Positions 1 to 64,000 of a stretch of DNA of 64,000 nucleotides are shown here, piece by piece (the stretch's first letter is position 1; each line of letters opens with the position of its first letter). Where the stretch lies: contig NZ_KQ031382.1 in the NCBI RefSeq assembly GCF_000384335.2, positions 806,001 through 870,000 on the forward strand, in the 5' to 3' direction. Both the position numbers and the translations under genes were made by a program. The notes beneath the pieces were generated by a model. It ran no database searches and had not been told where the DNA came from. It was given only the letters and a program-made list of their open reading frames with translations. Source of the DNA: Hyphomicrobium sp. 99 (lineage in GTDB: Bacteria; Pseudomonadota; Alphaproteobacteria; Rhizobiales; Hyphomicrobiaceae).

Positions 1-137
1 GCGGCCCAAGTATCTGCGGGGCCCGGGTTGCCGTCAGCCAAGCCCAAATAGTTCGCATTTGCCGTGGAGACGGAAACCGCAACCAACGAAAGGGAACCAA
101 CGAGTGCGGCCGCGAAGTGTTTTGAATTGATTTTCAT
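1..137 (-). CDS. Secreted protein, N-terminal part only
   Basis: This gene runs off the left edge, so only about 45 codons are visible. The start ATG (135-137, reverse strand) follows a good AGGAG ribosome site at 143-149. The product begins MKINSKHF, followed by a hydrophobic core (AAALVGSLSLVAVSV) and an ANA-N cleavage-like site near residue 29, which is a standard Sec signal peptide. The mature part seen (NYLGLADGNPGPADTWAA) is too short to assign to a family. Function is unknown; export to the periplasm or cell surface is the only inference made. Confidence 0.65.
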   Translation of the reverse strand, partial: MKINSKHFAAALVGSLSLVAVSVSTANANYLGLADGNPGPADTWA

Positions 138-470
138 CCGACAACTCCTCTGAACTGGGATGCAAAGGCCCCCCACCAGAGCTGCCCTTAGGCTTCATTG
201 TGCACTCTCACATCGTAGATGTTGGCGCGATTGCAATAGTCTGCTCGAACTAGCCGACTGGATTTTGCAAACCTCGAACGGAAAATGGATAGGAAGGATA
301 GGTGCCCGGCGCTCGTGACAGTGTTGGCACGATCAGATTATTATGAACTTATTAAGAACGTGACTTTCGAAGGCCGCCCTGATCTCCCCTAGTATGCCAG
401 CGGTTGCAGTTGATCTTGGTACTGGCTATGGCGTTCTGAGGAGCTTTGCAGCTCGCAGGAGGGGGCGGAG
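138..470. other. Intergenic region between divergent genes
   Basis: This stretch separates the secreted-protein gene (reverse) from the NRAMP-related gene (forward) and should hold both promoters. I see no convincing open reading frame. A small hairpin (GAGCT-TTGC-AGCTC, 441-454) sits just before the purine-rich ribosome site (457-469) of the NRAMP-related gene. I looked for a Mn-sensing yybP-type riboswitch and a Mur box and saw neither. Confidence 0.5.
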
Positions 471-1775
471 ATGTCGATGGATCCGAGCGCGACTGAAACG
501 ACCTCTGACATTGTCAGGATTGAGCCACAGCCTTCGTCCGCCGGGTTCTTGCAGACGCTCGGACCAGGATTGGTTACGGGCGCAGCAGACGATGATCCAA
601 GCGGCATCGCGACTTATAGCCAAGTCGGCGCGCAATTCGGCTATGGGCTCGCTTGGACCATGCTGTTCAGTTTTCCCCTGATGGTCGCTATCCAAGCCGT
701 TGCCGCAAGGATCGGCTGCGTAACGGGGCATGGCATCGCGCATAATTTACGACGCCACTATTCGCCGTGGCTCCTCCGCGGAGTTGTCTTTCTCTTGCTC
801 GTGGCGAACGTGATTAACCTCGGTGCCGACCTGGGCGCCATGGGTGCTGCAGTAGGCTTGCTGATTGGCGGCCCGGAGCGTGTCTACACCGTGTTGCTCG
901 GCATCGTGTGCATTCTTCTGGAGACGTTCATCAGCTACGCCCGGTACGCAGCCGTGCTCAAATGGGCAACGCTATGCTTGTTCACGTATGTGGGCGTCGC
1001 TTTCACCGCGCATGTGCCGTGGGGAACGGCCCTCTTCGGAACGTTCGTTCCACAGTTTGTATTTGACGGTCCCCATGCAATGGCCCTGGTCGCCGTTCTC
1101 GGCACGACCATCAGCCCATATCTGTTTTTCTGGCAGGCCGGCCAGGAAGTGGAGGAACTGCACCGGCGTCACGTCAAGCCTTTGTGCGTCACGCCGCGAG
1201 AAGCGGGCCCGGAGCTTTCGCGCATTCGCATTGACACGATGTTCGGAATGGGGGTGTCGAATCTCATCGCCCTCTTCATCATCTTCGCAACGGCCGCGAC
1301 GTTGAACGCCACCGGCGTGACCGATATCCAAACCTCTTCGCAAGCCGCAGAAGCGCTGCGGCCTGTGGCGGGCGAATTCACGTTTGCACTCTTCGCGATC
1401 GGAATCATTTCAACAGGCATGCTCGCCGTACCGGTCCTTGCCGGTTCGGCCGCCTATGGCGTGAGCGAGCTCTTTTCCTGGAGGCAAGGTCTCGATCACA
1501 GGCTGCGAGAAGCCAAGGCGTTCTACGCGACGATAGCGGTCGCGACGCTCGGTGGCGTGTTGCTAAATTTCACGTCCATCGATCCCATCAAGGCGCTGTA
1601 CTGGACCGCGGTGGTCAATGGAATATTGGCAGCGCCGCTCATGGCTGTGATGATGGTAATGTCGATGAACCCTCGCGTCATGGGGCGGCTGACGCTTCCG
1701 CTCCCGATGCTTGTAATTGGCTGGATCGCGACATTCGCCATGGCCCTTGCATCCATCGTGTTCCTGGTCGTCTGA
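471..1775 (+). CDS. NRAMP-related divalent metal transporter
   Basis: This is a 434-residue integral membrane protein of the NRAMP (SLC11) superfamily, expected to move divalent cations across the inner membrane. About 11 hydrophobic segments are visible. The helix-1 metal-site motif reads DPSG (residues 42-45) where canonical Mn/Fe NRAMPs have DPGN. The helix-6 region reads GTTISPYLFFWQ (211-222), without the usual MPH-type methionine. It therefore belongs to the divergent NRAMP-related branch, and the substrate (Mn, Fe or Mg) cannot be told from sequence. The ATG at 471 follows a strong GGGGGCGGAG site; an in-frame ATG at 477 is also possible. It appears to be a single-gene unit. Confidence 0.8.
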   Translation: MSMDPSATETTSDIVRIEPQPSSAGFLQTLGPGLVTGAADDDPSGIATYSQVGAQFGYGLAWTMLFSFPLMVAIQAVAARIGCVTGHGIAHNLRRHYSPWLLRGVVFLLLVANVINLGADLGAMGAAVGLLIGGPERVYTVLLGIVCILLETFISYARYAAVLKWATLCLFTYVGVAFTAHVPWGTALFGTFVPQFVFDGPHAMALVAVLGTTISPYLFFWQAGQEVEELHRRHVKPLCVTPREAGPELSRIRIDTMFGMGVSNLIALFIIFATAATLNATGVTDIQTSSQAAEALRPVAGEFTFALFAIGIISTGMLAVPVLAGSAAYGVSELFSWRQGLDHRLREAKAFYATIAVATLGGVLLNFTSIDPIKALYWTAVVNGILAAPLMAVMMVMSMNPRVMGRLTLPLPMLVIGWIATFAMALASIVFLVV

Positions 1776-2177
1776 TGATCGTTGCCTGAGGGCGATCGTC
1801 GCTCGCCTAATCCATTCGGGCCGGATGTGCTCACCGAAGTGGTGCGTGGTGCGTAAACAATGCCGTGGACTGAAGGTCTGGAAACGCTGCCGTCCCGTGA
1901 CTAAACCGCAAGTTCTATCCCGGCCAGCTGTTTCGCCCGTCGGCGACGAATGGGATCGGCAGAAATAAAGGTTTCAGCAGGTCATCGCAATTGAGCGAAA
2001 CCTCTCTCGACACGAGGCGTTCGCATTACAATATTTACCGTAGCAAATAGGTATGACCGCCGTCCATTGACCGGTACGTGCGAAAAGATTTCCGACGGAA
2101 CTGCTGCTTGAAACCGTCGTTTATGCGAGACGGGGTATCCGCCTCACAGCTCCTCAGTTGCTACGCACGGAGTAGAC
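1776..2177 (+). other. Gene-free stretch before the RND operon
   Basis: About 400 bases with no supported gene: the forward-frame ORFs here are short and have no recognisable protein features. It lies between the NRAMP-related gene and the RND efflux pair and should carry the efflux promoter. An AT-rich patch around 2025-2055 is the likeliest promoter area, but I could not fix -35/-10 boxes. No adjacent TetR or MarR regulator gene is present. Confidence 0.4.
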
Positions 2178-3389
2178 GTGTCGAGGTCCCGCGCCAGAAC
2201 GTTCATTTGGCTGATAATTCTGGCAGGCTTGGCCGGCGGCGGCTACTGGGCTTGGCAGCAGCATCGTGGGCACACGGAAACGGCTCAAAAGAAGCCCGAC
2301 GAACGCGTTCCGGTTTCGGTGGCAACGGCCGAGATTAAGAATTTTCCCGTTTACCTGGATAGCCTCGGACAGGCGCAAGCCTGGAATACGGTGACGGTTC
2401 GCTCGCGCGTTGACGGTGAAATTACCAAGGTGGCCTTCGATGAGGGCCAGTTCGTCAAAGCCGGTGATCTTCTGATCCAGATCGATCCGAGACCCTATCA
2501 GGCGGCCCTCGATCAGGCGGTCGCAAAGAAATCGCAGGATGAAGCCAATCTCTCCAACCTGAAACGCGATCTCGAACGTTTCGAGAAAGTCGGCACGCTC
2601 GCAACCACGCAACAACAGATCGACACGCAACGCTCCAGCATCACTCAGCAAGAGTCGCTCATAAAAGCCGATGTCGGAGCGATTGCAAACACGCAGGTCC
2701 AAGTGGTCTACACGACCATCAAGGCCCCGATCTCCGGCCGCGTCGGTTTTCGTCTCGTCGATCAGGGCAACATCATTCACGCCGGAGATACAGGCGGCGT
2801 CGCGACCATCGCGCAAATTCAACCGATCGCGGTGATTTTCACGGAGCCCGAAGAAAAGCTTCCGCACATCCTCGATGAGCTGAAGCACGGACCGCTTCCC
2901 GTCACCGCCTTCACCTCGGACGGCAAGCAGGAACTCGCCAAGGGCGAGCTTTCGCTCGTCGATAACCAGGTCGACACGACGACGGGCTCGATCAAATTGA
3001 AGGGAAAATTTACGAACGAGCAAACGACACTGTGGCCCGGACTGACCGTCGTGACGCGTCTGTTGATCAGGACGGAGAAAAATGTCGTCGTCATTCCCGA
3101 TGCCGCCGTCCAGCGCGGCCCTGACAAACTGTTTGCCTATGTCGTTGGACCCGACAAGAAAGCCGAGCGGCGCGATCTCGTCGTCGGCGAGATTCAAGAT
3201 GGCCAAGCCGTCATCAAGAGCGGCGTGAAAGCCGGAGAGCAGGTCGTCACATCCGGCTACTATCGCCTGGAGCCCGGTTCGACCGTCGATCTGCCAGACG
3301 ACCAGAAAAAAAAAGATCAGAAGGAAAACCAGAAGCCGCCGCGCGCCACGGCATCCGAGTCAAAGCGCACCGTTTTAGAGGCTGAGTGA
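2178..3389 (+). CDS. RND efflux periplasmic adaptor (MdtA/AcrA type)
   Basis: A 403-residue membrane fusion protein of the HlyD/AcrA family, which links an inner-membrane RND pump to an outer-membrane channel. A signal-anchor helix lies at about residues 9-26. Lipoyl half-motifs (VRSRVDGEI and IKAPISGRVG) flank a coiled-coil hairpin with typical RDLERFEKVG heptads. Beta-barrel and membrane-proximal domains follow, and the tail is rich in Lys, Gln and Asp. The start is a GTG preceded by ACGGAG. The RND pump gene starts one base after its stop, so the two form an operon. No outer-membrane factor gene is next to it. Substrate unknown. Confidence 0.9.
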   Translation: MSRSRARTFIWLIILAGLAGGGYWAWQQHRGHTETAQKKPDERVPVSVATAEIKNFPVYLDSLGQAQAWNTVTVRSRVDGEITKVAFDEGQFVKAGDLLIQIDPRPYQAALDQAVAKKSQDEANLSNLKRDLERFEKVGTLATTQQQIDTQRSSITQQESLIKADVGAIANTQVQVVYTTIKAPISGRVGFRLVDQGNIIHAGDTGGVATIAQIQPIAVIFTEPEEKLPHILDELKHGPLPVTAFTSDGKQELAKGELSLVDNQVDTTTGSIKLKGKFTNEQTTLWPGLTVVTRLLIRTEKNVVVIPDAAVQRGPDKLFAYVVGPDKKAERRDLVVGEIQDGQAVIKSGVKAGEQVVTSGYYRLEPGSTVDLPDDQKKKDQKENQKPPRATASESKRTVLEAE

Positions 3390-3390
3390 C

Positions 3391-6300
3391 ATGGCGAGCG
3401 GTGGCGTTTCCGGCATTTTCATTCGCTATCCGATCGGGACCTCGCTGATCATGGCCGGCATTCTGTTTGTCGGCATCATCTCCTTCCTGAATCTTCCCGT
3501 CGCGCCGCTGCCGCAGATAGACTTCCCAACCATCCAGGTCTCGGCCACGCTTCCCGGCGCCAGTCCCGAAACGATGGCATCGAACGTGGCGCAGCCGTTG
3601 GAGCGCCAGTTCGCACAGATCCCCGGGGTCACTCAGACGACATCGACGAGCGGCCTCGGCGTCACGACCGTCGTCGTGCAGTTCGATCTGGATCGCGATA
3701 TCGACGGCGCCGCTAACGACATCCAGGCAGCCATCAACGCCGCTGGCGGCCAGCTGCCAACAAATCTGCCGCAGCCGCCGATTTATCGGAAGGTCAATCC
3801 GGCTGACAGCCCCATTTTGATCCTGTCCGCGTCGTCCAACGAAATGCCTCTGACGGCGGTCGACGACAACGCCGACACCAAGCTCGCGCAGCAGATCAGC
3901 CAGATCAGTGGAGTGGGACAGGTGACGATTGGCGGCGAGCAGAAGCCAGCGATTCGCATTCAATTGGATCCCGCCAAGCTCTACGCGCGCAATCTAACTC
4001 TTGAAGAGGTTCGCACACCGCTGTCGATCACAACCGTCAACAGCCCCAAGGGCTCACTCGATAGCACCAATCGCGGCTACACGATTTACACCAATGATCA
4101 ATTGATCGACGCGAAATCCTGGGACGACGTGATCATCGCTTACCGCAACGGAAGTCCGATACGCGTTCGCGATGTGGGTAAGGCAATCCGCGGTCCAGAG
4201 GACGCGAAGAAAGCGGCGTGGACGAACGGCAAGCGCGGCGTGTTTCTCATCGTATTCAAGCAACCCGGTGCGAACGTCATTGACACCGTGGATCGCATCA
4301 AAGCTGAATTGCCACGCCTTCAGGCATCGATGCCGAAGGCGCTTCAAATCGAAATTCTGAGTGATCGGACGGAAACAATCCGCGCCTCCGTTGACGATGT
4401 CGAATTCACGCTTCTTCTTTCGGTCGCGCTCGTCGTCGCGGTCATCTTCGTGTTCTTGCGAAGTTTGTGGGCGACCATCATTCCGAGCGTCACCGTTCCG
4501 CTCGCGCTATTTGGCGCCTGTGCCCTGATGTATGAGATGGGCTACAGCCTCGATAATCTCTCTCTCATGGCTTTGACGATTTCCGTCGGCTTTGTCGTCG
4601 ATGATGCGATCGTCGTTTTGGAAAACATCGTCCGCTACGTCGAGGACGGTGACTCGCCCTATGACGCCGCGATGAAAGGTGCCGAAGAGATCGGCTTCAC
4701 GGTTATATCGATCAGTATTTCGCTCATCGCCGTGTTTATCCCATTGTTGTTCATGAGCGGCATCATCGGTCGCTTGTTTCGCGAGTTTGCGGTCACGGTC
4801 ACGATGACGATCGCGGTCTCCGCCTTCGTTTCGCTGACGCTGACGCCAATGATGGCGTCGCGGTTTTTGAAAAGCGAAAAGGACGTCAAACACGGCCGGC
4901 TCTACAATTTGAGCGAGCGCGGCTTCGAGGCGCTGCTGAATGGCTATAGCCGAGGCCTCGATTTCGTTCTTCGCCATCAGTTCATGACGCTGATGACCTT
5001 CTTCGCGACGCTGGCGCTGACCGTGGTTCTCTTCATCGAAATCCCGAAGGGCTTCTTTCCGCAACAGGACACGGGCCTCATCACGGGCATTTCCGAAGCT
5101 GCTCAGGATATTTCGTTCCAAGCTATGCTCAGTCGTCAGCAGCAGCTTGGGGATGTGGTCGCGAGCGACCCCGCCGTCGCAACCGTTGCGATGGCTATCG
5201 GAGCTGGGGGTTCCACGGCGGCACTCAACAATGGTCGCGTCTACATTACCTTGAAGCCCAAGGACCAGCGCGACGCTTCGGCGTTTCAGGTCATTCGCCG
5301 GCTTCAGCCGAAGCTTGCGAAAGTCGAAGGTGCGCGTCTCTTCATGCAGGCCGCCCAAGATGTGAACGTCGGCGGTCGCGCCTCTCGGACGCAGTTCCAG
5401 TATACGCTGCAAGACGCAGACTCCAACGAGCTCAACAAGTGGGCGCCGAAAGTTCTCGATAAGCTGAAAACGCTGCCCGAACTTCGCGACGTCGCGAGCG
5501 ATCAACAAATGGCGGGCACGACGCTGACCGTCGACATCAATCGCGACGAAGCCTCGCGCTACGGACTGACGCCCGATGCAATCGACGCCACGCTCTACGA
5601 CGCATTCGGGCAGCGCCAAATCGCCCAATATTTCACGCAGCAAAATAGCTACCACGTCATTATGGAGGTGCTGCCCTCCATCCAAGGCGATCCGGAAAGC
5701 CTCGACAACATTTACATCCGCTCGCCGACGACCGGCGGCCTCGTTCCGCTCGCAACGTTCGCAAGCTGGACCACGCGTCCCACTGCGCCGCTTTCGATCT
5801 CGCACCAGGGACAGTTCCCCGCGATCACGATCAGCTTCAACCTAGCGCCGGGAAGCTCCCTCGGTACCGCAACGGACGCGATCAAAGCAGCCGGGCGAGA
5901 GCTTCGCATGCCCGCATCGATACAGTCGACATTCCAAGGCAATGCTCAAGCGTTCCAGCAATCGTTGACGACGATCCCGCTGCTGATCGCAGCCGCGCTC
6001 TTTGTCGTCTATTTGATCCTCGGCATTCTCTATGAAAGTTACATCCACCCGATCACGATCCTTTCCACGTTGCCGTCAGCTGGCGCAGGCGCACTCGCGA
6101 CGCTCATGATCTTTGGATACGATTTCAGCCTCGTGGCGATGATCGGCATCATCTTGCTCATCGGCATCGTCAAGAAGAACGGCATCATGCTCGTCGACTT
6201 CGCCATTCACGCTGAGCGGAACGAGCATCTGTCCTCCCTCGAAGCGATACGCAAGGCATCGCTGTTGCGCTTCCGGCCGATCATGATGACGACGCTGGCG

Positions 6301-6543
6301 GCGCTGCTCGGCGGCGTGCCCTTGATGCTCGGCTCGGGAACCGGCGCGGAAATCCGTCAGCCTCTCGGCTACGCGATGGTCGGCGGTTTGGCCATCAGCC
6401 AGGTCCTCACGCTGTTCACGACGCCGGTCATCTTTCTCTACATGGATCGCCTGTCCAACTGGCTAACCGGGGCGAAGCGCGAACCGGCGGACAAGCAAAT
6501 TGTGGGCGCGCCAGCGTCCGGCGCGAAACCGGCGCGGACTTAG
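3391..6543 (+). CDS. RND efflux inner-membrane pump (MdtB/MdtC-like)
   Basis: A 1050-residue proton-driven RND transporter of the hydrophobe/amphiphile efflux class, of full length. It has the two-fold layout: one N-terminal helix, a large periplasmic loop, six helices, then a repeat. The proton-relay Asp pair in TM4 is present (GFVVDDAIV, residues 404-405), and the TM10 region contains GIVKKNGIMLVDFAI. It resembles the MdtBC/MuxBC subgroup by eye. It is translated just downstream of the adaptor gene (one-base gap). Its TAG stop directly abuts the TAG stop of the convergent MFS gene at 6543/6544. Drug or solvent export is inferred from the family. Confidence 0.92.
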   Translation: MASGGVSGIFIRYPIGTSLIMAGILFVGIISFLNLPVAPLPQIDFPTIQVSATLPGASPETMASNVAQPLERQFAQIPGVTQTTSTSGLGVTTVVVQFDLDRDIDGAANDIQAAINAAGGQLPTNLPQPPIYRKVNPADSPILILSASSNEMPLTAVDDNADTKLAQQISQISGVGQVTIGGEQKPAIRIQLDPAKLYARNLTLEEVRTPLSITTVNSPKGSLDSTNRGYTIYTNDQLIDAKSWDDVIIAYRNGSPIRVRDVGKAIRGPEDAKKAAWTNGKRGVFLIVFKQPGANVIDTVDRIKAELPRLQASMPKALQIEILSDRTETIRASVDDVEFTLLLSVALVVAVIFVFLRSLWATIIPSVTVPLALFGACALMYEMGYSLDNLSLMALTISVGFVVDDAIVVLENIVRYVEDGDSPYDAAMKGAEEIGFTVISISISLIAVFIPLLFMSGIIGRLFREFAVTVTMTIAVSAFVSLTLTPMMASRFLKSEKDVKHGRLYNLSERGFEALLNGYSRGLDFVLRHQFMTLMTFFATLALTVVLFIEIPKGFFPQQDTGLITGISEAAQDISFQAMLSRQQQLGDVVASDPAVATVAMAIGAGGSTAALNNGRVYITLKPKDQRDASAFQVIRRLQPKLAKVEGARLFMQAAQDVNVGGRASRTQFQYTLQDADSNELNKWAPKVLDKLKTLPELRDVASDQQMAGTTLTVDINRDEASRYGLTPDAIDATLYDAFGQRQIAQYFTQQNSYHVIMEVLPSIQGDPESLDNIYIRSPTTGGLVPLATFASWTTRPTAPLSISHQGQFPAITISFNLAPGSSLGTATDAIKAAGRELRMPASIQSTFQGNAQAFQQSLTTIPLLIAAALFVVYLILGILYESYIHPITILSTLPSAGAGALATLMIFGYDFSLVAMIGIILLIGIVKKNGIMLVDFAIHAERNEHLSSLEAIRKASLLRFRPIMMTTLAALLGGVPLMLGSGTGAEIRQPLGYAMVGGLAISQVLTLFTTPVIFLYMDRLSNWLTGAKREPADKQIVGAPASGAKPART

Positions 6544-7788
6544 CTATTCGCCGACAGGCTCTTCGATGTTCCTCGTTTCAGGCATCGCCAGCGTAACGAC
6601 AAGGAACGCGATCAATCCGATCACCGCGAGCGTCAGAAACGCCGCGGACGTTCCGAAATGCAGCGCGATCTCACCAGCGAGCGTCGTGCTGATCGATGCG
6701 CCGAGCCCCATCGAAACGCCGACGAATCCGAGTGCGAGATTGAAGTTTCCTGAGTCCTGCGTCACGTCCGCCACGACGCCAGCGACCAGCACGCCAAGCG
6801 CGCTCGCCGAGATGCCGTCGAGCAATTGGATTGCGACCATCACGATCGGATCGGAGCTGTAGGAGAACAGGACCGCACGAACAGGAAGGGCGGCAAATCC
6901 AAGAAGCAGAAGGGGCCGGCGTCCATGTTGATCGCCGTAGCGGCCCATCCAAGGCGAGATCAACGCGACGATGAACTGGGGAACGATGATGCAAAGCGCG
7001 ACGAGAACGGTGGCGGCCCTGCTCGAGCGCAGCGTGATGAGGTTGGCGGCGAGCGGCAGCACCGCGGCATTAGCGAGATGGAAGAGCCCAACGGACGCCG
7101 CGAGGATCAAGAGTGGCCGCTTACTGATGATCGTCTTTGCGGCATGCAGAGGGTGATATTCAGGCTCCGGTTTCGGCTCCAGTTCTTCGCGATGAAAGTC
7201 TGACGGCTGGATCAAGTAGAGGGCCATTACCGCCGGGATCGTCATCGCAGCCGAGACGAAGAAGACGGCCTGACTTGACAGATAATAGCCGCAGGCTCCC
7301 ATGCTCGCGGCCGCGAACATGCTGCCGAGCGAGGAAAACCGGGCATTTCTGCCCAACCGCTCGCCGATGAGATTATGACCAACAAGCCCAAGGCTGATCG
7401 CTGCCAGCGCGGGCCCGATTACGACGCTCGCCCCCGAGTGAAACACTTGCGCCAGAAACACGGCGTAGAACGTCGGCCAGATCGCGATAGAAAATGCGGT
7501 GGCGCCGACGATCAGGGTGCAGGTGGCAGCCAGTGTCCGCTCTCGTCCGACCGCATCGACGAGCGCTCCGGCAGGCAATTGTCCGAGAAGAGCGATGAGG
7601 CTGCCGACCGTCAGCACGATACCTATGTCGGCATTCGTCCATTTTTCTGATGTCAGATAAACAGTCAGAAACGGACCGAACCCGACCTGAGCATCGGCGA
7701 GGAAAAATGCGAACCAGTCGACGCCGATCTGGCTTCGTTTGGACGGTGCGTGGATAGAAGGCGCCACCGGCCCTTTGAAGCCGCGCAT
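6544..7788 (-). CDS. Major facilitator superfamily transporter
   Basis: A 414-residue MFS transporter with about 12 membrane segments. The loop 2-3 signature area reads PAGALVDAVGRERT and the second half carries GRYGDQHGRRPLL, as in drug:H+ antiporter and sugar/organic-acid porter branches. The N terminus contains VDWFAFFLADAQVGFGPFL. Substrate cannot be assigned. It converges on the RND pump gene with no intergenic bases, so a terminator for either gene must lie inside the other's coding region, or they are transcribed at different times. The upstream neighbour (PRC-barrel protein, same strand) starts about 600 bases away. Confidence 0.85.
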   Translation of the reverse strand: MRGFKGPVAPSIHAPSKRSQIGVDWFAFFLADAQVGFGPFLTVYLTSEKWTNADIGIVLTVGSLIALLGQLPAGALVDAVGRERTLAATCTLIVGATAFSIAIWPTFYAVFLAQVFHSGASVVIGPALAAISLGLVGHNLIGERLGRNARFSSLGSMFAAASMGACGYYLSSQAVFFVSAAMTIPAVMALYLIQPSDFHREELEPKPEPEYHPLHAAKTIISKRPLLILAASVGLFHLANAAVLPLAANLITLRSSRAATVLVALCIIVPQFIVALISPWMGRYGDQHGRRPLLLLGFAALPVRAVLFSYSSDPIVMVAIQLLDGISASALGVLVAGVVADVTQDSGNFNLALGFVGVSMGLGASISTTLAGEIALHFGTSAAFLTLAVIGLIAFLVVTLAMPETRNIEEPVGE

Positions 7789-7841
7789 GTCTCAATCCGC
7801 GGCAGAGAAAGGGGAAGATGAGACGGACGAATGTCTGGCCG

Positions 7842-8387
7842 TCATTTGGTTGCCGCCGGAGATTGCGGCGGAGGCGAGGGGGGATTCTGTGGCGGCGGCA
7901 TGCCGGCCGCGCCGACAATGACGATGGGTTCGCCCGGATGATATTCCGGCGTCACGCGCAGCGCATCGCGTCCCATCTCGAGGGTGATCCCCTGAGGCGA
8001 AAAATGCAAAACCGGCCACGCAACAGCGATCTTGCGCGAGCCGACGCCGAGGAAACCGCCGAAGTCGATGACCGCGGCGCGCACATCACCTGAATGTCCG
8101 ACGATGATATCGGTGATCTGCCCAAGCTTTTCGCCGGTTGTGCTTTTCACGTCCTTTCCAAGCAAGGTCGAGACCATACTGTCGTCCACCACCACCGCCG
8201 GTGTTCCGGAAGGCGCGGGCTCCACCGGCGCTGGCTTGATCTCCGGATTGGCAGGCGGCGCGGCGTCCGGCTGGGCGACAGGTTGTTGAGCTAGGGCGGC
8301 AGTGTCGGCGATCGCAGTTCGAGGTCCGGCACTCGCGGCGCCAACGATGACCAGGAGGCAAAGGCCGGCCCAAAACCTCGTTCGCAT
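7842..8387 (-). CDS. Exported PRC-barrel domain protein
   Basis: A 181-residue protein with a clear signal peptide (MRTRFWAGLCLLVIVGAASA), a Pro/Ala-rich linker (residues ~35-65), then a PRC-barrel (about 68-145; LLGKDVKSTTGEKLGQITDI is the typical opening). It ends in a Pro/Gln-rich tail (PPPQNPPSPPPQSP). PRC-barrels occur in RimM and in photosynthetic reaction-centre H subunits; exported single-domain versions are common in Hyphomicrobiales and mostly uncharacterised. The proline-rich flanks suggest an envelope adaptor. It lies divergent from the FAH-family gene with about 245 bases between. Confidence 0.75.
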   Translation of the reverse strand: MRTRFWAGLCLLVIVGAASAGPRTAIADTAALAQQPVAQPDAAPPANPEIKPAPVEPAPSGTPAVVVDDSMVSTLLGKDVKSTTGEKLGQITDIIVGHSGDVRAAVIDFGGFLGVGSRKIAVAWPVLHFSPQGITLEMGRDALRVTPEYHPGEPIVIVGAAGMPPPQNPPSPPPQSPAATK

Positions 8388-8632
8388 CGATCATTCCCCA
8401 GACTGAAAGGCTGAGACATGCCGTCTGGCGTGGTTCGCAACTTCTGCGAACGCTTCGCAGCCTCATAACAACCAGCGGAGAAGGCTCAAGTTCCGATGAC
8501 GCCTCTTATTTTGGGGCACGCACGCTGACAGGTTCCCAGCACCGCTTATCGCCATGCGATTGGCAGCCCGGGCGTTTTCTGCTTAGAAGCTCGCCCGAAC
8601 GGTTTGGCGGCAGCCTCTGGAGACACCTGTAG

Positions 8633-9481
8633 ATGAAACTCGTACGCTTTGGCGCCCCGGGTGCCGAAAGACCCGGCATCCTCGATAAGGAAGGCGCCGT
8701 TCGCGATCTCTCAGGCATCATTCCGGATCTTGCAGGCGAACACCTTTCGCAAGCGGCTCTCGCACGGTTGCGCAGCCTCGATCTCGCGTCACTGCCCAAG
8801 GCGCCCAGCGATGTCCGTTTCGGACCTCCCGTCGCCGGCACGCACAACTTCATCGCGATCGGCCTCAACTACGCCGACCACGCGAAGGAGACGGGACAGG
8901 AAATCCCGGCCGAGCCCATTCTCTTCAACAAGGCCACGACGTCGATCTGCGGTCCCAACGACGACGTCATGTACCCGCGAAACTCACGCCATCTCGACTG
9001 GGAATGCGAAATCGCCTTCGTCATCGGCGCACGCGCGCGATACGTGGAAGCGAAGGACTGGGCGAACTACATCGCCGGCTACTGCATCTGCAATGACGTG
9101 TCGGAGCGCGTCTTCCAAAGCAAGCGCGCAGGTCAGTGGGTAAAGGGCAAGTCGGCGGAGACGTTCGGCCCGATCGGTCCCTGGCTCGTCACGCCGGACG
9201 AAATTGCCGATCCCGATAACCTCGCCATGTCCTTGGACGTCAACGGCGTGCGCAAGCAAACGGGCTCGACGTCCACGATGATTTTCAAAATCCCGGAGCT
9301 TCTCGCCTACGTAACGCAGTTCATGGTGCTAGATCCCGGCGACATCATCACCACCGGCACGCCCCCCGGCGTTGGCACAGCGCGCAATCCGAGGGAATTC
9401 CTGAAGCCGGGCGACGTGATGGAGCTCAAGATCGAAGGCCTCGGAACGCAGCGTCAGAAGGTCGTCGAATTCAAGCTCTGA
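8633..9481 (+). CDS. Fumarylacetoacetate hydrolase (FAH) family protein
   Basis: A 282-residue enzyme of the FAH superfamily: metal-dependent C-C bond hydrolases, isomerases or decarboxylases acting on beta-keto or enol acids in aromatic and sugar catabolism. Metal ligands of the fold are visible: Glu124 and Glu126 in HLDWECE (from residue 120) and an Asp in CNDVSER near 157. The family hallmarks GLNYADHAKETG and TTGTPPGVG are intact. The N-terminal cap domain (1-70) is of the 2-hydroxyhepta-2,4-diene-1,7-dioate isomerase type. No aromatic catabolism genes lie beside it, so the substrate is not predictable. Cytoplasmic. Confidence 0.88.
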   Translation: MKLVRFGAPGAERPGILDKEGAVRDLSGIIPDLAGEHLSQAALARLRSLDLASLPKAPSDVRFGPPVAGTHNFIAIGLNYADHAKETGQEIPAEPILFNKATTSICGPNDDVMYPRNSRHLDWECEIAFVIGARARYVEAKDWANYIAGYCICNDVSERVFQSKRAGQWVKGKSAETFGPIGPWLVTPDEIADPDNLAMSLDVNGVRKQTGSTSTMIFKIPELLAYVTQFMVLDPGDIITTGTPPGVGTARNPREFLKPGDVMELKIEGLGTQRQKVVEFKL

Positions 9482-9483
9482 CC

Positions 9484-12400
9484 TCAAGCCTCGCCGTCTT
9501 CGTCCGGAGGAGGCTGACCAAACGGCCTCTTCATCAGGCTCCGGAAATCCGTTCCAGTCCTAAGCGCAAGCTTCTGGCGAATTTCGTCCCAGGAGCGCGG
9601 ATTGTCGAGGTCCAGCCGGCCGAGCGCTTCCTGAACGTTTTTGAGCTGATCCTTCAGATCCTGCTCGCCGTGGGCGAGACCCTCGTCCGGCTGCGCTGCA
9701 GTCTCGAGGTCGTCGATCAAAGTGCTGATGAGACCTGTTTCTGGGAACAACAGATAAAGGGTCAGGTCTTCGTGCACGCGGTCGTCAACGGTATCGATCA
9801 GACGTTGTTTCCGATCGTCACCACCGGCTTCTCTGCGGAGACGAGAAACAACGTCCTCTAGAAGACGCTCCTGTCCGTTTTGAAATTCGCGCAGCAGGAA
9901 ATCGAGGTTCTCGTTTTTCTTGCTGTGTGCGTTGAGAGCTCTCCACGCTTCCAGGATCGCGTCACGCGATTGCGGAAGGCTCAAACGCGTATCGACGATG
10001 TCGGACCGCAAATTCACAGCTTCAAGCAACGCTTCACGATAGTAAGCGACGAGCTGCTGACGTTCTTCAGGCGAAAGCGGTTGGACCGGAGGCAACGCCT
10101 GCTGCTCGCGCCGCCGTTCGATCTTGGGAGCGTTTTCCCTCGCCAAAGGCAATTCTTGCTGCGTGTCCCGTAACACGCCGCCATCCAGCGCCGGGCGATG
10201 CTGCACGCCCTCGAACCGCCCCCAGTCACCGCGATATCCCGGACTCTCGGGAGCCGTCGCCCGGATCGTGAGAAGCGTTTCGTAGAGCGCGGGGCGAATG
10301 TAGTAGCGATCATCGATCTTGACGTCGGGCGCCACGGCCTTGACGGCCGCACCGGCGTTCATCACGCGACGGACGACGCGCGAGTCGTAATCATTGCTGA
10401 CGTCCGTCAGCGTCACCATCGAGGTGAAGCCTTCTGTTTCGCGGATCGGCTCAAGCGTATTCAGCACGATCTCCGAATGCTCGCGCGGATGCGGCGCGAG
10501 CGCTGCGGCGACAAGCTGATCGAGCCTTGCCCGGTCTTTGGCGGTCGCGTCGGTCTTGAACTGCTTGTCGCAAACGGACGAGAGGTATTCGCGCAACTCG
10601 CTTCGGACGCGGTAACGCTCCGGATTGTGGCTGACGTTCTCGACGGCGCCGATATCCGCGCCCGCTGTCAGCACCATGCGAACGCGATCGGCTTGCGACC
10701 GCTCCATCGCGCTCAAATCGGCAAGCGCGGAAAACCCGTCCTGATTGGTGATCGGCCTCAGAGACGTCAGCGTCAGCCACGCAGTCTCATAGGGATGCGC
10801 GCCGAGAGCAGCGTTGATCGTCGCCTCGAGCTGGGCGCCCGAGCGCGTTCTGAAGCTCGGAATATCGGAAAGCGGCGAGCGAACCGCATTGGCTCCGAAA
10901 AGGCCCGACATGAAGATCAACCCGTCAAGGCCGATCGCGATCGCGAGCGCGAGATAGGCAAGCCGGTTTCCATCCTGGAACGCGTTGAGCGTCACGACGA
11001 AGCGATGCGCCTTGTCATCGCGCGCGAGCTCGATGTGATTGATGTGCGTTCTGAGCGCGTCCGTGTCGGCGCTCGGCAACGCGCTGTCGGAGAGGCACTG
11101 CCGCGCGAACGCGAAGAGATCGTCCGTCGATTTGTTGGCATTGAGCTTGTCGCCGCCGACACACGTATTCTCAAAAACCTTCGTGCCGGCCTGCAGCGCG
11201 AACAGCGTCGACGCTGCGTCGGCCGTCGTTTTCGGATCGCAATCGACGCTCGAAACGAGAGCCTTCGTCTCCGGCGTCGCCTGCATGGCGGTGGTGATGT
11301 CCCCGCACATCCGCTGGACAGCGCCGAGATGTTCGACCGTCGGGTCGGCCCGGAACTCGGATTTCGTCTGCTCGAAGAGCGGCAGGATGCGCGCCGGATC
11401 GATCTTCGGTCCGGTATCGGTCTCAAGGGTGCCCTCGGCGAGCTTGATGCGCTGCTCGGCCGTTTCCGCCTCGCCCTTGTACTTCGCGAGATCGCCGTCG
11501 AGCGTCGCGAGTTCGCGATCGACGGCCGAAAGCCGGGACTCGACACCCGTGAGACGCTTCTGCGCGTCCTTCATCCGCTCCTGGGCAATCTGTGCGGCGG
11601 CCTGAAGCTGGCCAAGCTCGTCCATCCGCTGACGGTAAAGCGGGCCGCGGCCAGCCTTGCCGCTGCCTTCGACGCCCTTGTCTTCAGCCAGTGCTTCGAC
11701 GCGCTTGGCATCGACATCGCGGAGCTTCGCGTCGTACTCGGCCTTCTTGGCCGCATAGTCAGCGGCAAGCTCCGGCCTCTGCGCGGCGAGGTTCGACTTC
11801 TCATCCGTCAGCGATGTCTTGCGATTGGCCAATCCGGCCTGACCCGCCTGCGCCGAGGATATCCGCTCCTGCTGCTCCTTGACCGAGCGCCGGTGCTCCT
11901 CGATCTGATCGTTGACGTAACGCTCGATGACGCCCTGCGATTGGGCCGCCGCCTTCGTGATGTTTTCAAGCTGCTGCTCGTAGCCCTTCCACGCATCCGT
12001 CGTGAAAAGCTCCTCCGCAAGGCTCCCGCGACGTTTCGCGATCGCCTGCTCGATGTCGGTGATGATACCGGAGACTTGGTTCTGCGCACGCAGCTCCGCC
12101 GCGCGCACGCGCTCCGATGGCGGAAAGATCGCCGTGAAGAAGCTGTCGAACGAGAAGAAAACGCTCGTCGCCATGCAGGCGAGGAACATCAGCCAAAGCA
12201 TCGAATTCCGGATGATGACGCGGACGACCTGCACGTAGGGGCGCACCAGATCGCTCGCCGCATAGAGTGCAAAAAGCGCAAAAAGGAGCAGGCCTGCTCC
12301 GAACATCAGGAATTTGTCGCTGGCGGCGGACCAGTTGATGTCCTCGACGCCGCCATGTTTGACGTCGGCCGGTCCCGACCATTGGAGAAACAGGACGAAC

Positions 12401-12828
12401 CCGGTGATGAAGAGCAGGAGCCCGATGAAAGAGCCGATCCACGGCTGCGCGGCGGAGCTGACGAGCGAAGACTGCCCCGGTCGCGCACGCGAGTTCATTC
12501 CGGTCGCGAAGCTTTCGCCGATCAGCCACGCGACGATCAGCATGATGCCTTGAATGCCGAACGTCACCATGCCGGAGAGCAGGGGCTCGCCGGTGAAATT
12601 GTACATTCCTTCCCAGGTCCGCCAACCGGCCGCAGCCGATAGAACGATGCCGGTCGTGCCGAGCAGGGCTAGGCGCCAATTCGAGAATACGGTCTCTTCG
12701 ATGGCAGTTCGGATGCGCCGGGCGACCCGTGTTCGCAGGAGAAGGGCGACGGTGCACGCCAGGAAAACGGCGATGCCGATCGGCCGTGCGTTCTCCGCCA
12801 GCCCGTCGATCAGAAACTTCACGTCCAT
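9484..12828 (-). CDS. Large membrane/coiled-coil protein, function unknown
   Basis: I do not recognise this 1114-residue protein. Six hydrophobic segments lie at about residues 17-32, 53-69, 86-106, 130-149, 172-192 and 207-230. A long charged coiled coil follows (about 240-470), then a region with four cysteines (508, 530, 556, 578), then a seventh membrane segment (622-644). This suggests a periplasmic coiled coil with disulphides and a cytoplasmic C-terminal half. Residues ~667-752 and ~769-856 are diverged copies of one ~87-residue module (shared AAL..HP.E, L.PI....GF, AGA...AV, RY..R..L.E.L). A Gln/Pro linker and an acidic alpha-helical tail follow. It stands alone. A mechanosensitive, SMC-like or scaffold role would be speculation. 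Confidence 0.8.
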   Translation of the reverse strand: MDVKFLIDGLAENARPIGIAVFLACTVALLLRTRVARRIRTAIEETVFSNWRLALLGTTGIVLSAAAGWRTWEGMYNFTGEPLLSGMVTFGIQGIMLIVAWLIGESFATGMNSRARPGQSSLVSSAAQPWIGSFIGLLLFITGFVLFLQWSGPADVKHGGVEDINWSAASDKFLMFGAGLLLFALFALYAASDLVRPYVQVVRVIIRNSMLWLMFLACMATSVFFSFDSFFTAIFPPSERVRAAELRAQNQVSGIITDIEQAIAKRRGSLAEELFTTDAWKGYEQQLENITKAAAQSQGVIERYVNDQIEEHRRSVKEQQERISSAQAGQAGLANRKTSLTDEKSNLAAQRPELAADYAAKKAEYDAKLRDVDAKRVEALAEDKGVEGSGKAGRGPLYRQRMDELGQLQAAAQIAQERMKDAQKRLTGVESRLSAVDRELATLDGDLAKYKGEAETAEQRIKLAEGTLETDTGPKIDPARILPLFEQTKSEFRADPTVEHLGAVQRMCGDITTAMQATPETKALVSSVDCDPKTTADAASTLFALQAGTKVFENTCVGGDKLNANKSTDDLFAFARQCLSDSALPSADTDALRTHINHIELARDDKAHRFVVTLNAFQDGNRLAYLALAIAIGLDGLIFMSGLFGANAVRSPLSDIPSFRTRSGAQLEATINAALGAHPYETAWLTLTSLRPITNQDGFSALADLSAMERSQADRVRMVLTAGADIGAVENVSHNPERYRVRSELREYLSSVCDKQFKTDATAKDRARLDQLVAAALAPHPREHSEIVLNTLEPIRETEGFTSMVTLTDVSNDYDSRVVRRVMNAGAAVKAVAPDVKIDDRYYIRPALYETLLTIRATAPESPGYRGDWGRFEGVQHRPALDGGVLRDTQQELPLARENAPKIERRREQQALPPVQPLSPEERQQLVAYYREALLEAVNLRSDIVDTRLSLPQSRDAILEAWRALNAHSKKNENLDFLLREFQNGQERLLEDVVSRLRREAGGDDRKQRLIDTVDDRVHEDLTLYLLFPETGLISTLIDDLETAAQPDEGLAHGEQDLKDQLKNVQEALGRLDLDNPRSWDEIRQKLALRTGTDFRSLMKRPFGQPPPDEDGEA

Positions 12829-13136
12829 GCTGAAAACCGTCCCAGCCCTGTGTTTCCGGCGAATCGCCCGCTGCGTTGCTTAATAATTGCGCGGCCGAAC
12901 CGGCCAATTGGCGGCAACATTAAGACGAAAAGTGCTCATCGCATGAACTTCTCTTTAGATTTCGGAAGTTGAATCGTTAATGCCAGAGGGTCAAGCACAT
13001 AGCTGCGCCGCACAAAAAGCGCAGCGCCGCCTTGAACTGAATAGCGGGTAATCACGACATGTTATATTGTCCGCCAGCCTGAGGACTCCAAGCGGCGAGC
13101 GTTCCAAGTGCGTCTGATCGGGCTTAGAGGACTGTT
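12829..13136. other. Divergent intergenic region upstream of zur
   Basis: About 300 bases between the start of the 1114-residue protein gene (reverse) and zur (forward). No coding frame is supported. It holds a candidate Zur operator at 13056-13071 and should contain promoters for both genes. Confidence 0.5.
13056..13071 (+). promoter_or_regulatory. Candidate Zur operator
   Basis: The sequence GACATGTTATATTGTC is an imperfect palindrome (GACA/TGTC arms) containing TGTTATAT, which resembles one half of alphaproteobacterial Zur boxes as I remember them (TGTTATA..TATAACA). It lies 66 bases upstream of the zur start, and its TATAT core could be part of a -10 element. The second half-site is weak, so this is a candidate only. 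Confidence 0.35.
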
Positions 13137-13631
13137 ATGGTAACAGCAGCAGCCGAAGAACAACGCGCCCGCGAGCGAGTTAAAACCTCGGTCGAGCAGG
13201 CAACCGCCATCTTCGCGGAAAAGAACATCCGGTTCACCGACCTCCGCCGCAAGGTGTTTGAGGAAATCGCCTCGACGCTCGCGAGCGTCGGCGCCTATGA
13301 GGTCCTCGATCGTCTCGCCAAGAAAGGCACGAGGCTCGCGCCCATATCGGTTTACCGAGCGTTGGATGCGCTACTCGAGGCGGGCGTCGTCCATCGGCTC
13401 GAAAGCAAGAACGCATATTTCGCCTGCCGCCGCTTGCACCAACCTCGAACCGGACGCCGTCCGATGTTCTTGAGTTGCGAGAAATGCGGGGTTGTGCAGG
13501 AAGTCGATGGTGACGACATCTTCCACGCCATCGACGCCGCGGCCGAAGGCGCCAAATTCGAGCCTCGCGTGCGGTTTGTCGAAGTCTCCGGTACGTGCCA
13601 GGAATGCGCCGCGCGCCGCAACAAGGCATAG
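13137..13631 (+). CDS. zur: Zinc-responsive Fur-family repressor Zur
   Basis: A 164-residue Fur-superfamily regulator. The winged helix covers about residues 20-95 (recognition region ISVYRALDALLEAGVVHRLE). The structural-zinc cysteines are present as CEKC (114-117) and CQEC (154-157). The HHHDH-type ferric site of true Fur is absent: the region reads RRLHQPRTGRR. Together with the adjoining znuCB genes this makes Zur the best call; it would shut zinc uptake when zinc is plentiful. The ATG at 137 bases into the region follows GAGGAC. A candidate autoregulatory operator lies upstream. Confidence 0.85.
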   Translation: MVTAAAEEQRARERVKTSVEQATAIFAEKNIRFTDLRRKVFEEIASTLASVGAYEVLDRLAKKGTRLAPISVYRALDALLEAGVVHRLESKNAYFACRRLHQPRTGRRPMFLSCEKCGVVQEVDGDDIFHAIDAAAEGAKFEPRVRFVEVSGTCQECAARRNKA

Positions 13632-13654
13632 AGAATATCAGCAAGACCGCGAGC

Positions 13655-13715
13655 CGGAGCATTTTCAAGCAAAGTGGGCACCGGTTTGCGTGAAGAAAAT
13701 GCGATGAAATAAAGA
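13655..13715 (+). repeat. Intergenic imperfect palindrome of Rhizobiales type
   Basis: Arms GCATTTTC (13659-13666) and GAAAATGC (13695-13702) flank a centre containing ACCGGT (13680-13685). The layout matches a family of dispersed palindromes that I recall from Rhizobium, Mesorhizobium and Bradyrhizobium intergenic regions (GCATTTTC...ACCGGTT...GAAAATGC). It sits between zur and znuC. One copy is seen in the window. Confidence 0.55.
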
Positions 13716-13753
13716 AGTTTCGTCGCCGGGCCTGCGGGCATGGAGAAACACGT

Positions 13754-14656
13754 TTGTCATCACGTGACGCACCAGGAATGCCGACGCCAAGTGGCAAAGG
13801 CGCAAATAGCGCCGCGGCCGTTCCGTGCAGCTGCGGACATAACCACGGCCACCAAGCATTTGCCGCGGAACTCGAGGGCGAGCCCGACCCTAAAGCGCTG
13901 ATTTCAGCACGTGGCGTCACGATGTGGCGCGGCAGCCGCGAGGTCCTGTCCGACATCAATCTCGATGTCCGGCGCGGCGAGATCGTCACGCTGATCGGAC
14001 CGAACGGCGCCGGCAAGACGACGCTCGTGCGAATTCTGCTCGGGATCGAGCAACCGGAACAGGGGCGCATCGTCAAGCCCGCCTCGACGCGCATCGGCTA
14101 CGTCCCGCAGCGCTTCGAAGTCGACTCGGCGATCCCGATGACGGTCGGATCCTTTCTCACACTCGGTGAGCATGCAACTCAAAGGGACATCAAGTCGGCG
14201 CTCGAAGAAACGGGCGCGGCGAAGACGATCAACCAGCAGTTGTCGAAATTGTCCGGTGGCGAAACGCAGCGGGTCTTGATCGCCCGAGCGCTTCTCCGTA
14301 AGCCGAACCTTCTCATTCTTGATGAGCCCGCGAGCGGCGTCGATTTCACCGGCGAAGCCGATCTCTACGATCTGATTGACCGTCTCAGGGCCAAACATGA
14401 CCTTGGTGTTCTTCTGGTCTCGCATGATCTTCATGTCGTCATGGCGCGCAGTGATCGCGTGATTTGCGTCAACGTCCATGTCTGCTGCTCGGGCAAGCCC
14501 GAAGACGTGTCGCAGCACGCCGCTTATGCTCGCATCTTCGGACCGCAGGCCGCTTCCGTGCTCGGGGTCTACCGCCATCACCACGATCATCGGCACGATC
14601 TGACGGGCGAACCCAAACCTCTCGCGGACGTGCCGCCTCCCGGGCGAGGCTCCTGA
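13754..14656 (+). CDS. znuC: Zinc ABC transporter ATP-binding protein ZnuC
   Basis: A 300-residue ABC ATPase powering zinc uptake through ZnuB. Walker A (GPNGAGKTT), signature (LSGGETQRV), Walker B (LLILDEPASGVD) and the H-loop (VSHDLHVVM) are all present, and the ZnuC-type ending HVCCSGKPEDVS is clear. The N terminus has a metal-binding-like cluster (CSCGHNHGH, ~residues 25-33) and the C terminus a His-rich stretch (YRHHHDHRHD); both could bind zinc. The start is a TTG with GGAGA upstream; other starts within the first 40 codons are possible. The stop is directly followed by the GTG of znuB. Likely under Zur control. Confidence 0.9.
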   Translation: MSSRDAPGMPTPSGKGANSAAAVPCSCGHNHGHQAFAAELEGEPDPKALISARGVTMWRGSREVLSDINLDVRRGEIVTLIGPNGAGKTTLVRILLGIEQPEQGRIVKPASTRIGYVPQRFEVDSAIPMTVGSFLTLGEHATQRDIKSALEETGAAKTINQQLSKLSGGETQRVLIARALLRKPNLLILDEPASGVDFTGEADLYDLIDRLRAKHDLGVLLVSHDLHVVMARSDRVICVNVHVCCSGKPEDVSQHAAYARIFGPQAASVLGVYRHHHDHRHDLTGEPKPLADVPPPGRGS

Positions 14657-15460
14657 GTGTTTGAGTGGCCTGAGCCGTTCGTCTGGCGCGCGCTGTTCGC
14701 CGCTCTCGGACTAGCAATCATCGCAGCGCCTTTGGGATGCATCGTCGTCTGGAGACGGATGTCCTACGTCGGCGAGACGCTGTCGCAGGCTGGCCTCTTG
14801 GGCGTCGCGCTTGGCCTTGCGGCGAATGTCGATCTGACGCTCGCTGTTATTCTCGCGGCCATCGCCGCTGCGGGCGTACTGACGCTTCTCTCTCGCCAGC
14901 AAATGGTGCCGCTCGATTCCGCGCTGGGCCTCATGCACCACGCGACGCTCGCCCTCGGCATCGCGGCCATTGCGCTCGTCAAAGGCCCCGCGATTGACCT
15001 GATGAGCTATCTCTTCGGCGATGTCTTTGCGGTCACCAAAAACGATCTCTACTGGATCTATGGCGGGGGCGCGGTCGTCGTCGCCATCACCTTCTACCTT
15101 TGGCAGCCCCTCGTGCGCCTCTCATTGCACGAGGATCTGGCGACGGCCGAGGGCATCAACCCACGGCTTCCCCGGGCGGCGTTCGATTTTCTGCTGGCAG
15201 TCGTCATTGCGGTCGCCATGAAGATCGTCGGCATTTTGCTCGTGATGGCGTTTCTGGTGGTTCCAGCCGTTGCCGCCCGGCCACTATCCGACACCCCGGA
15301 GAGAATGGCGGTTCTGGCCGCGGGCATGGCCATTTTGGGCGTTTTCCTCGGGCTTTGGCTGTCGCTTTCGAGCGATGCGCCCGGCGGCCCCAGCATCGTC
15401 ATAGCGCTGTGCACAATAGCGTCCATATCGCTTCTGGCGGGAAGCCGCAGAGGGCGCTAG
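14657..15460 (+). CDS. znuB: Zinc ABC transporter permease ZnuB
   Basis: A 267-residue permease of the ABC-3 (ZnuB/MntB) family with about eight membrane segments, including the family stretch [14 protein letters not shown] and a conserved [20 protein letters not shown]. The GTG start immediately follows the znuC stop (TGA|GTG), showing tight translational coupling. With ZnuC it forms the membrane core of a high-affinity zinc importer. The periplasmic binding protein ZnuA is not encoded in the window and must be elsewhere or replaced. Confidence 0.9.
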
Positions 15461-15495
15461 AAGAAGCCACACAGGGGTTGGGAAAGGCCTTTACG

Positions 15496-16761
15496 ATGTC
15501 GCACAGCGGCAGCATCACGATGAAAGCCCGGCACGAAACCGTCGCTGTCAACGTCGGCGGCGTAAAGGTTGGCGGCGGTGCGCCCGTCGTCGTCCAGTCG
15601 ATGACCAACACCGACACGGCGGATATTGCCTCGACGGTGAAGCAAGTCGCTGACCTCGCGCGAGCGGGCTCTGAACTCGTCCGCATCACCGTCGATCGCG
15701 ACGAAGCCGCGAAGGCCGTTCCCCATATTCGCGATCAGTTGCGCCAGCGCGGCGTCACCGTACCGCTGATCGGCGACTTCCATTACATCGGCCACAAGCT
15801 CTTGGGCGATAACCCCGCTTGCGCCGAAGCGCTCGACAAATACCGTATCAATCCCGGCAACGTCGGCTTCAAAGACAAAAAGGACCGCCAGTTCGGCGCC
15901 ATCATCGAAACGGCGCTGAAGCACGGCAAGCCTGTCCGGATCGGCGTCAACTGGGGCTCGCTCGACGCTGAGCTTCTCACGCATCTGATGGACGAGAACG
16001 CCAACTCTCCGGCCCCCAAATCGGCCCGCAGCGTCATGCACGAGGCTATGGTGCAATCGGCTCTGCTTTCCGCCGAACGCGCCGAGGAAATGGGCCTCGG
16101 ACGCGACAAGATCATCGTATCGGGCAAGGTGTCGTCGGTGCAGGATCTGCTCGCCGTCTATGCGATGCTTGCCGATCGCAGCCGCTACGCACTCCACCTT
16201 GGCCTCACCGAAGCGGGCATGGGCTCGAAGGGCATCGTCGCCTCGTCGGCCGCGCTGGGCATTCTCCTCCAGCAGGGCATTGGCGATACGATCCGCTATT
16301 CGCTGACGCCCGAGCCGGGCGGTGATCGTACGCAGGAAGTGCGCGCCGCGCAGGAACTGCTGCAGACGATGGGCCTGCGGTCCTTCGTTCCGGTCGTTGC
16401 CGCGTGTCCCGGATGCGGACGCACGACGTCCACCGTCTTCCAGGAACTCGCCCGCGACATCCAGGATATGATCCGCGATCGCATGCCGGATTGGAAAACC
16501 CAGTATCCCGGAGTCGAGACTCTCAATTTCGCTGTGATGGGATGCATCGTGAACGGTCCGGGTGAAAGCAAGCATGCCGATGTCGGCATCTCGCTCCCTG
16601 GTACAGGCGAATCCCCCGCAGCACCGGTGTTCATCGACGGAAAAAAGGCAATGACCCTTCGCGGGCCGAATATCGCAGGTGATTTCAAGGCAATCGTCGA
16701 GGATTACATTCAGCGCCGTTTCGGAGTGACCGAAATTGCCGGTGGCGCGGCTGCTGAATAG
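15496..16761 (+). CDS. ispG: 4-hydroxy-3-methylbut-2-enyl diphosphate synthase
   Basis: IspG (GcpE) makes HMBPP from ME-cPP in the MEP isoprenoid pathway, using a 4Fe-4S cluster. The 421-residue product opens the TIM barrel with [10 protein letters not shown] and [12 protein letters not shown]. The cluster cysteines lie in ACPGCGRTT and GCIVNGPGE near the C terminus. I chose the ATG at 15496 because it follows GGAAAGG and gives a normal family length; the reading frame stays open upstream into znuB but that part is not IspG-like. It sits 35 bases after znuB, probably by position only. It supplies precursor for the IspA encoded 3 kb downstream. Confidence 0.95.
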
Positions 16762-16983
16762 CGCCGCCCTAACGGTAACCAAGAAAAGCTCATTTTTTTC
16801 CGTATAATAGTGGAGCGCGGCATATCCCACCACGCTTTGCGACGATCCTGCGCTCGCATTGCGCGCCCTCAATGATGTATCGAGGTCTAACTTCGACAAG
16901 TTACCACCTCTTCGAATGGACCCCCACGCTCCGAAAGCAGTTTGCTAAAGAACGTGTGCCTCAGCCGAAGGAATGTTTGTAGA

Positions 16984-18306
16984 ATGAGCGAAGGAATAAG
17001 CACGCTCGAGCGCCACCTCGTCATCGGTGCAGGCCCGGTCGGCCTCGCGATGGCGGCAGCATTGAAGCGTCACGGTATTCCCTTCGACCTTGTCGATGCA
17101 GCTCCGGGTGTCGGTGGCAACTGGCTGCATGGCGTTTATCGGCACGCGCACATCGTCTCGTCCAAGAAGGCGACGGAGTACACCGATTTCCCGATGCCGG
17201 ATGAATATCCGGATTTTCCATCCGCCGATCAGATGCTCGCCTACCTAACCGCATTCGCGAAAGAGCGCGGCCTTCTGGGCTCGAGCGAGTTCAATAAAAG
17301 CGTAGCGCACGCGTCGCCCGATGGTGCCGGAACCTGGACTGTGAAATTCGCCGACGGCGAAAAGCGCAAATACAAAGGCGTCGTCGTCTGCAACGGCCAT
17401 CACTGGGACAAGCGCTATCCCAGCTTCCGTGGGAACTTCACGGGAGAAATTTTGCATTCCAAGGATTATGTGGGCCCTGAGCAGCTTGCCGACAAACGCG
17501 TACTTGTCATCGGCGGTGGCAATTCGGGCGTCGACATGGCGTGTGACGCAGGCCGCTTCGGCCGCTCATGCGACATCAGTTTGCAGTCCGGCTATTGGTA
17601 TTTGCCAAAGACCTTTTTAGGTCGTCCGCTGACGGATATTCCGATTTGGGGATTGCCGGTATTACTCCAGCGCGCGATTTTGAAGTTGATCGTAGCCGTC
17701 ACCATTGGTGATTACCGGCGCTACGGCCTCCAAAAGCCGAACCACAAGATCTTCGACCGCCACCCCGCATTCGGGACCGACCTTCTGAACGCCATCCGGC
17801 TCGGACGCGTCAATCCACGGCCGGCGATCGATCACGTGGAAGACAAGACTGTTACGTTCGCCGATGGCACCACCGGCACCTACGATCTCATCATCGCGGC
17901 GACGGGCTTCAATACGTCATTTCCGTTCCTTCGCGAGGGCCTCGTGAAGGTCGATCGCGGCGTCGTGCAAGTTTATGGAGGAGCATTCCCGGCGGGCGTT
18001 CGCGGGCTCTACATCGTCGGATGGGCTCAAGCCCGCAACGGTTTCGGCCGCCTTATCACGCCGCTGGCTGATCTCTATGCGCGCATGATCGCATTGCAGG
18101 ACGAGCTGACACTTCCGCTTGGCACGTTGATGGAGAGTTCATTCACGCAGCGATTGCCGACGACGCATTTGGTCGATCCGGAAAAATCCCGCCGCGAGAT
18201 CCGTCTCGCCCACTGGATCTTGCCGCTGCTGAAACTGCGTGATCGGCGACTGGCGCGCAAACAAAAGCTCAAAGCCGAGAAAAGCGGAATAACGGCACGC
18301 GCATAA
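16984..18306 (+). CDS. Flavin-containing monooxygenase (class B)
   Basis: A 440-residue FAD/NADPH monooxygenase. The N-terminal FAD site is GAGPVG and the NADPH site is GGGNSG. Between them is the class B flavin monooxygenase fingerprint F-x-G-x(3)-H-x(3)-Y (FTGEILHSKDY). A C-terminal ATGFNTSFPF matches the usual ATG motif. Members oxygenate amines, sulphides or ketones; the substrate here is unknown, and trimethylamine monooxygenase activity should not be assumed. The ATG at 16984 places the dinucleotide fold at the N terminus; an in-frame start at 16942 would add 14 residues. An AT-rich TATAAT-like patch at 16803 may belong to its promoter. Confidence 0.85.
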   Translation: MSEGISTLERHLVIGAGPVGLAMAAALKRHGIPFDLVDAAPGVGGNWLHGVYRHAHIVSSKKATEYTDFPMPDEYPDFPSADQMLAYLTAFAKERGLLGSSEFNKSVAHASPDGAGTWTVKFADGEKRKYKGVVVCNGHHWDKRYPSFRGNFTGEILHSKDYVGPEQLADKRVLVIGGGNSGVDMACDAGRFGRSCDISLQSGYWYLPKTFLGRPLTDIPIWGLPVLLQRAILKLIVAVTIGDYRRYGLQKPNHKIFDRHPAFGTDLLNAIRLGRVNPRPAIDHVEDKTVTFADGTTGTYDLIIAATGFNTSFPFLREGLVKVDRGVVQVYGGAFPAGVRGLYIVGWAQARNGFGRLITPLADLYARMIALQDELTLPLGTLMESSFTQRLPTTHLVDPEKSRREIRLAHWILPLLKLRDRRLARKQKLKAEKSGITARA

Positions 18307-18456
18307 AGATTTTTGAAATACTCAATTTAGATCAAATTAATCATGCATACCTGTTTCCCTGAATTAGCACCTCAGTTGCCAAATTGGAAACCTATATCCC
18401 GGTAGGACGTTATCGGCTCAAAGATGGCCGACCGGCCAAATCACACGGGGTAGAAA

Positions 18457-19107
18457 ATGAAATCGTTTCCAGTCAAATCCGCGTTCGGCGGAGCCTTGCT
18501 CTTGCTCACCGCGAGCGGTGGCGCCTGGGCTGCCGATCTTGGCCCTTATCAGCCCTACAACCCGCCGCCCCAGCCGGAAGTGCGCTACGAGTCGCCTTCG
18601 ATCTGGCAGGGCGCTTACGTTGGTATCAACGGTGGCTATGGATGGTCGAATTCGAACTTCACGAAGCCTGAGGGTGGCTTCGGTGGTGCTCAGGTCGGTT
18701 ACAACTGGCAGCGCGGGCGCCTAGTCTTCGGTATCGAGGGCGACTTCCAAGGCGGCGATATTGGCGGCCGGGCCACGACGGCCTTCGACGACAACGTTCG
18801 CTCCAACATCAACTGGTTTTCGACCGTTCGCGGTCGCGTAGGTATCGCGACCGGACCTTGGCTGCTTTACGGCACGGGCGGCGTCGCGTTTGCCGATGTC
18901 GACACGCGCATTCGCTTCGATAACGGCGACAAATGGAAGAGCTCTGGCACCCAGACCGGCTACGCCGTCGGCGGCGGTGTGGAATGGGCATTCGCTCAGA
19001 ACTGGAGCGCCAAAGCCGAATATCTCTATGTCGGCTTGGGCGAGGATGCTTTTGGCTTGAACCAAGACTTCCAGAGCGTACGTCTGGGCTTGAACTACAA
19101 GTTCTGA
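18457..19107 (+). CDS. Outer membrane beta-barrel protein (Omp25/31 type)
   Basis: A 216-residue exported protein with a Sec signal peptide (cleavage after GGAWA, ~residue 26) and the alphaproteobacterial outer-membrane barrel layout: IWQGAYVGINGGYGWS after a Pro-rich linker, repeated aromatic strand motifs, FSTVRGRVGIATGPWLLYGT, and a C-terminal strand ending in Phe (SVRLGLNYKF), the barrel-assembly signal. It resembles Omp25/Omp31/RopB proteins, which act structurally or in host/envelope interaction. Its 3' end converges on ispA with a 26-base gap. Confidence 0.88.
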   Translation: MKSFPVKSAFGGALLLLTASGGAWAADLGPYQPYNPPPQPEVRYESPSIWQGAYVGINGGYGWSNSNFTKPEGGFGGAQVGYNWQRGRLVFGIEGDFQGGDIGGRATTAFDDNVRSNINWFSTVRGRVGIATGPWLLYGTGGVAFADVDTRIRFDNGDKWKSSGTQTGYAVGGGVEWAFAQNWSAKAEYLYVGLGEDAFGLNQDFQSVRLGLNYKF

Positions 19108-19133
19108 TCTCGAATTGGAGCGGAGCCTCCCCT

Positions 19134-20087
19134 TTAGCTTTCGCGACGGCCCATCAGTCGCGCAGCTTCAGCCAGGGGCTCCGCTTTGTTTCCGAATACC
19201 GCGAGCGCATCAATGCCAGCGGCGATGGAGCGGTCGAGGTAGCGACGCGCTTCCGCAATTCCAAGCATGCCGATCAGCGTCGCTTTGCCCGCGGCGGCGT
19301 CCTTGCCGGTCGCTTTGCCGACATCAGCGCTTGAGCCTTCGGCATCCAAGAGATCGTCGCTGATCTGGAACGCCGCGCCGAGATACTCCCCGTAAGTTTT
19401 GAGAGCCGCACGTTCATCCGCGCTCGCGCCGCCGACGATCGCACCCATTTCGCAAGCCGCCGTAATCAACTTGCCCGTTTTCATCGCCTGCAGTCGCATG
19501 ACGTCCGAGATCGTCGGATCGGGGCGCGCGCCGAGCTTTCCGGCCTCAAGATCGAGAACCTGGCCGCCGACCATTCCGATGGAGCCCGAGGCAATCGCAA
19601 GAAGGTGCACCAACTCCGCCTGAGCCTTCGGATTGTCGCGGCCCTTCGGCCCGGTGATCAGTTCGAACGCTAGCGCTTGCAGCGCGTCTCCGACCAGAAT
19701 GGCCGTCCATTCGTCATAGGCTTTCCAAACGGTCGGGCGGCCGCGCCTCAACTCGTCGTTGTCCATGGCAGGAAGGTCGTCGTGGACGAGCGAATAGCAG
19801 TGGATGCACTCGAGCGCGGCGGCCGCTGGAAGGGCAGCCTCTTCACCCGCGCCGAACAGGGCGGCGCTGTGGAAAACGAGAAAGGGCCGGAAGCGTTTGC
19901 CGCCGCCGAGAACGGCGTGACGAAGCGCCTCAGCCAGCCGGGGCGGCGTTCCCGCGGCCTCCTGCTCGGCAAGAACGGCGGCTAAAAAGGCCTCTACGAC
20001 TGTTGCCGAGTTGCCAAGCTGGACAAGAAACGGTGACACTGCCTTATGCTCTCCCCAACGATCATTCCGCCGCTTAAACAAGGCCAT
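19134..20087 (-). CDS. ispA: Farnesyl diphosphate synthase-type polyprenyl synthetase
   Basis: A 317-residue all-alpha prenyl synthase. Both aspartate-rich metal sites are present (DDLPAMD near residue 106, and ISDDLLD), as are GGGKRFRP and the substrate-contact GRPTVWKAYDEW. It condenses IPP with DMAPP/GPP to give FPP for quinones, undecaprenol and hopanoids; the short-chain type is inferred from overall similarity to IspA. The start used (ATG at 20085-20087) leaves just 11 bases to the divergent mtgA start. A later start, such as a GTG near residue 17 just before SPFLVQ, may be the true one. Confidence 0.88.
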   Translation of the reverse strand: MALFKRRNDRWGEHKAVSPFLVQLGNSATVVEAFLAAVLAEQEAAGTPPRLAEALRHAVLGGGKRFRPFLVFHSAALFGAGEEAALPAAAALECIHCYSLVHDDLPAMDNDELRRGRPTVWKAYDEWTAILVGDALQALAFELITGPKGRDNPKAQAELVHLLAIASGSIGMVGGQVLDLEAGKLGARPDPTISDVMRLQAMKTGKLITAACEMGAIVGGASADERAALKTYGEYLGAAFQISDDLLDAEGSSADVGKATGKDAAAGKATLIGMLGIAEARRYLDRSIAAGIDALAVFGNKAEPLAEAARLMGRRES

Positions 20088-20098
20088 GGTTTGGCGCT

Positions 20099-21544
20099 AT
20101 GCCGGACGCGGTATCACACTGTCATCGATTGAATCAAAGCATGGATCGGCCGGACGGAATATCGGGCACAACTGCCGCGCCCCTGTCGCCCTTGGGCGAC
20201 AGCTTGGACATGCTCTTACCGCCACGACCAATCGCAGCCGCTGAAGTCGGCGCGGCGCTCGCCCGTTCCCTTGCCACCGACCACGCATTGAGCGCACCTA
20301 ACGTCGTTGAAACTGGCAAATACCACGTGGCCCTCGAGACGGCGCTGGCCGATCACCAGCAAGATCAATGGCAGCCGCCGTTGCCGCTTCCGCCTCGCGC
20401 TTTTCTTAAGCCCCCTGAACTCACCGAACCAACCTTCGGAACGGCCCGGCCATTCGAGCCGCTGTTCCCCGATCGATCGGCGACAGAACCGGAACCCCAA
20501 CAGCTGGAACCGGCGATCACACTCCCCATCGAAGAGCTGGCGCCCATAGGCGATGTGTTCGCTGAAATAGACGCCGAAGTCTCATCTCGCTCTCACCCCG
20601 CTGCAGAGCCTGAAAATACCGATCCATTTGCGCAGCCCGGTGTCCTTTCGGAACCCGCACCTGAGTTCGCGTTGCCCGGAGGCACTGAGCCGACGAAAGA
20701 GTTTCTCGGCCAAACCGTGCCGCAGCGCATGCTGGAGCCGCGCCTGTGGGCGCCGCCTCCGCCGCCCGCATTCGATGGTCTGACCGTTGATCCCTCGATG
20801 CGGCCGGATCTCGTGCCAGTGCCGACGAAGCAGCCGGTTGCGAAGAACAAAGGCTCACTTCTCAAACGAACAGCGAAGCTTTTGGCGTGGATTGCCGTCG
20901 GCTGGCTCGCTCTCGTCCTGCTGCTGATCCTCGTCTACCGCTACGTTAATCCACCGGCTTCGGCGTTGATGCTGCAGCAATGGATCACGGGCCAGTCGGT
21001 TTCTCAGAAGTGGGTATCGATAGAGGATATGTCGCCGAATATCGTTCGCGCAGTACTGCTGAGCGAGGACGGTCGCTTCTGTCAGCATTCCGGCATCGAC
21101 TTCGAGGCCTTGGAGGATGCGTATGAGAAAGCGAGTAGTGGATCGTTGCGTGGCGCCAGCACCATTTCGATGCAGGTCATCAAGAACCTGTTCCTTTGGC
21201 CGTCGAAGAGCTATTTGCGCAAAGCCATCGAGCTTCCGCTGACCTACGTGATGGAGCTCGTTTGGCCGAAGCATCGCATCATGGAAGTTTACCTAAACAT
21301 CGCCGAATGGGGCCCCGGCATCTTCGGGGCCGAGACGGCCTCTGAATTCTATTTCCGCAAACCCGCCAGAAGCCTCTCAGAGCGGGACTCAGCCCGCCTT
21401 GCGGTCGCCCTGCCGAACCCCCTGGCGCGCAACCCTGGGAAGCCAGGGCCCGGCCTCCAGCGCCTCGCCAATGCCATCCAGGTCCGTATGCGGCTCGCAC
21501 CGTCTAGCCAGCTGGCCTGCGTCCTCCCGAAACGCCGCATTTAA
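20099..21544 (+). CDS. mtgA: Monofunctional peptidoglycan glycosyltransferase with long N-terminus
   Basis: The C-terminal 190 residues are a GT51 transglycosylase that polymerises lipid II: motif 1 is SEDGRFCQHSGID (322-334) and RGASTISMQVIKNLFLW is motif 2. A single membrane helix lies at ~262-281. The first ~255 residues are a Pro/Glu-rich, low-complexity cytoplasmic region (for example APPPPPAFDGL at 218-228), so the protein is 481 residues against about 230-240 for typical MtgA. Later in-frame ATGs exist (20141, 20210), which would shorten but not remove this region. It is followed by rpmF, as I recall from other Hyphomicrobiales. Confidence 0.87.
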   Translation: MPDAVSHCHRLNQSMDRPDGISGTTAAPLSPLGDSLDMLLPPRPIAAAEVGAALARSLATDHALSAPNVVETGKYHVALETALADHQQDQWQPPLPLPPRAFLKPPELTEPTFGTARPFEPLFPDRSATEPEPQQLEPAITLPIEELAPIGDVFAEIDAEVSSRSHPAAEPENTDPFAQPGVLSEPAPEFALPGGTEPTKEFLGQTVPQRMLEPRLWAPPPPPAFDGLTVDPSMRPDLVPVPTKQPVAKNKGSLLKRTAKLLAWIAVGWLALVLLLILVYRYVNPPASALMLQQWITGQSVSQKWVSIEDMSPNIVRAVLLSEDGRFCQHSGIDFEALEDAYEKASSGSLRGASTISMQVIKNLFLWPSKSYLRKAIELPLTYVMELVWPKHRIMEVYLNIAEWGPGIFGAETASEFYFRKPARSLSERDSARLAVALPNPLARNPGKPGPGLQRLANAIQVRMRLAPSSQLACVLPKRRI

Positions 21545-21658
21545 TGGTGCGGCGGGGGGACTGGCATTTCTTCCACAACTTGCGTATAAGCGCCGCCCAA
21601 GGTACCGAGCGCCCGGAAACGGAGCCGCCGGTTTATCCAGCGATTTGAGATTGGCTTT

Positions 21659-21699
21659 CCCGCCGCTCGTTCGGCGGCCCGTCCGCTTTGGCGGGACGG
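21659..21699 (+). promoter_or_regulatory. Structured rpmF leader with alternative pairings
   Basis: Just upstream of rpmF, CCGCCG (21660-21665) can pair with CGGCGG (21672-21677) and CCGTCC (21679-21684) with GGACGG (21694-21699). Instead CCCGCC (21659-21664) can pair with GGCGGG (21690-21695), which excludes both. Mutually exclusive structures of this kind can regulate translation; no function is shown. Confidence 0.3.
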
Positions 21700-21721
21700 T
21701 TGTTACATTTGGAGCAAGACG

Positions 21722-21907
21722 ATGGCAGTTCCGCGCAAAAAGACGTCCCCCATGAAGCGGGGCCAGCGTCGTTCTCACGATGCCCTCACGGCGAAGCCGT
21801 ACGTTGAGGACAAGGACAGTGGCGAGCGTCGCCGTCCTCACCACATCGACCTGAAGTCGGGCAAGTACCGTGGCCGGCAGATCCTGCCGCCCGCAGTCGA
21901 AGAATAA
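21722..21907 (+). CDS. rpmF: 50S ribosomal protein L32
   Basis: A 61-residue ribosomal protein bL32, the full alphaproteobacterial length. The opening [20 protein letters not shown] is diagnostic. It lacks the four zinc cysteines found in some bL32 forms, which is normal for this group. It binds 23S rRNA in the large subunit near the peptide exit region. An ATG with GGAGC upstream marks the start. It is followed by a strong terminator-type hairpin and preceded by a structured leader. Confidence 0.97.
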
Positions 21908-21937
21908 GACGTTCCAGGCTGTCAGGCTGAAAATTTA

Positions 21938-21965
21938 AAGCGCCGTTGCCAACGCGACGGCGCTT
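21938..21965 (+). terminator. Stem-loop terminator after rpmF
   Basis: A perfect 9-bp stem (AAGCGCCGT at 21938-21946 with ACGGCGCTT at 21957-21965) lies 30 bases after the rpmF stop and is followed by a modest T-rich run (ATCGCCTTTT). Confidence 0.6.
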
Positions 21966-22063
21966 ATCGCCTTTTGCTGGCCACCGTTGCTTGGCAAAAG
22001 CCGTTCAGCGTGCCAAAAAGCGCGGGCTCACCCCGGGGGGTGGTTAATGTCAGGAGAGCATCC

Positions 22064-22468
22064 ATGTCCGTTAGAGCCATTCCGCTCTTGGTTCTCGCAT
22101 TCATCCTTTACAATGCGATCGTCCTGACGTTGGGGCCGGACGCCCTGAAAAGCGATATTTTCACAGTTCATCTCCTGAGCGGCGGCAATTGGTCGTTCAA
22201 CTGGGGTGACTTCATATTGCTCATCACCCTGATCCTCCTTTTTATCGAGATCGTAAAATCGACGTTCACCACGACGTCGACGCTGATCGACCACGCGCTC
22301 TCGATGGTCGTCTTCACGGCAGTCGGTGCTGAGTTCCTCATGGTTCCTCAAGCCGCAACATCCGTGTTTTTCTTGATCTTAATCGCCGCTCTCATCGACG
22401 TGATCGGCGGTTATACGATCGGCATCCGCGTCGCGCGACGCGATCTCAACATCGGCGCCGATCAGTAA
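22064..22468 (+). CDS. Small inner-membrane protein, function unknown
   Basis: A 134-residue protein with four predicted membrane helices: residues ~4-24, 45-62, 75-97 and 100-120. The ATG at 22064 follows CAGGAGAGC, so I prefer it to an upstream start at 21974 that overlaps the rpmF terminator. Conserved-looking features are IEIVKSTFTTTSTLIDHALS, with polar Lys/Ser/Thr residues between helices, and a C-terminal GIRVARRDLNIG. I recall it only as a conserved hypothetical family in alphaproteobacteria. No operon partner. Confidence 0.7.
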   Translation: MSVRAIPLLVLAFILYNAIVLTLGPDALKSDIFTVHLLSGGNWSFNWGDFILLITLILLFIEIVKSTFTTTSTLIDHALSMVVFTAVGAEFLMVPQAATSVFFLILIAALIDVIGGYTIGIRVARRDLNIGADQ

Positions 22469-22481
22469 TTATTCACCATTC

Positions 22482-22525
22482 AATTCACGGGCTCCGGCAA
22501 CTTCGATGCCCGGCGCCCGTGAATT
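22482..22525 (+). terminator. Long stem-loop after the small membrane protein
   Basis: A perfect 11-bp stem (AATTCACGGGC at 22482-22492 with GCCCGTGAATT at 22515-22525) closes a loop with further CCGG/CCGG-type pairing. A short T run (ATTTT) follows at about 22530. It lies 14 bases after the stop codon of the upstream gene. Confidence 0.6.
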
Positions 22526-22634
22526 CGAGATTTTGGCGCTTGTGAAGCTGCCCAAATTAGTTTTCCCTTCAACTTAAGCACCTTCTACCTCTCGATATTC
22601 GAAGGGTCGCGGCGAGACAGCTTGAGGGTGAAAC

Positions 22635-24407
22635 GTGATTTCCGGACGTGACTCTGACGGGAGATCTGCGGGCCCGCCGCCTGAGGACAAGACGCCGTCC
22701 GAAAATTCCGAACGAATTGAACTCCTCCCGGAAGCTGAGGGGCTGGATCTCGTCAGCATTCTCTCGTCCGTTGAGGAAACAGCCTACGTCTGGGACCTTC
22801 GGACCGGCCGGGTAGACTGGGAAAGCAACGCTCCCGAAATTCTCGATGTCAGCGATCTGAGCCAGATCTCGACAGGCGCAGCCTATCACGCGCTGATCGC
22901 ACCCGAGCATCTGAACGTCCGTCTCCAGGCCTTTTCACGCAGCGTCGGAGCCGACAACCTGCGAGGCGTTCCCTACCGCATTCAGTATCGCCTGCGCCCT
23001 GGTGGCCTGCGCAGCGGCAAGGAAGTGCGCCTCGAAGATCAGGGTCGATGGTGGCCGGGGCCGGACGGACATCCGCAGCTGGCACGCGGCGTCGTCCGCA
23101 TCGTCGACGACCAGTATCTCGAACAGCAGCGCCTGCTCGTGCGCAATGACCTCGACGAACTGACAGGCCAGCTCAATCGCATCCGTCTGACGCAAGCCCT
23201 AGGCACCGTGCTCTCGCGCACCGAACGCGACCGCCGCTCCTGCGCGTTCCTCATGATCTCCGTCAACAACTTGGCGGTCATCAACGAGACGTTCGGCTTG
23301 GAAGTCGGCGACGAGGTCATTGCGGAGGTCGGACGCCGGATTAGAGCCAAGCTGCGTGGCGGCGATGTCATCGGCCGCTACTCCGCGAATAAGTTCGGTA
23401 TCATCCTGATGAACTGCGGAGCGAGGGCCGCTGAAACAGCAGCCGAGCGCTTCATCGAAGCCGTCCGCGATACAACCATCAAGACCACGGCAGCTCAGCT
23501 GTCCGCAACGATCTCTCTTGGCGGCGTCATCATCCCTGACCAGGCCAATTCCGTTCAGGACACGGTGAACTTCGCTTTGCGGACGTTGGACATCGCCAAA
23601 TCGAAGCGCTTTGATTGCTTCGTGCTCTACGAGCCTTCACCCGCCGGAGACGGAGCGCGCGTTCGCAATAAAACGATCGCCGAAGGCGTAGTCAGCGCTC
23701 TCGACGAAAATCGCATGCGTCTGATGCTTCAGCCGATGATCGCGACGAGAAGTGGTAAGGCCGAGATCTACGAGGCGCTGCTGCGGATGGAACGGCATGA
23801 CGGAAGTCTCGTTTCTGCCGGCGAGTTCGTGCCCATTGCCGAGCAGCTTGGCCTTTCGCGCCTCATCGATCGCCGGACGCTCGAATTGACGGTCGATCTC
23901 TTGATGAAGCACAGCGATTTGGTCGTGTCCGTCAACGTATCGGGCCTGACCTGCACTGACAAAGAATGGCTGCTGACGCTACACCGTTTGACTGCGGGCC
24001 AGCCCGACGTGCTCGGACGGATGATCGTTGAGATTACGGAAACGGTCGCGCTTCAGGAGATCGATCAGTCCGTCACCTTTGTCGATACCTTGCGGGAACT
24101 CGGTTGCCGCGTGGCAATCGACGATTTTGGCGCGGGCTACACGTCCTTCAAAAATCTGAAGCTGCTCAATGTCGATATGGTGAAAATCGACGGCGCTTTC
24201 GTGAAGAACGTGGCCGACGATAAGAGCGACCAGATCTTCGTAAAAACAATGATCGATCTTGCGAAGTCGTTCGGCGTGGAAACAGTCGCCGAATGGGTCG
24301 GCGATGAGCGTTCCGCGAATTACCTGATCGACGCTGGCGTCACGTACATGCAGGGTTATTACTACGGACAGCCCTTCGACAGCTCTGACTACGTCAAAGC
24401 TGCCTGA
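22635..24407 (+). CDS. PAS-like/degenerate GGDEF/EAL c-di-GMP phosphodiesterase
   Basis: A 590-residue soluble signalling protein. A PAS-like domain lies at ~45-165. The GGDEF domain (~170-330) is degenerate: the active-site loop reads SANKF (250-254) and the metal-binding DxD region reads SVNN, so cyclase activity is unlikely. The EAL domain is intact by eye: EALLR, VSVNVSG, EITETVA, DDFGAGYTSF, KIDGAFV and EWVGDE are present, and it ends with QGYYYGQP. It should hydrolyse c-di-GMP to pGpG, with the GGDEF part perhaps sensing GTP. The start is a GTG after TTGAGGG. No c-di-GMP partner gene is adjacent. Confidence 0.88.
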   Translation: MISGRDSDGRSAGPPPEDKTPSENSERIELLPEAEGLDLVSILSSVEETAYVWDLRTGRVDWESNAPEILDVSDLSQISTGAAYHALIAPEHLNVRLQAFSRSVGADNLRGVPYRIQYRLRPGGLRSGKEVRLEDQGRWWPGPDGHPQLARGVVRIVDDQYLEQQRLLVRNDLDELTGQLNRIRLTQALGTVLSRTERDRRSCAFLMISVNNLAVINETFGLEVGDEVIAEVGRRIRAKLRGGDVIGRYSANKFGIILMNCGARAAETAAERFIEAVRDTTIKTTAAQLSATISLGGVIIPDQANSVQDTVNFALRTLDIAKSKRFDCFVLYEPSPAGDGARVRNKTIAEGVVSALDENRMRLMLQPMIATRSGKAEIYEALLRMERHDGSLVSAGEFVPIAEQLGLSRLIDRRTLELTVDLLMKHSDLVVSVNVSGLTCTDKEWLLTLHRLTAGQPDVLGRMIVEITETVALQEIDQSVTFVDTLRELGCRVAIDDFGAGYTSFKNLKLLNVDMVKIDGAFVKNVADDKSDQIFVKTMIDLAKSFGVETVAEWVGDERSANYLIDAGVTYMQGYYYGQPFDSSDYVKAA

Positions 24408-24447
24408 CGCGTTGAGACGCGCTTACGGGGCTTGCGCTAAGGCTGGC

Positions 24448-25092
24448 TTAGGGCCGCGATTGCGAGAGCTTTTCGATTTTCTGCTGCATCGCTGAGAGCT
24501 GAGACTTGAGCTCGCTCAGCTCGTCGCGATCGCCGGTCTGTTCGGTGCCGGTAGCAGCCGCACCAGAAGCTTGGCCTTCGCCGGGCTTGCCGCCCTTGCC
24601 AGGGCTTCCGAACGACGCCCACATCGACATCGCCTGTTCGAACATGGCCATGTTCTGCCGGGCTTGCTGTTGATAGAAATCGAATGCTGCCGCTGGGTTT
24701 GAGAAGGCCGACGCGAACTGCTCGCGAAAACGAACCTGCTCTTTCGCCAAATGTTCGAGACTGAATTGAAGATAGCTCGGCACCATGCGGGCGATGCTAT
24801 CGTCGTAGAAGCGAATGAGCTGCCGAAGGAACGGGATGGGCAGAAGGGCTTGCCCGCCTTCGCGGCTTTCCTGCTCGACGATGATCTGCGTAAGAACCGC
24901 GTGGGTCAGGTCATCGCCGTTCTTGGCGTCGTAAACCACGAAGTCGCGATCACCACGCACCATTTTCGCCAGATCTTCCAGCGTTACGTACGTACTGGTT
25001 TCGGTATTATAAAGCCGCCGGTTGGCGTACTTTTTAATAACGACGGCCTCGCGCTTCGGAGCTTGGGTCTGTGGATCTGGATTGGTCAACAT
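24448..25092 (-). CDS. phaR: PHB synthesis repressor PhaR
   Basis: A 214-residue regulator. Its N-terminal DNA/PHB-binding domain starts IKKYANRRLYNTETSTYVTL, the hallmark of PhaR, followed by a PHB-accumulation regulatory domain (VPSYLQFSLEHLAKEQ; AAFDFYQQQARQNMAMFEQA). In known cases PhaR binds free PHB and represses phasin and its own gene until granules form. A short coiled coil ends the protein (ELSELKSQLSAMQQKIEKL). It is transcribed away from phaA with 278 bases between, and a candidate operator lies 41 bases upstream of its start. Confidence 0.93.
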   Translation of the reverse strand: MLTNPDPQTQAPKREAVVIKKYANRRLYNTETSTYVTLEDLAKMVRGDRDFVVYDAKNGDDLTHAVLTQIIVEQESREGGQALLPIPFLRQLIRFYDDSIARMVPSYLQFSLEHLAKEQVRFREQFASAFSNPAAAFDFYQQQARQNMAMFEQAMSMWASFGSPGKGGKPGEGQASGAAATGTEQTGDRDELSELKSQLSAMQQKIEKLSQSRP

Positions 25093-25133
25093 TGCGTTCG
25101 CGATCTCTCCTAACGGCGGCTAACCGGCAGGTT

Positions 25134-25149
25134 GCTGCACTGCGGCAGC
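25134..25149. promoter_or_regulatory. Candidate PhaR operator near phaR start
   Basis: GCTGC (25134-25138) and GCAGC (25145-25149) form an inverted repeat with a 6-base spacer. PhaR in Paracoccus is reported to bind CTGC-spacer-GCAG sites, so this fits autoregulation. A second hairpin-like repeat, GCACT-GCAA-AGTGC (25263-25276), lies nearer phaA. Confidence 0.35.
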
Positions 25150-25370
25150 TTACCACACCCTTACACCTCACCGCCAGACGTTTCTGTCACTCTTTTGGGC
25201 GGGAAAGAACCAGTGCGTGTGGGCAGTCCAGGCAAGACGTCGCAATTGCTGAAAATAACCACGCACTGCAAAGTGCCTCTGTCTGCTGATTGAAGCTGTA
25301 ATAACTGGCGCGCCAGCAGCGTGTTCGATAAATCTTAAGCAAAAGACTTGTGCCCAGGGAGGGGCCGCCA

Positions 25371-26561
25371 ATGAGCCAGGACGCTTCGACAATTGTTATT
25401 GCGAGTGCGGCACGCACACCTGTCGGTTCCTTCAACGGCAGTTTGGCGTCACTGCCCGCCTCGAAGCTGGGTGAGATCGCAATCAAGGCGGCGCTCCAGC
25501 GCGCCAATGTGCCGGCAGGCGATGTCTCCGAAGTTATTCTCGGACAGGTTCTGACCGCAGCCCAGGGCCAAGGCCCAGCCCGCCAAGCTTCTGTCGGCGC
25601 AGGCATTCCAGTGGATTCTCCGGCCTGGAGCATCAACCAGATCTGCGGTTCCGGTCTCCGCGCCGTGGCGCTCGGAATGCAGCAAATTCAAACGGGCGGC
25701 GCATCGATCGTCGTCGCTGGTGGCCAGGAAAGCATGAGCCAGTCGGCTCACGCGGCCCATATGCGCGACGGCACGAAGATGGGCGACATCAAGTTCATCG
25801 ATACGATGGTGAAGGACGGCCTCTGGGACGCGTTCAATAATTATCACATGGGCACGACGGCCGAGAACGTCGCCCGCCAGTGGCAGATCACGCGCGAAGA
25901 GCAGGACAAGTTCGCCGTCGCTTCGCAGAACAAGGCCGAAGCTGCTCGGAAGGCCGGTAAGTTCAAGGACGAAATTGCGCCCGTCACGATCAAGGGCAAG
26001 AAGGGCGATACCGTCGTCGACCAGGACGAATACATCAAAGACGGCGTCACCTATGACGGCATCGCCAAGCTGCGTCCGGCCTTCGACCCCAAGGAAGGTA
26101 CCGTCACGGCTGCGAACGCATCTGGCATCAACGATGGCGCAGCCGTCGTCGTGCTGATGACCGCGGAAGAAGCCAAGAAGCGCGGAATTACCCCGCTGGC
26201 GCGCATCGTTTCGTGGGCGACCACTGGCGTCGATCCCTCGATCATGGGCACCGGTCCGATCTCCGCCTCGAAGAAAGCGCTCGAGAAAGCCGGTTGGACG
26301 ATCAACGATCTTGATTTGATCGAAGCCAACGAGGCCTTCGCAGCGCAAGCACTCGCAGTGAACAAGGGCCTCGGCTGGGATACGGACAAGGTCAACGTCA
26401 ACGGCGGCGCCATTGCAATCGGTCATCCGATCGGCGCATCCGGCGCGCGCATCTTGAATACGCTCGTTTATGAAATGCAGCGCCGTGACGCCAAGAAGGG
26501 CCTCGCCACGTTGTGCATCGGCGGCGGCATGGGCGTCGCTATGTGCGTCGCGCGAGACTGA
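25371..26561 (+). CDS. phaA: Acetyl-CoA acetyltransferase (beta-ketothiolase)
   Basis: A 396-residue biosynthetic thiolase that condenses two acetyl-CoA to acetoacetyl-CoA, the first step of PHB synthesis. The acyl-accepting Cys92 is in NQICGSG, the catalytic His is in [11 protein letters not shown], and the second catalytic Cys is in [10 protein letters not shown] at the C terminus. The ATG at 25371 follows a strong GGGAGGGG site. phaB lies 94 bases downstream on the same strand, with a hairpin between, so the pair is probably cotranscribed with possible attenuation. No phaC synthase gene is in the window. Confidence 0.95.
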
Positions 26562-26577
26562 GCCTCCTCAATTTCTA

Positions 26578-26607
26578 AGCGCAGCCGTTCTGAATAGCGG
26601 CTGCGCT
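26578..26607 (+). terminator. Hairpin between phaA and phaB
   Basis: A perfect 10-bp stem (AGCGCAGCCG at 26578-26587 with CGGCTGCGCT at 26598-26607). No T tract follows, so it may protect the phaA transcript end or set relative expression of phaA and phaB rather than end transcription. Confidence 0.5.
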
Positions 26608-26655
26608 CTCGCATCCAATCACAAGCAGAAACAAAAAAAATCAGGAGAGAATGAT

Positions 26656-27384
26656 ATGGCTCGGGTTGCCCTCGTCACCGGAGGCACGCGCGGCATTGGC
26701 CACGCAATTTCGATCGCTCTTAAGAGCAAAGGCTACCGTGTCGCCGCTAGCTACGCCGGCAACGATGCCGCTGCGCAAGCATTCCAGGCCGAGACGGGTA
26801 TCCCCGTCTACAAGTTCGACGTCGGCAACTACGACGCGACGGAAAAAGCAGTCCAGCAGATCACCAAGGATGTCGGCCCCATCGAGGTTCTCGTGAACAA
26901 CGCCGGCATCACGCGCGACGTCATGTTCCATAAGATGACGAAGCAGCAGTGGGACGAAGTCATCGGAACGAACCTCAACGGCTTGTTCAATGTCACCCGT
27001 CAGGTTTGGGAAGGAATGCGCGCCAGAAAGTTCGGACGCGTCATCAACATCTCCTCGATCAACGGTCAGAAAGGCCAGATGGGCCAAGTCAACTACTCGG
27101 CATCGAAAGCCGGTGACATCGGGTTCACGAAGGCATTGGCGCAGGAAGGCGCGCGCGCCGGCATCACCGTCAACGTCATCTGCCCGGGCTACATCGCGAC
27201 CGAGATGGTCAAGGCCGTTCCCCAGGACGTTCTCGAGAAGAGCATTCTTCCGCAAATCCCGGTGGGCCGCCTCGGCGAACCCGACGAGATCGCACGCTGC
27301 GTGGTGTTCCTCGCATCCGACGACGCGGGCTTCATCACCGGCTCGACGCTGACTGCCAACGGCGGCCAGTATCTCGCGGGCTGA
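26656..27384 (+). CDS. phaB: Acetoacetyl-CoA reductase
   Basis: A 242-residue short-chain dehydrogenase that reduces acetoacetyl-CoA to (R)-3-hydroxybutyryl-CoA with NADPH, the second step of PHB synthesis. The cofactor site TGGTRGIG is at 8-15, NNAG at 81-84, and the catalytic set is Ser134, Tyr147 and Lys151 (YSASK). The Q-x-NYSASKAG and GYIATEMV stretches are typical of PhaB. The ATG at 26656 follows CAGGAGAGA. A strong bidirectional terminator ends the unit. Homologous FabG would fit the fold, but the pairing with phaA settles the call. Confidence 0.95.
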   Translation: MARVALVTGGTRGIGHAISIALKSKGYRVAASYAGNDAAAQAFQAETGIPVYKFDVGNYDATEKAVQQITKDVGPIEVLVNNAGITRDVMFHKMTKQQWDEVIGTNLNGLFNVTRQVWEGMRARKFGRVINISSINGQKGQMGQVNYSASKAGDIGFTKALAQEGARAGITVNVICPGYIATEMVKAVPQDVLEKSILPQIPVGRLGEPDEIARCVVFLASDDAGFITGSTLTANGGQYLAG

Positions 27385-27436
27385 TAGCCCTTCGCGATCC
27401 GGCGACGAGTTCGCTGACGTCAATTTACGCATATGA

Positions 27437-27472
27437 AAAAGGCTCTGCTGGAAATATCCGGCAGAGCCTTTT
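27437..27472. terminator. Bidirectional intrinsic terminator
   Basis: AAAAGGCTCTGC (27437-27448) pairs with GCAGAGCCTTTT (27461-27472), extended by three more pairs around a six-base AT loop. The A and T runs at either side let it work on both strands, serving phaB (forward) and the NYN-LOTUS gene (reverse) that converge here. Confidence 0.85.
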
Positions 27473-27497
27473 CGTTAGGCATCGTTGAAGGAGAGCG

Positions 27498-29477
27498 TCA
27501 GCCGCGGAACCGCGATGTGACGATGCGCGGAAACTGCTCCTCGTCTTCGCTCTGGTTCTGCGCGTAGGCATTGGCCGTGCGCCGCTCGTTATCGCGCTGC
27601 TGCTCGGCCATCTGCTGGCGGCCCTCTTCATGGTTCCACCAGCGTTCGCCGGACGGTGCAGGCGGTGCCGGCATGGACGTCGACGTCTGCTGTTGAGGGG
27701 CAGCCCCCGATGCAGGACGCCCGCCGTAAGCCGGCTGCTGACGCGCCGCCTGCTGCTGTTGCTGAGGCGCCGAGAACCAAGCCTCGATCAGATCGAGTTC
27801 GTCGGCAGACAGGCTGAGGCCCTGACTACGGCAACGCGCCACGACGAAGTTGCGGAAGCGGCTTGCAAAGAGGCTCGCCGACATTCCCTGCTCGAACCAC
27901 GGATCGCTCTCGCTCACCACGTCATAGATGAAACGCAGATCGTCGCGCTTGATGTCGAGACCGAATTCGCGAGCCCTCTGCGTGATGTTGACGAGCGTTT
28001 GCGCCCCCTGAAGGTTGTTCGCGGAGATCTCTTGCGACATGACATCGAAGAGAACGCGATATTCCGCCGGGGCCAGCGCAGGCGCCTGGCAAGCCTCGTG
28101 GATACGCGCGATCGATTGCTGGATCTGGGTTGCCTGATCCGAGCCACGCGGTGCCGTCGTCATCGGCGGCGGAGGCGTTTGCTGACTCTGCGGCCGCGCC
28201 GGCTCCCGGCGAGGCTCCGGCTGATAGCTCGGCTGCTGAGGCGGCGGCGCAATCGGCTGGCGGCGCGGCGTCAATGCCGGAGCAGCCGCAGCCTGAGCGA
28301 TCGAAGCTTGCGCAGCTGCCGGAGCAATGGCCGTGAGTTCCGGCATGCGCGATGACGGCATCGGCGGAGCCGGAGGCGCAGTAGGCGTCACGCGATCGAT
28401 GTATCGCGACGGCGGCACGGCCGTCTGATACGCGTTCGGCGAACCAGCTGAAGGCGCGGCAGATGGAGACATCCGTGCCGGTGCAGACAACGCGGCCTGA
28501 TGCGGCTGCGCTTCGATGCGCACCGGCTCAGGCTCGGGTTCGCGACGACGCGGCTCCGTGACAGGAGGAGCGATCAATCCGGCCGCCGAGATATGCCGGT
28601 TGCCGTCGAACACCGTGTAAGGCGCGGTGTCGCTGAGGTGGATATCATCCGGTAGATCGGCAAGAAGCAGATCGCGGAAAGAGCCGTAGCCGCCCCAGTT
28701 CGTGCCGACCGTCTTATCGCGGCCGACGACGCGCACTGCGCGGTCTGCCAACGTTTCGAGCGGCACGGCCTGCGGCGCAACACGTACGAATTCCACGACC
28801 TCGGCGAGGATGGCTTTCCGTGCCGCCTCGACATCGATCGTCGGAGCAGGTGCTGAGATCTCGCGCGGACTTTCGCCCGAAATCGCCCGGCTGCCGTTGG
28901 TCAACAGCGTGATGAGGTTCGATTCGCGAATCTCGCCGTCGCTGATCGCCGTATAAGGCTGCGCGGTATGATCGTTCGCAAAGACAACAGTGCGACGAGC
29001 ATGCGCGCGCAGGCGATGAAGCAGCGGCGTGAAATCGGCGTCTCCCGACAGGATGATGAACTCATCGAAATGGGTGTCGTGATTGAGAATATCACGAACG
29101 TCCATCACGATGCGAATATCGGCCGAATTCTTCAGCTGCGCCGTCAGCGGCGGGCAGTCGATCACCTCGAAGCCAGCGCGCAGGAAGTGGTGCCGGATGA
29201 ACGGGAACGAGTTCATGTCCGTCGAATTGTCGTGCGCATTGCGGCGAGGAACAGGATTGCCGTAGCAGCGGTTCATCGCGATCCGGCGTTCACCGGGTAA
29301 TGAATACGAGTTCGTGGACGTGATGAGTTCGCCGGACGCAATTGCTTGCAGCCACACAGCACTGTCTTTGGCGAAACGCTTCGCAGCGTCTTCGTTTTTA
29401 CGTTTCAAAGATAGGTAGATGTTGTCGTAGTCGACAAACACCGTTGATAGGACGGGTCCTGAGGACTCGCGTTTCAT
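27498..29477 (-). CDS. NYN-domain RNase-like protein with LOTUS domain
   Basis: A 659-residue protein. Residues ~10-195 are a NYN (PIN-like) nuclease domain: the acidic residues are in VDYDNIY (16-19), SADIRIVMDV (118-127) and LSGDADFTPLL (144-153). An OST-HTH/LOTUS RNA-binding domain follows (~218-292; WGGYGSFRDLL). A long Pro/Gln/Ala-rich disordered linker spans ~300-480. A C-terminal helical domain lies at ~505-620 (YRVLFDVMSQEI to DLIEAWF). NYN plus LOTUS suggests RNA processing or decay. I chose the ATG at 29477; the frame continues 34 codons upstream to a TTG, but no homology-like sequence is seen there. Cytoplasmic, monocistronic. Confidence 0.85.
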   Translation of the reverse strand: MKRESSGPVLSTVFVDYDNIYLSLKRKNEDAAKRFAKDSAVWLQAIASGELITSTNSYSLPGERRIAMNRCYGNPVPRRNAHDNSTDMNSFPFIRHHFLRAGFEVIDCPPLTAQLKNSADIRIVMDVRDILNHDTHFDEFIILSGDADFTPLLHRLRAHARRTVVFANDHTAQPYTAISDGEIRESNLITLLTNGSRAISGESPREISAPAPTIDVEAARKAILAEVVEFVRVAPQAVPLETLADRAVRVVGRDKTVGTNWGGYGSFRDLLLADLPDDIHLSDTAPYTVFDGNRHISAAGLIAPPVTEPRRREPEPEPVRIEAQPHQAALSAPARMSPSAAPSAGSPNAYQTAVPPSRYIDRVTPTAPPAPPMPSSRMPELTAIAPAAAQASIAQAAAAPALTPRRQPIAPPPQQPSYQPEPRREPARPQSQQTPPPPMTTAPRGSDQATQIQQSIARIHEACQAPALAPAEYRVLFDVMSQEISANNLQGAQTLVNITQRAREFGLDIKRDDLRFIYDVVSESDPWFEQGMSASLFASRFRNFVVARCRSQGLSLSADELDLIEAWFSAPQQQQQAARQQPAYGGRPASGAAPQQQTSTSMPAPPAPSGERWWNHEEGRQQMAEQQRDNERRTANAYAQNQSEDEEQFPRIVTSRFRG

Positions 29478-29684
29478 GGACTGCAACCCCCGTGAATCGG
29501 AACATGATTCGCCGTTACTGTTGACGAGTCGAACGCCTCCAGCAAGAAGCGCTACCCCACTGTTGGCGGAAAGGGTCAATTAAGCCGTGGATGGAAGGCC
29601 ATCACGCCACGGAGTTCAAAAACGCAGTTGGGGACGACGTGTGGATTGTTGGCGAAAGGCTTTCTGCTGTTGCAGCTTCGCCGC

Positions 29685-30134
29685 TCAATCGACGGAAGGA
29701 CGCGCGATCGGAGAAAAATCCGGCGCCGTCAGCGTGAAACCTTCGAACGTGAATGCGGGCGCGACGGTGCAGCCGACGAGCGTCCATTTTCCGAGGCACC
29801 GCGCCTGTTGCCAATGACCGGCGGGAACGACGGCTTGCGGCCGCTCGCCTTCGGCGAGATCAGAGCCGAGACGAATGCTCGTGATCGGCCCGCCTGTCGG
29901 CGACACTTCGAGCAGTAACGGATCGCCCGCATAGAAGTGCCAAGCCTCAGCCGCATCCACTGCGTGCCAGTGCGAGCGCTCGCCCGCTTTCAGAAGGAAG
30001 TAGATGGCAGTCGAGGCCGCGCGCTTCCCGGGCTCGGCTGCATCCCGGAACGTCTCGCGGAAATATCCGCCCTCAGGATGAGGAGAAAGCTCAAGCATCT
30101 GGATCACGTCGTCGCCGGAGAGATCTTGCTTCAA
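29685..30134 (-). CDS. Cupin-fold DUF985 protein
   Basis: A 149-residue protein of the DUF985 (cupin_5) family: LELSPHPEGGYFRETFRD at the N terminus, and the cupin strands SHWHAVDAAEAWHFYAGD and GHWQQARCLGKWTLVGCTVAPAF. His residues in SHWH and WHF could bind a metal. The biochemical role is not established for most members; some are linked to sugar or nitrilase-neighbour metabolism. It lies 22 bases downstream of gloB on the same strand and is probably cotranscribed, but this does not define its substrate. Confidence 0.85.
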   Translation of the reverse strand: MKQDLSGDDVIQMLELSPHPEGGYFRETFRDAAEPGKRAASTAIYFLLKAGERSHWHAVDAAEAWHFYAGDPLLLEVSPTGGPITSIRLGSDLAEGERPQAVVPAGHWQQARCLGKWTLVGCTVAPAFTFEGFTLTAPDFSPIARPSVD

Positions 30135-30156
30135 AGGACGCTCCTACCGCGACCGG

Positions 30157-30927
30157 TCAGGCCTTGTTCTTCAATTGGCGGAGGCGCGCAAAGACTTCCC
30201 AATCCGGCGCGCCGAGCATGCCCAGGCGTGCCTGGATCGCGCGCGACTTCGGCCGGAGAAACGGGTTGGTCGCGCGTTCGACTTCGATCGTGGTCGGCAG
30301 CGTCGGCAGTCCGGCCGCGCGCATGGCCTCGACCTCGGCCACTCTTTTTTTCAGCGCGTCGTTTTCGGGCTCGACGGTCAGCGCGAAACGGGCGTTGTTG
30401 AGCGTATATTCATGACCGCAATAAATTTGAGTATCGCCTGGCAAGCCCGCGATCTTCGAAACGGACTCCCACATCATCTCCGGGTCGCCCTCGAAGACGC
30501 GTCCGCATCCGAGCGAAAAGAGCGTATCTCCCGCGAACGCTATTCCGTCGTTCGGGAAGTAATAGGTGATGTGTCCGAGCGTGTGGCCCGGGGTTTCGAG
30601 AACTTCGATCGGATGGCCCGCGAATTCGAGCTTGCTCCCCGCCTTGACGACCCGCGTTAGGCCAGGGATCCGGTCGGCCTCGGCTTCAGGCCCCGTCACA
30701 CTCGCGCCGTAGAACGCCTTGAGTTCGGCGATACCGTCGGTGTGATCGGTATGATGGTGCGTTATGAAGAGGTGATTGAGCCGCCAGCCGCGTTCGGCCA
30801 AGGCGGCCTTGATCGCAGGTCCGCTCGGCGCGTCGATGACCGCCGTTTCGCCGGTCTCCGGCTCGTGCAGAAGAACGCTGTAATTGTCTGCCAGGCACGG
30901 CAGAAGAACGATTTCGAAAGCTCCCAT
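30157..30927 (-). CDS. gloB: Hydroxyacylglutathione hydrolase (glyoxalase II)
   Basis: A 256-residue metallo-beta-lactamase-fold thioesterase that releases D-lactate and glutathione from S-lactoylglutathione. The dinuclear metal motif is THHHTDHTDG (near residue 56-65). Further ligands are in ETPGHTLGH, AGDTLFSLGCGRVFEG and YCGHEYTLNN, the GloB-specific sequence. Length and the C-terminal substrate-binding region (FLRPKSRAIQARLG) are normal. It is divergent from the methyltransferase gene and leads a two-gene unit with the DUF985 cupin. It works in methylglyoxal detoxification. Confidence 0.94.
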   Translation of the reverse strand: MGAFEIVLLPCLADNYSVLLHEPETGETAVIDAPSGPAIKAALAERGWRLNHLFITHHHTDHTDGIAELKAFYGASVTGPEAEADRIPGLTRVVKAGSKLEFAGHPIEVLETPGHTLGHITYYFPNDGIAFAGDTLFSLGCGRVFEGDPEMMWESVSKIAGLPGDTQIYCGHEYTLNNARFALTVEPENDALKKRVAEVEAMRAAGLPTLPTTIEVERATNPFLRPKSRAIQARLGMLGAPDWEVFARLRQLKNKA

Positions 30928-31084
30928 GGCGGGGGACTTTGGTTGGACGCGTCGGCTGTGTCAAACGGAACGAAACGACGCAGCGAAGCGAGGTGTTTTA
31001 CCGGCTTGGGCTGTCTCTGCCGGTCCGGATCGTTTAGAGACAAAGCCCGTAAGGCCGATTTTATCAATCCCGGTAAGCGCCAAG

Positions 31085-31825
31085 ATGCCTCTCGACGCCA
31101 AGACCTTGAGAGATTTCTACAGAACCCCGCTTGGCCGGGTGGTTCGGCGTCAGCTTGCGACCGCGATCCGCGAGCGCTGGAATCGGGTTAACGGATTGAC
31201 CGTCGCTGGCGTCGGGTTCGCCTCGCCGTTTCTGGGTACTTTCCGCACCGAAGCAGCCCGCCTCGCTTGCCTGATGCCGTCCCGCCAGGGCGCGATCGTC
31301 TGGCCCCGGTCCGGCCACTGTCATTCGGTTCTGGTCACGGAGAACCAATGGCCATTGCCCGACAATTCGGTTGATCGCCTCCTGGCCGTCCATTGCTTGG
31401 AGCAGGCCGAGCGGGCAGGACCCCTGCTTCGGGAGGTATGGCGGGTGCTGAAGCCGGACGGCCGGGCGCTGTTCGTCGTTCCCAATCGCCGGGGCCTCTG
31501 GTCTCGGATGGACCGGACGCCCTTCGGTCATGGCCTGCCCTTCAGCCGGGGCCAGCTTGAAACCCAGCTCATCGACGCGCTCTTCACGCCCGTCGACTGG
31601 GGTGAAGCACTCTATTTTCCCCCGGTGAACCAGCGGCTTTTGCTGCGGGTCGCGAACCCGCTGGAGCGGTTCGGATCGAGTATGTCGATCGGCGTCGCGG
31701 GCGTCATTTTGGTCGAGGCAAAGAAGGAAGTGATGGCGCCTGTCGGCAGCGGCAAGCGCCTATCGCAACCGGCAATCCTGAAACCGGTCGATACGCGAAG
31801 CACGTCCGGGATCCGGCGCTTCTAG
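31085..31825 (+). CDS. Class I SAM-dependent methyltransferase
   Basis: A 246-residue protein related to methyltransferase domain 11 (UbiE-like). The usual glycine-rich motif I is weak (VAGVGFASPFLGTF), while post-motif features are clear: WPLPDNSVDRLLAVHCLEQ, LREVWRVLKPDGRALFVVPN and RRGLWSRMDRTPFG. I recall this protein next to gloB in other Hyphomicrobiales; the substrate is not known to me. The ATG at 31085 is preceded by GGTAAGCGCCAAG, a modest site. Its TAG stop overlaps the metW stop on the other strand within the four bases CTAG (31822-31825). Confidence 0.8.
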   Translation: MPLDAKTLRDFYRTPLGRVVRRQLATAIRERWNRVNGLTVAGVGFASPFLGTFRTEAARLACLMPSRQGAIVWPRSGHCHSVLVTENQWPLPDNSVDRLLAVHCLEQAERAGPLLREVWRVLKPDGRALFVVPNRRGLWSRMDRTPFGHGLPFSRGQLETQLIDALFTPVDWGEALYFPPVNQRLLLRVANPLERFGSSMSIGVAGVILVEAKKEVMAPVGSGKRLSQPAILKPVDTRSTSGIRRF

Positions 31826-32487
31826 GGATTGGCGGCGGGCCGTCCAGGGCCGCGCAGGAGAAACACGGCCTTTTCCCCGAAAAGGTTCTGCATCGACAAC
31901 GACCATTTGATCGGCAGACGCGCACCATAGGCATTGAACGCGACGGCCTGCTCGACTTCCGCATGAACAAGCTCGCAGAGGTCGGCGAAATCACGGATCG
32001 TGCAAAGATGCGCGTTGGGCGTCAGATACCACTCATCCGGCAGGTTATCGTTGACGGGCATGCGGCCCGTAAAAAGCAGCTTCGAGCGCACCTGCCAGTG
32101 ACCGAAATTCGGGAACGACACGATCGCTCGGCGGCCGATCCTGAGCAAATTCTCGAGCACGGTTTTAGGCTGCCGCGTCGCCTGGATCGTCAATGACAGA
32201 ATGGCGTAGTCGAACGCTTGATCGGGATAATTATCGAGGTCGCGATCGGCGTCGCCCTGGATGACGGAAAGGCCGTGCGCCACACAGGCGTTGACCTTAT
32301 CGCGCTGCAGCTCGACTCCGCGCCCGTCCACGCCCTTGCGCTCGGACAACAGCTGAAGAAGCTCGCCGTCGCCGCAGCCGACGTCGAGAACGCGCGATCC
32401 CGCTTCCACCATCTCCGCGATGAGCACATGGTCGACGCGTGGGACTTTCTGTCCCCCAACGATTTTTCCGATATCGGGAGCGTTCAT
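31822..32487 (-). CDS. metW: Methionine biosynthesis protein MetW
   Basis: A 221-residue MetW protein, a Rossmann-fold methyltransferase-like partner of MetX. Motif I is [16 protein letters not shown], followed by [10 protein letters not shown] and the MetW-specific [20 protein letters not shown] and [14 protein letters not shown]. In other bacteria MetW is required with MetX for homoserine acylation. Its ATG overlaps the metX stop (ATGA, 32484-32487), giving translational coupling. The frame is open further upstream but that part lies inside metX and is a shadow. Confidence 0.93.
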
Positions 32488-33686
32488 TTCCGCGCCTCCG
32501 CTACGCCGAGGCCGTGCTTCACCGCGGCGGCATTGAGAAAGCCACGGATCGTTGCAAAAAATGTCGGCTCTTCGAGAAGAAACGCATCGTGGCCCTTGTC
32601 GCTCTCGATCTCGACGAACGAAACGTTGGCGGCAACGGCGTTCAGAGCCTGCACGATCTCGCGGCTCTCGCGCGTCGGATAGAGCCAGTCCGAGGTAAAC
32701 GACACGACGCAGAAACGCGTCTTCGTGCCACGAAACGCATTCGCGAGAACGCCACCGGCGCTTTCCCGCATGTCGAAATAATCGAGCGCGCGCGTGATGT
32801 AGAGATAGCTGTTGGCATCGAAGCGATCGACGAAGGTCGATCCCTGGTGGCGCAGATAACTCTCGACCTGAAACTCGGCATTGAACGAGAACGACAACGA
32901 CGACCGGTCCTGCAGGCTGCGGCCAAACTTTCGATGCAGCGCTTCTTCCGAAAGGTACGTGATGTGGGCTGCCATGCGCGCGACCGCGAGACCATTCTTC
33001 GGCACCGTGCCCGCAGCATAATAGTTGCCGCCCGACCATTCGGGATCAGCCATGACCGCTTGCCGGCCAACCTCGTGAAACGCGATGTTCTGAGAGGAAT
33101 GCCAGGCAGCCGTCGCGATCGGCACGGCAGCGAACACGCGATCCTTGTAGCGCGACGCCCACTCGAGAACCTGCATGCCGCCCATTGAGCCGCCGATCAC
33201 CGCGAACAGCTGATCGATGCCCAAATAGTCGATGAGACGCGCCTGCGCTTCGACCATGTCGCCAACGGTGATGACCGGGAAGGTCAGCCCGTAGGGAGCG
33301 CCCGTTTTCGGATTGATCGAGGCCGGGCCCGTCGATCCCATGCAGCCGCCCACGACGTTCGAGCAGATGACAAAGAACCGGTTCGTGTCGATCGGCTTGC
33401 CCGGACCGACCATATTGTCCCACCACCCGGGCTTGCCGGTGATGGGGTGACGGCTCGCCACGTACTGGTCGGCGGTCAGCGCGTGACAGATCAGAATGGC
33501 GTTGGACTTCGCCGCATTGAGCTCGCCATAGGTCTCGTAGGCGATGGAAAACGGAGCCAGATCTTGCTGGCAGGCAAGGCGCAGGGGCGCGCTCGCGTCG
33601 AAATGCACCACCGGGCTCGACGGCGTATCCACCTCGGGGTGCCGCCGTGAGAGCGGGGCAACAAGATTGGGCGAGGCGCCGGTCAT
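32484..33686 (-). CDS. metX: Homoserine O-acetyltransferase
   Basis: A 400-residue alpha/beta hydrolase-fold acyltransferase that activates homoserine for methionine synthesis. The nucleophile Ser167 is in GGSMGG, the acid is in the [10 protein letters not shown] region, and the catalytic His is in [22 protein letters not shown] and [21 protein letters not shown] are MetX hallmarks. Whether acetyl- or succinyl-CoA is used cannot be decided by eye. It leads the metX-metW operon. I searched its leader for a SAM-II riboswitch, which is common before this gene in alphaproteobacteria, and did not find a convincing one. Confidence 0.94.
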
Positions 33687-33752
33687 TGTATCGTTTCGAT
33701 ATTCCAGGGGCTAAATGGTAGGGCGGGCTTGCTAGGCTGGCTGCAGATAAAG

Positions 33753-33769
33753 TCAACTTTAAACTTTGA
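33753..33769. promoter_or_regulatory. Inverted repeat between metX and hisC
   Basis: TCAA (33753-33756) and TTGA (33766-33769) flank a TTTAAA-containing centre, a 17-base imperfect palindrome in the 152-base gap between divergent metX and hisC. It could be an operator for either gene; the regulator is unknown. Confidence 0.25.
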
Positions 33770-33838
33770 TTTCAAGTGGTGAAGACCCTATCAATGCGCC
33801 CGAAATCGGCAATCCCGTTCAAGAATTCGAGATAATAT

Positions 33839-34942
33839 ATGGTGGTTACTGCACCAATTGCACGTCCTGGCATTCTGGACATTGCGGCTTATGTCCCCGG
33901 CGAGAGCAAGGCAGGCGGCGGTTTGCCCCCCGTTAAGCTGTCCTCGAACGAGACACCGCTCGGACCGAGCCCTGCGGCAATCGCGGCATTCAAGTTGGCC
34001 GCAGGCGAGCTTGAGCGCTATCCGGACGGCCAGGCGACGCTCCTACGCGAAGCCATCGCGCGGCGCTATGGGCTGGACGCGCGCCGCATCGTCTGCGGAT
34101 CAGGGTCCGACGAGCTTCTGGGTCTCCTGGCTCGCGGCTACCTCGGTCCAGGAGACGAGGCCATCTACACCGCGCACGGCTTCCTCGTTTACCGGATCGC
34201 GATCTTAACGAACGGTGCGACGCCGGTCGTGGTGCCGGAACGTGACCTCAAAACCGATGTCGACGCGATTCTCGCGGCCGTCACGCCGCAGACGCGTGTG
34301 GTGTTCATAGCCAACCCGAACAACCCGACGGGCACATACATCCCGATCGAGGAAGTGCGCCGCCTGCGCGCAGGCCTCCGCGCCGACATTCTGCTCGTGC
34401 TCGATGCCGCCTATTGCGAATACGTCAGCAAAAACGACTACGAAGCCGGGCTCGAACTCGTCGCTACCACCGCCAACACGGTGATGACGCGCACGTTCTC
34501 GAAAATCTACGGGCTCGCCGCGCTCCGTATCGGTTGGGCCTATTGCCCGCCCGAGATCGCCGACGTGCTCAATCGCATCCGCGGACCGTTCAATCTTTCC
34601 GCTCCGGCGATCGCCGCTGGCGCCGCTGCGATCGAAGACATCGAGCATTTGGAGAACGCCCGGCTCCACAACGATAAATGGCTGCCGTGGGTCGTGGATG
34701 AACTCAAGAAGCTTGGCCTCACCGTGACGCCAAGCGTTGCGAACTTCGTCCTCTTCCACTTCGACGGCGTCAGCGGCAAGACGGCGACGGAAGCAGATGA
34801 GTTCTTGAAATCGCAGGGCATCATTCTGCGCAAGGTTGGCGCTTACGGATTCCCGAACGCGCTGCGCATGACCATCGGATCGGAAAACGACAACAAGCGC
34901 GTCATCGAAGCGCTCACCCGTTACTTGAAGGGCGCGGCTTGA
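33839..34942 (+). CDS. hisC: Histidinol-phosphate aminotransferase
   Basis: A 367-residue class II PLP aminotransferase. [13 protein letters not shown] opens the fold, [13 protein letters not shown] contains the conserved Asn, and the PLP lysine is in [15 protein letters not shown]. In Hyphomicrobiales this HisC type sits next to the prephenate/arogenate dehydrogenase gene and may also transaminate aromatic keto acids. Its stop overlaps the start of that gene by one base (TGATG), so the two are translationally coupled. Confidence 0.92.
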
Positions 34943-35910
34943 TGGCCAAACCCGAAAGCGTAACCGAGATCACCACAGAGCCGATGTTCAAGCGGCTATC
35001 GCTCATTGGCGTCGGCCTCATCGGCTCGTCGATCAGCCACGCTGTGCGTCGCGCCGGGCTCGCAGGCGACATCGTCGGTTGCGCGCTCGCACCCGCGACA
35101 CGCGCGAGGGCCGAAGAACTCGGCCTCGTTAGAAAAGCATTCGCAGATCCCGTCGACGCCGTGAAAGGCGCCGATCTCGTCATCCTCTGCACGCCCGTCG
35201 GCGCGTACAAGGAAATCGCCGAAGCCATCGGACCGCATCTCGAGCCGGGCACCATCGTGTCCGACGTCGGCTCGGTAAAGGCCGCGCCCATCCAAGATAT
35301 CGCGCCGCATATTCCCGAAGGCGTTCACTTCATTGCCGGGCATCCGATCGCGGGAACCGAACAATCGGGCCCGGATGCGGGGTTTGCCGAACTCTTCGAC
35401 GGACGCTGGTGCATCCTGACACCCGACGACGCGGCAGACGCTTCAGCGCTCGCGAAACTGGAAGAGTTTTGGCGCAAGCTCGGCTCGAACGTCGAGATCA
35501 TGTCGCCCGAGCATCACGACATGGTGCTCGCGATCACGAGCCACGTACCGCACTTGATCGCCTACAACATCGTCAACACGGCAGCCCATCTCGAGCGCGT
35601 GACCGACAGCGAGGTCATCAAGTTTTCGGCCGGCGGCTTCCGCGATTTCACCCGCATCGCCGCGTCCGATCCCGTGATGTGGCGCGACGTCTTCTTGAAT
35701 AACAAAGACGCGGTTCTCGAGATGCTCGGCCGCTTCTCGGAAGACCTCATTACGCTTCAACGCGCCATCCGCTTCGGTGACGGCGAAACGCTGGAGCGTC
35801 TCTTCACGGAAGCGCGCGCGATCCGGCGAGGGATCATCCAGGCGGGCCAAGATACGGCAAAGCCCGACTTCGGCCGGAGCAATGGACGCGCGAAAGACGC
35901 CTCCAAATAG
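34942..35910 (+). CDS. Prephenate/arogenate dehydrogenase
   Basis: A 322-residue TyrA-family NAD(P)-dependent dehydrogenase for tyrosine synthesis. The dinucleotide site is IGVGLIGSSI. Further family blocks are CTPVGAYKEI, SDVGSVKAA, FIAGHPIAGTEQSGP and ITSHVPHLIAY (catalytic His region). Length fits the monofunctional TyrC/TyrA type without a chorismate mutase domain. The ATG at 34942 overlaps the hisC stop; a TTG one codon earlier is less likely. The aminotransferase beside it can supply the transamination step. Confidence 0.92.
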   Translation: MAKPESVTEITTEPMFKRLSLIGVGLIGSSISHAVRRAGLAGDIVGCALAPATRARAEELGLVRKAFADPVDAVKGADLVILCTPVGAYKEIAEAIGPHLEPGTIVSDVGSVKAAPIQDIAPHIPEGVHFIAGHPIAGTEQSGPDAGFAELFDGRWCILTPDDAADASALAKLEEFWRKLGSNVEIMSPEHHDMVLAITSHVPHLIAYNIVNTAAHLERVTDSEVIKFSAGGFRDFTRIAASDPVMWRDVFLNNKDAVLEMLGRFSEDLITLQRAIRFGDGETLERLFTEARAIRRGIIQAGQDTAKPDFGRSNGRAKDASK

Positions 35911-35927
35911 GCCGCTACGCTTCGCGT

Positions 35928-36350
35928 TTAAGCCGAGTGCGGCTCCATCAGGAACTGCGCGGTGATGAGATCTGCCTCGACAGCTTCCGCTTCCTGCGAT
36001 GACGATGCGAGCAGGTGCACGTGAACTTCATCGGCGCCAAGCACTGCCGAATGCTGGCGGATCTCGGCCAGGTTCTGCGTCGGGCAGCGGTTGGAGAGGC
36101 GGCCGATGGCGAGCACCGTGCGCCGCGAGCGATCGCTGCGGCGAACGAGAATGTAGTTGGCATCTTCCAATGTCGGGCAGTCGAAGAGGCTGTAGACAGT
36201 GTGCACGTAGCGTTTGCCCGACGCGCCGGTCCAGAAATGGAATCTCGGTGGAGCTTCAGGAAGCGTTGTTCCGAGGTTCGCCAGCGGGGCGGCTTCGACC
36301 GCCTGCCGGTGAGAACGGAACGCAGCAAGCTGAATAATTTCGGCACTCAT
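35928..36350 (-). CDS. Conserved hypothetical protein
   Basis: A 140-residue soluble protein that I know only as a conserved hypothetical in Hyphomicrobiales. A clear globular core starts at FHFWTGASGKRYVHTVYSLF and continues through DANYILVRRSDRSRRTVLAIG, NLAEIRQHSAVLGADEVHVH and EADLITAQFL. The basic RRSDRSRR strand could contact nucleic acid, but this is not evidence of binding. I use the ATG at 36350 rather than an upstream one at 36377. It converges on the prephenate dehydrogenase gene with 17 bases between stops, and lies downstream of nrdJ. Confidence 0.7.
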   Translation of the reverse strand: MSAEIIQLAAFRSHRQAVEAAPLANLGTTLPEAPPRFHFWTGASGKRYVHTVYSLFDCPTLEDANYILVRRSDRSRRTVLAIGRLSNRCPTQNLAEIRQHSAVLGADEVHVHLLASSSQEAEAVEADLITAQFLMEPHSA

Positions 36351-36630
36351 AACGCACACCCCTTGTCGGCAACACATACCGATTACTGCTTTTCAAACCG
36401 TGATACCCGCCCGAGCGTGAGGAATGGTGAACTTTGGTTCGAAAATTTGACGCGATTGCCTCATCCGCGCCTCGATGGTCAATGAAGTGTTGAGAAAGGA
36501 GTGGATTGAAAACACTCTGCCCGAGTATGCGCGGATCATCGGCGCAAACGTCAACGCGCGTTAGCAATTTGATGCGAGATCGGGCGGCAGATGCAAACGA
36601 GGTTACTTTGATATTGTTAATTGCCGCGCA

Positions 36631-39021
36631 TCAGCCGCAGCGGGAATAATCGCAATTCGCGCAGGTCCAGCAGCCTTCGATATGTCTCAAAGCCCGCTCT
36701 CCGCATTTGGGGCAAATGCGGGCCGAGGCGAAGGGAGAGACATGCTCCGAGGCGGCGTCCTCTCGTGGCCCCGCATCGGCAGCGATGCGCTGCACAGCTG
36801 CAATGGGCTGGAGTTTTGAATTGATGTCGTCGTCGCGGGTGAGAAACCCGATGTGGATCATGTGCTGCTCGATGACGTCGCCGATGGCCGCCAGCAGGCT
36901 CGGAACGTAACGCCCGCCCATCCACCGGCCACCTTCGGGATCGAACACGGCCTTTAACTCTTCGGCAACGAACGTGACATCGCCCCCGCGGCGGAACACG
37001 GCGCTGATCATACGCGTCAGCGCGACCGTCCAGGCGTAGTGCTCGAGGTTCTTCGTGTTGATGAAGACCTCGAAGGGCCGCCGCCGTCCGTCGCGGACGA
37101 TGTCGTTGATCGTGACGTAAAGCGCATGCGCGCTCGCCGGCCATTTGATCTTGTAGGTTACGCCTTCGAGCGCCGCATCGCGCTCGAGCGGCTTCGTCAT
37201 ATAGACGACATCGCCGGACTTCGCCGGATCTTCGATGGCTCTAACCATCGGTGCGCTTTGAATAGCTGAAATTTCGTCGATCGATCTCGCCCCTTCACCT
37301 GAGGCTTTATCCGCACGCGAGAGAACGGCCCCGGTAATCGCATTGGGCCGATAGGTCGTGCAGCCTTTGAGCCCGAGATCGAAAGCCTCGGCATAAATGT
37401 CTTCGAATTGCTCGAAGGAAATGTTCTCCGGACAATTGATCGTTTTCGAAATGGCGCTGTCGACATAGGGCTGCAGCGCCGCCTGCATCGCGATGTGCTG
37501 GACAGGCGATAGCGTATCGGCAGTGACGAACGCTTCGGGCAGGGGCGCATCTTCTCCCGCCAGCGCGCGAAACTTCTGGTGCGCGTAGTCCTCGACTGTC
37601 TCTTCGGTCGCCGTCTGCCCCTCTCCGAGGACACGGCGTCGATAGACGAAATCGAAAACGGGTTCGATGCCGCTAGAAACGTTGCCAGCCAGAAGCGAGA
37701 TCGTGCCAGTCGGAGCGATTGACGTGATGCAGCCGTTGCGAATGCCATTCGCCGCAATCGCATCACGCACATCGGCATTGAGCCGCAACACGTTCGGACG
37801 CGCTTGGAAAGCCTCCGCATCGTAAAGCGGAAACGCGCCTTTCTCGGCGGCGAGAGCCGCACTCGCCCGATAGGCGGCATTCTGGATCGCAGACATCCAT
37901 TCGGCAGCCTTTTCGCGCGCAGCCGGACTGCCATAGGGGAGGCCGAGAAAAATCAGAGCATCCGCGAGCCCCGTGATGCCGAGACCGATGCGGCGCTTCG
38001 CATGCGCTTCCCGAGCCTGCGCTTCGAGGGGATAGCGCGAGATATCGATGATGTTGTCGAGAAAGCGAACGGCAGTCGCGACGCGCGCTTCGAGCTTTGC
38101 GCGGTCGATCCTGGCCGCAGGCGTAAAGGCATGCTCGAAGAGGCGCGCGAGATTGATCGACCCCAAAAGACAAGCGCCATAGGGAGGAAGCGGCTGCTCC
38201 CCGCACGGGTTGGTCGCCGAGATCGTTTCGCAATATTCGAGATTATTCGCGGCGTTCACCCGGTCGATGAAGATGACGCCGGGCTCCGCGTAATCGTAGG
38301 TCGCGCGCATGATCTTGTCCCAGAGAGCGCGCGCTTCGACAGTCTTGTAAACCTTGCCTTCGAAAACGAGATCCCACGGCGCGCCACGCTTGACGGCATC
38401 CATGAACGCGTCGGTCACCAGAACCGACAGGTTGAAATTCCGCAGCCGCAGCGAATCCGCCTTCGCCGCGATGAACGTCTCGATATCGGGATGATCGCAC
38501 CGAAGCGTCGCCATCATCGCGCCGCGTCTCTGACCCGCCGACATGATCGTCCGGCACATCGCGTCCCAGACGTCCATGAAGCTCACAGGGCCCGATGCGT
38601 CCGCGCCGATGCTTTTGACCGCCGCGCCTTGCGGACGAAGCGTCGAAAAATCATGACCGATGCCGCCGCCGGCCTGCATCGTCAGCGCCGCCTCTTTGAC
38701 GCTTTCGAAAATGCTCGTGAGATCATCCTCGATCCGGCCGAGAACGAAGCAGTTGAAGAGCGTGACGTTCCGGTCGGTCCCGGCCCCCGCAAGGATGCGC
38801 CCCGCCGGCTGAAATCCGAAGTCGGACATCGCGTCGTAAAAGGCGCGGGCCCACGCCTCTTGGCTCCCGGCTTCCTCGACCGACGCCGCAGCCACCGCGA
38901 TGCGCCGGAAGGTATCTTCCAGGGTCTTGTCGGCCGCCACCGTCGACGATCCGGCAAAGCGGTACTTCCGCCGCCAGATAGCGTCCGAAATAGCCGGAAG
39001 ATCTGAAAAAATCGCACTCAT
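36631..39021 (-). CDS. nrdJ: Class II (B12-dependent) ribonucleotide reductase
   Basis: A 796-residue adenosylcobalamin-dependent ribonucleotide reductase that makes deoxyribonucleotides with or without oxygen. Active-site features are NCFVLGRIEDD, the radical/substrate block CGEQPLPPYGACLLGSINL, and APTGTISLLAGN. The redox-active C-terminal tail is rich in Cys (CPKCG, CWTCANC, SRCG). No ATP-cone is present at the N terminus. A consensus sigma-70-like promoter lies 50-80 bases upstream, and its -10 is covered by a perfect alphaproteobacterial LexA box, so DNA-damage induction is predicted. No other nrd gene is in the window. Confidence 0.93.
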   Translation of the reverse strand: MSAIFSDLPAISDAIWRRKYRFAGSSTVAADKTLEDTFRRIAVAAASVEEAGSQEAWARAFYDAMSDFGFQPAGRILAGAGTDRNVTLFNCFVLGRIEDDLTSIFESVKEAALTMQAGGGIGHDFSTLRPQGAAVKSIGADASGPVSFMDVWDAMCRTIMSAGQRRGAMMATLRCDHPDIETFIAAKADSLRLRNFNLSVLVTDAFMDAVKRGAPWDLVFEGKVYKTVEARALWDKIMRATYDYAEPGVIFIDRVNAANNLEYCETISATNPCGEQPLPPYGACLLGSINLARLFEHAFTPAARIDRAKLEARVATAVRFLDNIIDISRYPLEAQAREAHAKRRIGLGITGLADALIFLGLPYGSPAAREKAAEWMSAIQNAAYRASAALAAEKGAFPLYDAEAFQARPNVLRLNADVRDAIAANGIRNGCITSIAPTGTISLLAGNVSSGIEPVFDFVYRRRVLGEGQTATEETVEDYAHQKFRALAGEDAPLPEAFVTADTLSPVQHIAMQAALQPYVDSAISKTINCPENISFEQFEDIYAEAFDLGLKGCTTYRPNAITGAVLSRADKASGEGARSIDEISAIQSAPMVRAIEDPAKSGDVVYMTKPLERDAALEGVTYKIKWPASAHALYVTINDIVRDGRRRPFEVFINTKNLEHYAWTVALTRMISAVFRRGGDVTFVAEELKAVFDPEGGRWMGGRYVPSLLAAIGDVIEQHMIHIGFLTRDDDINSKLQPIAAVQRIAADAGPREDAASEHVSPFASARICPKCGERALRHIEGCWTCANCDYSRCG

Positions 39022-39065
39022 CAGGTGCCCGGAATATGGGTATTAAAAGCTCATTTTCAATTCAT

Positions 39066-39080
39066 GTTCACTATATGTTC
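39066..39080 (-). promoter_or_regulatory. LexA (SOS) box of nrdJ
   Basis: On the reverse strand this reads GAAC-ATATAGT-GAAC, a perfect match to the direct-repeat SOS box GAAC-N7-GAAC (GTTC-N7-GTTC) of alphaproteobacterial LexA. It covers the -10 hexamer of the nrdJ promoter, the position expected for repression. Confidence 0.8.
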
Positions 39081-39098
39081 CAAAAGCTCTTCTGTCAA
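39070..39098 (-). promoter_or_regulatory. nrdJ promoter, -35 TTGACA and -10 TATAGT
   Basis: On the reverse strand a perfect -35 TTGACA (39093-39098) and a -10 TATAGT (39070-39075) are separated by 17 bases. The predicted start of transcription is about 40 bases before the nrdJ ATG. It is the best promoter I can see in the window. Confidence 0.75.
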
Positions 39099-39237
39099 TC
39101 GGGTCGTGTCTCAGTTTGAAAAACGCGGAGACTGATATGGGAATTGCAACACGACCTTCGACGGCACGTCAGAATTGCGGCCGTGATCCGCGCGATAGCG
39201 CCGTTATTTGGGACCGATGTCGGAAACTACCGCAGGG

Positions 39238-39471
39238 CTACGCCAAATGAGATTTCACAACTAGGCGCCAGCGAACAGTGCCTTGATTGGCGGTATGCTG
39301 GTGATGGTTTTGCGGGGGAATGTTCTTCCCTTTCACGAAGGTGGCGCTCACGCCGCAGCCCTCGCATCGATAAATACCAGAATCGGGTGTTAGAGTATTG
39401 GGTTGATGGAGTTGATCGAACTCGGGGCCATCTTGCTGAGCGAGATACTTCTCGTACTTGTAATAAGCCAT
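39238..39471 (-). CDS. Small zinc-ribbon-like protein
   Basis: A 77-residue protein that starts MAYYKYEKYLAQQ and has one CEGC pair (YRCEGCGVSATFVKG). The block NTLTPDSGIYRCEGCG and PPQNHHQHT with a C-terminal TVRWRLVV matches a small conserved family that I recall from proteobacteria (GIYRCEGCG...PPQNHHQH). The Cys pair plus the NHHQH histidines could bind one zinc ion. The ATG at 39471 follows AGGTGAT. Function unknown. It lies between nrdJ, whose promoter is just past its stop, and a transposase remnant. Confidence 0.75.
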   Translation of the reverse strand: MAYYKYEKYLAQQDGPEFDQLHQPNTLTPDSGIYRCEGCGVSATFVKGKNIPPQNHHQHTANQGTVRWRLVVKSHLA

Positions 39472-39505
39472 AGATCACCTGTGCTGCAGTAGCGGAAAAA
39501 TGCAG

Positions 39506-39634
39506 TCATGAAATGACGTGTTTCTTATACGTTTTAGCCCATCCTGGTTTTGGTGCGGCTGCATCCATCAATCCAATGATTTCTTCTGCCGTCAACAGAT
39601 GATCCGTAATCCCCGCAGTTCGCCGGTGCTCCAC
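39506..39634 (-). pseudogene. Probable C-terminal remnant of a transposase
   Basis: A 42-codon frame (GTG start, TGA stop) encodes a coherent peptide: HRRTAGITDHLLTAEEIIGL followed by a Lys-rich end (PKPGWAKTYKK). From memory the A-G-I-T-D-H-x-x-T-x-E-E block resembles the C-terminal tail of IS1-type transposases (TPAMAAGLTDHVWTxEEL). No inverted repeats or catalytic domain remain, so it would be a decayed fragment. A terminator of the upstream secreted-protein gene lies just before it. A genuine small protein is the alternative. Confidence 0.4.
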
Positions 39635-39638
39635 ATGC

Positions 39639-39673
39639 AAAAAAACCGCCAGCCCGGATCAACGGGCAAGCGG
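39639..39673 (-). terminator. Intrinsic terminator of the small secreted protein
   Basis: On the reverse strand a stem (CCGC/GCGG and GCCCG/CGGGC around a six-base loop) is followed directly by seven T residues (A run at 39639-39645). It lies 30 bases after the stop of the secreted-protein gene at 39703. Confidence 0.75.
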
Positions 39674-39702
39674 CCTTATAAACCAGTCGAAAATCTTCGC
39701 CC

Positions 39703-40005
39703 TTAGAGCTTGCAGAGCGTCGCTTCGCCCTTGCACTGCCAGCCGATCGTTCCGGCGCTGCACTTATAGCGGCGCGGACCGAACGAATAGCCGGGCGTGC
39801 CGTTGCCGGAGACCCAGGTGAAATAGATGCTCCAGTCGGTTGCCTGCAGCAGGGCTGCGTCGACCTGGAATTGAGCGAGTTTCTCGGTAAGGGCGACGCC
39901 TTCGGCGGCCTTCTTGAAACAGTCTTTGGCTTCAGCCGGTGCGGCTGCCATGGCAGCGCCAGCGACGGCAAGAACGGCCCACATCGATCGGGCGGCAGTG
40001 CGCAT
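39703..40005 (-). CDS. Small secreted cysteine-containing protein
   Basis: A 100-residue protein with a signal peptide (MRTAARSMWAVLAVAGAAMA, cleavage near AEA-K at residue 26). The mature part has four Cys (DCFKK, YKCSAG, WQCKG, LCKL), which suggests two disulphides, and an amphipathic helix EGVALTEKLAQFQVDAALLQ. I do not recognise a family with a known role. The ATG at 40005 follows ACGGAGAC; upstream in-frame starts would lose the signal peptide. An intrinsic terminator follows. Periplasmic or extracellular location is inferred. Confidence 0.75.
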   Translation of the reverse strand: MRTAARSMWAVLAVAGAAMAAAPAEAKDCFKKAAEGVALTEKLAQFQVDAALLQATDWSIYFTWVSGNGTPGYSFGPRRYKCSAGTIGWQCKGEATLCKL

Positions 40006-40150
40006 TGGGAGTCTCCGTGATTGAAAACGATGAGAACTCGACCGTGCCATATCGAACTGGCGGCCGCGCATCACAAACCATGCGGGGAGGACGATTTCCC
40101 CCGCATTGCGGCATCCGCACATCATGCTTTTCGGGCGGCTGGGGAAAACG

Positions 40151-40963
40151 TCAGCCCGCGTGCGCGCGCCGATAGTCCAGCGCAAGCGGCGGAGGCGAGG
40201 GGCTTCTTGCAGCTTCCTCGATCAATGCCGTGCTCGCCGCCTCGATCGCCGCCTCGATGCGCGAACGAAATTCGGCACGCGGCAATCCGGGCGGCAGCGG
40301 CGGTAGGAACTCGACGACGATCGTTCCGGGATATCGCCAGAGGCTGCGCCGTGGCCAGAAGAGACCCGAGTTCAACGCCAAAGGAACAGTGACGACGCCA
40401 AGCGCCTCATAAAGCGCAACATAACCCGGCTTATAATCGGGAGCAGCGCCCGGCATCGTGCGCGTGCCCTCCGGAAAGATGACAACCTCGCGATTGATGC
40501 TGATGCGCTGCCGCGCATCGCGGATCATCGATTTGAGCGCCGCCGAAGCCTTCTCGCGCTTGACGAGAATGTGCTCGAACTTCACGCAGAACCAGCCGTA
40601 GAACGGGATCCATTTCAGTTCGTCCTTGAGCACGATCGCCGGATCGCGAAAGAGCGAAATGAGGCCGAAGGTGTCCCAAGCCGATTGATGCTTGGAGATG
40701 ACGAGACAACCCGTCTTCGGTAAATTTTCCTGGCCGCGAACTTCGAGCTTCGTCCCGCAGATCATGGCGAGCAGCCAGACGCAGGTTCGCCCGTGCACCT
40801 CGAGCCCCTTCATCGCCCACGGCCGAGGCCCGAGCAGCAGCCACGAGCCGAGCACGAGATAAAGGGCCGTTACGACGTAAAAGACGACGAAATAGATCAG
40901 CGAGCGCGCGATGACCAGCGCGCTAGGCCGGGGCAACTTTCTGTCCATTGAGCTGTCAACCAT
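40151..40963 (-). CDS. 1-acyl-glycerol-3-phosphate acyltransferase (PlsC-like)
   Basis: About 270 residues, with an N-terminal membrane helix (SLIYFVVFYVVTALYLVLGS) and the PlsC acyltransferase core: the H-x4-D box KHQSAWD, the FPEGTR box, and VPLALNSGLFW. It would acylate lysophosphatidic acid at the inner membrane during phospholipid synthesis. The start is uncertain: the ATG at 40963 (with AGAAG upstream) overlaps the 3' end of the ydcF-like gene by 8 bases, and the next ATG at 40948 would not overlap. It is the last gene of the ftsE-ftsX-ydcF-plsC series on this strand. Confidence 0.88.
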   Translation of the reverse strand: MVDSSMDRKLPRPSALVIARSLIYFVVFYVVTALYLVLGSWLLLGPRPWAMKGLEVHGRTCVWLLAMICGTKLEVRGQENLPKTGCLVISKHQSAWDTFGLISLFRDPAIVLKDELKWIPFYGWFCVKFEHILVKREKASAALKSMIRDARQRISINREVVIFPEGTRTMPGAAPDYKPGYVALYEALGVVTVPLALNSGLFWPRRSLWRYPGTIVVEFLPPLPPGLPRAEFRSRIEAAIEAASTALIEEAARSPSPPPLALDYRRAHAG

Positions 40964-41600
40964 CGACGCGCTTCTGCGGCATGATCGCGACCGATTGCCC
41001 GTCATGCCAGTCCATGACGCGCTGCGCGGTCAGGCGCGCGACGGCCGGAAGAAATTTCAGATATTCGGAAAGCAGAACCCTCGTCGTCGCAACGTGAAGC
41101 CACCACGCGGTTTCCGGAAAGCGCTTCGGAGTAACAGCGTAAGGCACCAGCGTGACGCCCGGCATGGCGAGAGCGAGTTCCGCGAGGCTGCGCGGCATGT
41201 GATAGCGCGAAGTCACGATAATGAGCTTCGTGTAGCCGTTCGTATTGGCCCAAGTCCTCGTCTCGTCGGCATTCCCGACCGTATCCAGAGCCTCATATCC
41301 GAGATCGACGCAGCAATTGAAAACCTGATTATCGATTTTGACGATGCGTTGCATCTCTTCGCGGCTGACTTTGCGATTGACGCCGGAGATAAGCATGCGC
41401 TTCGCGCGGCCTTCGCTCATCAGTCTCGCACCGGCCTCGATCCGATTGTCGCCGCCCGTCAGAACCACGATGCCGTCGGCCTTGTCGAGGTCCGCGGCGT
41501 CATCCCGAGTGACCGAAACCGCAAATAGCACGAAGCCAAACGCCAACGCGGCCGCGCCGAGCGCCAGCAAGAAAATCATCGCGTGCGAGAGCTTCTTCAT
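40956..41600 (-). CDS. YdcF/ElyC-family DUF218 protein
   Basis: A 214-residue protein with one N-terminal membrane helix (AMIFLLALGAAALAFGFVLF) and the DUF218 domain: IVVLTGGDNRIEAGARL, RMLISG, DTVGNADETRTW and IIVTSRYHMPRSLAEL. Relatives ElyC and SanA act in envelope integrity, probably on lipid carriers. I recall it between ftsX and plsC in other Hyphomicrobiales, which supports an envelope role. It is downstream of ftsX with a 175-base gap that holds no gene. Confidence 0.88.
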   Translation of the reverse strand: MKKLSHAMIFLLALGAAALAFGFVLFAVSVTRDDAADLDKADGIVVLTGGDNRIEAGARLMSEGRAKRMLISGVNRKVSREEMQRIVKIDNQVFNCCVDLGYEALDTVGNADETRTWANTNGYTKLIIVTSRYHMPRSLAELALAMPGVTLVPYAVTPKRFPETAWWLHVATTRVLLSEYLKFLPAVARLTAQRVMDWHDGQSVAIMPQKRVDG

Positions 41601-41775
41601 TTGCGGGATATGCTGTTCGTGTCGCCTGTCTGCCTGCGGTTCGCCGGCCGAAGTGTAACCGATTTGGACCGCTCACGCAGCCTCCTCGCCGATCCGGCAC
41701 GGCGTTGCCCTACACGAAATCGCGCCGGTTGGCACGCGGCTCGGATCGAGTTTTTTTTAAGCGGTGGCCGATAGG

Positions 41776-42888
41776 TTAGTGCTGCCCATTCAGAATGCGG
41801 TAGACCCCGACGCGGGATGTCACCATGCAGAGCCCAGCTATCGTTACGACGACAAATCCCAGAATAACGTAACCGAGAGCATCGAGCGCGCCCGTACCGA
41901 TCAGCCGCTGCATCTCAACGGCGCTGACGGCGCCCCCTCCCAACAACTCGGTAATGGCTGGCATACAAATGAAAACCAGCATTGCGCAGCTCGCGCCGAC
42001 GATGCCGGCCTTGATCCCGAGCCTTAGGAAATGCTTCTCGAATTCGCGAGAAATGAACTTATCGGTGGCGCCGACGAAATGCAGAACCTCGACGATCTCG
42101 CGGTTCGAGGCCATCGCGCTGCGCGTCGCCGATACGATGATAGCCATTGTCGCTGCGCCGACGAGCACGAGGATCGCAATCCCGCCCAACGCCAGCGATC
42201 GTGTGACAGCCCGGATCTGGGCTTGCCAGCGCCGGTGATCATCGAGCGAAGCGCCTTTGAAATCCCGTCCGAGAGCAGACCCGATTGCTGCGAGATCCGG
42301 TGGATCGGTCCGGTTGACCTCGACGGCGATCAACCGCGGCACGGGGAGCGACTTCAAAGCGTCGGCCGAGCCGAGCCAAGGCTGAAGGAGTTCCGCCGAT
42401 TGATCGAGGTTCAACGCACTGACGTTCGCGATGCCGTGCTGCTTTTTCAGATAGCCAACGACGTCCCCGACCACTTTGTCGATATCGCCGTTTTCTTGCG
42501 GAGTGACCTGAACCGTAACCTCGCTCGCAATGTCGTTGAGCCAGGCATCGGATGATTCCTTGATCATCCAAACCGCGCCGGAGGTGAGGCACGCGAGGAA
42601 GCACATGATGCCGATGACAAGCGTCAGCGATCGGCCGGTGACCGAGCCCGGCGGAACGACCGGAGCCGTCACTTTCATTTTGCGCGCCCGGTCGCGATCA
42701 CGCGCCGGAGGCTTGAGATTGCGTTGCGGATCTTCCGCCGTCACCGTCGGCTCGGCGTCGCCATACTGCGGCGGATAGCCTGCGGTACGCGCCGTCACGC
42801 TTGTCACGGGCTCGTCATAGGGATCGTATCCCGGCAGCGGCATCGCCGGTTCGACACGTCCGGGAAAGCGGCTAGATGATCCGGACAT
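41776..42888 (-). CDS. ftsX: Cell division ABC transporter permease FtsX
   Basis: A 370-residue FtsX, which with FtsE links the divisome to septal peptidoglycan hydrolases. It has a long cytoplasmic N terminus (~95 residues, Pro/Asp-rich then basic RDRDRARKMKV), TM1 (LTLVIGIMCFLACLTSGAVW), the periplasmic domain (~125-210), and three C-terminal helices with the FtsX core ASNREIVEVLHFVGATDKFI. The ATG at 42888 overlaps the ftsE 3' end by 17 bases. The extended N terminus is normal for alphaproteobacteria. Confidence 0.92.
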   Translation of the reverse strand: MSGSSSRFPGRVEPAMPLPGYDPYDEPVTSVTARTAGYPPQYGDAEPTVTAEDPQRNLKPPARDRDRARKMKVTAPVVPPGSVTGRSLTLVIGIMCFLACLTSGAVWMIKESSDAWLNDIASEVTVQVTPQENGDIDKVVGDVVGYLKKQHGIANVSALNLDQSAELLQPWLGSADALKSLPVPRLIAVEVNRTDPPDLAAIGSALGRDFKGASLDDHRRWQAQIRAVTRSLALGGIAILVLVGAATMAIIVSATRSAMASNREIVEVLHFVGATDKFISREFEKHFLRLGIKAGIVGASCAMLVFICMPAITELLGGGAVSAVEMQRLIGTGALDALGYVILGFVVVTIAGLCMVTSRVGVYRILNGQH

Positions 42889-43528
42889 GGCCCTTGTGCA
42901 CCTCAATGCGCGGCGCCTTGAACTGCCGCATCAGCTGATGATCGTGCGTCGCGATCACGACGGAGGTACCCAGTCTGTTCAACTCGACGAACAGCCGGAG
43001 AAGACGCCGGGCCATCTGCGGATCGACGTTCCCCGTCGGCTCGTCGGCGAGCAGGACTTCCGGCTTCCCGATGACCGCCCGCGCGATGGCCGCGCGCTGC
43101 TTCTCGCCGCCCGACAAGACGGAAGGATTAACATACATCCGATCGCCGAGACCAACCCATTGCAATAGGTCCGTCACGTCCTCGCGGTAGTCGGACGGCT
43201 TCTTGCCGACCACCTGCAGAGGAAGCGCGACATTCTCCCAGACCGTCAAATGATCGAGGAGCCTGAAATCCTGAAAGACGATGCCGATGCGTCGCCGCAT
43301 CTGAGCACGCTTCTGCGGCCGGACCTTCGTCACGTCCTCGCCGAACATTCGGATTTCACCGCGGTTCGGATGCAGCGACATGAACATCAGCCGGAGCAGC
43401 GATGACTTCCCCGCCCCGGATTCCCCGTGCAAAAAGTGGAACGAGCCCGGCCGCAGATGGAAGGTCACATCCTGCAGCACCTCGGGCCCTCTGTCGTATT
43501 TCAGTCCGACATTCGTCAAGCGAATCAA
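42872..43528 (-). CDS. ftsE: Cell division ATP-binding protein FtsE
   Basis: A 218-residue ABC ATPase. Walker A is GESGAGKSS, the signature is LSGGEKQRA, Walker B is VLLADEPTGNVD, and the switch His is in IATHDHQLM. KYDRGPEVLQDVTFHL and VFQDFRLLDHLTVWENVALP are FtsE-like. I place the start at a TTG (43526-43528, MIRLTNVGLKY), which gives the family length; an ATG at 43603 would add 25 unrelated residues. It overlaps ftsX, so the pair is coupled. Confidence 0.92.
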   Translation of the reverse strand: MIRLTNVGLKYDRGPEVLQDVTFHLRPGSFHFLHGESGAGKSSLLRLMFMSLHPNRGEIRMFGEDVTKVRPQKRAQMRRRIGIVFQDFRLLDHLTVWENVALPLQVVGKKPSDYREDVTDLLQWVGLGDRMYVNPSVLSGGEKQRAAIARAVIGKPEVLLADEPTGNVDPQMARRLLRLFVELNRLGTSVVIATHDHQLMRQFKAPRIEVHKGHVRII

Positions 43529-43693
43529 GAGGTATTTGCCTTGGCAGTGGATATCCGGAGCACTTTGCGAAGTCCGAAACTTATAGACACGTCGCGGACA
43601 CAATGATCAATCGATTACGATTGTGGCGTGGTCGTGTACACAGGATCCTGAAGGGTCCGCCCCGCCGGTCACCCTGAATGACAGGATGAATAA

Positions 43694-44236
43694 ATGCCCG
43701 ATTCAAATACCAAGCACACAATCGAAACAATATTTTCTGCTGAGGATATTCGCGCCCGTCTCCAGGTCCTTGCTGCCCAAATCGCAGCCAAAGGGCCCCA
43801 GAACCTTCTGGTTGTGCCGGTTCTCAAGGGCAGCTTCGTTTTCGCGGCCGATTTGTTGAGGGCCCTCTTTGAGGCTGGCCTCGCGCCCGAAGTCGATTTC
43901 CTGACGCTCTCGAGCTACCGGAAAAGCCGGGAATCCTCAGGTCAGGTGACGATCCTGCGCGATTTGGATCTCGATGTTCAGCATCGGCACGTCATTTTGA
44001 TCGACGATGTTCTCGATTCCGGCCGTACGCTGGCTTTTGCCAAGGATTTGATTTCGGCCCGGGGCGCGACGCGCATCGAAACGTGCGTATTGCTCGACAA
44101 GAAGGCACCGCGCGCCGTATCGATCGAACCGGACTATTGTGCTTTCGAATGTCCCAACGTCTTTGTCGTCGGCTACGGCATGGACGTTGCGCACCGCTAC
44201 CGGGAGTTGCCTTTCGTAGGTCGCCTCGTCGATTAG
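43694..44236 (+). CDS. hpt: Hypoxanthine phosphoribosyltransferase
   Basis: A 180-residue purine-salvage enzyme converting hypoxanthine or guanine plus PRPP to IMP or GMP. VPVLKGSFVFAADLLRAL, the PRPP loop VILIDDVLDSGRTL and the base-binding KKAPRAVSIEPDYCAFECPN are diagnostic, and GYGMDVAHRYRELPFVG ends the fold. It is divergent from ftsE. A strong hairpin separates it from the CpdR-like receiver downstream. Confidence 0.94.
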   Translation: MPDSNTKHTIETIFSAEDIRARLQVLAAQIAAKGPQNLLVVPVLKGSFVFAADLLRALFEAGLAPEVDFLTLSSYRKSRESSGQVTILRDLDLDVQHRHVILIDDVLDSGRTLAFAKDLISARGATRIETCVLLDKKAPRAVSIEPDYCAFECPNVFVVGYGMDVAHRYRELPFVGRLVD

Positions 44237-44263
44237 GATTTGGAATGCGGGGTTCTTTCCGCG

Positions 44264-44298
44264 CATGACGGCCGGCTCGCGGAACGCGAGTCGTCATG
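44264..44298 (+). repeat. Structured hairpin element, copy A
   Basis: CATGACG (44264-44270), a GCCGG bulge, CTCGCG (44276-44281), a GAA loop, CGCGAG (44285-44290), a single T, and CGTCATG (44292-44298). Both stems are perfect. The same layout recurs at 50124-50164 with different stem sequences, so the shape rather than the sequence is shared. It lies between hpt and the CpdR-like gene, with no T run after it. Confidence 0.65.
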
Positions 44299-44330
44299 TG
44301 CAAGGTAGAAAGAGGGAGGGGGCGGTAACA

Positions 44331-44693
44331 ATGGCGACGATCCTGCTCGCAGACGACGATGCTGCGGTTCGCGACCTCGTCAGGCGGGCGCTGAGCTCCG
44401 ACGGTCATACGGTCCACGTCACGCAGGACGGCGTCGAGGCGCTCGAGCAGCTCGGAGCGAATGGTGTCGCCTTTGAGATCCTGATCACCGATGTGGATAT
44501 GCCCCAGCTTGACGGCATCTCCCTCGCGGAGAAGGCCCTCGTCATGAAGCCGGCGCTCGCGGTGATCTTGATGTCGGGCTTCTCAGATCAGCTTGAGCGC
44601 GCCGCCCGCCTCCGAGCCCGCCGGCTGCTTTCCATCTCGAAGCCCTTCACGCTCGACCAGATCAAGCAGGTCGTCAAAAGCGTGCTCACCTGA
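44331..44693 (+). CDS. cpdR: CpdR-like single-domain response regulator
   Basis: A 120-residue receiver-only protein. The acidic pocket is in LLADDDAAV, the phosphorylated Asp in ITDVDMP, the Thr/Ser in LMSGFSDQ and the Lys in SKPFTLDQI. In alphaproteobacteria CpdR, unphosphorylated, recruits substrates to ClpXP for cell-cycle control. The link to hpt/ftsEX and the overall pattern (DGHTV...DGVEALEQL...SISKPFTL) favour CpdR, but other stand-alone receivers look alike. The ATG at 44331 follows GAGGGAGGGGG. Its 3' end converges on moaA. Confidence 0.75.
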   Translation: MATILLADDDAAVRDLVRRALSSDGHTVHVTQDGVEALEQLGANGVAFEILITDVDMPQLDGISLAEKALVMKPALAVILMSGFSDQLERAARLRARRLLSISKPFTLDQIKQVVKSVLT

Positions 44694-44721
44694 AGGAAAA
44701 GGCTGCTCTGCATGGGCAGCT

Positions 44722-45783
44722 TCAGCCGCCGGTCACGCTCATATGGCGCCGGACCGACGGTTTCTTCGTGCGCCGGTCGATGACGAAGTCGTGCCCCTTG
44801 GGCTTGCGCGAGATGGCTTCAACGATGGCGGCGTCGAGCAATGCATCGTCCGGAGACGCCCTGAGCGGAGCCCGCAGGTCCGCGTCGTCTTCTTGGCCGA
44901 GACACATGTAGAGTTGACCCGTACACGTGACACGCACGCGGTTGCAGCTTTCGCAGAAGTTGTGCGTGAGCGGCGTGATGAAGCCAAGCCGGCCGCCCGT
45001 CTCTTTTACAGTCACATAGCGGGCAGGTCCGCCCGTGCGATACGGATTGTCTTCGAGCGTCAGGCGATCCATCAAACGTGCGCGCACGATCGACAACGGC
45101 AAGTATTGATCTGTCCGGTCTTCGCCGATATCGCCGAGCGGCATCGTCTCGATCAACGTCAAATCGGCGCCGCGGGCATGCGCGAAGCGAACGAGAGTTT
45201 CGATCTCGTCTTCGTTGATGCCCTTGAGTGCAACGGCATTGAATTTGACGCGAATGCCGGCAGCTTCCGCAGCGTCGACGCCGCGAAGAACAGTCGCGAG
45301 GTCGCCCCAGCGGGTTACCGCCTTGAACTTGACCGGATCGAGTGTGTCGAGCGAAACATTGATCCGCCGCACGCCAGCCGAATAAAGCTCGCCCGCGTAC
45401 TTCTCGAGCTGGCTCGCATTCGTCGTTAGCGTCAGCTCATCGAGCGCGCCGCTTTCGAGATGCCGGCCGAGAGCCCGGAAGAGCCAAAGAATGTTGCGGC
45501 GCACCAGAGGTTCGCCCCCGGTGATGCGCAGCTTCCGGACGCCTTGCCGGACGAATGCCGCACACAGCCGGTCGAGTTCCTCGAGCGTCAGAAGATCCCG
45601 CTTCGGCAGGAACGTCATGTGTTCGGTCATGCAGTAAACGCAGCGGAAATCGCACCGGTCCGTCACGGACACGCGCAAATACTCGATCGCCCGGCCGAAG
45701 GGATCGATCAGCGGCTGCACAGTCGTTTGGGCAGGCGTGCCCAGCATGCGAATATCTCCGGAAGAGGCCCTGAGACGTTCCAT
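44722..45783 (-). CDS. moaA: GTP 3',8-cyclase MoaA
   Basis: A 353-residue radical-SAM enzyme for the first step of molybdenum cofactor synthesis. The radical cluster motif is CDFRCVYC (Cys44, 48, 51). The second cluster binds GTP via [27 protein letters not shown] is the SAM-binding block, and the C terminus ends in the conserved Gly-Gly (VTGG). An internal ATG 12 codons in is an alternative start. mobB and mobA lie 0.2-1.5 kb away on the same strand; moaC and moeA are not in the window. Confidence 0.95.
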
Positions 45784-45869
45784 ATCGTACCTCCGAGCGT
45801 CAAGGGCAAGCTCGGGTCTCGCGTCAGGGTGTCTTAAATCGTATTAAGGCCGTCTGGCGGGAGGAAAAT

Positions 45870-45995
45870 ATGAGAAGTCCAACGGTTTACTTTGTGCTGG
45901 GTTTCGTCACGGCATCCGTGATCTGGCTGTTCGTTTTCGCCTTTTTGAATGACCAGCTGCTACGCACTTTTTCGAGCTTCAGCGGCCATTCTTAG
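45870..45995 (+). CDS. 41-residue single-helix membrane protein
   Basis: A small gene with a strong ribosome site (GGGAGGAAAAT) just before an ATG at 45870 and a TAG at 45993-45995. The product is one membrane helix (VYFVLGFVTASVIWLFVFAF, residues ~6-25) with a short tail (LNDQLLRTFSSFSGHS). The translation signal, composition and isolation between moaA and mobB (opposite strand) support a real gene. No family is recognised; small helices like this often attach to larger membrane complexes. Confidence 0.6.
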   Translation: MRSPTVYFVLGFVTASVIWLFVFAFLNDQLLRTFSSFSGHS

Positions 45996-46006
45996 AGCTT
46001 CTGGGC

Positions 46007-46558
46007 TTAGGCCCGCTGACGAACACGGTTGAAAGGGCCGAGCGTCCGGACGATCAGCGCCGCGATGCTGTCGATGTCGTTGAGATCGAACACGGGCTTG
46101 CCGTGCGCATCGACCTCATAATCGGCCGCGATGGCGAGTACGAGCGGATCGTTCGGGGCCAGAAGCTTCTCCGAGGCGACAGCCGCACGCCGAACCTCGA
46201 TCTTTGGAATATTAGCTGCCTTATACCCCTCGACGAGGATGATGTCCGACGGATTGAGCCTGCTAGCGACCGCCTCGAGTGCGGGCTCGCCCGCGGTATC
46301 GATTTCTTCGATCACGGCAACGCGCGAGCCCGAGACGATCGCCGTTTCCGCAGCACCGGCCGCGCGATGCCGTGCCGTATCGCTTCCCGGCGCATCGATA
46401 TCGAACTTATGGTGCGTATGCTTGATCGTCGCGACGCGAAGCCCTTCGCCCGCGAAGTGTCGCGTCAGCTTTTCGATCAACGTCGTCTTGCCTGAGTTCG
46501 ACCACCCGGCGACGCCGAAGAGCGGCAACGGATGTGCCGGCCGAAATGCATTGCCCAA
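46007..46558 (-). CDS. mobB: Molybdopterin-guanine dinucleotide adaptor MobB
   Basis: A 183-residue P-loop GTPase that assists MobA in making the guanine dinucleotide form of Moco. Walker A is GWSNSGKTT (18-26), with VATIKHTHHKFDIDAPGSDT and ILVEGYKAANIPKIEV as family blocks. Its start lies five bases after the mobA stop, so the two are cotranscribed. The MGD cofactor would serve DMSO-reductase-family enzymes encoded elsewhere. Confidence 0.93.
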   Translation of the reverse strand: MGNAFRPAHPLPLFGVAGWSNSGKTTLIEKLTRHFAGEGLRVATIKHTHHKFDIDAPGSDTARHRAAGAAETAIVSGSRVAVIEEIDTAGEPALEAVASRLNPSDIILVEGYKAANIPKIEVRRAAVASEKLLAPNDPLVLAIAADYEVDAHGKPVFDLNDIDSIAALIVRTLGPFNRVRQRA

Positions 46559-46563
46559 GTTTC

Positions 46564-47196
46564 TTATCCTTCTGTGGAACCTGCGAGGAGAGCGCGGGCG
46601 GTTGAAAGATCGTCAGGCGTATTGATGTTGAAAAAAGGGTCGAGCCTCGCCCCGTGAATGTCGCGCATCGGAAAAGCGACCGCAACAGCATTGAGATGGG
46701 CCGCGAGCTTATCGACACTCAAGGCGCGATTGTTGAGGGCTTCCGCAATTGTTTGCCTGGCGCTTATAGGCCAGATCGCGATTGTCGGATGACGGCGCTC
46801 GCCCGATATCGCTATCGAAACGCCGCCGCGCCGGCTTGCGTCGAGCCTTGCGACGAGATCGTTTGGTAGGAACGGAACATCCGCTGAGACGGTCGCGATC
46901 GCACTGCACTCGGGCGCATGCTGCGCCGCCCAATCCAGGGACGCGAGAAGGCCGCTGAGCGGACCGAGCTCGGGATTTTCATTATCCGATATGGTCTCGA
47001 GATCGAATTCCGCGAACCGGCCGGGATCGCCGTTGACATTGAGGATCAGCCGGCCGACCTGCGGGCGAAACTGCGCGATGACGCGCGCCAGGATCGATTG
47101 CCCTCCGAGATCGGCAAGCCCCTTATCCCCGCCGCCAAAGCGCCGCGAGCGGCCTCCCGCAAGAATGACGCCGAGGATCTGATCGGAAGTAGCCAT
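46564..47196 (-). CDS. mobA: Molybdenum cofactor guanylyltransferase MobA
   Basis: A 210-residue nucleotidyltransferase that joins GMP to molybdopterin. The N-terminal GTP loop is VILAGGRSRRFGGGDKGL; NPELGPLSGLLASLDW and VSADVPFLPNDLV are typical, and NINTPDDL is near the C terminus. It lies upstream of mobB on the same strand and divergent from the Mrp-DUF971 gene, with 156 bases between the starts. Confidence 0.93.
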   Translation of the reverse strand: MATSDQILGVILAGGRSRRFGGGDKGLADLGGQSILARVIAQFRPQVGRLILNVNGDPGRFAEFDLETISDNENPELGPLSGLLASLDWAAQHAPECSAIATVSADVPFLPNDLVARLDASRRGGVSIAISGERRHPTIAIWPISARQTIAEALNNRALSVDKLAAHLNAVAVAFPMRDIHGARLDPFFNINTPDDLSTARALLAGSTEG

Positions 47197-47352
47197 GCGT
47201 AACGATTAGGGTCCGCGCTGAAAGTCCGCAAGTCGTGGAAATATTTGAGCTCTGGCGGTTTAGCGGTCACAATGGTCCTTTCCACCAGAGCCGCCCGGAC
47301 TTATATCGCGCGGATAGAAATTGGCGCTGCTTCGGCGCCCCGGGAGACGCTC

Positions 47353-48915
47353 ATGCCAGTCGATAAGACACAGGTGCTTGCCGCCCTGCGTCGGGTCAAA
47401 GGTCCTGACCTCGAAAGCAACATCGTGGATCTTGGCCTCGTGTCCGAGATCTTCATCAAGGATGACCATCCGTATTTTTCGATCACCATTCCAGCGAGCC
47501 GCGCCGAAGAGCTGGAACAGCTGCGCCTCGCCGCTGAGAAAGTGGTCGCCGGTATCGAGGGCGTCACGGGCGTGACCGCCGTGCTGACCGCTGAAGCCGA
47601 AGGCGGACAATCAAGGCAGCCCCCGCCGCCGCGCGCACCTGCTGGTGGTATCAAAGCCATGTCGGGCCCCCGTCCCGAGCACCCGCGCGTGCAAGAGGCG
47701 CGAGCAAAGGGCGCGACGGGGGATGCTGCAGGTCCACGTCAGGCTGCTGCCGCGGGCGCGAACCCCGCCGCGAAAGCCCAGAGCATTCCCGGCGTCAAAC
47801 ACGTCATCGCGGTCGCCTCCGGCAAAGGCGGCGTCGGCAAATCGACCGTGGCCGTCAATCTCGCGCTCGGTCTTCAGGCGATCGGCATGAAAGTCGGCAT
47901 CGTCGATGCCGACATTTATGGTCCGTCGCAGCCGCGTTTGCTCGGCATCACCGGAAAGCCGACGGTCAGCAACGGCAAAGTCATCAAGCCGCTCGAAGGC
48001 TGGGGCCTGAAAGTCATGTCGATGGGCTTCCTCGTCGATGAGGGAACGCCCGTCGTCTGGCGCGGACCGATGGTCGTCTCGGCGCTGGGACAGATGCTGC
48101 GCGAAACCGATTGGGCAGGCACGACCGGCGAACTCGATGTCCTTGTCATCGACATGCCGCCCGGCACCGGCGATGTGCAGCTGACGATCTCGCAGAGCGT
48201 GCCCCTGTCCGGCGCCGTGATCGTCTCGACGCCGCAAGACCTCGCGCTGATCGACGCCCGCAAAGGCATCGCGATGTTCAAGCGCGTCGAGGTTCCGATC
48301 CTCGGCATCATCGAGAACATGAGCTACTTCCTCTGCCCGAAGTGCGGCGAACGCTCCGACGTGTTCGGCCACGGCGGCGCCCGCGACGAAGCGGCGAAGT
48401 TCGGCGTGCCGTTCCTCGGCGAAGTGCCACTGCACATGGATATCCGCGAGACATCCGACAGCGGCAAGCCCGTGACCGTTGCCGCGCCCGAAAGCGTTCA
48501 CGCGGGAATTTTCCGCGAGTTGGCGGCCCGCACGTGGACAGAGGTCGAGCGCGCCAAGGGAACGCTGACCCCGCCGCCCGTTCTCGAAATCGCCGACGGC
48601 GGCAAGCTTCTGAAAGCGGCCTTCCCCGACGGCCGCTCTTTCGATTTGCCCGCCGAATTCCTCCGCGTCGTAAGTCCGTCGGCGGAAGTGCAAGGTCACT
48701 CGCCCTCGCAGCGCATAACCGTGCCGCGAAAGAAGCACGTGAAGATCACGGGGCTCAGTCCGATCGGGAATTATGCGACGCGCATCGCCTTCGACGACGG
48801 CCATAACACCGGGCTCTTCACCTGGGGTTATCTCCACCTCATCGGTCGCGAAAAGGAAACGCGCTGGGGGCAATATCTCGAAGAACTCGCGGCCAAAGGT
48901 TTGACGCGCGAATAG
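47353..48915 (+). CDS. apbC: Mrp/ApbC Fe-S carrier fused to a DUF971 domain
   Basis: A 520-residue P-loop ATPase. Residues ~5-80 are a MIP18/DUF59 domain, ~85-145 an Ala/Pro linker, and ~147-400 the Mrp domain: GKGGVGKST (157-165), DADIYGPSQPRLLG, IDMPPGTGDVQL and the cluster-binding CPKC pair (Cys328, Cys331). Residues ~425-520 form a DUF971 (gamma-butyrobetaine hydroxylase N-terminal-like) domain: GLSPIGNYATRIAFDDGHN, FTWGYLHLIG, W..YL.EL. Mrp/ApbC proteins bind and transfer Fe-S clusters. The ATG at 47353 gives a clean DUF59 start. DUF971 is often a separate protein; here it is one chain. Confidence 0.88.
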   Translation: MPVDKTQVLAALRRVKGPDLESNIVDLGLVSEIFIKDDHPYFSITIPASRAEELEQLRLAAEKVVAGIEGVTGVTAVLTAEAEGGQSRQPPPPRAPAGGIKAMSGPRPEHPRVQEARAKGATGDAAGPRQAAAAGANPAAKAQSIPGVKHVIAVASGKGGVGKSTVAVNLALGLQAIGMKVGIVDADIYGPSQPRLLGITGKPTVSNGKVIKPLEGWGLKVMSMGFLVDEGTPVVWRGPMVVSALGQMLRETDWAGTTGELDVLVIDMPPGTGDVQLTISQSVPLSGAVIVSTPQDLALIDARKGIAMFKRVEVPILGIIENMSYFLCPKCGERSDVFGHGGARDEAAKFGVPFLGEVPLHMDIRETSDSGKPVTVAAPESVHAGIFRELAARTWTEVERAKGTLTPPPVLEIADGGKLLKAAFPDGRSFDLPAEFLRVVSPSAEVQGHSPSQRITVPRKKHVKITGLSPIGNYATRIAFDDGHNTGLFTWGYLHLIGREKETRWGQYLEELAAKGLTRE

Positions 48916-48918
48916 TTG

Positions 48919-48941
48919 GGCAGGCGTGCAGAGAGCCTGCC
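48919..48941. terminator. Stem-loop between convergent genes
   Basis: GGCAGGC (48919-48925) pairs perfectly with GCCTGCC (48935-48941) just after the Mrp-DUF971 stop and just before the stop of the dihaem cytochrome on the other strand. No T run, so termination is probable but not certain. Confidence 0.5.
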
Positions 48942-48947
48942 GAGCCG

Positions 48948-49967
48948 CTAACGCTGCGCGTCGTGCGTTTCCTCGAGCTTCTTGATTGCCGCTTCGATCG
49001 GAGCGAACGGCCCGTACTTGTGCTGCTCCGCCGAAAACCCGTCCGCATACGGCCCATAGGCCGTATCGACCGGCTTTTCGATCCTGTTCGGGTAATCGCG
49101 ATCCAGGTCCGGCACGGATGGGCGCGGCTGGGAGTCGATATAGGCCGCAACGTCCCAAGCATCCTCAGGTGAGAGCGCCGGAGCTTTCCATGTCGTCCCC
49201 TGGGGCATGTTGCTGTGAATGAAATTTGCGGCTTCGATGAGCCTGTCCATTCCGGCGCCGTCGTTGAAGCTGTCCGGTCCCCAAAGCGGTGGAAACGTGT
49301 AGCCCTTGGCATCGCCAACCTTGCCAACGCGCTGACCTTCTCCGTTCGCGCCATGGCACACCGCGCAGTTGTTCGCGTAGACGGTTCGACCCTTTGCCGG
49401 ATCGGCTGCGCGGTCGAGCTGAGCCATCCGGCCGCTACCGCGTCCTGGCGTTTTCCCGCCGACGGGGCGGCCCTTCGACAGGAACATGAGATAGGCGGCC
49501 ATGGCTGTCATCTCGGGACCTTCGGGCGGCAGTCGTTTGCCGTTCATGCTGCGCTCCATGCAACCTTGGATGCGCTCCTGGATAGTATCGACCTGTCCCA
49601 AACGGGCCGAATACGCGGGAAAATCCGCGTAGACGCCGACCAGCGGCAGTCCGAATTCTTGCGTGCCCGCGTTGATGTGGCAGCTCTGGCAATCGAGATT
49701 GTTCCCGGCGAACCTGCGCGAGGCGTCCGCGACTTCAGGACCAATCAGCGACGACGTCTTGCTGATGAGATCGCGTCCATATCGGACGGTTTTTCCCAAC
49801 ACATCGTCCGGCAGCTTGTCGATATCAGGAACGGTCCACGCCGATGACGTTGCCGCGACAGCCGCGGACGGTGCGGCTCCATCGTCTGCACGGACGTGAG
49901 ACGTCACCAGCGCGCTGATCGCAATGATACCTGCGCAGCGCAAGACTGCGAATTTCGAAGAGGCCAT
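48948..49967 (-). CDS. Dihaem c-type cytochrome, TsdA-like
   Basis: A 339-residue exported protein (signal AGIIAISALVTSHVRA). The first haem motif is CQSCH (93-97), the second is CAVCH (201-205). Between them is ERIQGCMERSMNGK with Cys136, matching the distance and setting of the cysteine haem ligand of the thiosulfate dehydrogenase TsdA and related SoxA proteins. TsdA couples thiosulfate to tetrathionate; the sequence fits this family, but the substrate is not proved. No sox or tetrathionate genes are adjacent. Periplasmic; needs cytochrome c maturation. Confidence 0.8.
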   Translation of the reverse strand: MASSKFAVLRCAGIIAISALVTSHVRADDGAAPSAAVAATSSAWTVPDIDKLPDDVLGKTVRYGRDLISKTSSLIGPEVADASRRFAGNNLDCQSCHINAGTQEFGLPLVGVYADFPAYSARLGQVDTIQERIQGCMERSMNGKRLPPEGPEMTAMAAYLMFLSKGRPVGGKTPGRGSGRMAQLDRAADPAKGRTVYANNCAVCHGANGEGQRVGKVGDAKGYTFPPLWGPDSFNDGAGMDRLIEAANFIHSNMPQGTTWKAPALSPEDAWDVAAYIDSQPRPSVPDLDRDYPNRIEKPVDTAYGPYADGFSAEQHKYGPFAPIEAAIKKLEETHDAQR

Positions 49968-50123
49968 GATTCGAATCCGGTTGAGCTTTTCCGGAAGCTA
50001 CAGAGAGCGATCCTTCTTCGAAAGAGTGTTCCTGCCGTCATGGTTTGCTGTCAGTTTCTCGGTGCACTTTGACAGGCAACCAAAAAGGAAAATGCACGGG
50101 CGCGAAGTTGAGGCCGGAAACTC

Positions 50124-50164
50124 GCGCACGGCGGCCGGCTCCGCGAAGCGGAGTCGCCGTGCGC
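50124..50164 (+). repeat. Structured hairpin element, copy B
   Basis: GCGCACGGCG (50124-50133), a GCCGG bulge, CTCCGC (50139-50144), a GAA loop, GCGGAG (50148-50153), a single T, and CGCCGTGCGC (50155-50164). It has the same bulge, loop and T as copy A (44264-44298), with both stems changed in compensating fashion. It lies just after the stop of the HtrA-like protease and before the cytochrome promoter. Confidence 0.65.
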
Positions 50165-50175
50165 AAACATAAAGC

Positions 50176-51192
50176 CTAACTCCGCTCCTCCGGCACAATC
50201 GAGAACTCGAGCTTCTCGGTCCCGCGTAAGATCGTGACGATCGCCTTCTGGTCGATGTGCCGGTGATCGAGAACGCGCGCAACGTCATCGACGCCGGCAA
50301 TCGCGACACCGTCGAGCGCGATCATAATATCGCCCGCCTTGAGACCCGCCGCTTCCGCAGGCCCGTTGTTCTGCACGCTGCGAATGCCGATGGCGCCAGT
50401 TTGCGTCAGGCCAAGGGCATGGCGAAGCCGCTGAGGCAGCACGACGTGCTCGGCGACGATGCCCATCACGCCCCGCCGCACGCGGCCATGGCTCAAGATC
50501 TGCGTCAGCACATATTCGGCCGTATTCGACGCGACCGCGAAGCAGAGCCCCTGCGCACCCATGATGGTCGCCGTGTTGATGCCGATGACATGCCCAGACG
50601 AATTGACGAGCGGACCGCCGGAGTTTCCGGGATTGAGCGCCGCATCCGTCTGGATCACATCGTCGATCAGGCGGCCGTTCTCCGCCCGAAGCGAACGCCC
50701 GACCGCACTAATGATGCCGGCCGTCACCGTCGATTGAAAGCCGAGTGGATTGCCGATCGCGATGGCGATTTGACCGGGGCGCAGCTTCTTGGAATCCGCC
50801 AACCGCGCGAACTTCAGCCGCTCCGTCGTCTCCGCGCGCAAAACGGCAATGTCGGTATCGGGATCACGCCCGATGAGCCGCGCGCCGAAGCGCTGACCAT
50901 CGCCCTGCGCAAGCGTGATCGATTGCGCACCGTCGATAACGTGATTGTTCGTCAGTATGATGCCGTCGGGCGAAACGATGACGCCGCTGCCCGAGCCCTG
51001 TCCAGCGCGTCCGCCGCGTGAGCTGCGAACCTGAACATGCACCACGGCAGGCGACACTGCGTCGACGACATCGACAACGGCGTTGCTGTAGGCATCCATG
51101 AGCGCCGCATCGCCGCGCTGAACGCCGTCCTGGCGGGCGCCGTCGTGTTCGGTGCCGCTATCGTCGAGAACCCGAAAAAAGCTGTGTTCCAT
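50176..51192 (-). CDS. HtrA/DegP-like serine protease with one PDZ domain
   Basis: A 338-residue trypsin-like protease. The catalytic triad is in LTNNHVIDGA (His), DPDTDIAVL (Asp) and NPGNSGGPLV (Ser). A single PDZ domain follows (~235-330; RGVMGIVAEHVV, GPAEAAGLKAGDIMIALDG). I see no signal peptide at the ATG at 51192 (MEHSFFRVLDD), nor in the 36-codon longer frame, so it may act in the cytoplasm, unlike DegP/DegQ. The start is uncertain because the ribosome site is weak. Possible roles are protein quality control or regulated proteolysis. Confidence 0.85.
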   Translation of the reverse strand: MEHSFFRVLDDSGTEHDGARQDGVQRGDAALMDAYSNAVVDVVDAVSPAVVHVQVRSSRGGRAGQGSGSGVIVSPDGIILTNNHVIDGAQSITLAQGDGQRFGARLIGRDPDTDIAVLRAETTERLKFARLADSKKLRPGQIAIAIGNPLGFQSTVTAGIISAVGRSLRAENGRLIDDVIQTDAALNPGNSGGPLVNSSGHVIGINTATIMGAQGLCFAVASNTAEYVLTQILSHGRVRRGVMGIVAEHVVLPQRLRHALGLTQTGAIGIRSVQNNGPAEAAGLKAGDIMIALDGVAIAGVDDVARVLDHRHIDQKAIVTILRGTEKLEFSIVPEERS

Positions 51193-51335
51193 GATGCACC
51201 CGATGGAATGAAGTCGCGAACAAATGGCGACGAGCCTCATTTCCATCAAGTGCCGCACAGCACTGCGGCGCATTCCAGGCATGCGCCGCCGTTCGGTCAA
51301 ACTTGTTGCCGCACGAACGATCCGCTGTCGGAAGG

Positions 51336-53279
51336 CTATTCCGCTGCTTGCCGCTGCAGGTGCTCGAACGCTTCGGTCGCGTTCGCGAAGACGTGCGTAT
51401 CAAGCCCGCGCCGTCTCAGCGCTTCCAGCAGCTTCTGCCGGGTAAGCGCGCTCGTCGCGTACCGGGCGGAGCGGCCATAATGGTGCTTCGTAACGTACGC
51501 GACCATATCGGCGTATTCGTCGTAGAGATCTTCCGCGATCCGGCAGCTTGCCTGATTGATCACGACGTTGACGCGGCCGCCGATGCGCTCGCAGGCATCG
51601 ATGATCACCTTTTTCAAATCCGCGATATCGGCCTTCTTGCGAACGCTCCAGCCTTCGAGATCGAGGACGAGGATATTTTGCTTCGCGTCGAAGGTAACGC
51701 GGTCCTTGAGATTCTTGTTCTGGAGATCCGCGAGCAGATCCATTGGCTGATCGATGAAGATCCGCGGGTTCATCGTCACCGGAGAGTGGATGTGCGGCTT
51801 GAACGCCATGTGCGCAAGAATATCGCGGTCGATATCGATGCCGGGTGCCACCTCGATGAGCTCTAGACCGTGATCGGTAAGCTGAAACACGCAACGCTCG
51901 GTGACATAGATGACGGGCTGCGACTTCTGCGCCGCGTACTGGCCCGAGAACGTTACCTGCTCGACCTGCTTCACGAACTTGCGAGCGCGCCCTTCTTTGA
52001 CGATGCGCAGCTTGCCGTCCTCGATCGCGACTTCAAGGCCGCCGGCCGTGAACGTGCCGGCGAAAACCACCGCGCGCGCGTTTTGCGAGATGTCGATAAA
52101 GCCGCCGCAGCCGTTGAGCTTGCCGCCGAACTTGCTCGTGTTGACGTTGCCGAGGCTGTCGCATTCGGCCATGCCGAGACACGTCAGATCGAGGCCGCCG
52201 CCGTGATAGAAGTCGAACATCTGATTTTGATCGAGGATCGAATGCGCGTTCGCCGATGAGCCGAAGCTCGATCCGCCCGCAAGCACACCGCCGACCGCAC
52301 CCGCTTCCGTCGTCATGACGAGGTAGGGCGTCACCTTCTCTTCGTTGGCGACGTTGGCAACGCCATCTGGAGCGCCGACGCCGAGATTGATGACGCCGTT
52401 TGGCGGGAGTTCGAATGCCGCGCGTCGCGCAATGATCTTGCGTTCATCCAGCGCCATCGTCGGCAGGCTGTCGACGGTGACGCGAACTTCGCCCGCGAGA
52501 CCCGGGTCATAGATCACGCCATAGTTCATGCGATGCATCTCGGGCGGATCGGCAACGACGACGCAATCGACCAGAATTCCCGGAACCTTCACGTCCTTCG
52601 GTTTGATCGAGCCCTCGGCCACGATGCGTTCGACCTGCGCGATCACGATGCCGCCATTGTTGTGCGCGGCCATCGCCTGCGCCAGCACGTCGAGCGTCAG
52701 GCACTCTCTCTCCATGCTGAGATTGCCGAGCGGATCGGCGCTCGTCGCGCGGATGAGAGCGACGTTGATCGGCGTAGCTTTATAGAAGAGCCATTCCTTG
52801 CCATCGACCTCGACGAGTTTGACGAGATCCTCTTTCGTCTTCGTGTTGACCTTGCCGCCGCCGAGGCGCGGATCGACGTAGGTGTGTAGGCCCACGCGGG
52901 TGAAAAGACCCGGGCTGCCGGATGCGCAGCTGCGATAGAGTTTGGAGATGACGCCTTGGGGAAGGTTGTAACCCTGGATCTTGTCTTCCTGAGCGGCCTG
53001 CGCAACCTTCGGCATGCGTCCGAAGTTCGCCGCGATCACGCGCTTGAGCAAACCTTCGTGATGGAGCCGCCCGGTGCCGAGACCTTTGCTGTCACCAGCG
53101 CCTGCACACATGATCAACGTCAGATCGCGCGGCGCTCCCGTTTCCACGAAGCGCTTCTCGAGCGCGGCATGCAACGCTTCCGGAATGCAGCTTTGGACAA
53201 AACCCGTCGTCGTGACGACATCACCCTCGCCGATGAGGGCGATGGCTTCATCAGCCGAAATGACCTTGCTCGTAGTCAT
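51336..53279 (-). CDS. Acetate/3-ketoacid-type CoA-transferase with C-terminal extension
   Basis: A 647-residue family I CoA-transferase with alpha and beta parts in one chain, as in YdiF (531 residues). The catalytic Glu is Glu325 in TTEAGAVGG. GEGDVVTTTGFVQSCIPEAL and GLGTGRLHHEGLLKR mark the alpha part. A ~110-residue C-terminal extension starts after ~535, with a beta-rich/helical pattern (ILVLDLEGW, GRVNVVINQASCRI, YATSALTRQKLLEALRRRGL) that resembles an STAS-like fold to me; its role is unknown. The substrate could be short-chain acyl-CoA of PHB or propionate metabolism. A TTG eight codons upstream is an alternative start. Confidence 0.88.
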   Translation of the reverse strand: MTTSKVISADEAIALIGEGDVVTTTGFVQSCIPEALHAALEKRFVETGAPRDLTLIMCAGAGDSKGLGTGRLHHEGLLKRVIAANFGRMPKVAQAAQEDKIQGYNLPQGVISKLYRSCASGSPGLFTRVGLHTYVDPRLGGGKVNTKTKEDLVKLVEVDGKEWLFYKATPINVALIRATSADPLGNLSMERECLTLDVLAQAMAAHNNGGIVIAQVERIVAEGSIKPKDVKVPGILVDCVVVADPPEMHRMNYGVIYDPGLAGEVRVTVDSLPTMALDERKIIARRAAFELPPNGVINLGVGAPDGVANVANEEKVTPYLVMTTEAGAVGGVLAGGSSFGSSANAHSILDQNQMFDFYHGGGLDLTCLGMAECDSLGNVNTSKFGGKLNGCGGFIDISQNARAVVFAGTFTAGGLEVAIEDGKLRIVKEGRARKFVKQVEQVTFSGQYAAQKSQPVIYVTERCVFQLTDHGLELIEVAPGIDIDRDILAHMAFKPHIHSPVTMNPRIFIDQPMDLLADLQNKNLKDRVTFDAKQNILVLDLEGWSVRKKADIADLKKVIIDACERIGGRVNVVINQASCRIAEDLYDEYADMVAYVTKHHYGRSARYATSALTRQKLLEALRRRGLDTHVFANATEAFEHLQRQAAE

Positions 53280-53566
53280 GCGATGCGTTTCCCCGAGAGT
53301 CACAGTCTAGGCTTCGACGAGACTTCGAGCGGTCTCTACAGAGCCGTGCTGTTGTTTATTTTGTGTTCGGATACCGGATTGGTGGCCGGGCCCGTCATTC
53401 GCGCATAGCTTAGCTCGAATGGGCATGCACCACTCAACGGGGTAATGGGACCCTATCCGAGGGGGAACGGGCGGCTTATGCCGCACCTTATCGCAGACGA
53501 GACCTGCAAAAGCCGCACGGCGGAAAGGTTGCCGGGTGAACGTTTCATGCATACCAGACACCAGCA

Positions 53567-55018
53567 ATGACAGAACTGTTCCGCCGAAATCTTATTCCTT
53601 TGATCGTCGCCACCGCTCTCTTCATGGAGAACCTGGACGCGACGGTGCTCGCCACATCCTTACCGGCAATCGCTAAGGATCTGAACGCTAATCCGATTCA
53701 TCTTAAACTCGCGCTGACCACTTATCTCCTGGCGCTCGCGGTTTTCATTCCAGCGTCAGGCTGGATGGCCGACCGCTTCGGCGCCAAAAACATCTTTCGC
53801 GCTGCGATGGTCGTGTTCATGGCCGGCTCCGTCGCCTGCGGCTTCTCGACGGATCTGGGCTCTCTCGTCGCGGCACGCATTCTTCAAGGGATCGGCGGCG
53901 CGATGATGACGCCTGTTGGCAGGCTGATCGTGCTCCGCACGATCCCCAAGGCCGACATGATCAACGCCATCGCCTGGTTGACTGTCCCGGCACTCGTCGG
54001 GCCCGTCATGGGCCCCCCACTCGGCGGCTTCATCACCACCTACTTCAATTGGCGCTGGATCTTCTGGATCAACATCCCGGTCGCGCTTCTCGGCCTCGCA
54101 TTGATCACCCGCTTCATTCCGGACGTGCGCGAGCAGGACACGCGGACGTTCGACTTGAGAGGCTTTCTGCTGATCGGCCCCGGCCTGTCGATGTTCCTGA
54201 CTGGCATCACGATGATGGGGCTCGGCATCCTTGATAGAGAGACGGTATTCTTGATCTCGGCAGCTGGTGCGGTGCTGCTCGGAGCCTACGTCTGGCACGC
54301 GCTTCATGCGCCGGCGCCCATCATCGATTTGAGGTTGCTCACCATCCCGACCTATCGAGCGGGCGTCGTAGGCGGCTTCCTTTTCCGCACGGGTCTCGGC
54401 GCGGGACCTTTTCTATTGCCGCTGCTGTTTCAATCGGGCTTCGGCATGACGCCGTTTCAATCGGGCCTGATGACGTTCGCGACCGGCGTCGGCGCCATGT
54501 TCATGAAGACGCAGGCCGCGACCATCATCCGGCGCTACGGTTTCCGGCGCGTGCTGATGTTCAATGCCGTTATATCGAGCCTCTTTGCGGCTTTCCCGTC
54601 GCTGTTCTCGAGTGCAACGCCGCCGCTGCTGATCGTCGGGCTCTTTTTACTGGGAGGCCTGTCGCGATCGCTTCAGTTCACGAGCGTCAATACGCTGGCC
54701 TACGCCGACGTGCCACCTGAGAGGTTGAGCTCGGCGACCAGCTTCGCCGTCGTCTGCCAGGAGCTGTCGGGGTCGGTCGGCGTCACCATCGCCGCGCTTG
54801 GTCTTGAAGGCATGCAGCGCTGGGTCGGCGGCAGCTCGATAGACGCCGGGCATTTCCCCCCGGTCTTCATCCTGATCGCGATCGTGTCCGTGTCGTCGAT
54901 CTTGTTCTTCAGGACGCTTTCGCCATCGGCTGGCGCGTCGCTCTTGCCGACGGAAGCGATGAAGGTGGCGGAGCCCGCAAAGGACGTCGCCCGCCTCAGC
55001 GAAGGCCACGTCGGCTAG
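53567..55018 (+). CDS. EmrB/QacA-type MFS drug transporter (DHA2)
   Basis: A 483-residue 14-TM major facilitator. Motif A is GWMADRFGAKNIFR, motif C is LTVPALVGPVMGPPLGGFI, and NLDATVLATSLPAIAKDL near the N terminus matches DHA2 helix 1. Expected to export drugs or hydrophobic compounds with proton exchange. No EmrA-type adaptor or TetR regulator adjoins it. It lies between the CoA-transferase (divergent) and the SpeD-like gene (convergent, 78 bases). Confidence 0.88.
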   Translation: MTELFRRNLIPLIVATALFMENLDATVLATSLPAIAKDLNANPIHLKLALTTYLLALAVFIPASGWMADRFGAKNIFRAAMVVFMAGSVACGFSTDLGSLVAARILQGIGGAMMTPVGRLIVLRTIPKADMINAIAWLTVPALVGPVMGPPLGGFITTYFNWRWIFWINIPVALLGLALITRFIPDVREQDTRTFDLRGFLLIGPGLSMFLTGITMMGLGILDRETVFLISAAGAVLLGAYVWHALHAPAPIIDLRLLTIPTYRAGVVGGFLFRTGLGAGPFLLPLLFQSGFGMTPFQSGLMTFATGVGAMFMKTQAATIIRRYGFRRVLMFNAVISSLFAAFPSLFSSATPPLLIVGLFLLGGLSRSLQFTSVNTLAYADVPPERLSSATSFAVVCQELSGSVGVTIAALGLEGMQRWVGGSSIDAGHFPPVFILIAIVSVSSILFFRTLSPSAGASLLPTEAMKVAEPAKDVARLSEGHVG

Positions 55019-55096
55019 GCCAGATACAAACACTGAAAGCCGCGACCGGAAATCCCGATCGCGGCACTATCGCTGGTCGTTGGAGAGCGAAGCGGT

Positions 55097-55654
55097 TTAG
55101 GCCGCTTTCCTCGCTTGAGCCTTCTGGCGCGGAGCCTTGCGCGGTGCCTTCGGCACGACGCGAAGGGCATTCACGGTCAGATCCGAGACCTTGCGCTCTC
55201 GACGGATGACGGCCTCGCGTGCGCCGAACGCCTGCGCGAGAGCGAGCAGAGCCGCTGACGGCTTGAGTCCCGCACATCCGCGCGCGTCGACGGCAGCAAA
55301 GCCCGTCCGCGAGCAAGCCTGCAAAGACAGGTGCCCGGAGCCCAAGACCGCGACACCCGATACGCCGCCGCCGGCGACGCGATCGAGGTGGAGGCTCTTG
55401 AGCTTGAGGCCCAAGCTCTCGACGGCACGCTTTGTCGCACGCTCGGCCGACTTGACGTCGTCGAGGCGCTGGGCGCCGTGGAGATCGATAAAGATCGTAG
55501 TCCCTGCACTATTGACGCTATGCTCAGCAGACGGACTCCTAGTCGAGTCCTCGGCTTCCGTGTTGAACGCAGCGCGCGAAAAATCTTCCTCTTGGGCGGT
55601 GCTTGAACGAGTCAAGTCCATCCCCAATTGGAAGAGGGTGTCATTAAAGGCCAT
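55097..55654 (-). CDS. SpeD-like protein lacking pyruvoyl-forming residues
   Basis: A 185-residue homologue of prokaryotic S-adenosylmethionine decarboxylase. The fold is evident: TTIFIDLHGAQRLDDVKSAE, GGGVSGVAVLGSGHLSLQAC, GFAAVDARGC. In active SpeD the block is ESHLSIH, whose Ser63 becomes the pyruvoyl group. Here it reads SGHLSLQ, so Gly107 replaces that Ser and Gln112 replaces catalytic His68, while Cys127 (Cys83 in Thermotoga numbering) keeps its spacing of 20. It cannot mature in the known way. There is a 48-residue N-terminal extension and a basic Lys/Pro/Ala tail (KAPRKAPRQKAQARKAA). No speE or other polyamine gene is adjacent. A non-enzymatic role is likely. Confidence 0.75.
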   Translation of the reverse strand: MAFNDTLFQLGMDLTRSSTAQEEDFSRAAFNTEAEDSTRSPSAEHSVNSAGTTIFIDLHGAQRLDDVKSAERATKRAVESLGLKLKSLHLDRVAGGGVSGVAVLGSGHLSLQACSRTGFAAVDARGCAGLKPSAALLALAQAFGAREAVIRRERKVSDLTVNALRVVPKAPRKAPRQKAQARKAA

Positions 55655-55896
55655 GTGACCCTCCCCAACCAGCAGATAGGTTTGACTCGCCCGCTCCTTA
55701 CCTCATTGGTTCTGGAAAACCTCGACCATGTTGGCAGGTGGACAGACGAGAGAGGGTGGATATGAGGCCAACGCCCCCCCCACGCAAGAGCTTTTTGACC
55801 CCTCTGCGGATTTTTTTTAAGCTAGGGCTTCCATCAACTTAACTGAAGATAAAACATCCCGCCGATCGAGCGATTGAATCGCGACATTCGTGCACG

Positions 55897-58218
55897 TCAC
55901 TCGTCCTGTTTGCCGAGCAATTTGTTCAGCAGATCTTTTGCTTTCTTCTTGTTGGTCGCAGCCGGGCTCGCCGGATCCTCGTCGGCTTTTTTGCCAAACA
56001 GCTGATCGACAATTTCGTTGGGATTTTTGCCTTTGAACTTTTTGCCGATCTCCTTGATCGTCTCGACCGTCTTGTCCTTGTCCGAAAGCACGGCTTTGAA
56101 ATCCGGACGATAGGATGGCTTGTCCCAGGAGCCCGTGATGTGGACCGGAACTTCTATCCCGGAGGCCTCCGCATCGTTGGAAGCGATGAGCTTCGGCCGG
56201 ATCGTGTAATCGACAGTTCGCTCGGGCATCCGTGCGGTGCCAGCGCCACTAACCCGCAGCATCGGGCTGATGAGCTGCAGATCCTGGTTCTGCGCAACGC
56301 CGTTGGTGATTGTGAACGTCGCGCCGAGCGCGCTGAAGTCCGTTTTTTCAGACGGTGCCGTTTTGAAGCCTCCGAGGTTTCCTTGCGTCAGGCCGTGTAT
56401 CGCGCCCGGAAGATTAAACCCGACGATGGCGCCGTCCGCGAACTGGAAGCCGGCCGTCCCATTGAGGCTTTCGATCAGCTGCAACTGGTTCGCGCCATTC
56501 GCCGTCAGCTGCAGTGCCACGTTGGCGTTGCCGGAGATCCAGCCGAAATTTGCAGAATCCTTGAGGAACGGCAGCGCCGAAACGCCGTCGATCTTGAAGT
56601 TTGCGTTGACGTTCGCGCTTCCCGACGAACCGTCGACGGCCAGCACGCCGCTACCATGCCCACGGTAAAGCGCGACGTCGTCGAATTTCGCCTGCATCGC
56701 GAGATTTTTGACCGCGACTGCGACCGCGGATTTGCCGATCGACATGTTCTTGAAATGAAGCTTGTCGACACTCACGCGCGCGTTGCCGTCGGCGACACCG
56801 AGAAGCGTCAGGTTCAGCGGCTCGCTGGACCAGCCCGCGCGCTGCTCGAAGCCGTAGACCTTCGATCCTTGCAGCAGTTTCTCGATCTGGTCGGGCGTTG
56901 CCGGCGTCGGCTGCCGCGCGGGCGCCGGTGAGGCCGGCGTCGGCGTTGGATCGGGCTCGGGATCGGCCGCGGCGCCTTCGGACGTCGGTGGGCCGGTCAC
57001 CGCGCCGGTCAAGTATTTGTTGAGATCGAGTTCCGACACGGCGAGGTCGGCCTCGACGTAAGGCCGGATGCCGCCCGTTGTAACCTTGATCGTGCCTTTC
57101 GCAGCGGCGCCGTCGAGTCCGAATTCGGCATCCGAGAACACCGTCACATTGCCGGCCGTCTTCAAAGTGCCTCGGATCGACATGGGTCCGAAACCGGTGA
57201 CAGGCGGTAGCTGAGTGCCAAACCAGGTGGCAAGCCCGCGCGACGAATCCGATTGCGCGCTGACTTTGCCGTCGAGGTATGCGCCGTCTTTGACAACGAG
57301 GCCGCCGTCGTAGGACGCGACGATCAAGGAGTTCTTCGCATTGAAGGAGAGGTGAGTGGGCTTCTCTGAGGCGAGCCCGCGAACGTCGTCGACCTTGCCG
57401 TTGAAGTCGAGCCGCTGGTTGTGCCAGACAAGATTGCCGTTGGCGGCGAGCGGACTTTCGAGCGAAGGCAGTCCGAGCGAAACGTTCACCTTCGAGACTT
57501 CCGAAACCTTCCCCGAACGCTCATCGGTAAAGCGAAACGTTCCATTCTGCAGCGTGACTTTCTCGATCTGCACGTCGGTCGCGGCGGCGTTGGAGCCGCC
57601 GTCTTCCGCCATTGCGATCGCAATCGGAGCGGTGTCGCGCTGAGTGCCGCGCATCTGCAACTCCGCAAGCCGCGTCGGAGTGCTAAGCGCTGCGAACTTC
57701 CAATTTCTCCGGCCGTTCTTATCGACGCGAAGGTCGACGGTTGGATTCTTGAGCGTCACCGCGTTGATCTTTGGCTGCCGCTGCAACAGCGTCATCGGAT
57801 CAAGGCTCGCCTCGAGCGCCTGCGCTTTGAGGAACGCGCCGCCCATTCCCGCCGGACCCGAGAGCGACACGTCTTTCAGTGAGATGCCGAGAACCGGGAA
57901 AAAGGTGAAGGAAGCTGGTCCCGCGATGACGAGATCGCGGCCCGTTTTGGATTTCACCTGTTCGCTGATCTTCTGCCGGATCAGATCGCTCGGCGGGTTG
58001 AGCAGGAGATAGCCGGCGCCAGCGCCCACCACGGCGATGACGAAAAAGCTGGCGTAAAGCACTCCCGTCCAGAGACCGCCGCGACGAGCCGGCGGTTTCC
58101 GTCGTCCACCTCCGCCCCCCGGCGGTGGCGGTGTGCGGCGTGGACCTGACCCAAGGGGCGCGCGCTCGAAGCTCGGCCGTACGGACGGCAGCGGAGGCGG
58201 CGCGGAATTATACGACAT
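55897..58218 (-). CDS. AsmA-family envelope protein
   Basis: A 773-residue AsmA-like protein. The cytoplasmic N terminus is Pro/Gly-rich (~1-45), followed by a membrane anchor (LYASFFVIAVVGAGAGYLLL) and a long periplasmic beta-rich region: DLVIAGPASFTFFPVLGISL at the start, repeated DLRVDKNGRRNWKF-type blocks, and a C-terminal AsmA_2 part (GVAQNQDLQLISPMLRVSG, DYTIRPKL). AsmA proteins are proposed lipid-transfer bridges between the membranes. A Pro/Asp-rich linker sits near residue 410. Its upstream region holds a 10-bp palindrome (58225-58234) and a small hairpin (58245-58259). Confidence 0.88.
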   Translation of the reverse strand: MSYNSAPPPLPSVRPSFERAPLGSGPRRTPPPPGGGGGRRKPPARRGGLWTGVLYASFFVIAVVGAGAGYLLLNPPSDLIRQKISEQVKSKTGRDLVIAGPASFTFFPVLGISLKDVSLSGPAGMGGAFLKAQALEASLDPMTLLQRQPKINAVTLKNPTVDLRVDKNGRRNWKFAALSTPTRLAELQMRGTQRDTAPIAIAMAEDGGSNAAATDVQIEKVTLQNGTFRFTDERSGKVSEVSKVNVSLGLPSLESPLAANGNLVWHNQRLDFNGKVDDVRGLASEKPTHLSFNAKNSLIVASYDGGLVVKDGAYLDGKVSAQSDSSRGLATWFGTQLPPVTGFGPMSIRGTLKTAGNVTVFSDAEFGLDGAAAKGTIKVTTGGIRPYVEADLAVSELDLNKYLTGAVTGPPTSEGAAADPEPDPTPTPASPAPARQPTPATPDQIEKLLQGSKVYGFEQRAGWSSEPLNLTLLGVADGNARVSVDKLHFKNMSIGKSAVAVAVKNLAMQAKFDDVALYRGHGSGVLAVDGSSGSANVNANFKIDGVSALPFLKDSANFGWISGNANVALQLTANGANQLQLIESLNGTAGFQFADGAIVGFNLPGAIHGLTQGNLGGFKTAPSEKTDFSALGATFTITNGVAQNQDLQLISPMLRVSGAGTARMPERTVDYTIRPKLIASNDAEASGIEVPVHITGSWDKPSYRPDFKAVLSDKDKTVETIKEIGKKFKGKNPNEIVDQLFGKKADEDPASPAATNKKKAKDLLNKLLGKQDE

Positions 58219-58473
58219 GCAGTCCTCTTAAGAGCGGCGAACGGGCCGCGTAACGCGGCTCAAAATATCGATGCGAATTGTGTCACTTACGGGCCGCCGA
58301 TCGCTTCTGCGCAAGGTCTAAACGCCTCGGGCAGGGACCTATTCCCGTCTAACAAAACGGCCCCATCACCTTCCTCCTTTTAGCACCAGCAAATTGCGAT
58401 AGCACTCATAGGTTGCGTAATTGGAACATAACTTCGCCAAGGCTGCGCCACGTCTTCCGAGCACGCTGTCGCA

Positions 58474-59199
58474 ATGCCAGAATCGTTTTTCCCGTTACGA
58501 CTATCGCGCATCTGCCTTCGGGCAGGTGCGCTCTTTCTCCTGTCGCTTCCGCCAATTGCAGCCATTGCGACGACAGCCCCGGAAAACGGACAGCCAGCAA
58601 TCATCGCAGGTTTAGGTCGAGTCGTTGACGGCGACACGCTCGATGTGGGCGGCACGCGTGTTCGCCTCGAAGGCATCGATGCGCCGGAAATCGCGCAGAC
58701 ATGCCAAACCGCAAGCGGGGAGACCTGGGAATGCGGCAAGGCCGCCGCCGCCATGCTTCGCAAATTGGCCGAGCATCAGGAAGTCGCGTGCGACCGCACG
58801 GGCTTCGATCGTTATCGCCGGACGCTCGCGACCTGCTTCGTCGATGGCATCAACATCGATGAAGCAATGGTGCGCGCCGGGCTCGCCTGGGCCTTCATCA
58901 AATATTCGACGGTCTACATCGGCATCGAAGCCGAAGCCCGAAAAGAAAAGATCGGCGTGTGGCAAGGTCCCGCGCAAGCGCCTTGGGACTTCCGCCGCAA
59001 CGAATGGCAAGTCGCCGAGGTCGCCGCTCCGAAGGGATGCGCGATCAAGGGCAACGTCTCATCGCACGGCCGCATTTATCACATGCCGTGGGACCCTTGG
59101 TACGACAAGGTCAAAATGGACGATAGGCGCGGCAAGCGCTGGTTCTGTTCCGAGGAAGAAGCGGCCCTGGCAGGCTGGCGCCCCGCCTCACCCAACTAG
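58474..59199 (+). CDS. Secreted thermonuclease-family protein
   Basis: A 241-residue staphylococcal-nuclease-like protein with a signal peptide (CLRAGALFLLSLPPIAAIA). The nuclease core includes VVDGDTLDVGGTRVRLEGID, and the active Arg/Asp/Glu residues appear as RLEGIDAPE and DRYRRTLATC. A C-terminal extension (CAIKGNVSSHGRIYHMPWDP...RWFCSEEEA) is common in alphaproteobacterial members; two Cys may form a disulphide. It would degrade nucleic acids outside the inner membrane. The ATG at 58474 has a weak ribosome site. Confidence 0.85.
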   Translation: MPESFFPLRLSRICLRAGALFLLSLPPIAAIATTAPENGQPAIIAGLGRVVDGDTLDVGGTRVRLEGIDAPEIAQTCQTASGETWECGKAAAAMLRKLAEHQEVACDRTGFDRYRRTLATCFVDGINIDEAMVRAGLAWAFIKYSTVYIGIEAEARKEKIGVWQGPAQAPWDFRRNEWQVAEVAAPKGCAIKGNVSSHGRIYHMPWDPWYDKVKMDDRRGKRWFCSEEEAALAGWRPASPN

Positions 59200-59238
59200 C
59201 TGCGGACAGAAGCGACATCCGTTTTCTGCGTGAGAGCC

Positions 59239-59484
59239 TCACGTCGACGTCGCGCGCCGGTGACGGCAAACCGACGCAAGGCGCGCGATGCTCGACCGAT
59301 CGTCCCGGTCAAAAGCAAAGGGGGTGCAATGTGCACCCCCCTCTAATTTTTGCGCGAGAGACTTGGCGCGCTCTTCACTCCGCGACGTGAGCGTAAGTTC
59401 CACGCCCCCGAGCGTTGAAAGGCACCGTGCCAGCCGCTGTCCGAAGAAGCCTGTCGCTCCTATCAGCACGATGCGGCGGGGCAC
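59239..59484 (-). pseudogene. Truncated Rossmann-fold oxidoreductase fragment
   Basis: An 81-codon frame with a GTG start and good AGGGA site, 18 bases after the stop of the OmpA gene. It starts with an NAD(P)-binding fold (IVLIGATGFFGQRLARCL, then LTLTSRSEERAKSLAQKL and FDRDDRSSIARL), as in saccharopine dehydrogenase-like proteins of ~350-400 residues, but stops after ~65 family-like residues (ending CRHRRATST). It is therefore a 5' remnant of a larger gene. The hairpin at 59320-59340 lies inside it. Confidence 0.6.
59320..59340. terminator. Bidirectional terminator-like hairpin
   Basis: GGGGGTGCA (59320-59328) pairs perfectly with TGCACCCCC (59332-59340) across a three-base loop. T-rich runs lie on both sides: CTCTAATTTTT after it on the forward strand, and TTTGCTTTTG on the reverse. 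It can end the thermonuclease transcript and the reverse OmpA transcript, although it sits inside the oxidoreductase fragment. Confidence 0.7.
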
Positions 59485-59501
59485 GCTTGTCCCTCACGAC
59501 C

Positions 59502-61406
59502 TTAGTACCGCGGATCACGTGGCGGAGGGCCATCATACGGACCATAGCCGCCCTGCGGAGCATCACCGTACGGCCGGTCTCCACCCGGAGGCGGCGGCGG
59601 AGGCCCACCATCACGTGCGAGAAGCGGCGTGATGCGGCGAACAGCGACGCGGCGGTTCAGCCGTTCCGGGGCTTGGGTCGGCACTTTCAGGTACTGTTCG
59701 CCGTAGCCCTGGGTCGTCAGGTTTTCGAACGGCACCTGGAACTGCTCGCTCAACACCGTCGCGACGGACTCGGCGCGCCGGTCCGACAGCGAGAGATTGT
59801 CTTCCTCCGAGCCGACAGCATCCGTGTAGCCTTCGATCATGAAGACCTCGTTGGGATTGCGGTCGATGATGCGGTTCATCCCTCGCGCAATGCGCTCGAG
59901 CTTCCGGTATTGGCTCGGATCAACATCCCATGAGCCGAACTCGAAGGTGATATCGTCGAGATCGACGCGGCGCATGCGATCACGAATACCGACCGTCGCC
60001 CGGATTTCGTCGAGCGTGTAGCGATCTCTGAAATCATCGATCGGTGGGGCGCTCAGCGCCTCGTAGACGTCGTCGTCGCTCGCGCGGCCATAATCGACGA
60101 TGTACTTGTCGCGCGGAATTCGGACGCGCGGCGGCGGCACGTCGAGGACGGAATTCAGGATCGCTGCACCGGCAGCGACGCCGATACCGATGCCGATGCC
60201 CGTAGCGAGGCCTTTGCCGATACCGCCACGGCGGCGATTGTCGATGATGATAACGTCGCGTCCGTCCGGGCCGCGGCGGTAACGCCGCAGAAGCTGTCCG
60301 TGCGCGTCCGTCTCCGAATAAATCCGGACGCCACCTGGACGCTCGATAATCGAAACGTTCGTGCCGCCCTGGCCTTTTTCAAAGCGCGCATTGGGTGCCA
60401 CGCGCCGCAAGCGCTCGTTCTCATCGTGCTGGATGACGACGCGATTGTTCTCTCTGATGATGCGACGGTTGCCCGGCTCTTCGATGACGAGGCCCTTGCC
60501 GCCATCGATCTTCACTTCCTTGCGCTGGCCACGCATGTTTTCAAATCGGCGCTTGGCGTCTGCGGCCGAAAGCGGCCTGTCCGGCGCGCCGAACGGCTGG
60601 TTGCCCGCGCCGGGATTGTCGACGATGGGGCGATTGGGTTGCGCATTGAAGCCCGGGTTCGGCGCCTGATCGCGTCCGAACTGCTTCGATTTATCAGGCT
60701 GGTTCCGGTCATTGCCGGCGCCGGGATTGTCGACGACGGGGCGATTTGGTGGCGGATTGAAGCCTTGGTTGGGCGCCTGATCGCGTCCGCCGAACTGTTT
60801 CGATCTATCTGGTTGGTTCCGGTCGTTGCCGGGGCCGGGATTGTCGCCGACAGGGCGATTGGGCGGCTGATTAGAACCCTGGTTGGGCGCCTGATCGCGC
60901 CCACCGAACTGCTTCGATTTATCCGGCAGGTTCCGGTCGTTGCTGGGACCGCCGAACTGTTCGTTGAAGTTTTTCGGCTTGCCGTTGAAAGGCTGCTGTT
61001 TCGGTTGCGGCTCGGCCTGCTGCTGCTGCTGCTGCTGGTGAGGAACCTTGATCGGGTTGTTCACGACCGGCGGCTGCTGATTTCTCGGCTGCTGATTGCC
61101 GAACGGGTTGGGATTGCCCTGAGGTCCGTCGCCGCCACCAAACTGCTTTGAAGGTCTTTCGCGTTGCGGGCGTTGCTGATCCTGCTGCTGGCCCTGCCGC
61201 TCACGGCGGTCCTGGCCAGGCTGCTGCTGCCCATTTTCCCGGCCGCCACGATCATCCTTCCCGCGGCGCTTCGAATTATCGTCCTTGCCGTTGTTGTCGC
61301 CGTTCGGCGGCGGACGCTGATCTTCGGCGCGAACCAGTGTCGGCGTTACTGCAACTATTGCCAGCAGCGAAGCGGCCGCCATGATCGCGTGTCGGGTAGA
61401 TTTCAT
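59502..61406 (-). CDS. Repeat-rich OmpA-family outer membrane protein
   Basis: A 634-residue exported protein. The signal peptide is MKSTRHAIMAAASLLAIVAV... to VRA. A low-complexity Asn/Gln/Pro/Asp-rich region (~30-290) includes three tandem copies of a 37-39-residue unit (NDRNQPDKSKQFGGRDQAPN type). A folded region with RRIIRENNRVVIQHDEN and a glycine-zipper (IGKGLATGIGIGIGVAAG) follows, then the C-terminal OmpA peptidoglycan-binding domain (ITFEFGSWDVDP; MIEGYTDAVGSEEDNLSLS; RRAESVATVL; LNRRVAVRR). The ATG at 61406 follows CCGAGGAAAGAG. It should anchor the outer membrane to peptidoglycan, with the repeats as a spacer. Confidence 0.87.
   Translation of the reverse strand: MKSTRHAIMAAASLLAIVAVTPTLVRAEDQRPPPNGDNNGKDDNSKRRGKDDRGGRENGQQQPGQDRRERQGQQQDQQRPQRERPSKQFGGGDGPQGNPNPFGNQQPRNQQPPVVNNPIKVPHQQQQQQQAEPQPKQQPFNGKPKNFNEQFGGPSNDRNLPDKSKQFGGRDQAPNQGSNQPPNRPVGDNPGPGNDRNQPDRSKQFGGRDQAPNQGFNPPPNRPVVDNPGAGNDRNQPDKSKQFGRDQAPNPGFNAQPNRPIVDNPGAGNQPFGAPDRPLSAADAKRRFENMRGQRKEVKIDGGKGLVIEEPGNRRIIRENNRVVIQHDENERLRRVAPNARFEKGQGGTNVSIIERPGGVRIYSETDAHGQLLRRYRRGPDGRDVIIIDNRRRGGIGKGLATGIGIGIGVAAGAAILNSVLDVPPPRVRIPRDKYIVDYGRASDDDVYEALSAPPIDDFRDRYTLDEIRATVGIRDRMRRVDLDDITFEFGSWDVDPSQYRKLERIARGMNRIIDRNPNEVFMIEGYTDAVGSEEDNLSLSDRRAESVATVLSEQFQVPFENLTTQGYGEQYLKVPTQAPERLNRRVAVRRITPLLARDGGPPPPPPGGDRPYGDAPQGGYGPYDGPPPRDPRY
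60606..60945 (-). repeat. Tandem repeats within the OmpA-family gene
   Basis: Three consecutive units of about 111-117 bases encode NDRN(L/Q)PD(K/R)SKQFG..DQAPN.G.N..PNRP..DNPG.G. Unit borders are about 60606-60715, 60716-60829 and 60830-60945. Units stay in frame (37-39 codons), so copy number could vary without breaking the protein. Confidence 0.8.
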
Positions 61407-61691
61407 GCTCTTTCCTCGGAATATTGCCGCGTTCCCGTATGACGCTGCGAATCGATTTAGCCTCGACGTTCTTCTTAGTTGGAAATCCGGCAATAGCCGC
61501 ATTTGACGTTCGCCGAAACTATCCCTTCCACACTGAGGGATAAAGGCGGCCGTATGAAGCCCAAGTGAATAGGTTGCGGCGAAATAGTGGCGGGAATTTC
61601 GGTCGACGCGGCAATCGTCAGGAATGAGCACGCAAAATCCGCGCTGCCGTTTTAGCGGAGTGCACGCTCGATAGATTCCGAGGTCTCGAAA

Positions 61692-62453
61692 TTAACCCGC
61701 AAGCAGATCGCTTCGCCGCGCGCGAAGCAGCGACGTATCGAGCCTCGCGTCGGCCCGCTGGATCTCCGCGACGGTGTCGAAAACGAAGCCGATGTGATCG
61801 GCGGCTGCCGTCTCCGCGCGCTCCGGATCTTCCGATATGACGGCATCGCCGATCGCCATGTGCTGCGCCAGAAGCTTCTCGCGAACGCCGGCTTTCAGAT
61901 AAAGGTTCTTGCGGTTGAAAAAGATATTGTTGCGAAGAAGCTCGCTCAGTGCGCGCATGACATGCAGCACGACGAAATTGTGACCCGCCTCGTAGACGAG
62001 CATGTGAAGCGCCACATCTGCTTCCGCCTCTTGCGCCGGATCTTCGAGCTTATGGGCTTTGCACATGCCATCGAGACAAGCGCGAATGGCCGCTCTTTCA
62101 ACGTTCGTTGCGCGAAGCGCAGCGTCTCGCGCAGCTCGCGCTTCTACGCATTGGCGAAATTCGAAATAGTCCGCAAATGCTTGCTGATTGCCACGATAGA
62201 GGTTCGCCAGCGGCGCCATGACAGGCGACAGGAACTGCGCAACGTATGTTCCGCTCTTTGAAGACGTGAGCAGGCCGCGCGCGACGAGCTTATCGATGCC
62301 ATCTCTGAGCGAGGGCCGCGATACGTCGAGCTTTTGCGCGAGATCACGCTCCGGTGCGAGCTTCTCGCCCGGCCGAAGCGCACCCTCGAGAATGAGCTTC
62401 TCGATTTGCGCCGCGATTGCGTCGGCGATCTTTGGCGTTCGTACGGTAAGCAT
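61692..62453 (-). CDS. FadR-subfamily GntR transcriptional regulator
   Basis: A 253-residue regulator. The N-terminal winged helix (IADAIAAQIEKLILEGALRP; LAPERDLAQKLDVSRPSLRDGI) is followed by an all-helical FCD effector domain (FRQCVEARAARDAAL, DVALHMLVYEAGHN, VREKLLAQHMAIGDAV with metal-type His). It is divergent from the lactate permease gene, as with LldR regulators, so lactate-responsive control is the natural inference. I use the ATG at 62453; an earlier one at 62525 would add 24 residues with no family support. A candidate operator lies in the gap. Confidence 0.85.
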   Translation of the reverse strand: MLTVRTPKIADAIAAQIEKLILEGALRPGEKLAPERDLAQKLDVSRPSLRDGIDKLVARGLLTSSKSGTYVAQFLSPVMAPLANLYRGNQQAFADYFEFRQCVEARAARDAALRATNVERAAIRACLDGMCKAHKLEDPAQEAEADVALHMLVYEAGHNFVVLHVMRALSELLRNNIFFNRKNLYLKAGVREKLLAQHMAIGDAVISEDPERAETAAADHIGFVFDTVAEIQRADARLDTSLLRARRSDLLAG

Positions 62454-62564
62454 GCCGCTCAACCCTGAAGAATTGCGCCTGTCTTCTATTCCTGCGGGAT
62501 GACCAATGCCATCGGCTATTTCCATTCGACTATATAGCCACTGAATTTGACCATTCCCGACGTC

Positions 62565-62583
62565 TGGTATAAAAATTTTACCA
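62565..62583. promoter_or_regulatory. Candidate operator for the FadR-type regulator
   Basis: TGGTA (62565-62569) and TACCA (62579-62583) form an inverted repeat around an AT-rich 9-base centre, between the divergent regulator and the permease. TTGGT/ACCAA-type arms are usual for FadR-subfamily operators such as LldR and PdhR. A TTTGACCA element lies 20 bases further left. Confidence 0.45.
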
Positions 62584-62632
62584 AAAAGCCGCCGCACTTT
62601 AGCAGCCGCGATGTCGGGGGGAAACGGGTCGC

Positions 62633-64000
62633 ATGTGGTCCCAGGTTTATGACCCGTTTGGCAACATGCTGGTCTCGGCATCCGTGGCCGTCATTCCAGT
62701 CGTCGTCTTGCTTGCGAGTATCGGCCTTTTCGAAGTGCGCGCGCACATCGCCGCTCTTCTCGGATTGACTGCCGCGCTTCTGGTCGCAATTTTTGCCTAC
62801 GGAATGCCGGTGCAGATGGCTGGCATGGCCGCCGTCTACGGCGCGGCTTTCGGCTTTCTTCCCATTGGCTGGATCATTCTCAACGTCATTTTCCTCTATC
62901 GCCTCGCGAACGAAAAAGGCGAATTCGACGTCCTGCAGAAATCGATTGGCGCGATCAGCAATGACCGGCGCCTGCAACTTCTCTTCGTTGCCTTTTCATT
63001 CGGCGCATTCTTCGAAGGCGCAGCCGGTTTCGGAACGCCCGTCGCGGTGACGGCTGCCATGCTGATCGGCCTGGGCTTTCCGCCGCTCGCAGCGTCAGGT
63101 CTGTCGCTCATCGCTAACACGGCGCCGGTCGCGTTCGGCGCGCTCGGAACCCCACTCGTCGCGTTGGCTGCCGTCACAGGTCTCGATCTCTACGAGTTGA
63201 GTGCCACCGTCGGCCGTCAGCTCGCGCCGTTTGCGATCATCGTGCCGTTCTGGCTGCTCTGGGCCTTCGTCGGCTTTCGCAAAATGATCGAAGTCTGGCC
63301 GCCGGTGCTCGTCGCCGGAGTATCCTTTGCGATCCCCCAGTATCTCGTTTCGAATTTTCATGGCCCCTGGCTCGTCAACGTGGTTGCGTCTGTCGTCTCT
63401 ATGGCGGCGCTCGCGCTCTTTTTGAGAGTCTGGAGCCCGGCCGTTCCGATGACCGAAGTCCCGAACGCGTCAGTTTCGGATATGCCCACCAAGTCGCCCG
63501 CCACCTCGCATTCGAGCGCCGTAGTGCTGCGAGCCTGGACGCCCTGGATCATCCTCGCGGTCTTCGTCTTTCTTTGGGGAACACCGCAAGTCCGCGCCGC
63601 GCTCGACGGACTTTGGATTCAGAAAATTCCGGTCGGGGGCCTGCACGAGCTCGTTCAGAAGATGCCGCCGGTCGTCGCGTCGCCTCGCGCCGAGGCCGCG
63701 ATCTTCAACGTCAACCTGCTGTCTGCCACCGGAACAGGTATTCTTCTTTCGGGCATCATCTCGGGTCTGTTTCTTGGCTACAGTGTTCCAGAACTGCTGC
63801 GGATGTACGCGAAGACGATCTACGTCGTTCGCTACTCGCTGCTGACGATCTCATGCATGATGGCGATCGGTTTCATCACGCGTTACTCCGGAAGCGACGC
63901 GACGCTTGGGCTGATGCTTGCGCAAACAGGATGGGCCTATCCGTTCTTCGGAACGTTGATCGGCTGGTTGGGTGTGGCGCTCACGGGATCGGATACCTCG
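62633..64000 (+). CDS. L-lactate permease (LctP family), truncated by window end
   Basis: The first 456 codons of a lactate permease are present (family length is about 550); the gene runs off the right edge and has no stop in the window. Hallmarks are WSQVYDPFGNMLVSASVAVI at the start, FGAFFEGAAGFGTPVAVTAA, LIANTAPVAFGALGTPL, and near the cut IGFITRYSGSDATLGL and GWLGVALTGSDTS. It takes up L- or D-lactate (or glycolate) with protons. The ATG at 62633 follows a GGGGGGAAA site. Control by the divergent FadR-type regulator is likely. Confidence 0.92.
   Translation, partial: MWSQVYDPFGNMLVSASVAVIPVVVLLASIGLFEVRAHIAALLGLTAALLVAIFAYGMPVQMAGMAAVYGAAFGFLPIGWIILNVIFLYRLANEKGEFDVLQKSIGAISNDRRLQLLFVAFSFGAFFEGAAGFGTPVAVTAAMLIGLGFPPLAASGLSLIANTAPVAFGALGTPLVALAAVTGLDLYELSATVGRQLAPFAIIVPFWLLWAFVGFRKMIEVWPPVLVAGVSFAIPQYLVSNFHGPWLVNVVASVVSMAALALFLRVWSPAVPMTEVPNASVSDMPTKSPATSHSSAVVLRAWTPWIILAVFVFLWGTPQVRAALDGLWIQKIPVGGLHELVQKMPPVVASPRAEAAIFNVNLLSATGTGILLSGIISGLFLGYSVPELLRMYAKTIYVVRYSLLTISCMMAIGFITRYSGSDATLGLMLAQTGWAYPFFGTLIGWLGVALTGSDTS

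Follow-up and report, generated by a model that had tools for sequence, protein, structure and literature searches.

Ribonucleotide reductase (RNR) activity sets the dNTP level, which in turn affects survival and mutation rate after DNA damage. E. coli and V. cholerae are reported to induce RNR upon damage outside LexA control: LexA failed to bind an SOS-like box at V. cholerae nrdA in an electrophoretic mobility shift assay (EMSA), and the source says that the same has been reported for E. coli (PMC5963079). For Alphaproteobacteria, the LexA motif is given as the direct repeat GTTC-N7-GTTC (PMC3323433), which reads GAAC-N7-GAAC on the other strand. We analyzed a 64-kb stretch of the genome of Hyphomicrobium sp. 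99 (hereafter the window; 64,000 nucleotides) in which a perfect copy of this repeat lies over the promoter of nrdJ, the gene for a short class II RNR, and we describe below its conservation and the readings that it allows.

The short nrdJ of the window and its upstream region

The features of the locus, all on the minus strand, are as follows.

36631..39021 (-): nrdJ, short class II (adenosylcobalamin-dependent) RNR, 796 aa, with a TSCPD domain (TIGR02504, Pfam)
within 36631..39021 (-): C-terminal tail of the short NrdJ, Cys-rich and zinc-finger-like
39033..39038 (-): putative P2 -10-like hexamer CATATT
39055..39060 (-): putative P2 -35-like hexamer TTGAAA, 5 nt behind the operator; TTGAA followed by A or G in 14/16 core-clade genomes
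39066..39080 (-): putative LexA-type operator GAACATATAGTGAAC (GAAC-N7-GAAC), from sequence and conservation
39070..39075 (-): P1 -10 TATAGT, within the operator; TAnnnT in 16/16 core-clade genomes
39093..39098 (-): P1 -35 TTGACA

The short NrdJ scored 598 bits against the NCBIfam family TIGR02504 (NrdJ_Z), above the cut-off, and its Pfam matches are PF02867, PF00317 and PF12637 (TSCPD), with no Pfam match to an ATP-cone. It can be aligned with the B12-dependent NrdJ of T. maritima (1xje) and retains NPCGE and two more cysteines, which we take to be the active-site motif and the cysteine pair; judged by its sequence, the enzyme is intact-looking. Its dependence on adenosylcobalamin is predicted from family membership. 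The closest named relative is H. facile, with 88% identity over the best segment. Upstream of nrdJ, a small ORF of about 77 aa (39239-39472, minus strand) contains a zinc-ribbon-like stretch, CEGCGVSATF, and has no Pfam or NCBIfam match.

A sequence-only reading of the window had described TTGACA-N17-TATAGT on the minus strand with the repeat lying over its -10, and both elements are there as described: the 17-nt spacer spans 39092-39076, and the operator, 39080-39066, includes TATAGT and is separated by 44 nt from the nrdJ ATG (39021). Of the 16 genomes in the Hyphomicrobium core clade, 15 retain TTGAC at the P1 -35, one of them with a displacement by one base. The sequence-only reading had overlooked a second hexamer pair, TTGAAA/CATATT (P2), with 16 nt between the hexamers in the window; both are kept, 16-17 nt apart, in 13/16 core-clade genomes, and their location matches that of the promoter found in most other genera, where the -35 is TTGAC. 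A transcript from P2 would begin only a few bases before the nrdJ ATG and so would be nearly leaderless. Neither the window nor locus L093 gave an Rfam match to a cobalamin riboswitch at the gathering threshold, and the best candidate for an NrdR palindrome pair at the window's nrdJ matched 11/16 positions of a loose consensus and overlapped the direct repeat.

Conservation of the direct repeat at short nrdJ, long nrdJ, lexA and recA

The rarity of the motif is by itself no evidence, and conservation is decisive: GAAC-N7-GAAC occurs at 3 sites in the 64-kb window versus 2.63 expected, and at 134 sites in the whole 4.1 Mb genome versus 115 for the reversed control. When 21 further perfect sites of this genome were inspected in 18 stretches, chosen mostly for A+T-rich spacers, at least one site lay inside an ORF in 13 of the 18, and no known repair genes were found among the annotated neighbours. 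At G000:C3:253887-253948 (L267 1388-1449), two GAAC-N7-GAAC on opposite strands, 47 bp apart, precede a 122-aa ORF without Pfam match (start MRTYLISYDLAHPNRNQHV), a possible SOS target. Within the window, a perfect site at 345-359 on the plus strand lies about 110 bp ahead of an Nramp-family transporter gene and may be a chance match.

Among the 103 genomes of the Hyphomicrobiaceae, 102 contain a match to the short nrdJ, which is weak only in G099 and G100, leaving 100 with a strong match; the region upstream was read in 70 of these 100, the others being largely fragments. A perfect GAAC-N7-GAAC lies within 260 bp upstream of the gene in 47/70 genomes and a box with at most one mismatch in 66/70, whereas 60 dinucleotide shuffles gave means of 0.45 (maximum 3) and 8.35, respectively. 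Only a gap of 7 is enriched; each of the nine remaining lengths between 3 and 12 gave a perfect repeat in 0-5 of the 70 genomes. Four genomes have no scored box: G050 carries a perfect box at nrdJ in the opposite orientation, G085 has one-mismatch boxes further upstream than the 260-bp limit and was scored as a miss because its gene start was set too late, and G051 and G063 have no box upstream of nrdJ. The sequence-only reading had named absence of the box from close relatives as its refuting test, and such absence is not what we see: within the genus, a perfect box is present in 19 of the 21 genomes read, the exceptions being G050, in which it is flipped, and G051, in which there is none.

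When 297 genomes from across the order were scanned, 66 had a short nrdJ at E <= 1e-150, and 53 of these belong to other families; 52 of the 53 were read, and G368, in which the match begins at residue 271, was left out. These 52 genomes represent 19 other families, and the box is perfect in 12 and within one mismatch in 49, versus 0.27 and 6.5 in shuffles; the commonest form at nrdJ in this set is GTAC-N7-GAAC (23/52). Across the class, a perfect box was found within 400 bp of the gene in 9 of 80 named loci. When we placed the box on a FastTree phylogeny of the NrdJ of these 80 loci and of the window, scoring it with one mismatch allowed in the first half-site and leaving out three loci with less than 150 bp upstream, it was present in 23/23 readable rows outside the Rhodobacterales branch (window included) and in 1/55 inside, a distribution that takes 2 changes on the tree versus 20.5 with shuffled labels. 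The other 54 of the 55 rows of the Rhodobacterales branch (L019-L089) thus have a short nrdJ without the box. The idea that the box marks genomes that have the short NrdJ in addition to another NrdJ was rejected, because all 14 Rhodobacterales genomes searched encode both NrdJ and have no box. In the two Rhodobacterales for which the region upstream of lexA was read, the lexA operator is perfect.

Operators at lexA and recA served as the reference. LexA was detected in 94/103 family genomes, including that of the window, the lexA box of which is GAACGAGACAAGAAC. Of the 31 family lexA loci examined, 30 have a perfect GAAC-N7-GAAC upstream, and at the sole miss, L190, the 250-bp limit includes no more of the usual lexA promoter than its far end; all 13 lexA genes in 11 further genomes have a perfect box, and a twelfth genome checked gave no LexA match. 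At recA, the operator is GAAC-N7-GTAC in 28/30 family loci, in many of them directly behind TTGAC, and the remaining two have a perfect box elsewhere upstream. Many lexA promoters of the family have a second, imperfect operator, GTTC-N7-GTAC, and several Rhodospirillales and relatives have a second lexA operator of the form GTTT-N7-GTTC. Since the half-sites GTAC and AAAC are found in these second lexA operators, and GTAC at recA too, the imperfect half-sites of nrdJ also occur at accepted LexA targets. In form, then, the proposed SOS box at nrdJ is an alphaproteobacterial LexA operator, and the same forms stand at lexA and recA of the family.

The position of the box relative to the promoter differs among lineages. 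Of 122 genomes classified by layout, 80 have the box ahead of the -35, 15 have it on the -10 and 6 directly behind TTGAC; its layout is unclassed in 12, and 9 lack it under the stricter rule used for this classification. The sequence-only reading had suggested a search of the order for the box at the -10 of nrdJ, and its expectation stood in part: the box is widespread, and its place on the P1 -10 is confined to 15 genomes, all of the Hyphomicrobium core clade. In the layout before the -35, the distance from box to -35 is mostly 5-6 nt and nearly constant in most genera, and two or three half-sites in an 11-bp phase are present in many genera (e.g., G033 and G034). A pattern scan for this layout returned 45 sites in 44/103 genomes, and none in the reversed control; 44 of the 45 are at nrdJ and the remaining one is inside an ORF6N-domain gene, by which we rejected the idea that the layout is common to other SOS genes. 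With the operator itself common to lexA and recA, the layout is nrdJ's own and the operator is shared. The class directly behind TTGAC, which resembles recA, comprises five genomes of another family (f30) and G005, a sixth and ambiguous case. In five of seven f30 genomes inspected (L335, L340, L343, L346 and L349), a DnaA-box-like 9-mer, TTATCCACA, stands directly ahead of the nrdJ promoter.

In addition, 76/76 good-quality family genomes encode a class II RNR of greater length, about 1250-1350 aa, with the N-terminal domain PF08471 (Ribonuc_red_2_N). No perfect box was found within 600 bp of the long nrdJ at any of 30 loci, and one-mismatch sites are near the chance level (1/30 in 260 bp, 2/30 in 450 bp versus 3.5 in shuffles, 8/30 in 600 bp versus 5.1), whereas the short nrdJ read over 450 bp in the same comparison has a perfect box in 47/70 and at most one mismatch in 68/70. 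The long nrdJ was rescanned at 450 and 600 bp because NrdR-like sites lie beyond 260 bp, and the outcome was the same. Such NrdR-like palindromes (e.g., CCACTAGATGTAGTG), identified with a loose consensus, precede the long nrdJ in some genomes (among them L266, which is in G000:C3, L312 and L315).

A class I small chain (PF00268) was detected at E <= 0.001 in 17/103 family genomes, in 15 of them over the family cut-off, and none was detected in the window's genome. With classes I and II considered, the window's genome seemingly encodes two B12-dependent RNRs, and the box stands on the short one alone. A coupling of the DNA-damage response to cobalamin status is not supported in the form proposed by the sequence-only reading: since the large chain of the other RNR belongs to class II as well and no class I small chain was detected, the dNTP supply looks B12-dependent anyway, and the case for a cobalamin link special to the nrdJ switch is weak.

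Readings of the box

We consider it very probable that 39066-39080 is a LexA operator through which LexA represses the short nrdJ and from which DNA damage releases it; LexA binding, repression, damage induction and the rise in dNTPs are steps that we infer from sequence and its conservation. In the undamaged cell, LexA on GAAC-N7-GAAC would exclude RNA polymerase from the nrdJ promoter or promoters, covering the P1 -10 and abutting the P2 -35. Upon DNA damage, RecA would be activated and LexA would cleave itself, after which the short NrdJ would be made on top of the long, unboxed NrdJ, and the added dNTP supply would serve repair and translesion synthesis.

That a short, degenerate motif is matched here by chance, which the counts in the genome and the window taken by themselves would allow, has a vanishingly small probability, as the box recurs at the same gene in 20 families of the order and at a gap of 7 only; the gap-length scan and the shuffles refute it. 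The nearly fixed spacing of the sites before the -35 in most genera gives some weight to two alternatives, namely that LexA tunes or activates transcription, or that another regulator acts here. LexA bound before the -35, as the box is placed in 80 of the 122 classified genomes, might tune or aid basal transcription, with damage induction being weak; a dual activity of LexA has reportedly been seen at recA of Rhodobacter sphaeroides by Tapias et al. in 2002. We hold this tuning role to be unlikely: in the clade to which the window belongs, the box covers the P1 -10, and LexA bound at that position should be blocking. The constant spacing to the -35, the triple half-sites in an 11-bp phase in many genera and the near confinement of the layout to nrdJ (44/45 sites) would also suit a different regulator dedicated to nrdJ, such as an activator on phased direct repeats beside the -35, the likeness to LexA sites being convergent. 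We regard a dedicated regulator as quite improbable: the box moves to the spacer or to the -10 by lineage and is inverted in G050, its half-site variants are those at lexA and recA, and in many relatives the -35 and -10 look near-consensus, so that an activator should be unneeded. Conservation of an operator through changes of position and, in one genome, of orientation is to be expected of a repressor site and not of an activator site.

Several observations nevertheless count against the LexA-operator reading. The Rhodobacterales branch is boxed in 1/55 despite both NrdJ being encoded in the 14 of its genomes searched and the lexA operator being perfect in the two cases read; the layout before the -35 was found at no other SOS gene, and its nearly constant spacing and phased half-sites would also fit an activator. 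The layout is unclassed in 12 genomes, and G051 and G063 are boxless. In V. cholerae, moreover, the SOS-like box of nrdA was unbound by LexA in EMSA (PMC5963079).

Relation to known SOS and ribonucleotide reductase systems

The nrdJ box shares with the alphaproteobacterial LexA/SOS regulon a direct repeat with a 7-nt gap (PMC3323433), and differs from that regulon in that its target is a class II RNR and that its usual place among the relatives is immediately ahead of the -35. With lexA and recA of the family, it has the same half-site variants in common and, in the window's clade, overlap with the promoter. In the literature searched, we found no report that joins LexA to nrdJ, class II RNR or B12-dependent RNR and no transcript data on induction of the gene by damage; older surveys of alphaproteobacterial SOS genes may mention such a link. 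We class the short nrdJ as a predicted new addition to the LexA regulon.

DNA damage raises RNR in E. coli and V. cholerae, as is predicted here; unlike nrdJ, their nrdAB is class I and is reported to be free of LexA (PMC5963079). Control of RNR genes by a regulator and its box is also known from NrdR (PMC4409342). The NrdR system differs in that the window's nrdJ has no good palindrome and the NrdR-like ones, by a loose consensus, are at the long nrdJ of some genomes.

With a box on one of two RNR genes in 20 families, a direct SOS rise of dNTPs becomes testable by comparing the boxed with the unboxed paralogue, and a LexA-type box on the short nrdJ offers a possible reason to keep two B12-dependent RNRs. 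Yeast Rnr3 and human p53R2 are damage-inducible accessory RNR subunits, and the arrangement suggested here would be analogous, with a second RNR gene for damage and a housekeeping one for growth. On a broader proposal, for and against which we see the case as evenly balanced, Alphaproteobacteria with two class II enzymes would, outside Rhodobacterales, divide the labour, the long NrdJ serving replication and the short one having been a LexA-run damage RNR since early in the class, the counterpart of Rnr3 and p53R2 for repair and mutagenic synthesis; Rhodobacterales would have removed the short one from SOS. Rnr3 and p53R2 differ in being eukaryotic, class I and under other regulators, whereas here a whole class II enzyme is predicted to be under a bacterial repressor.
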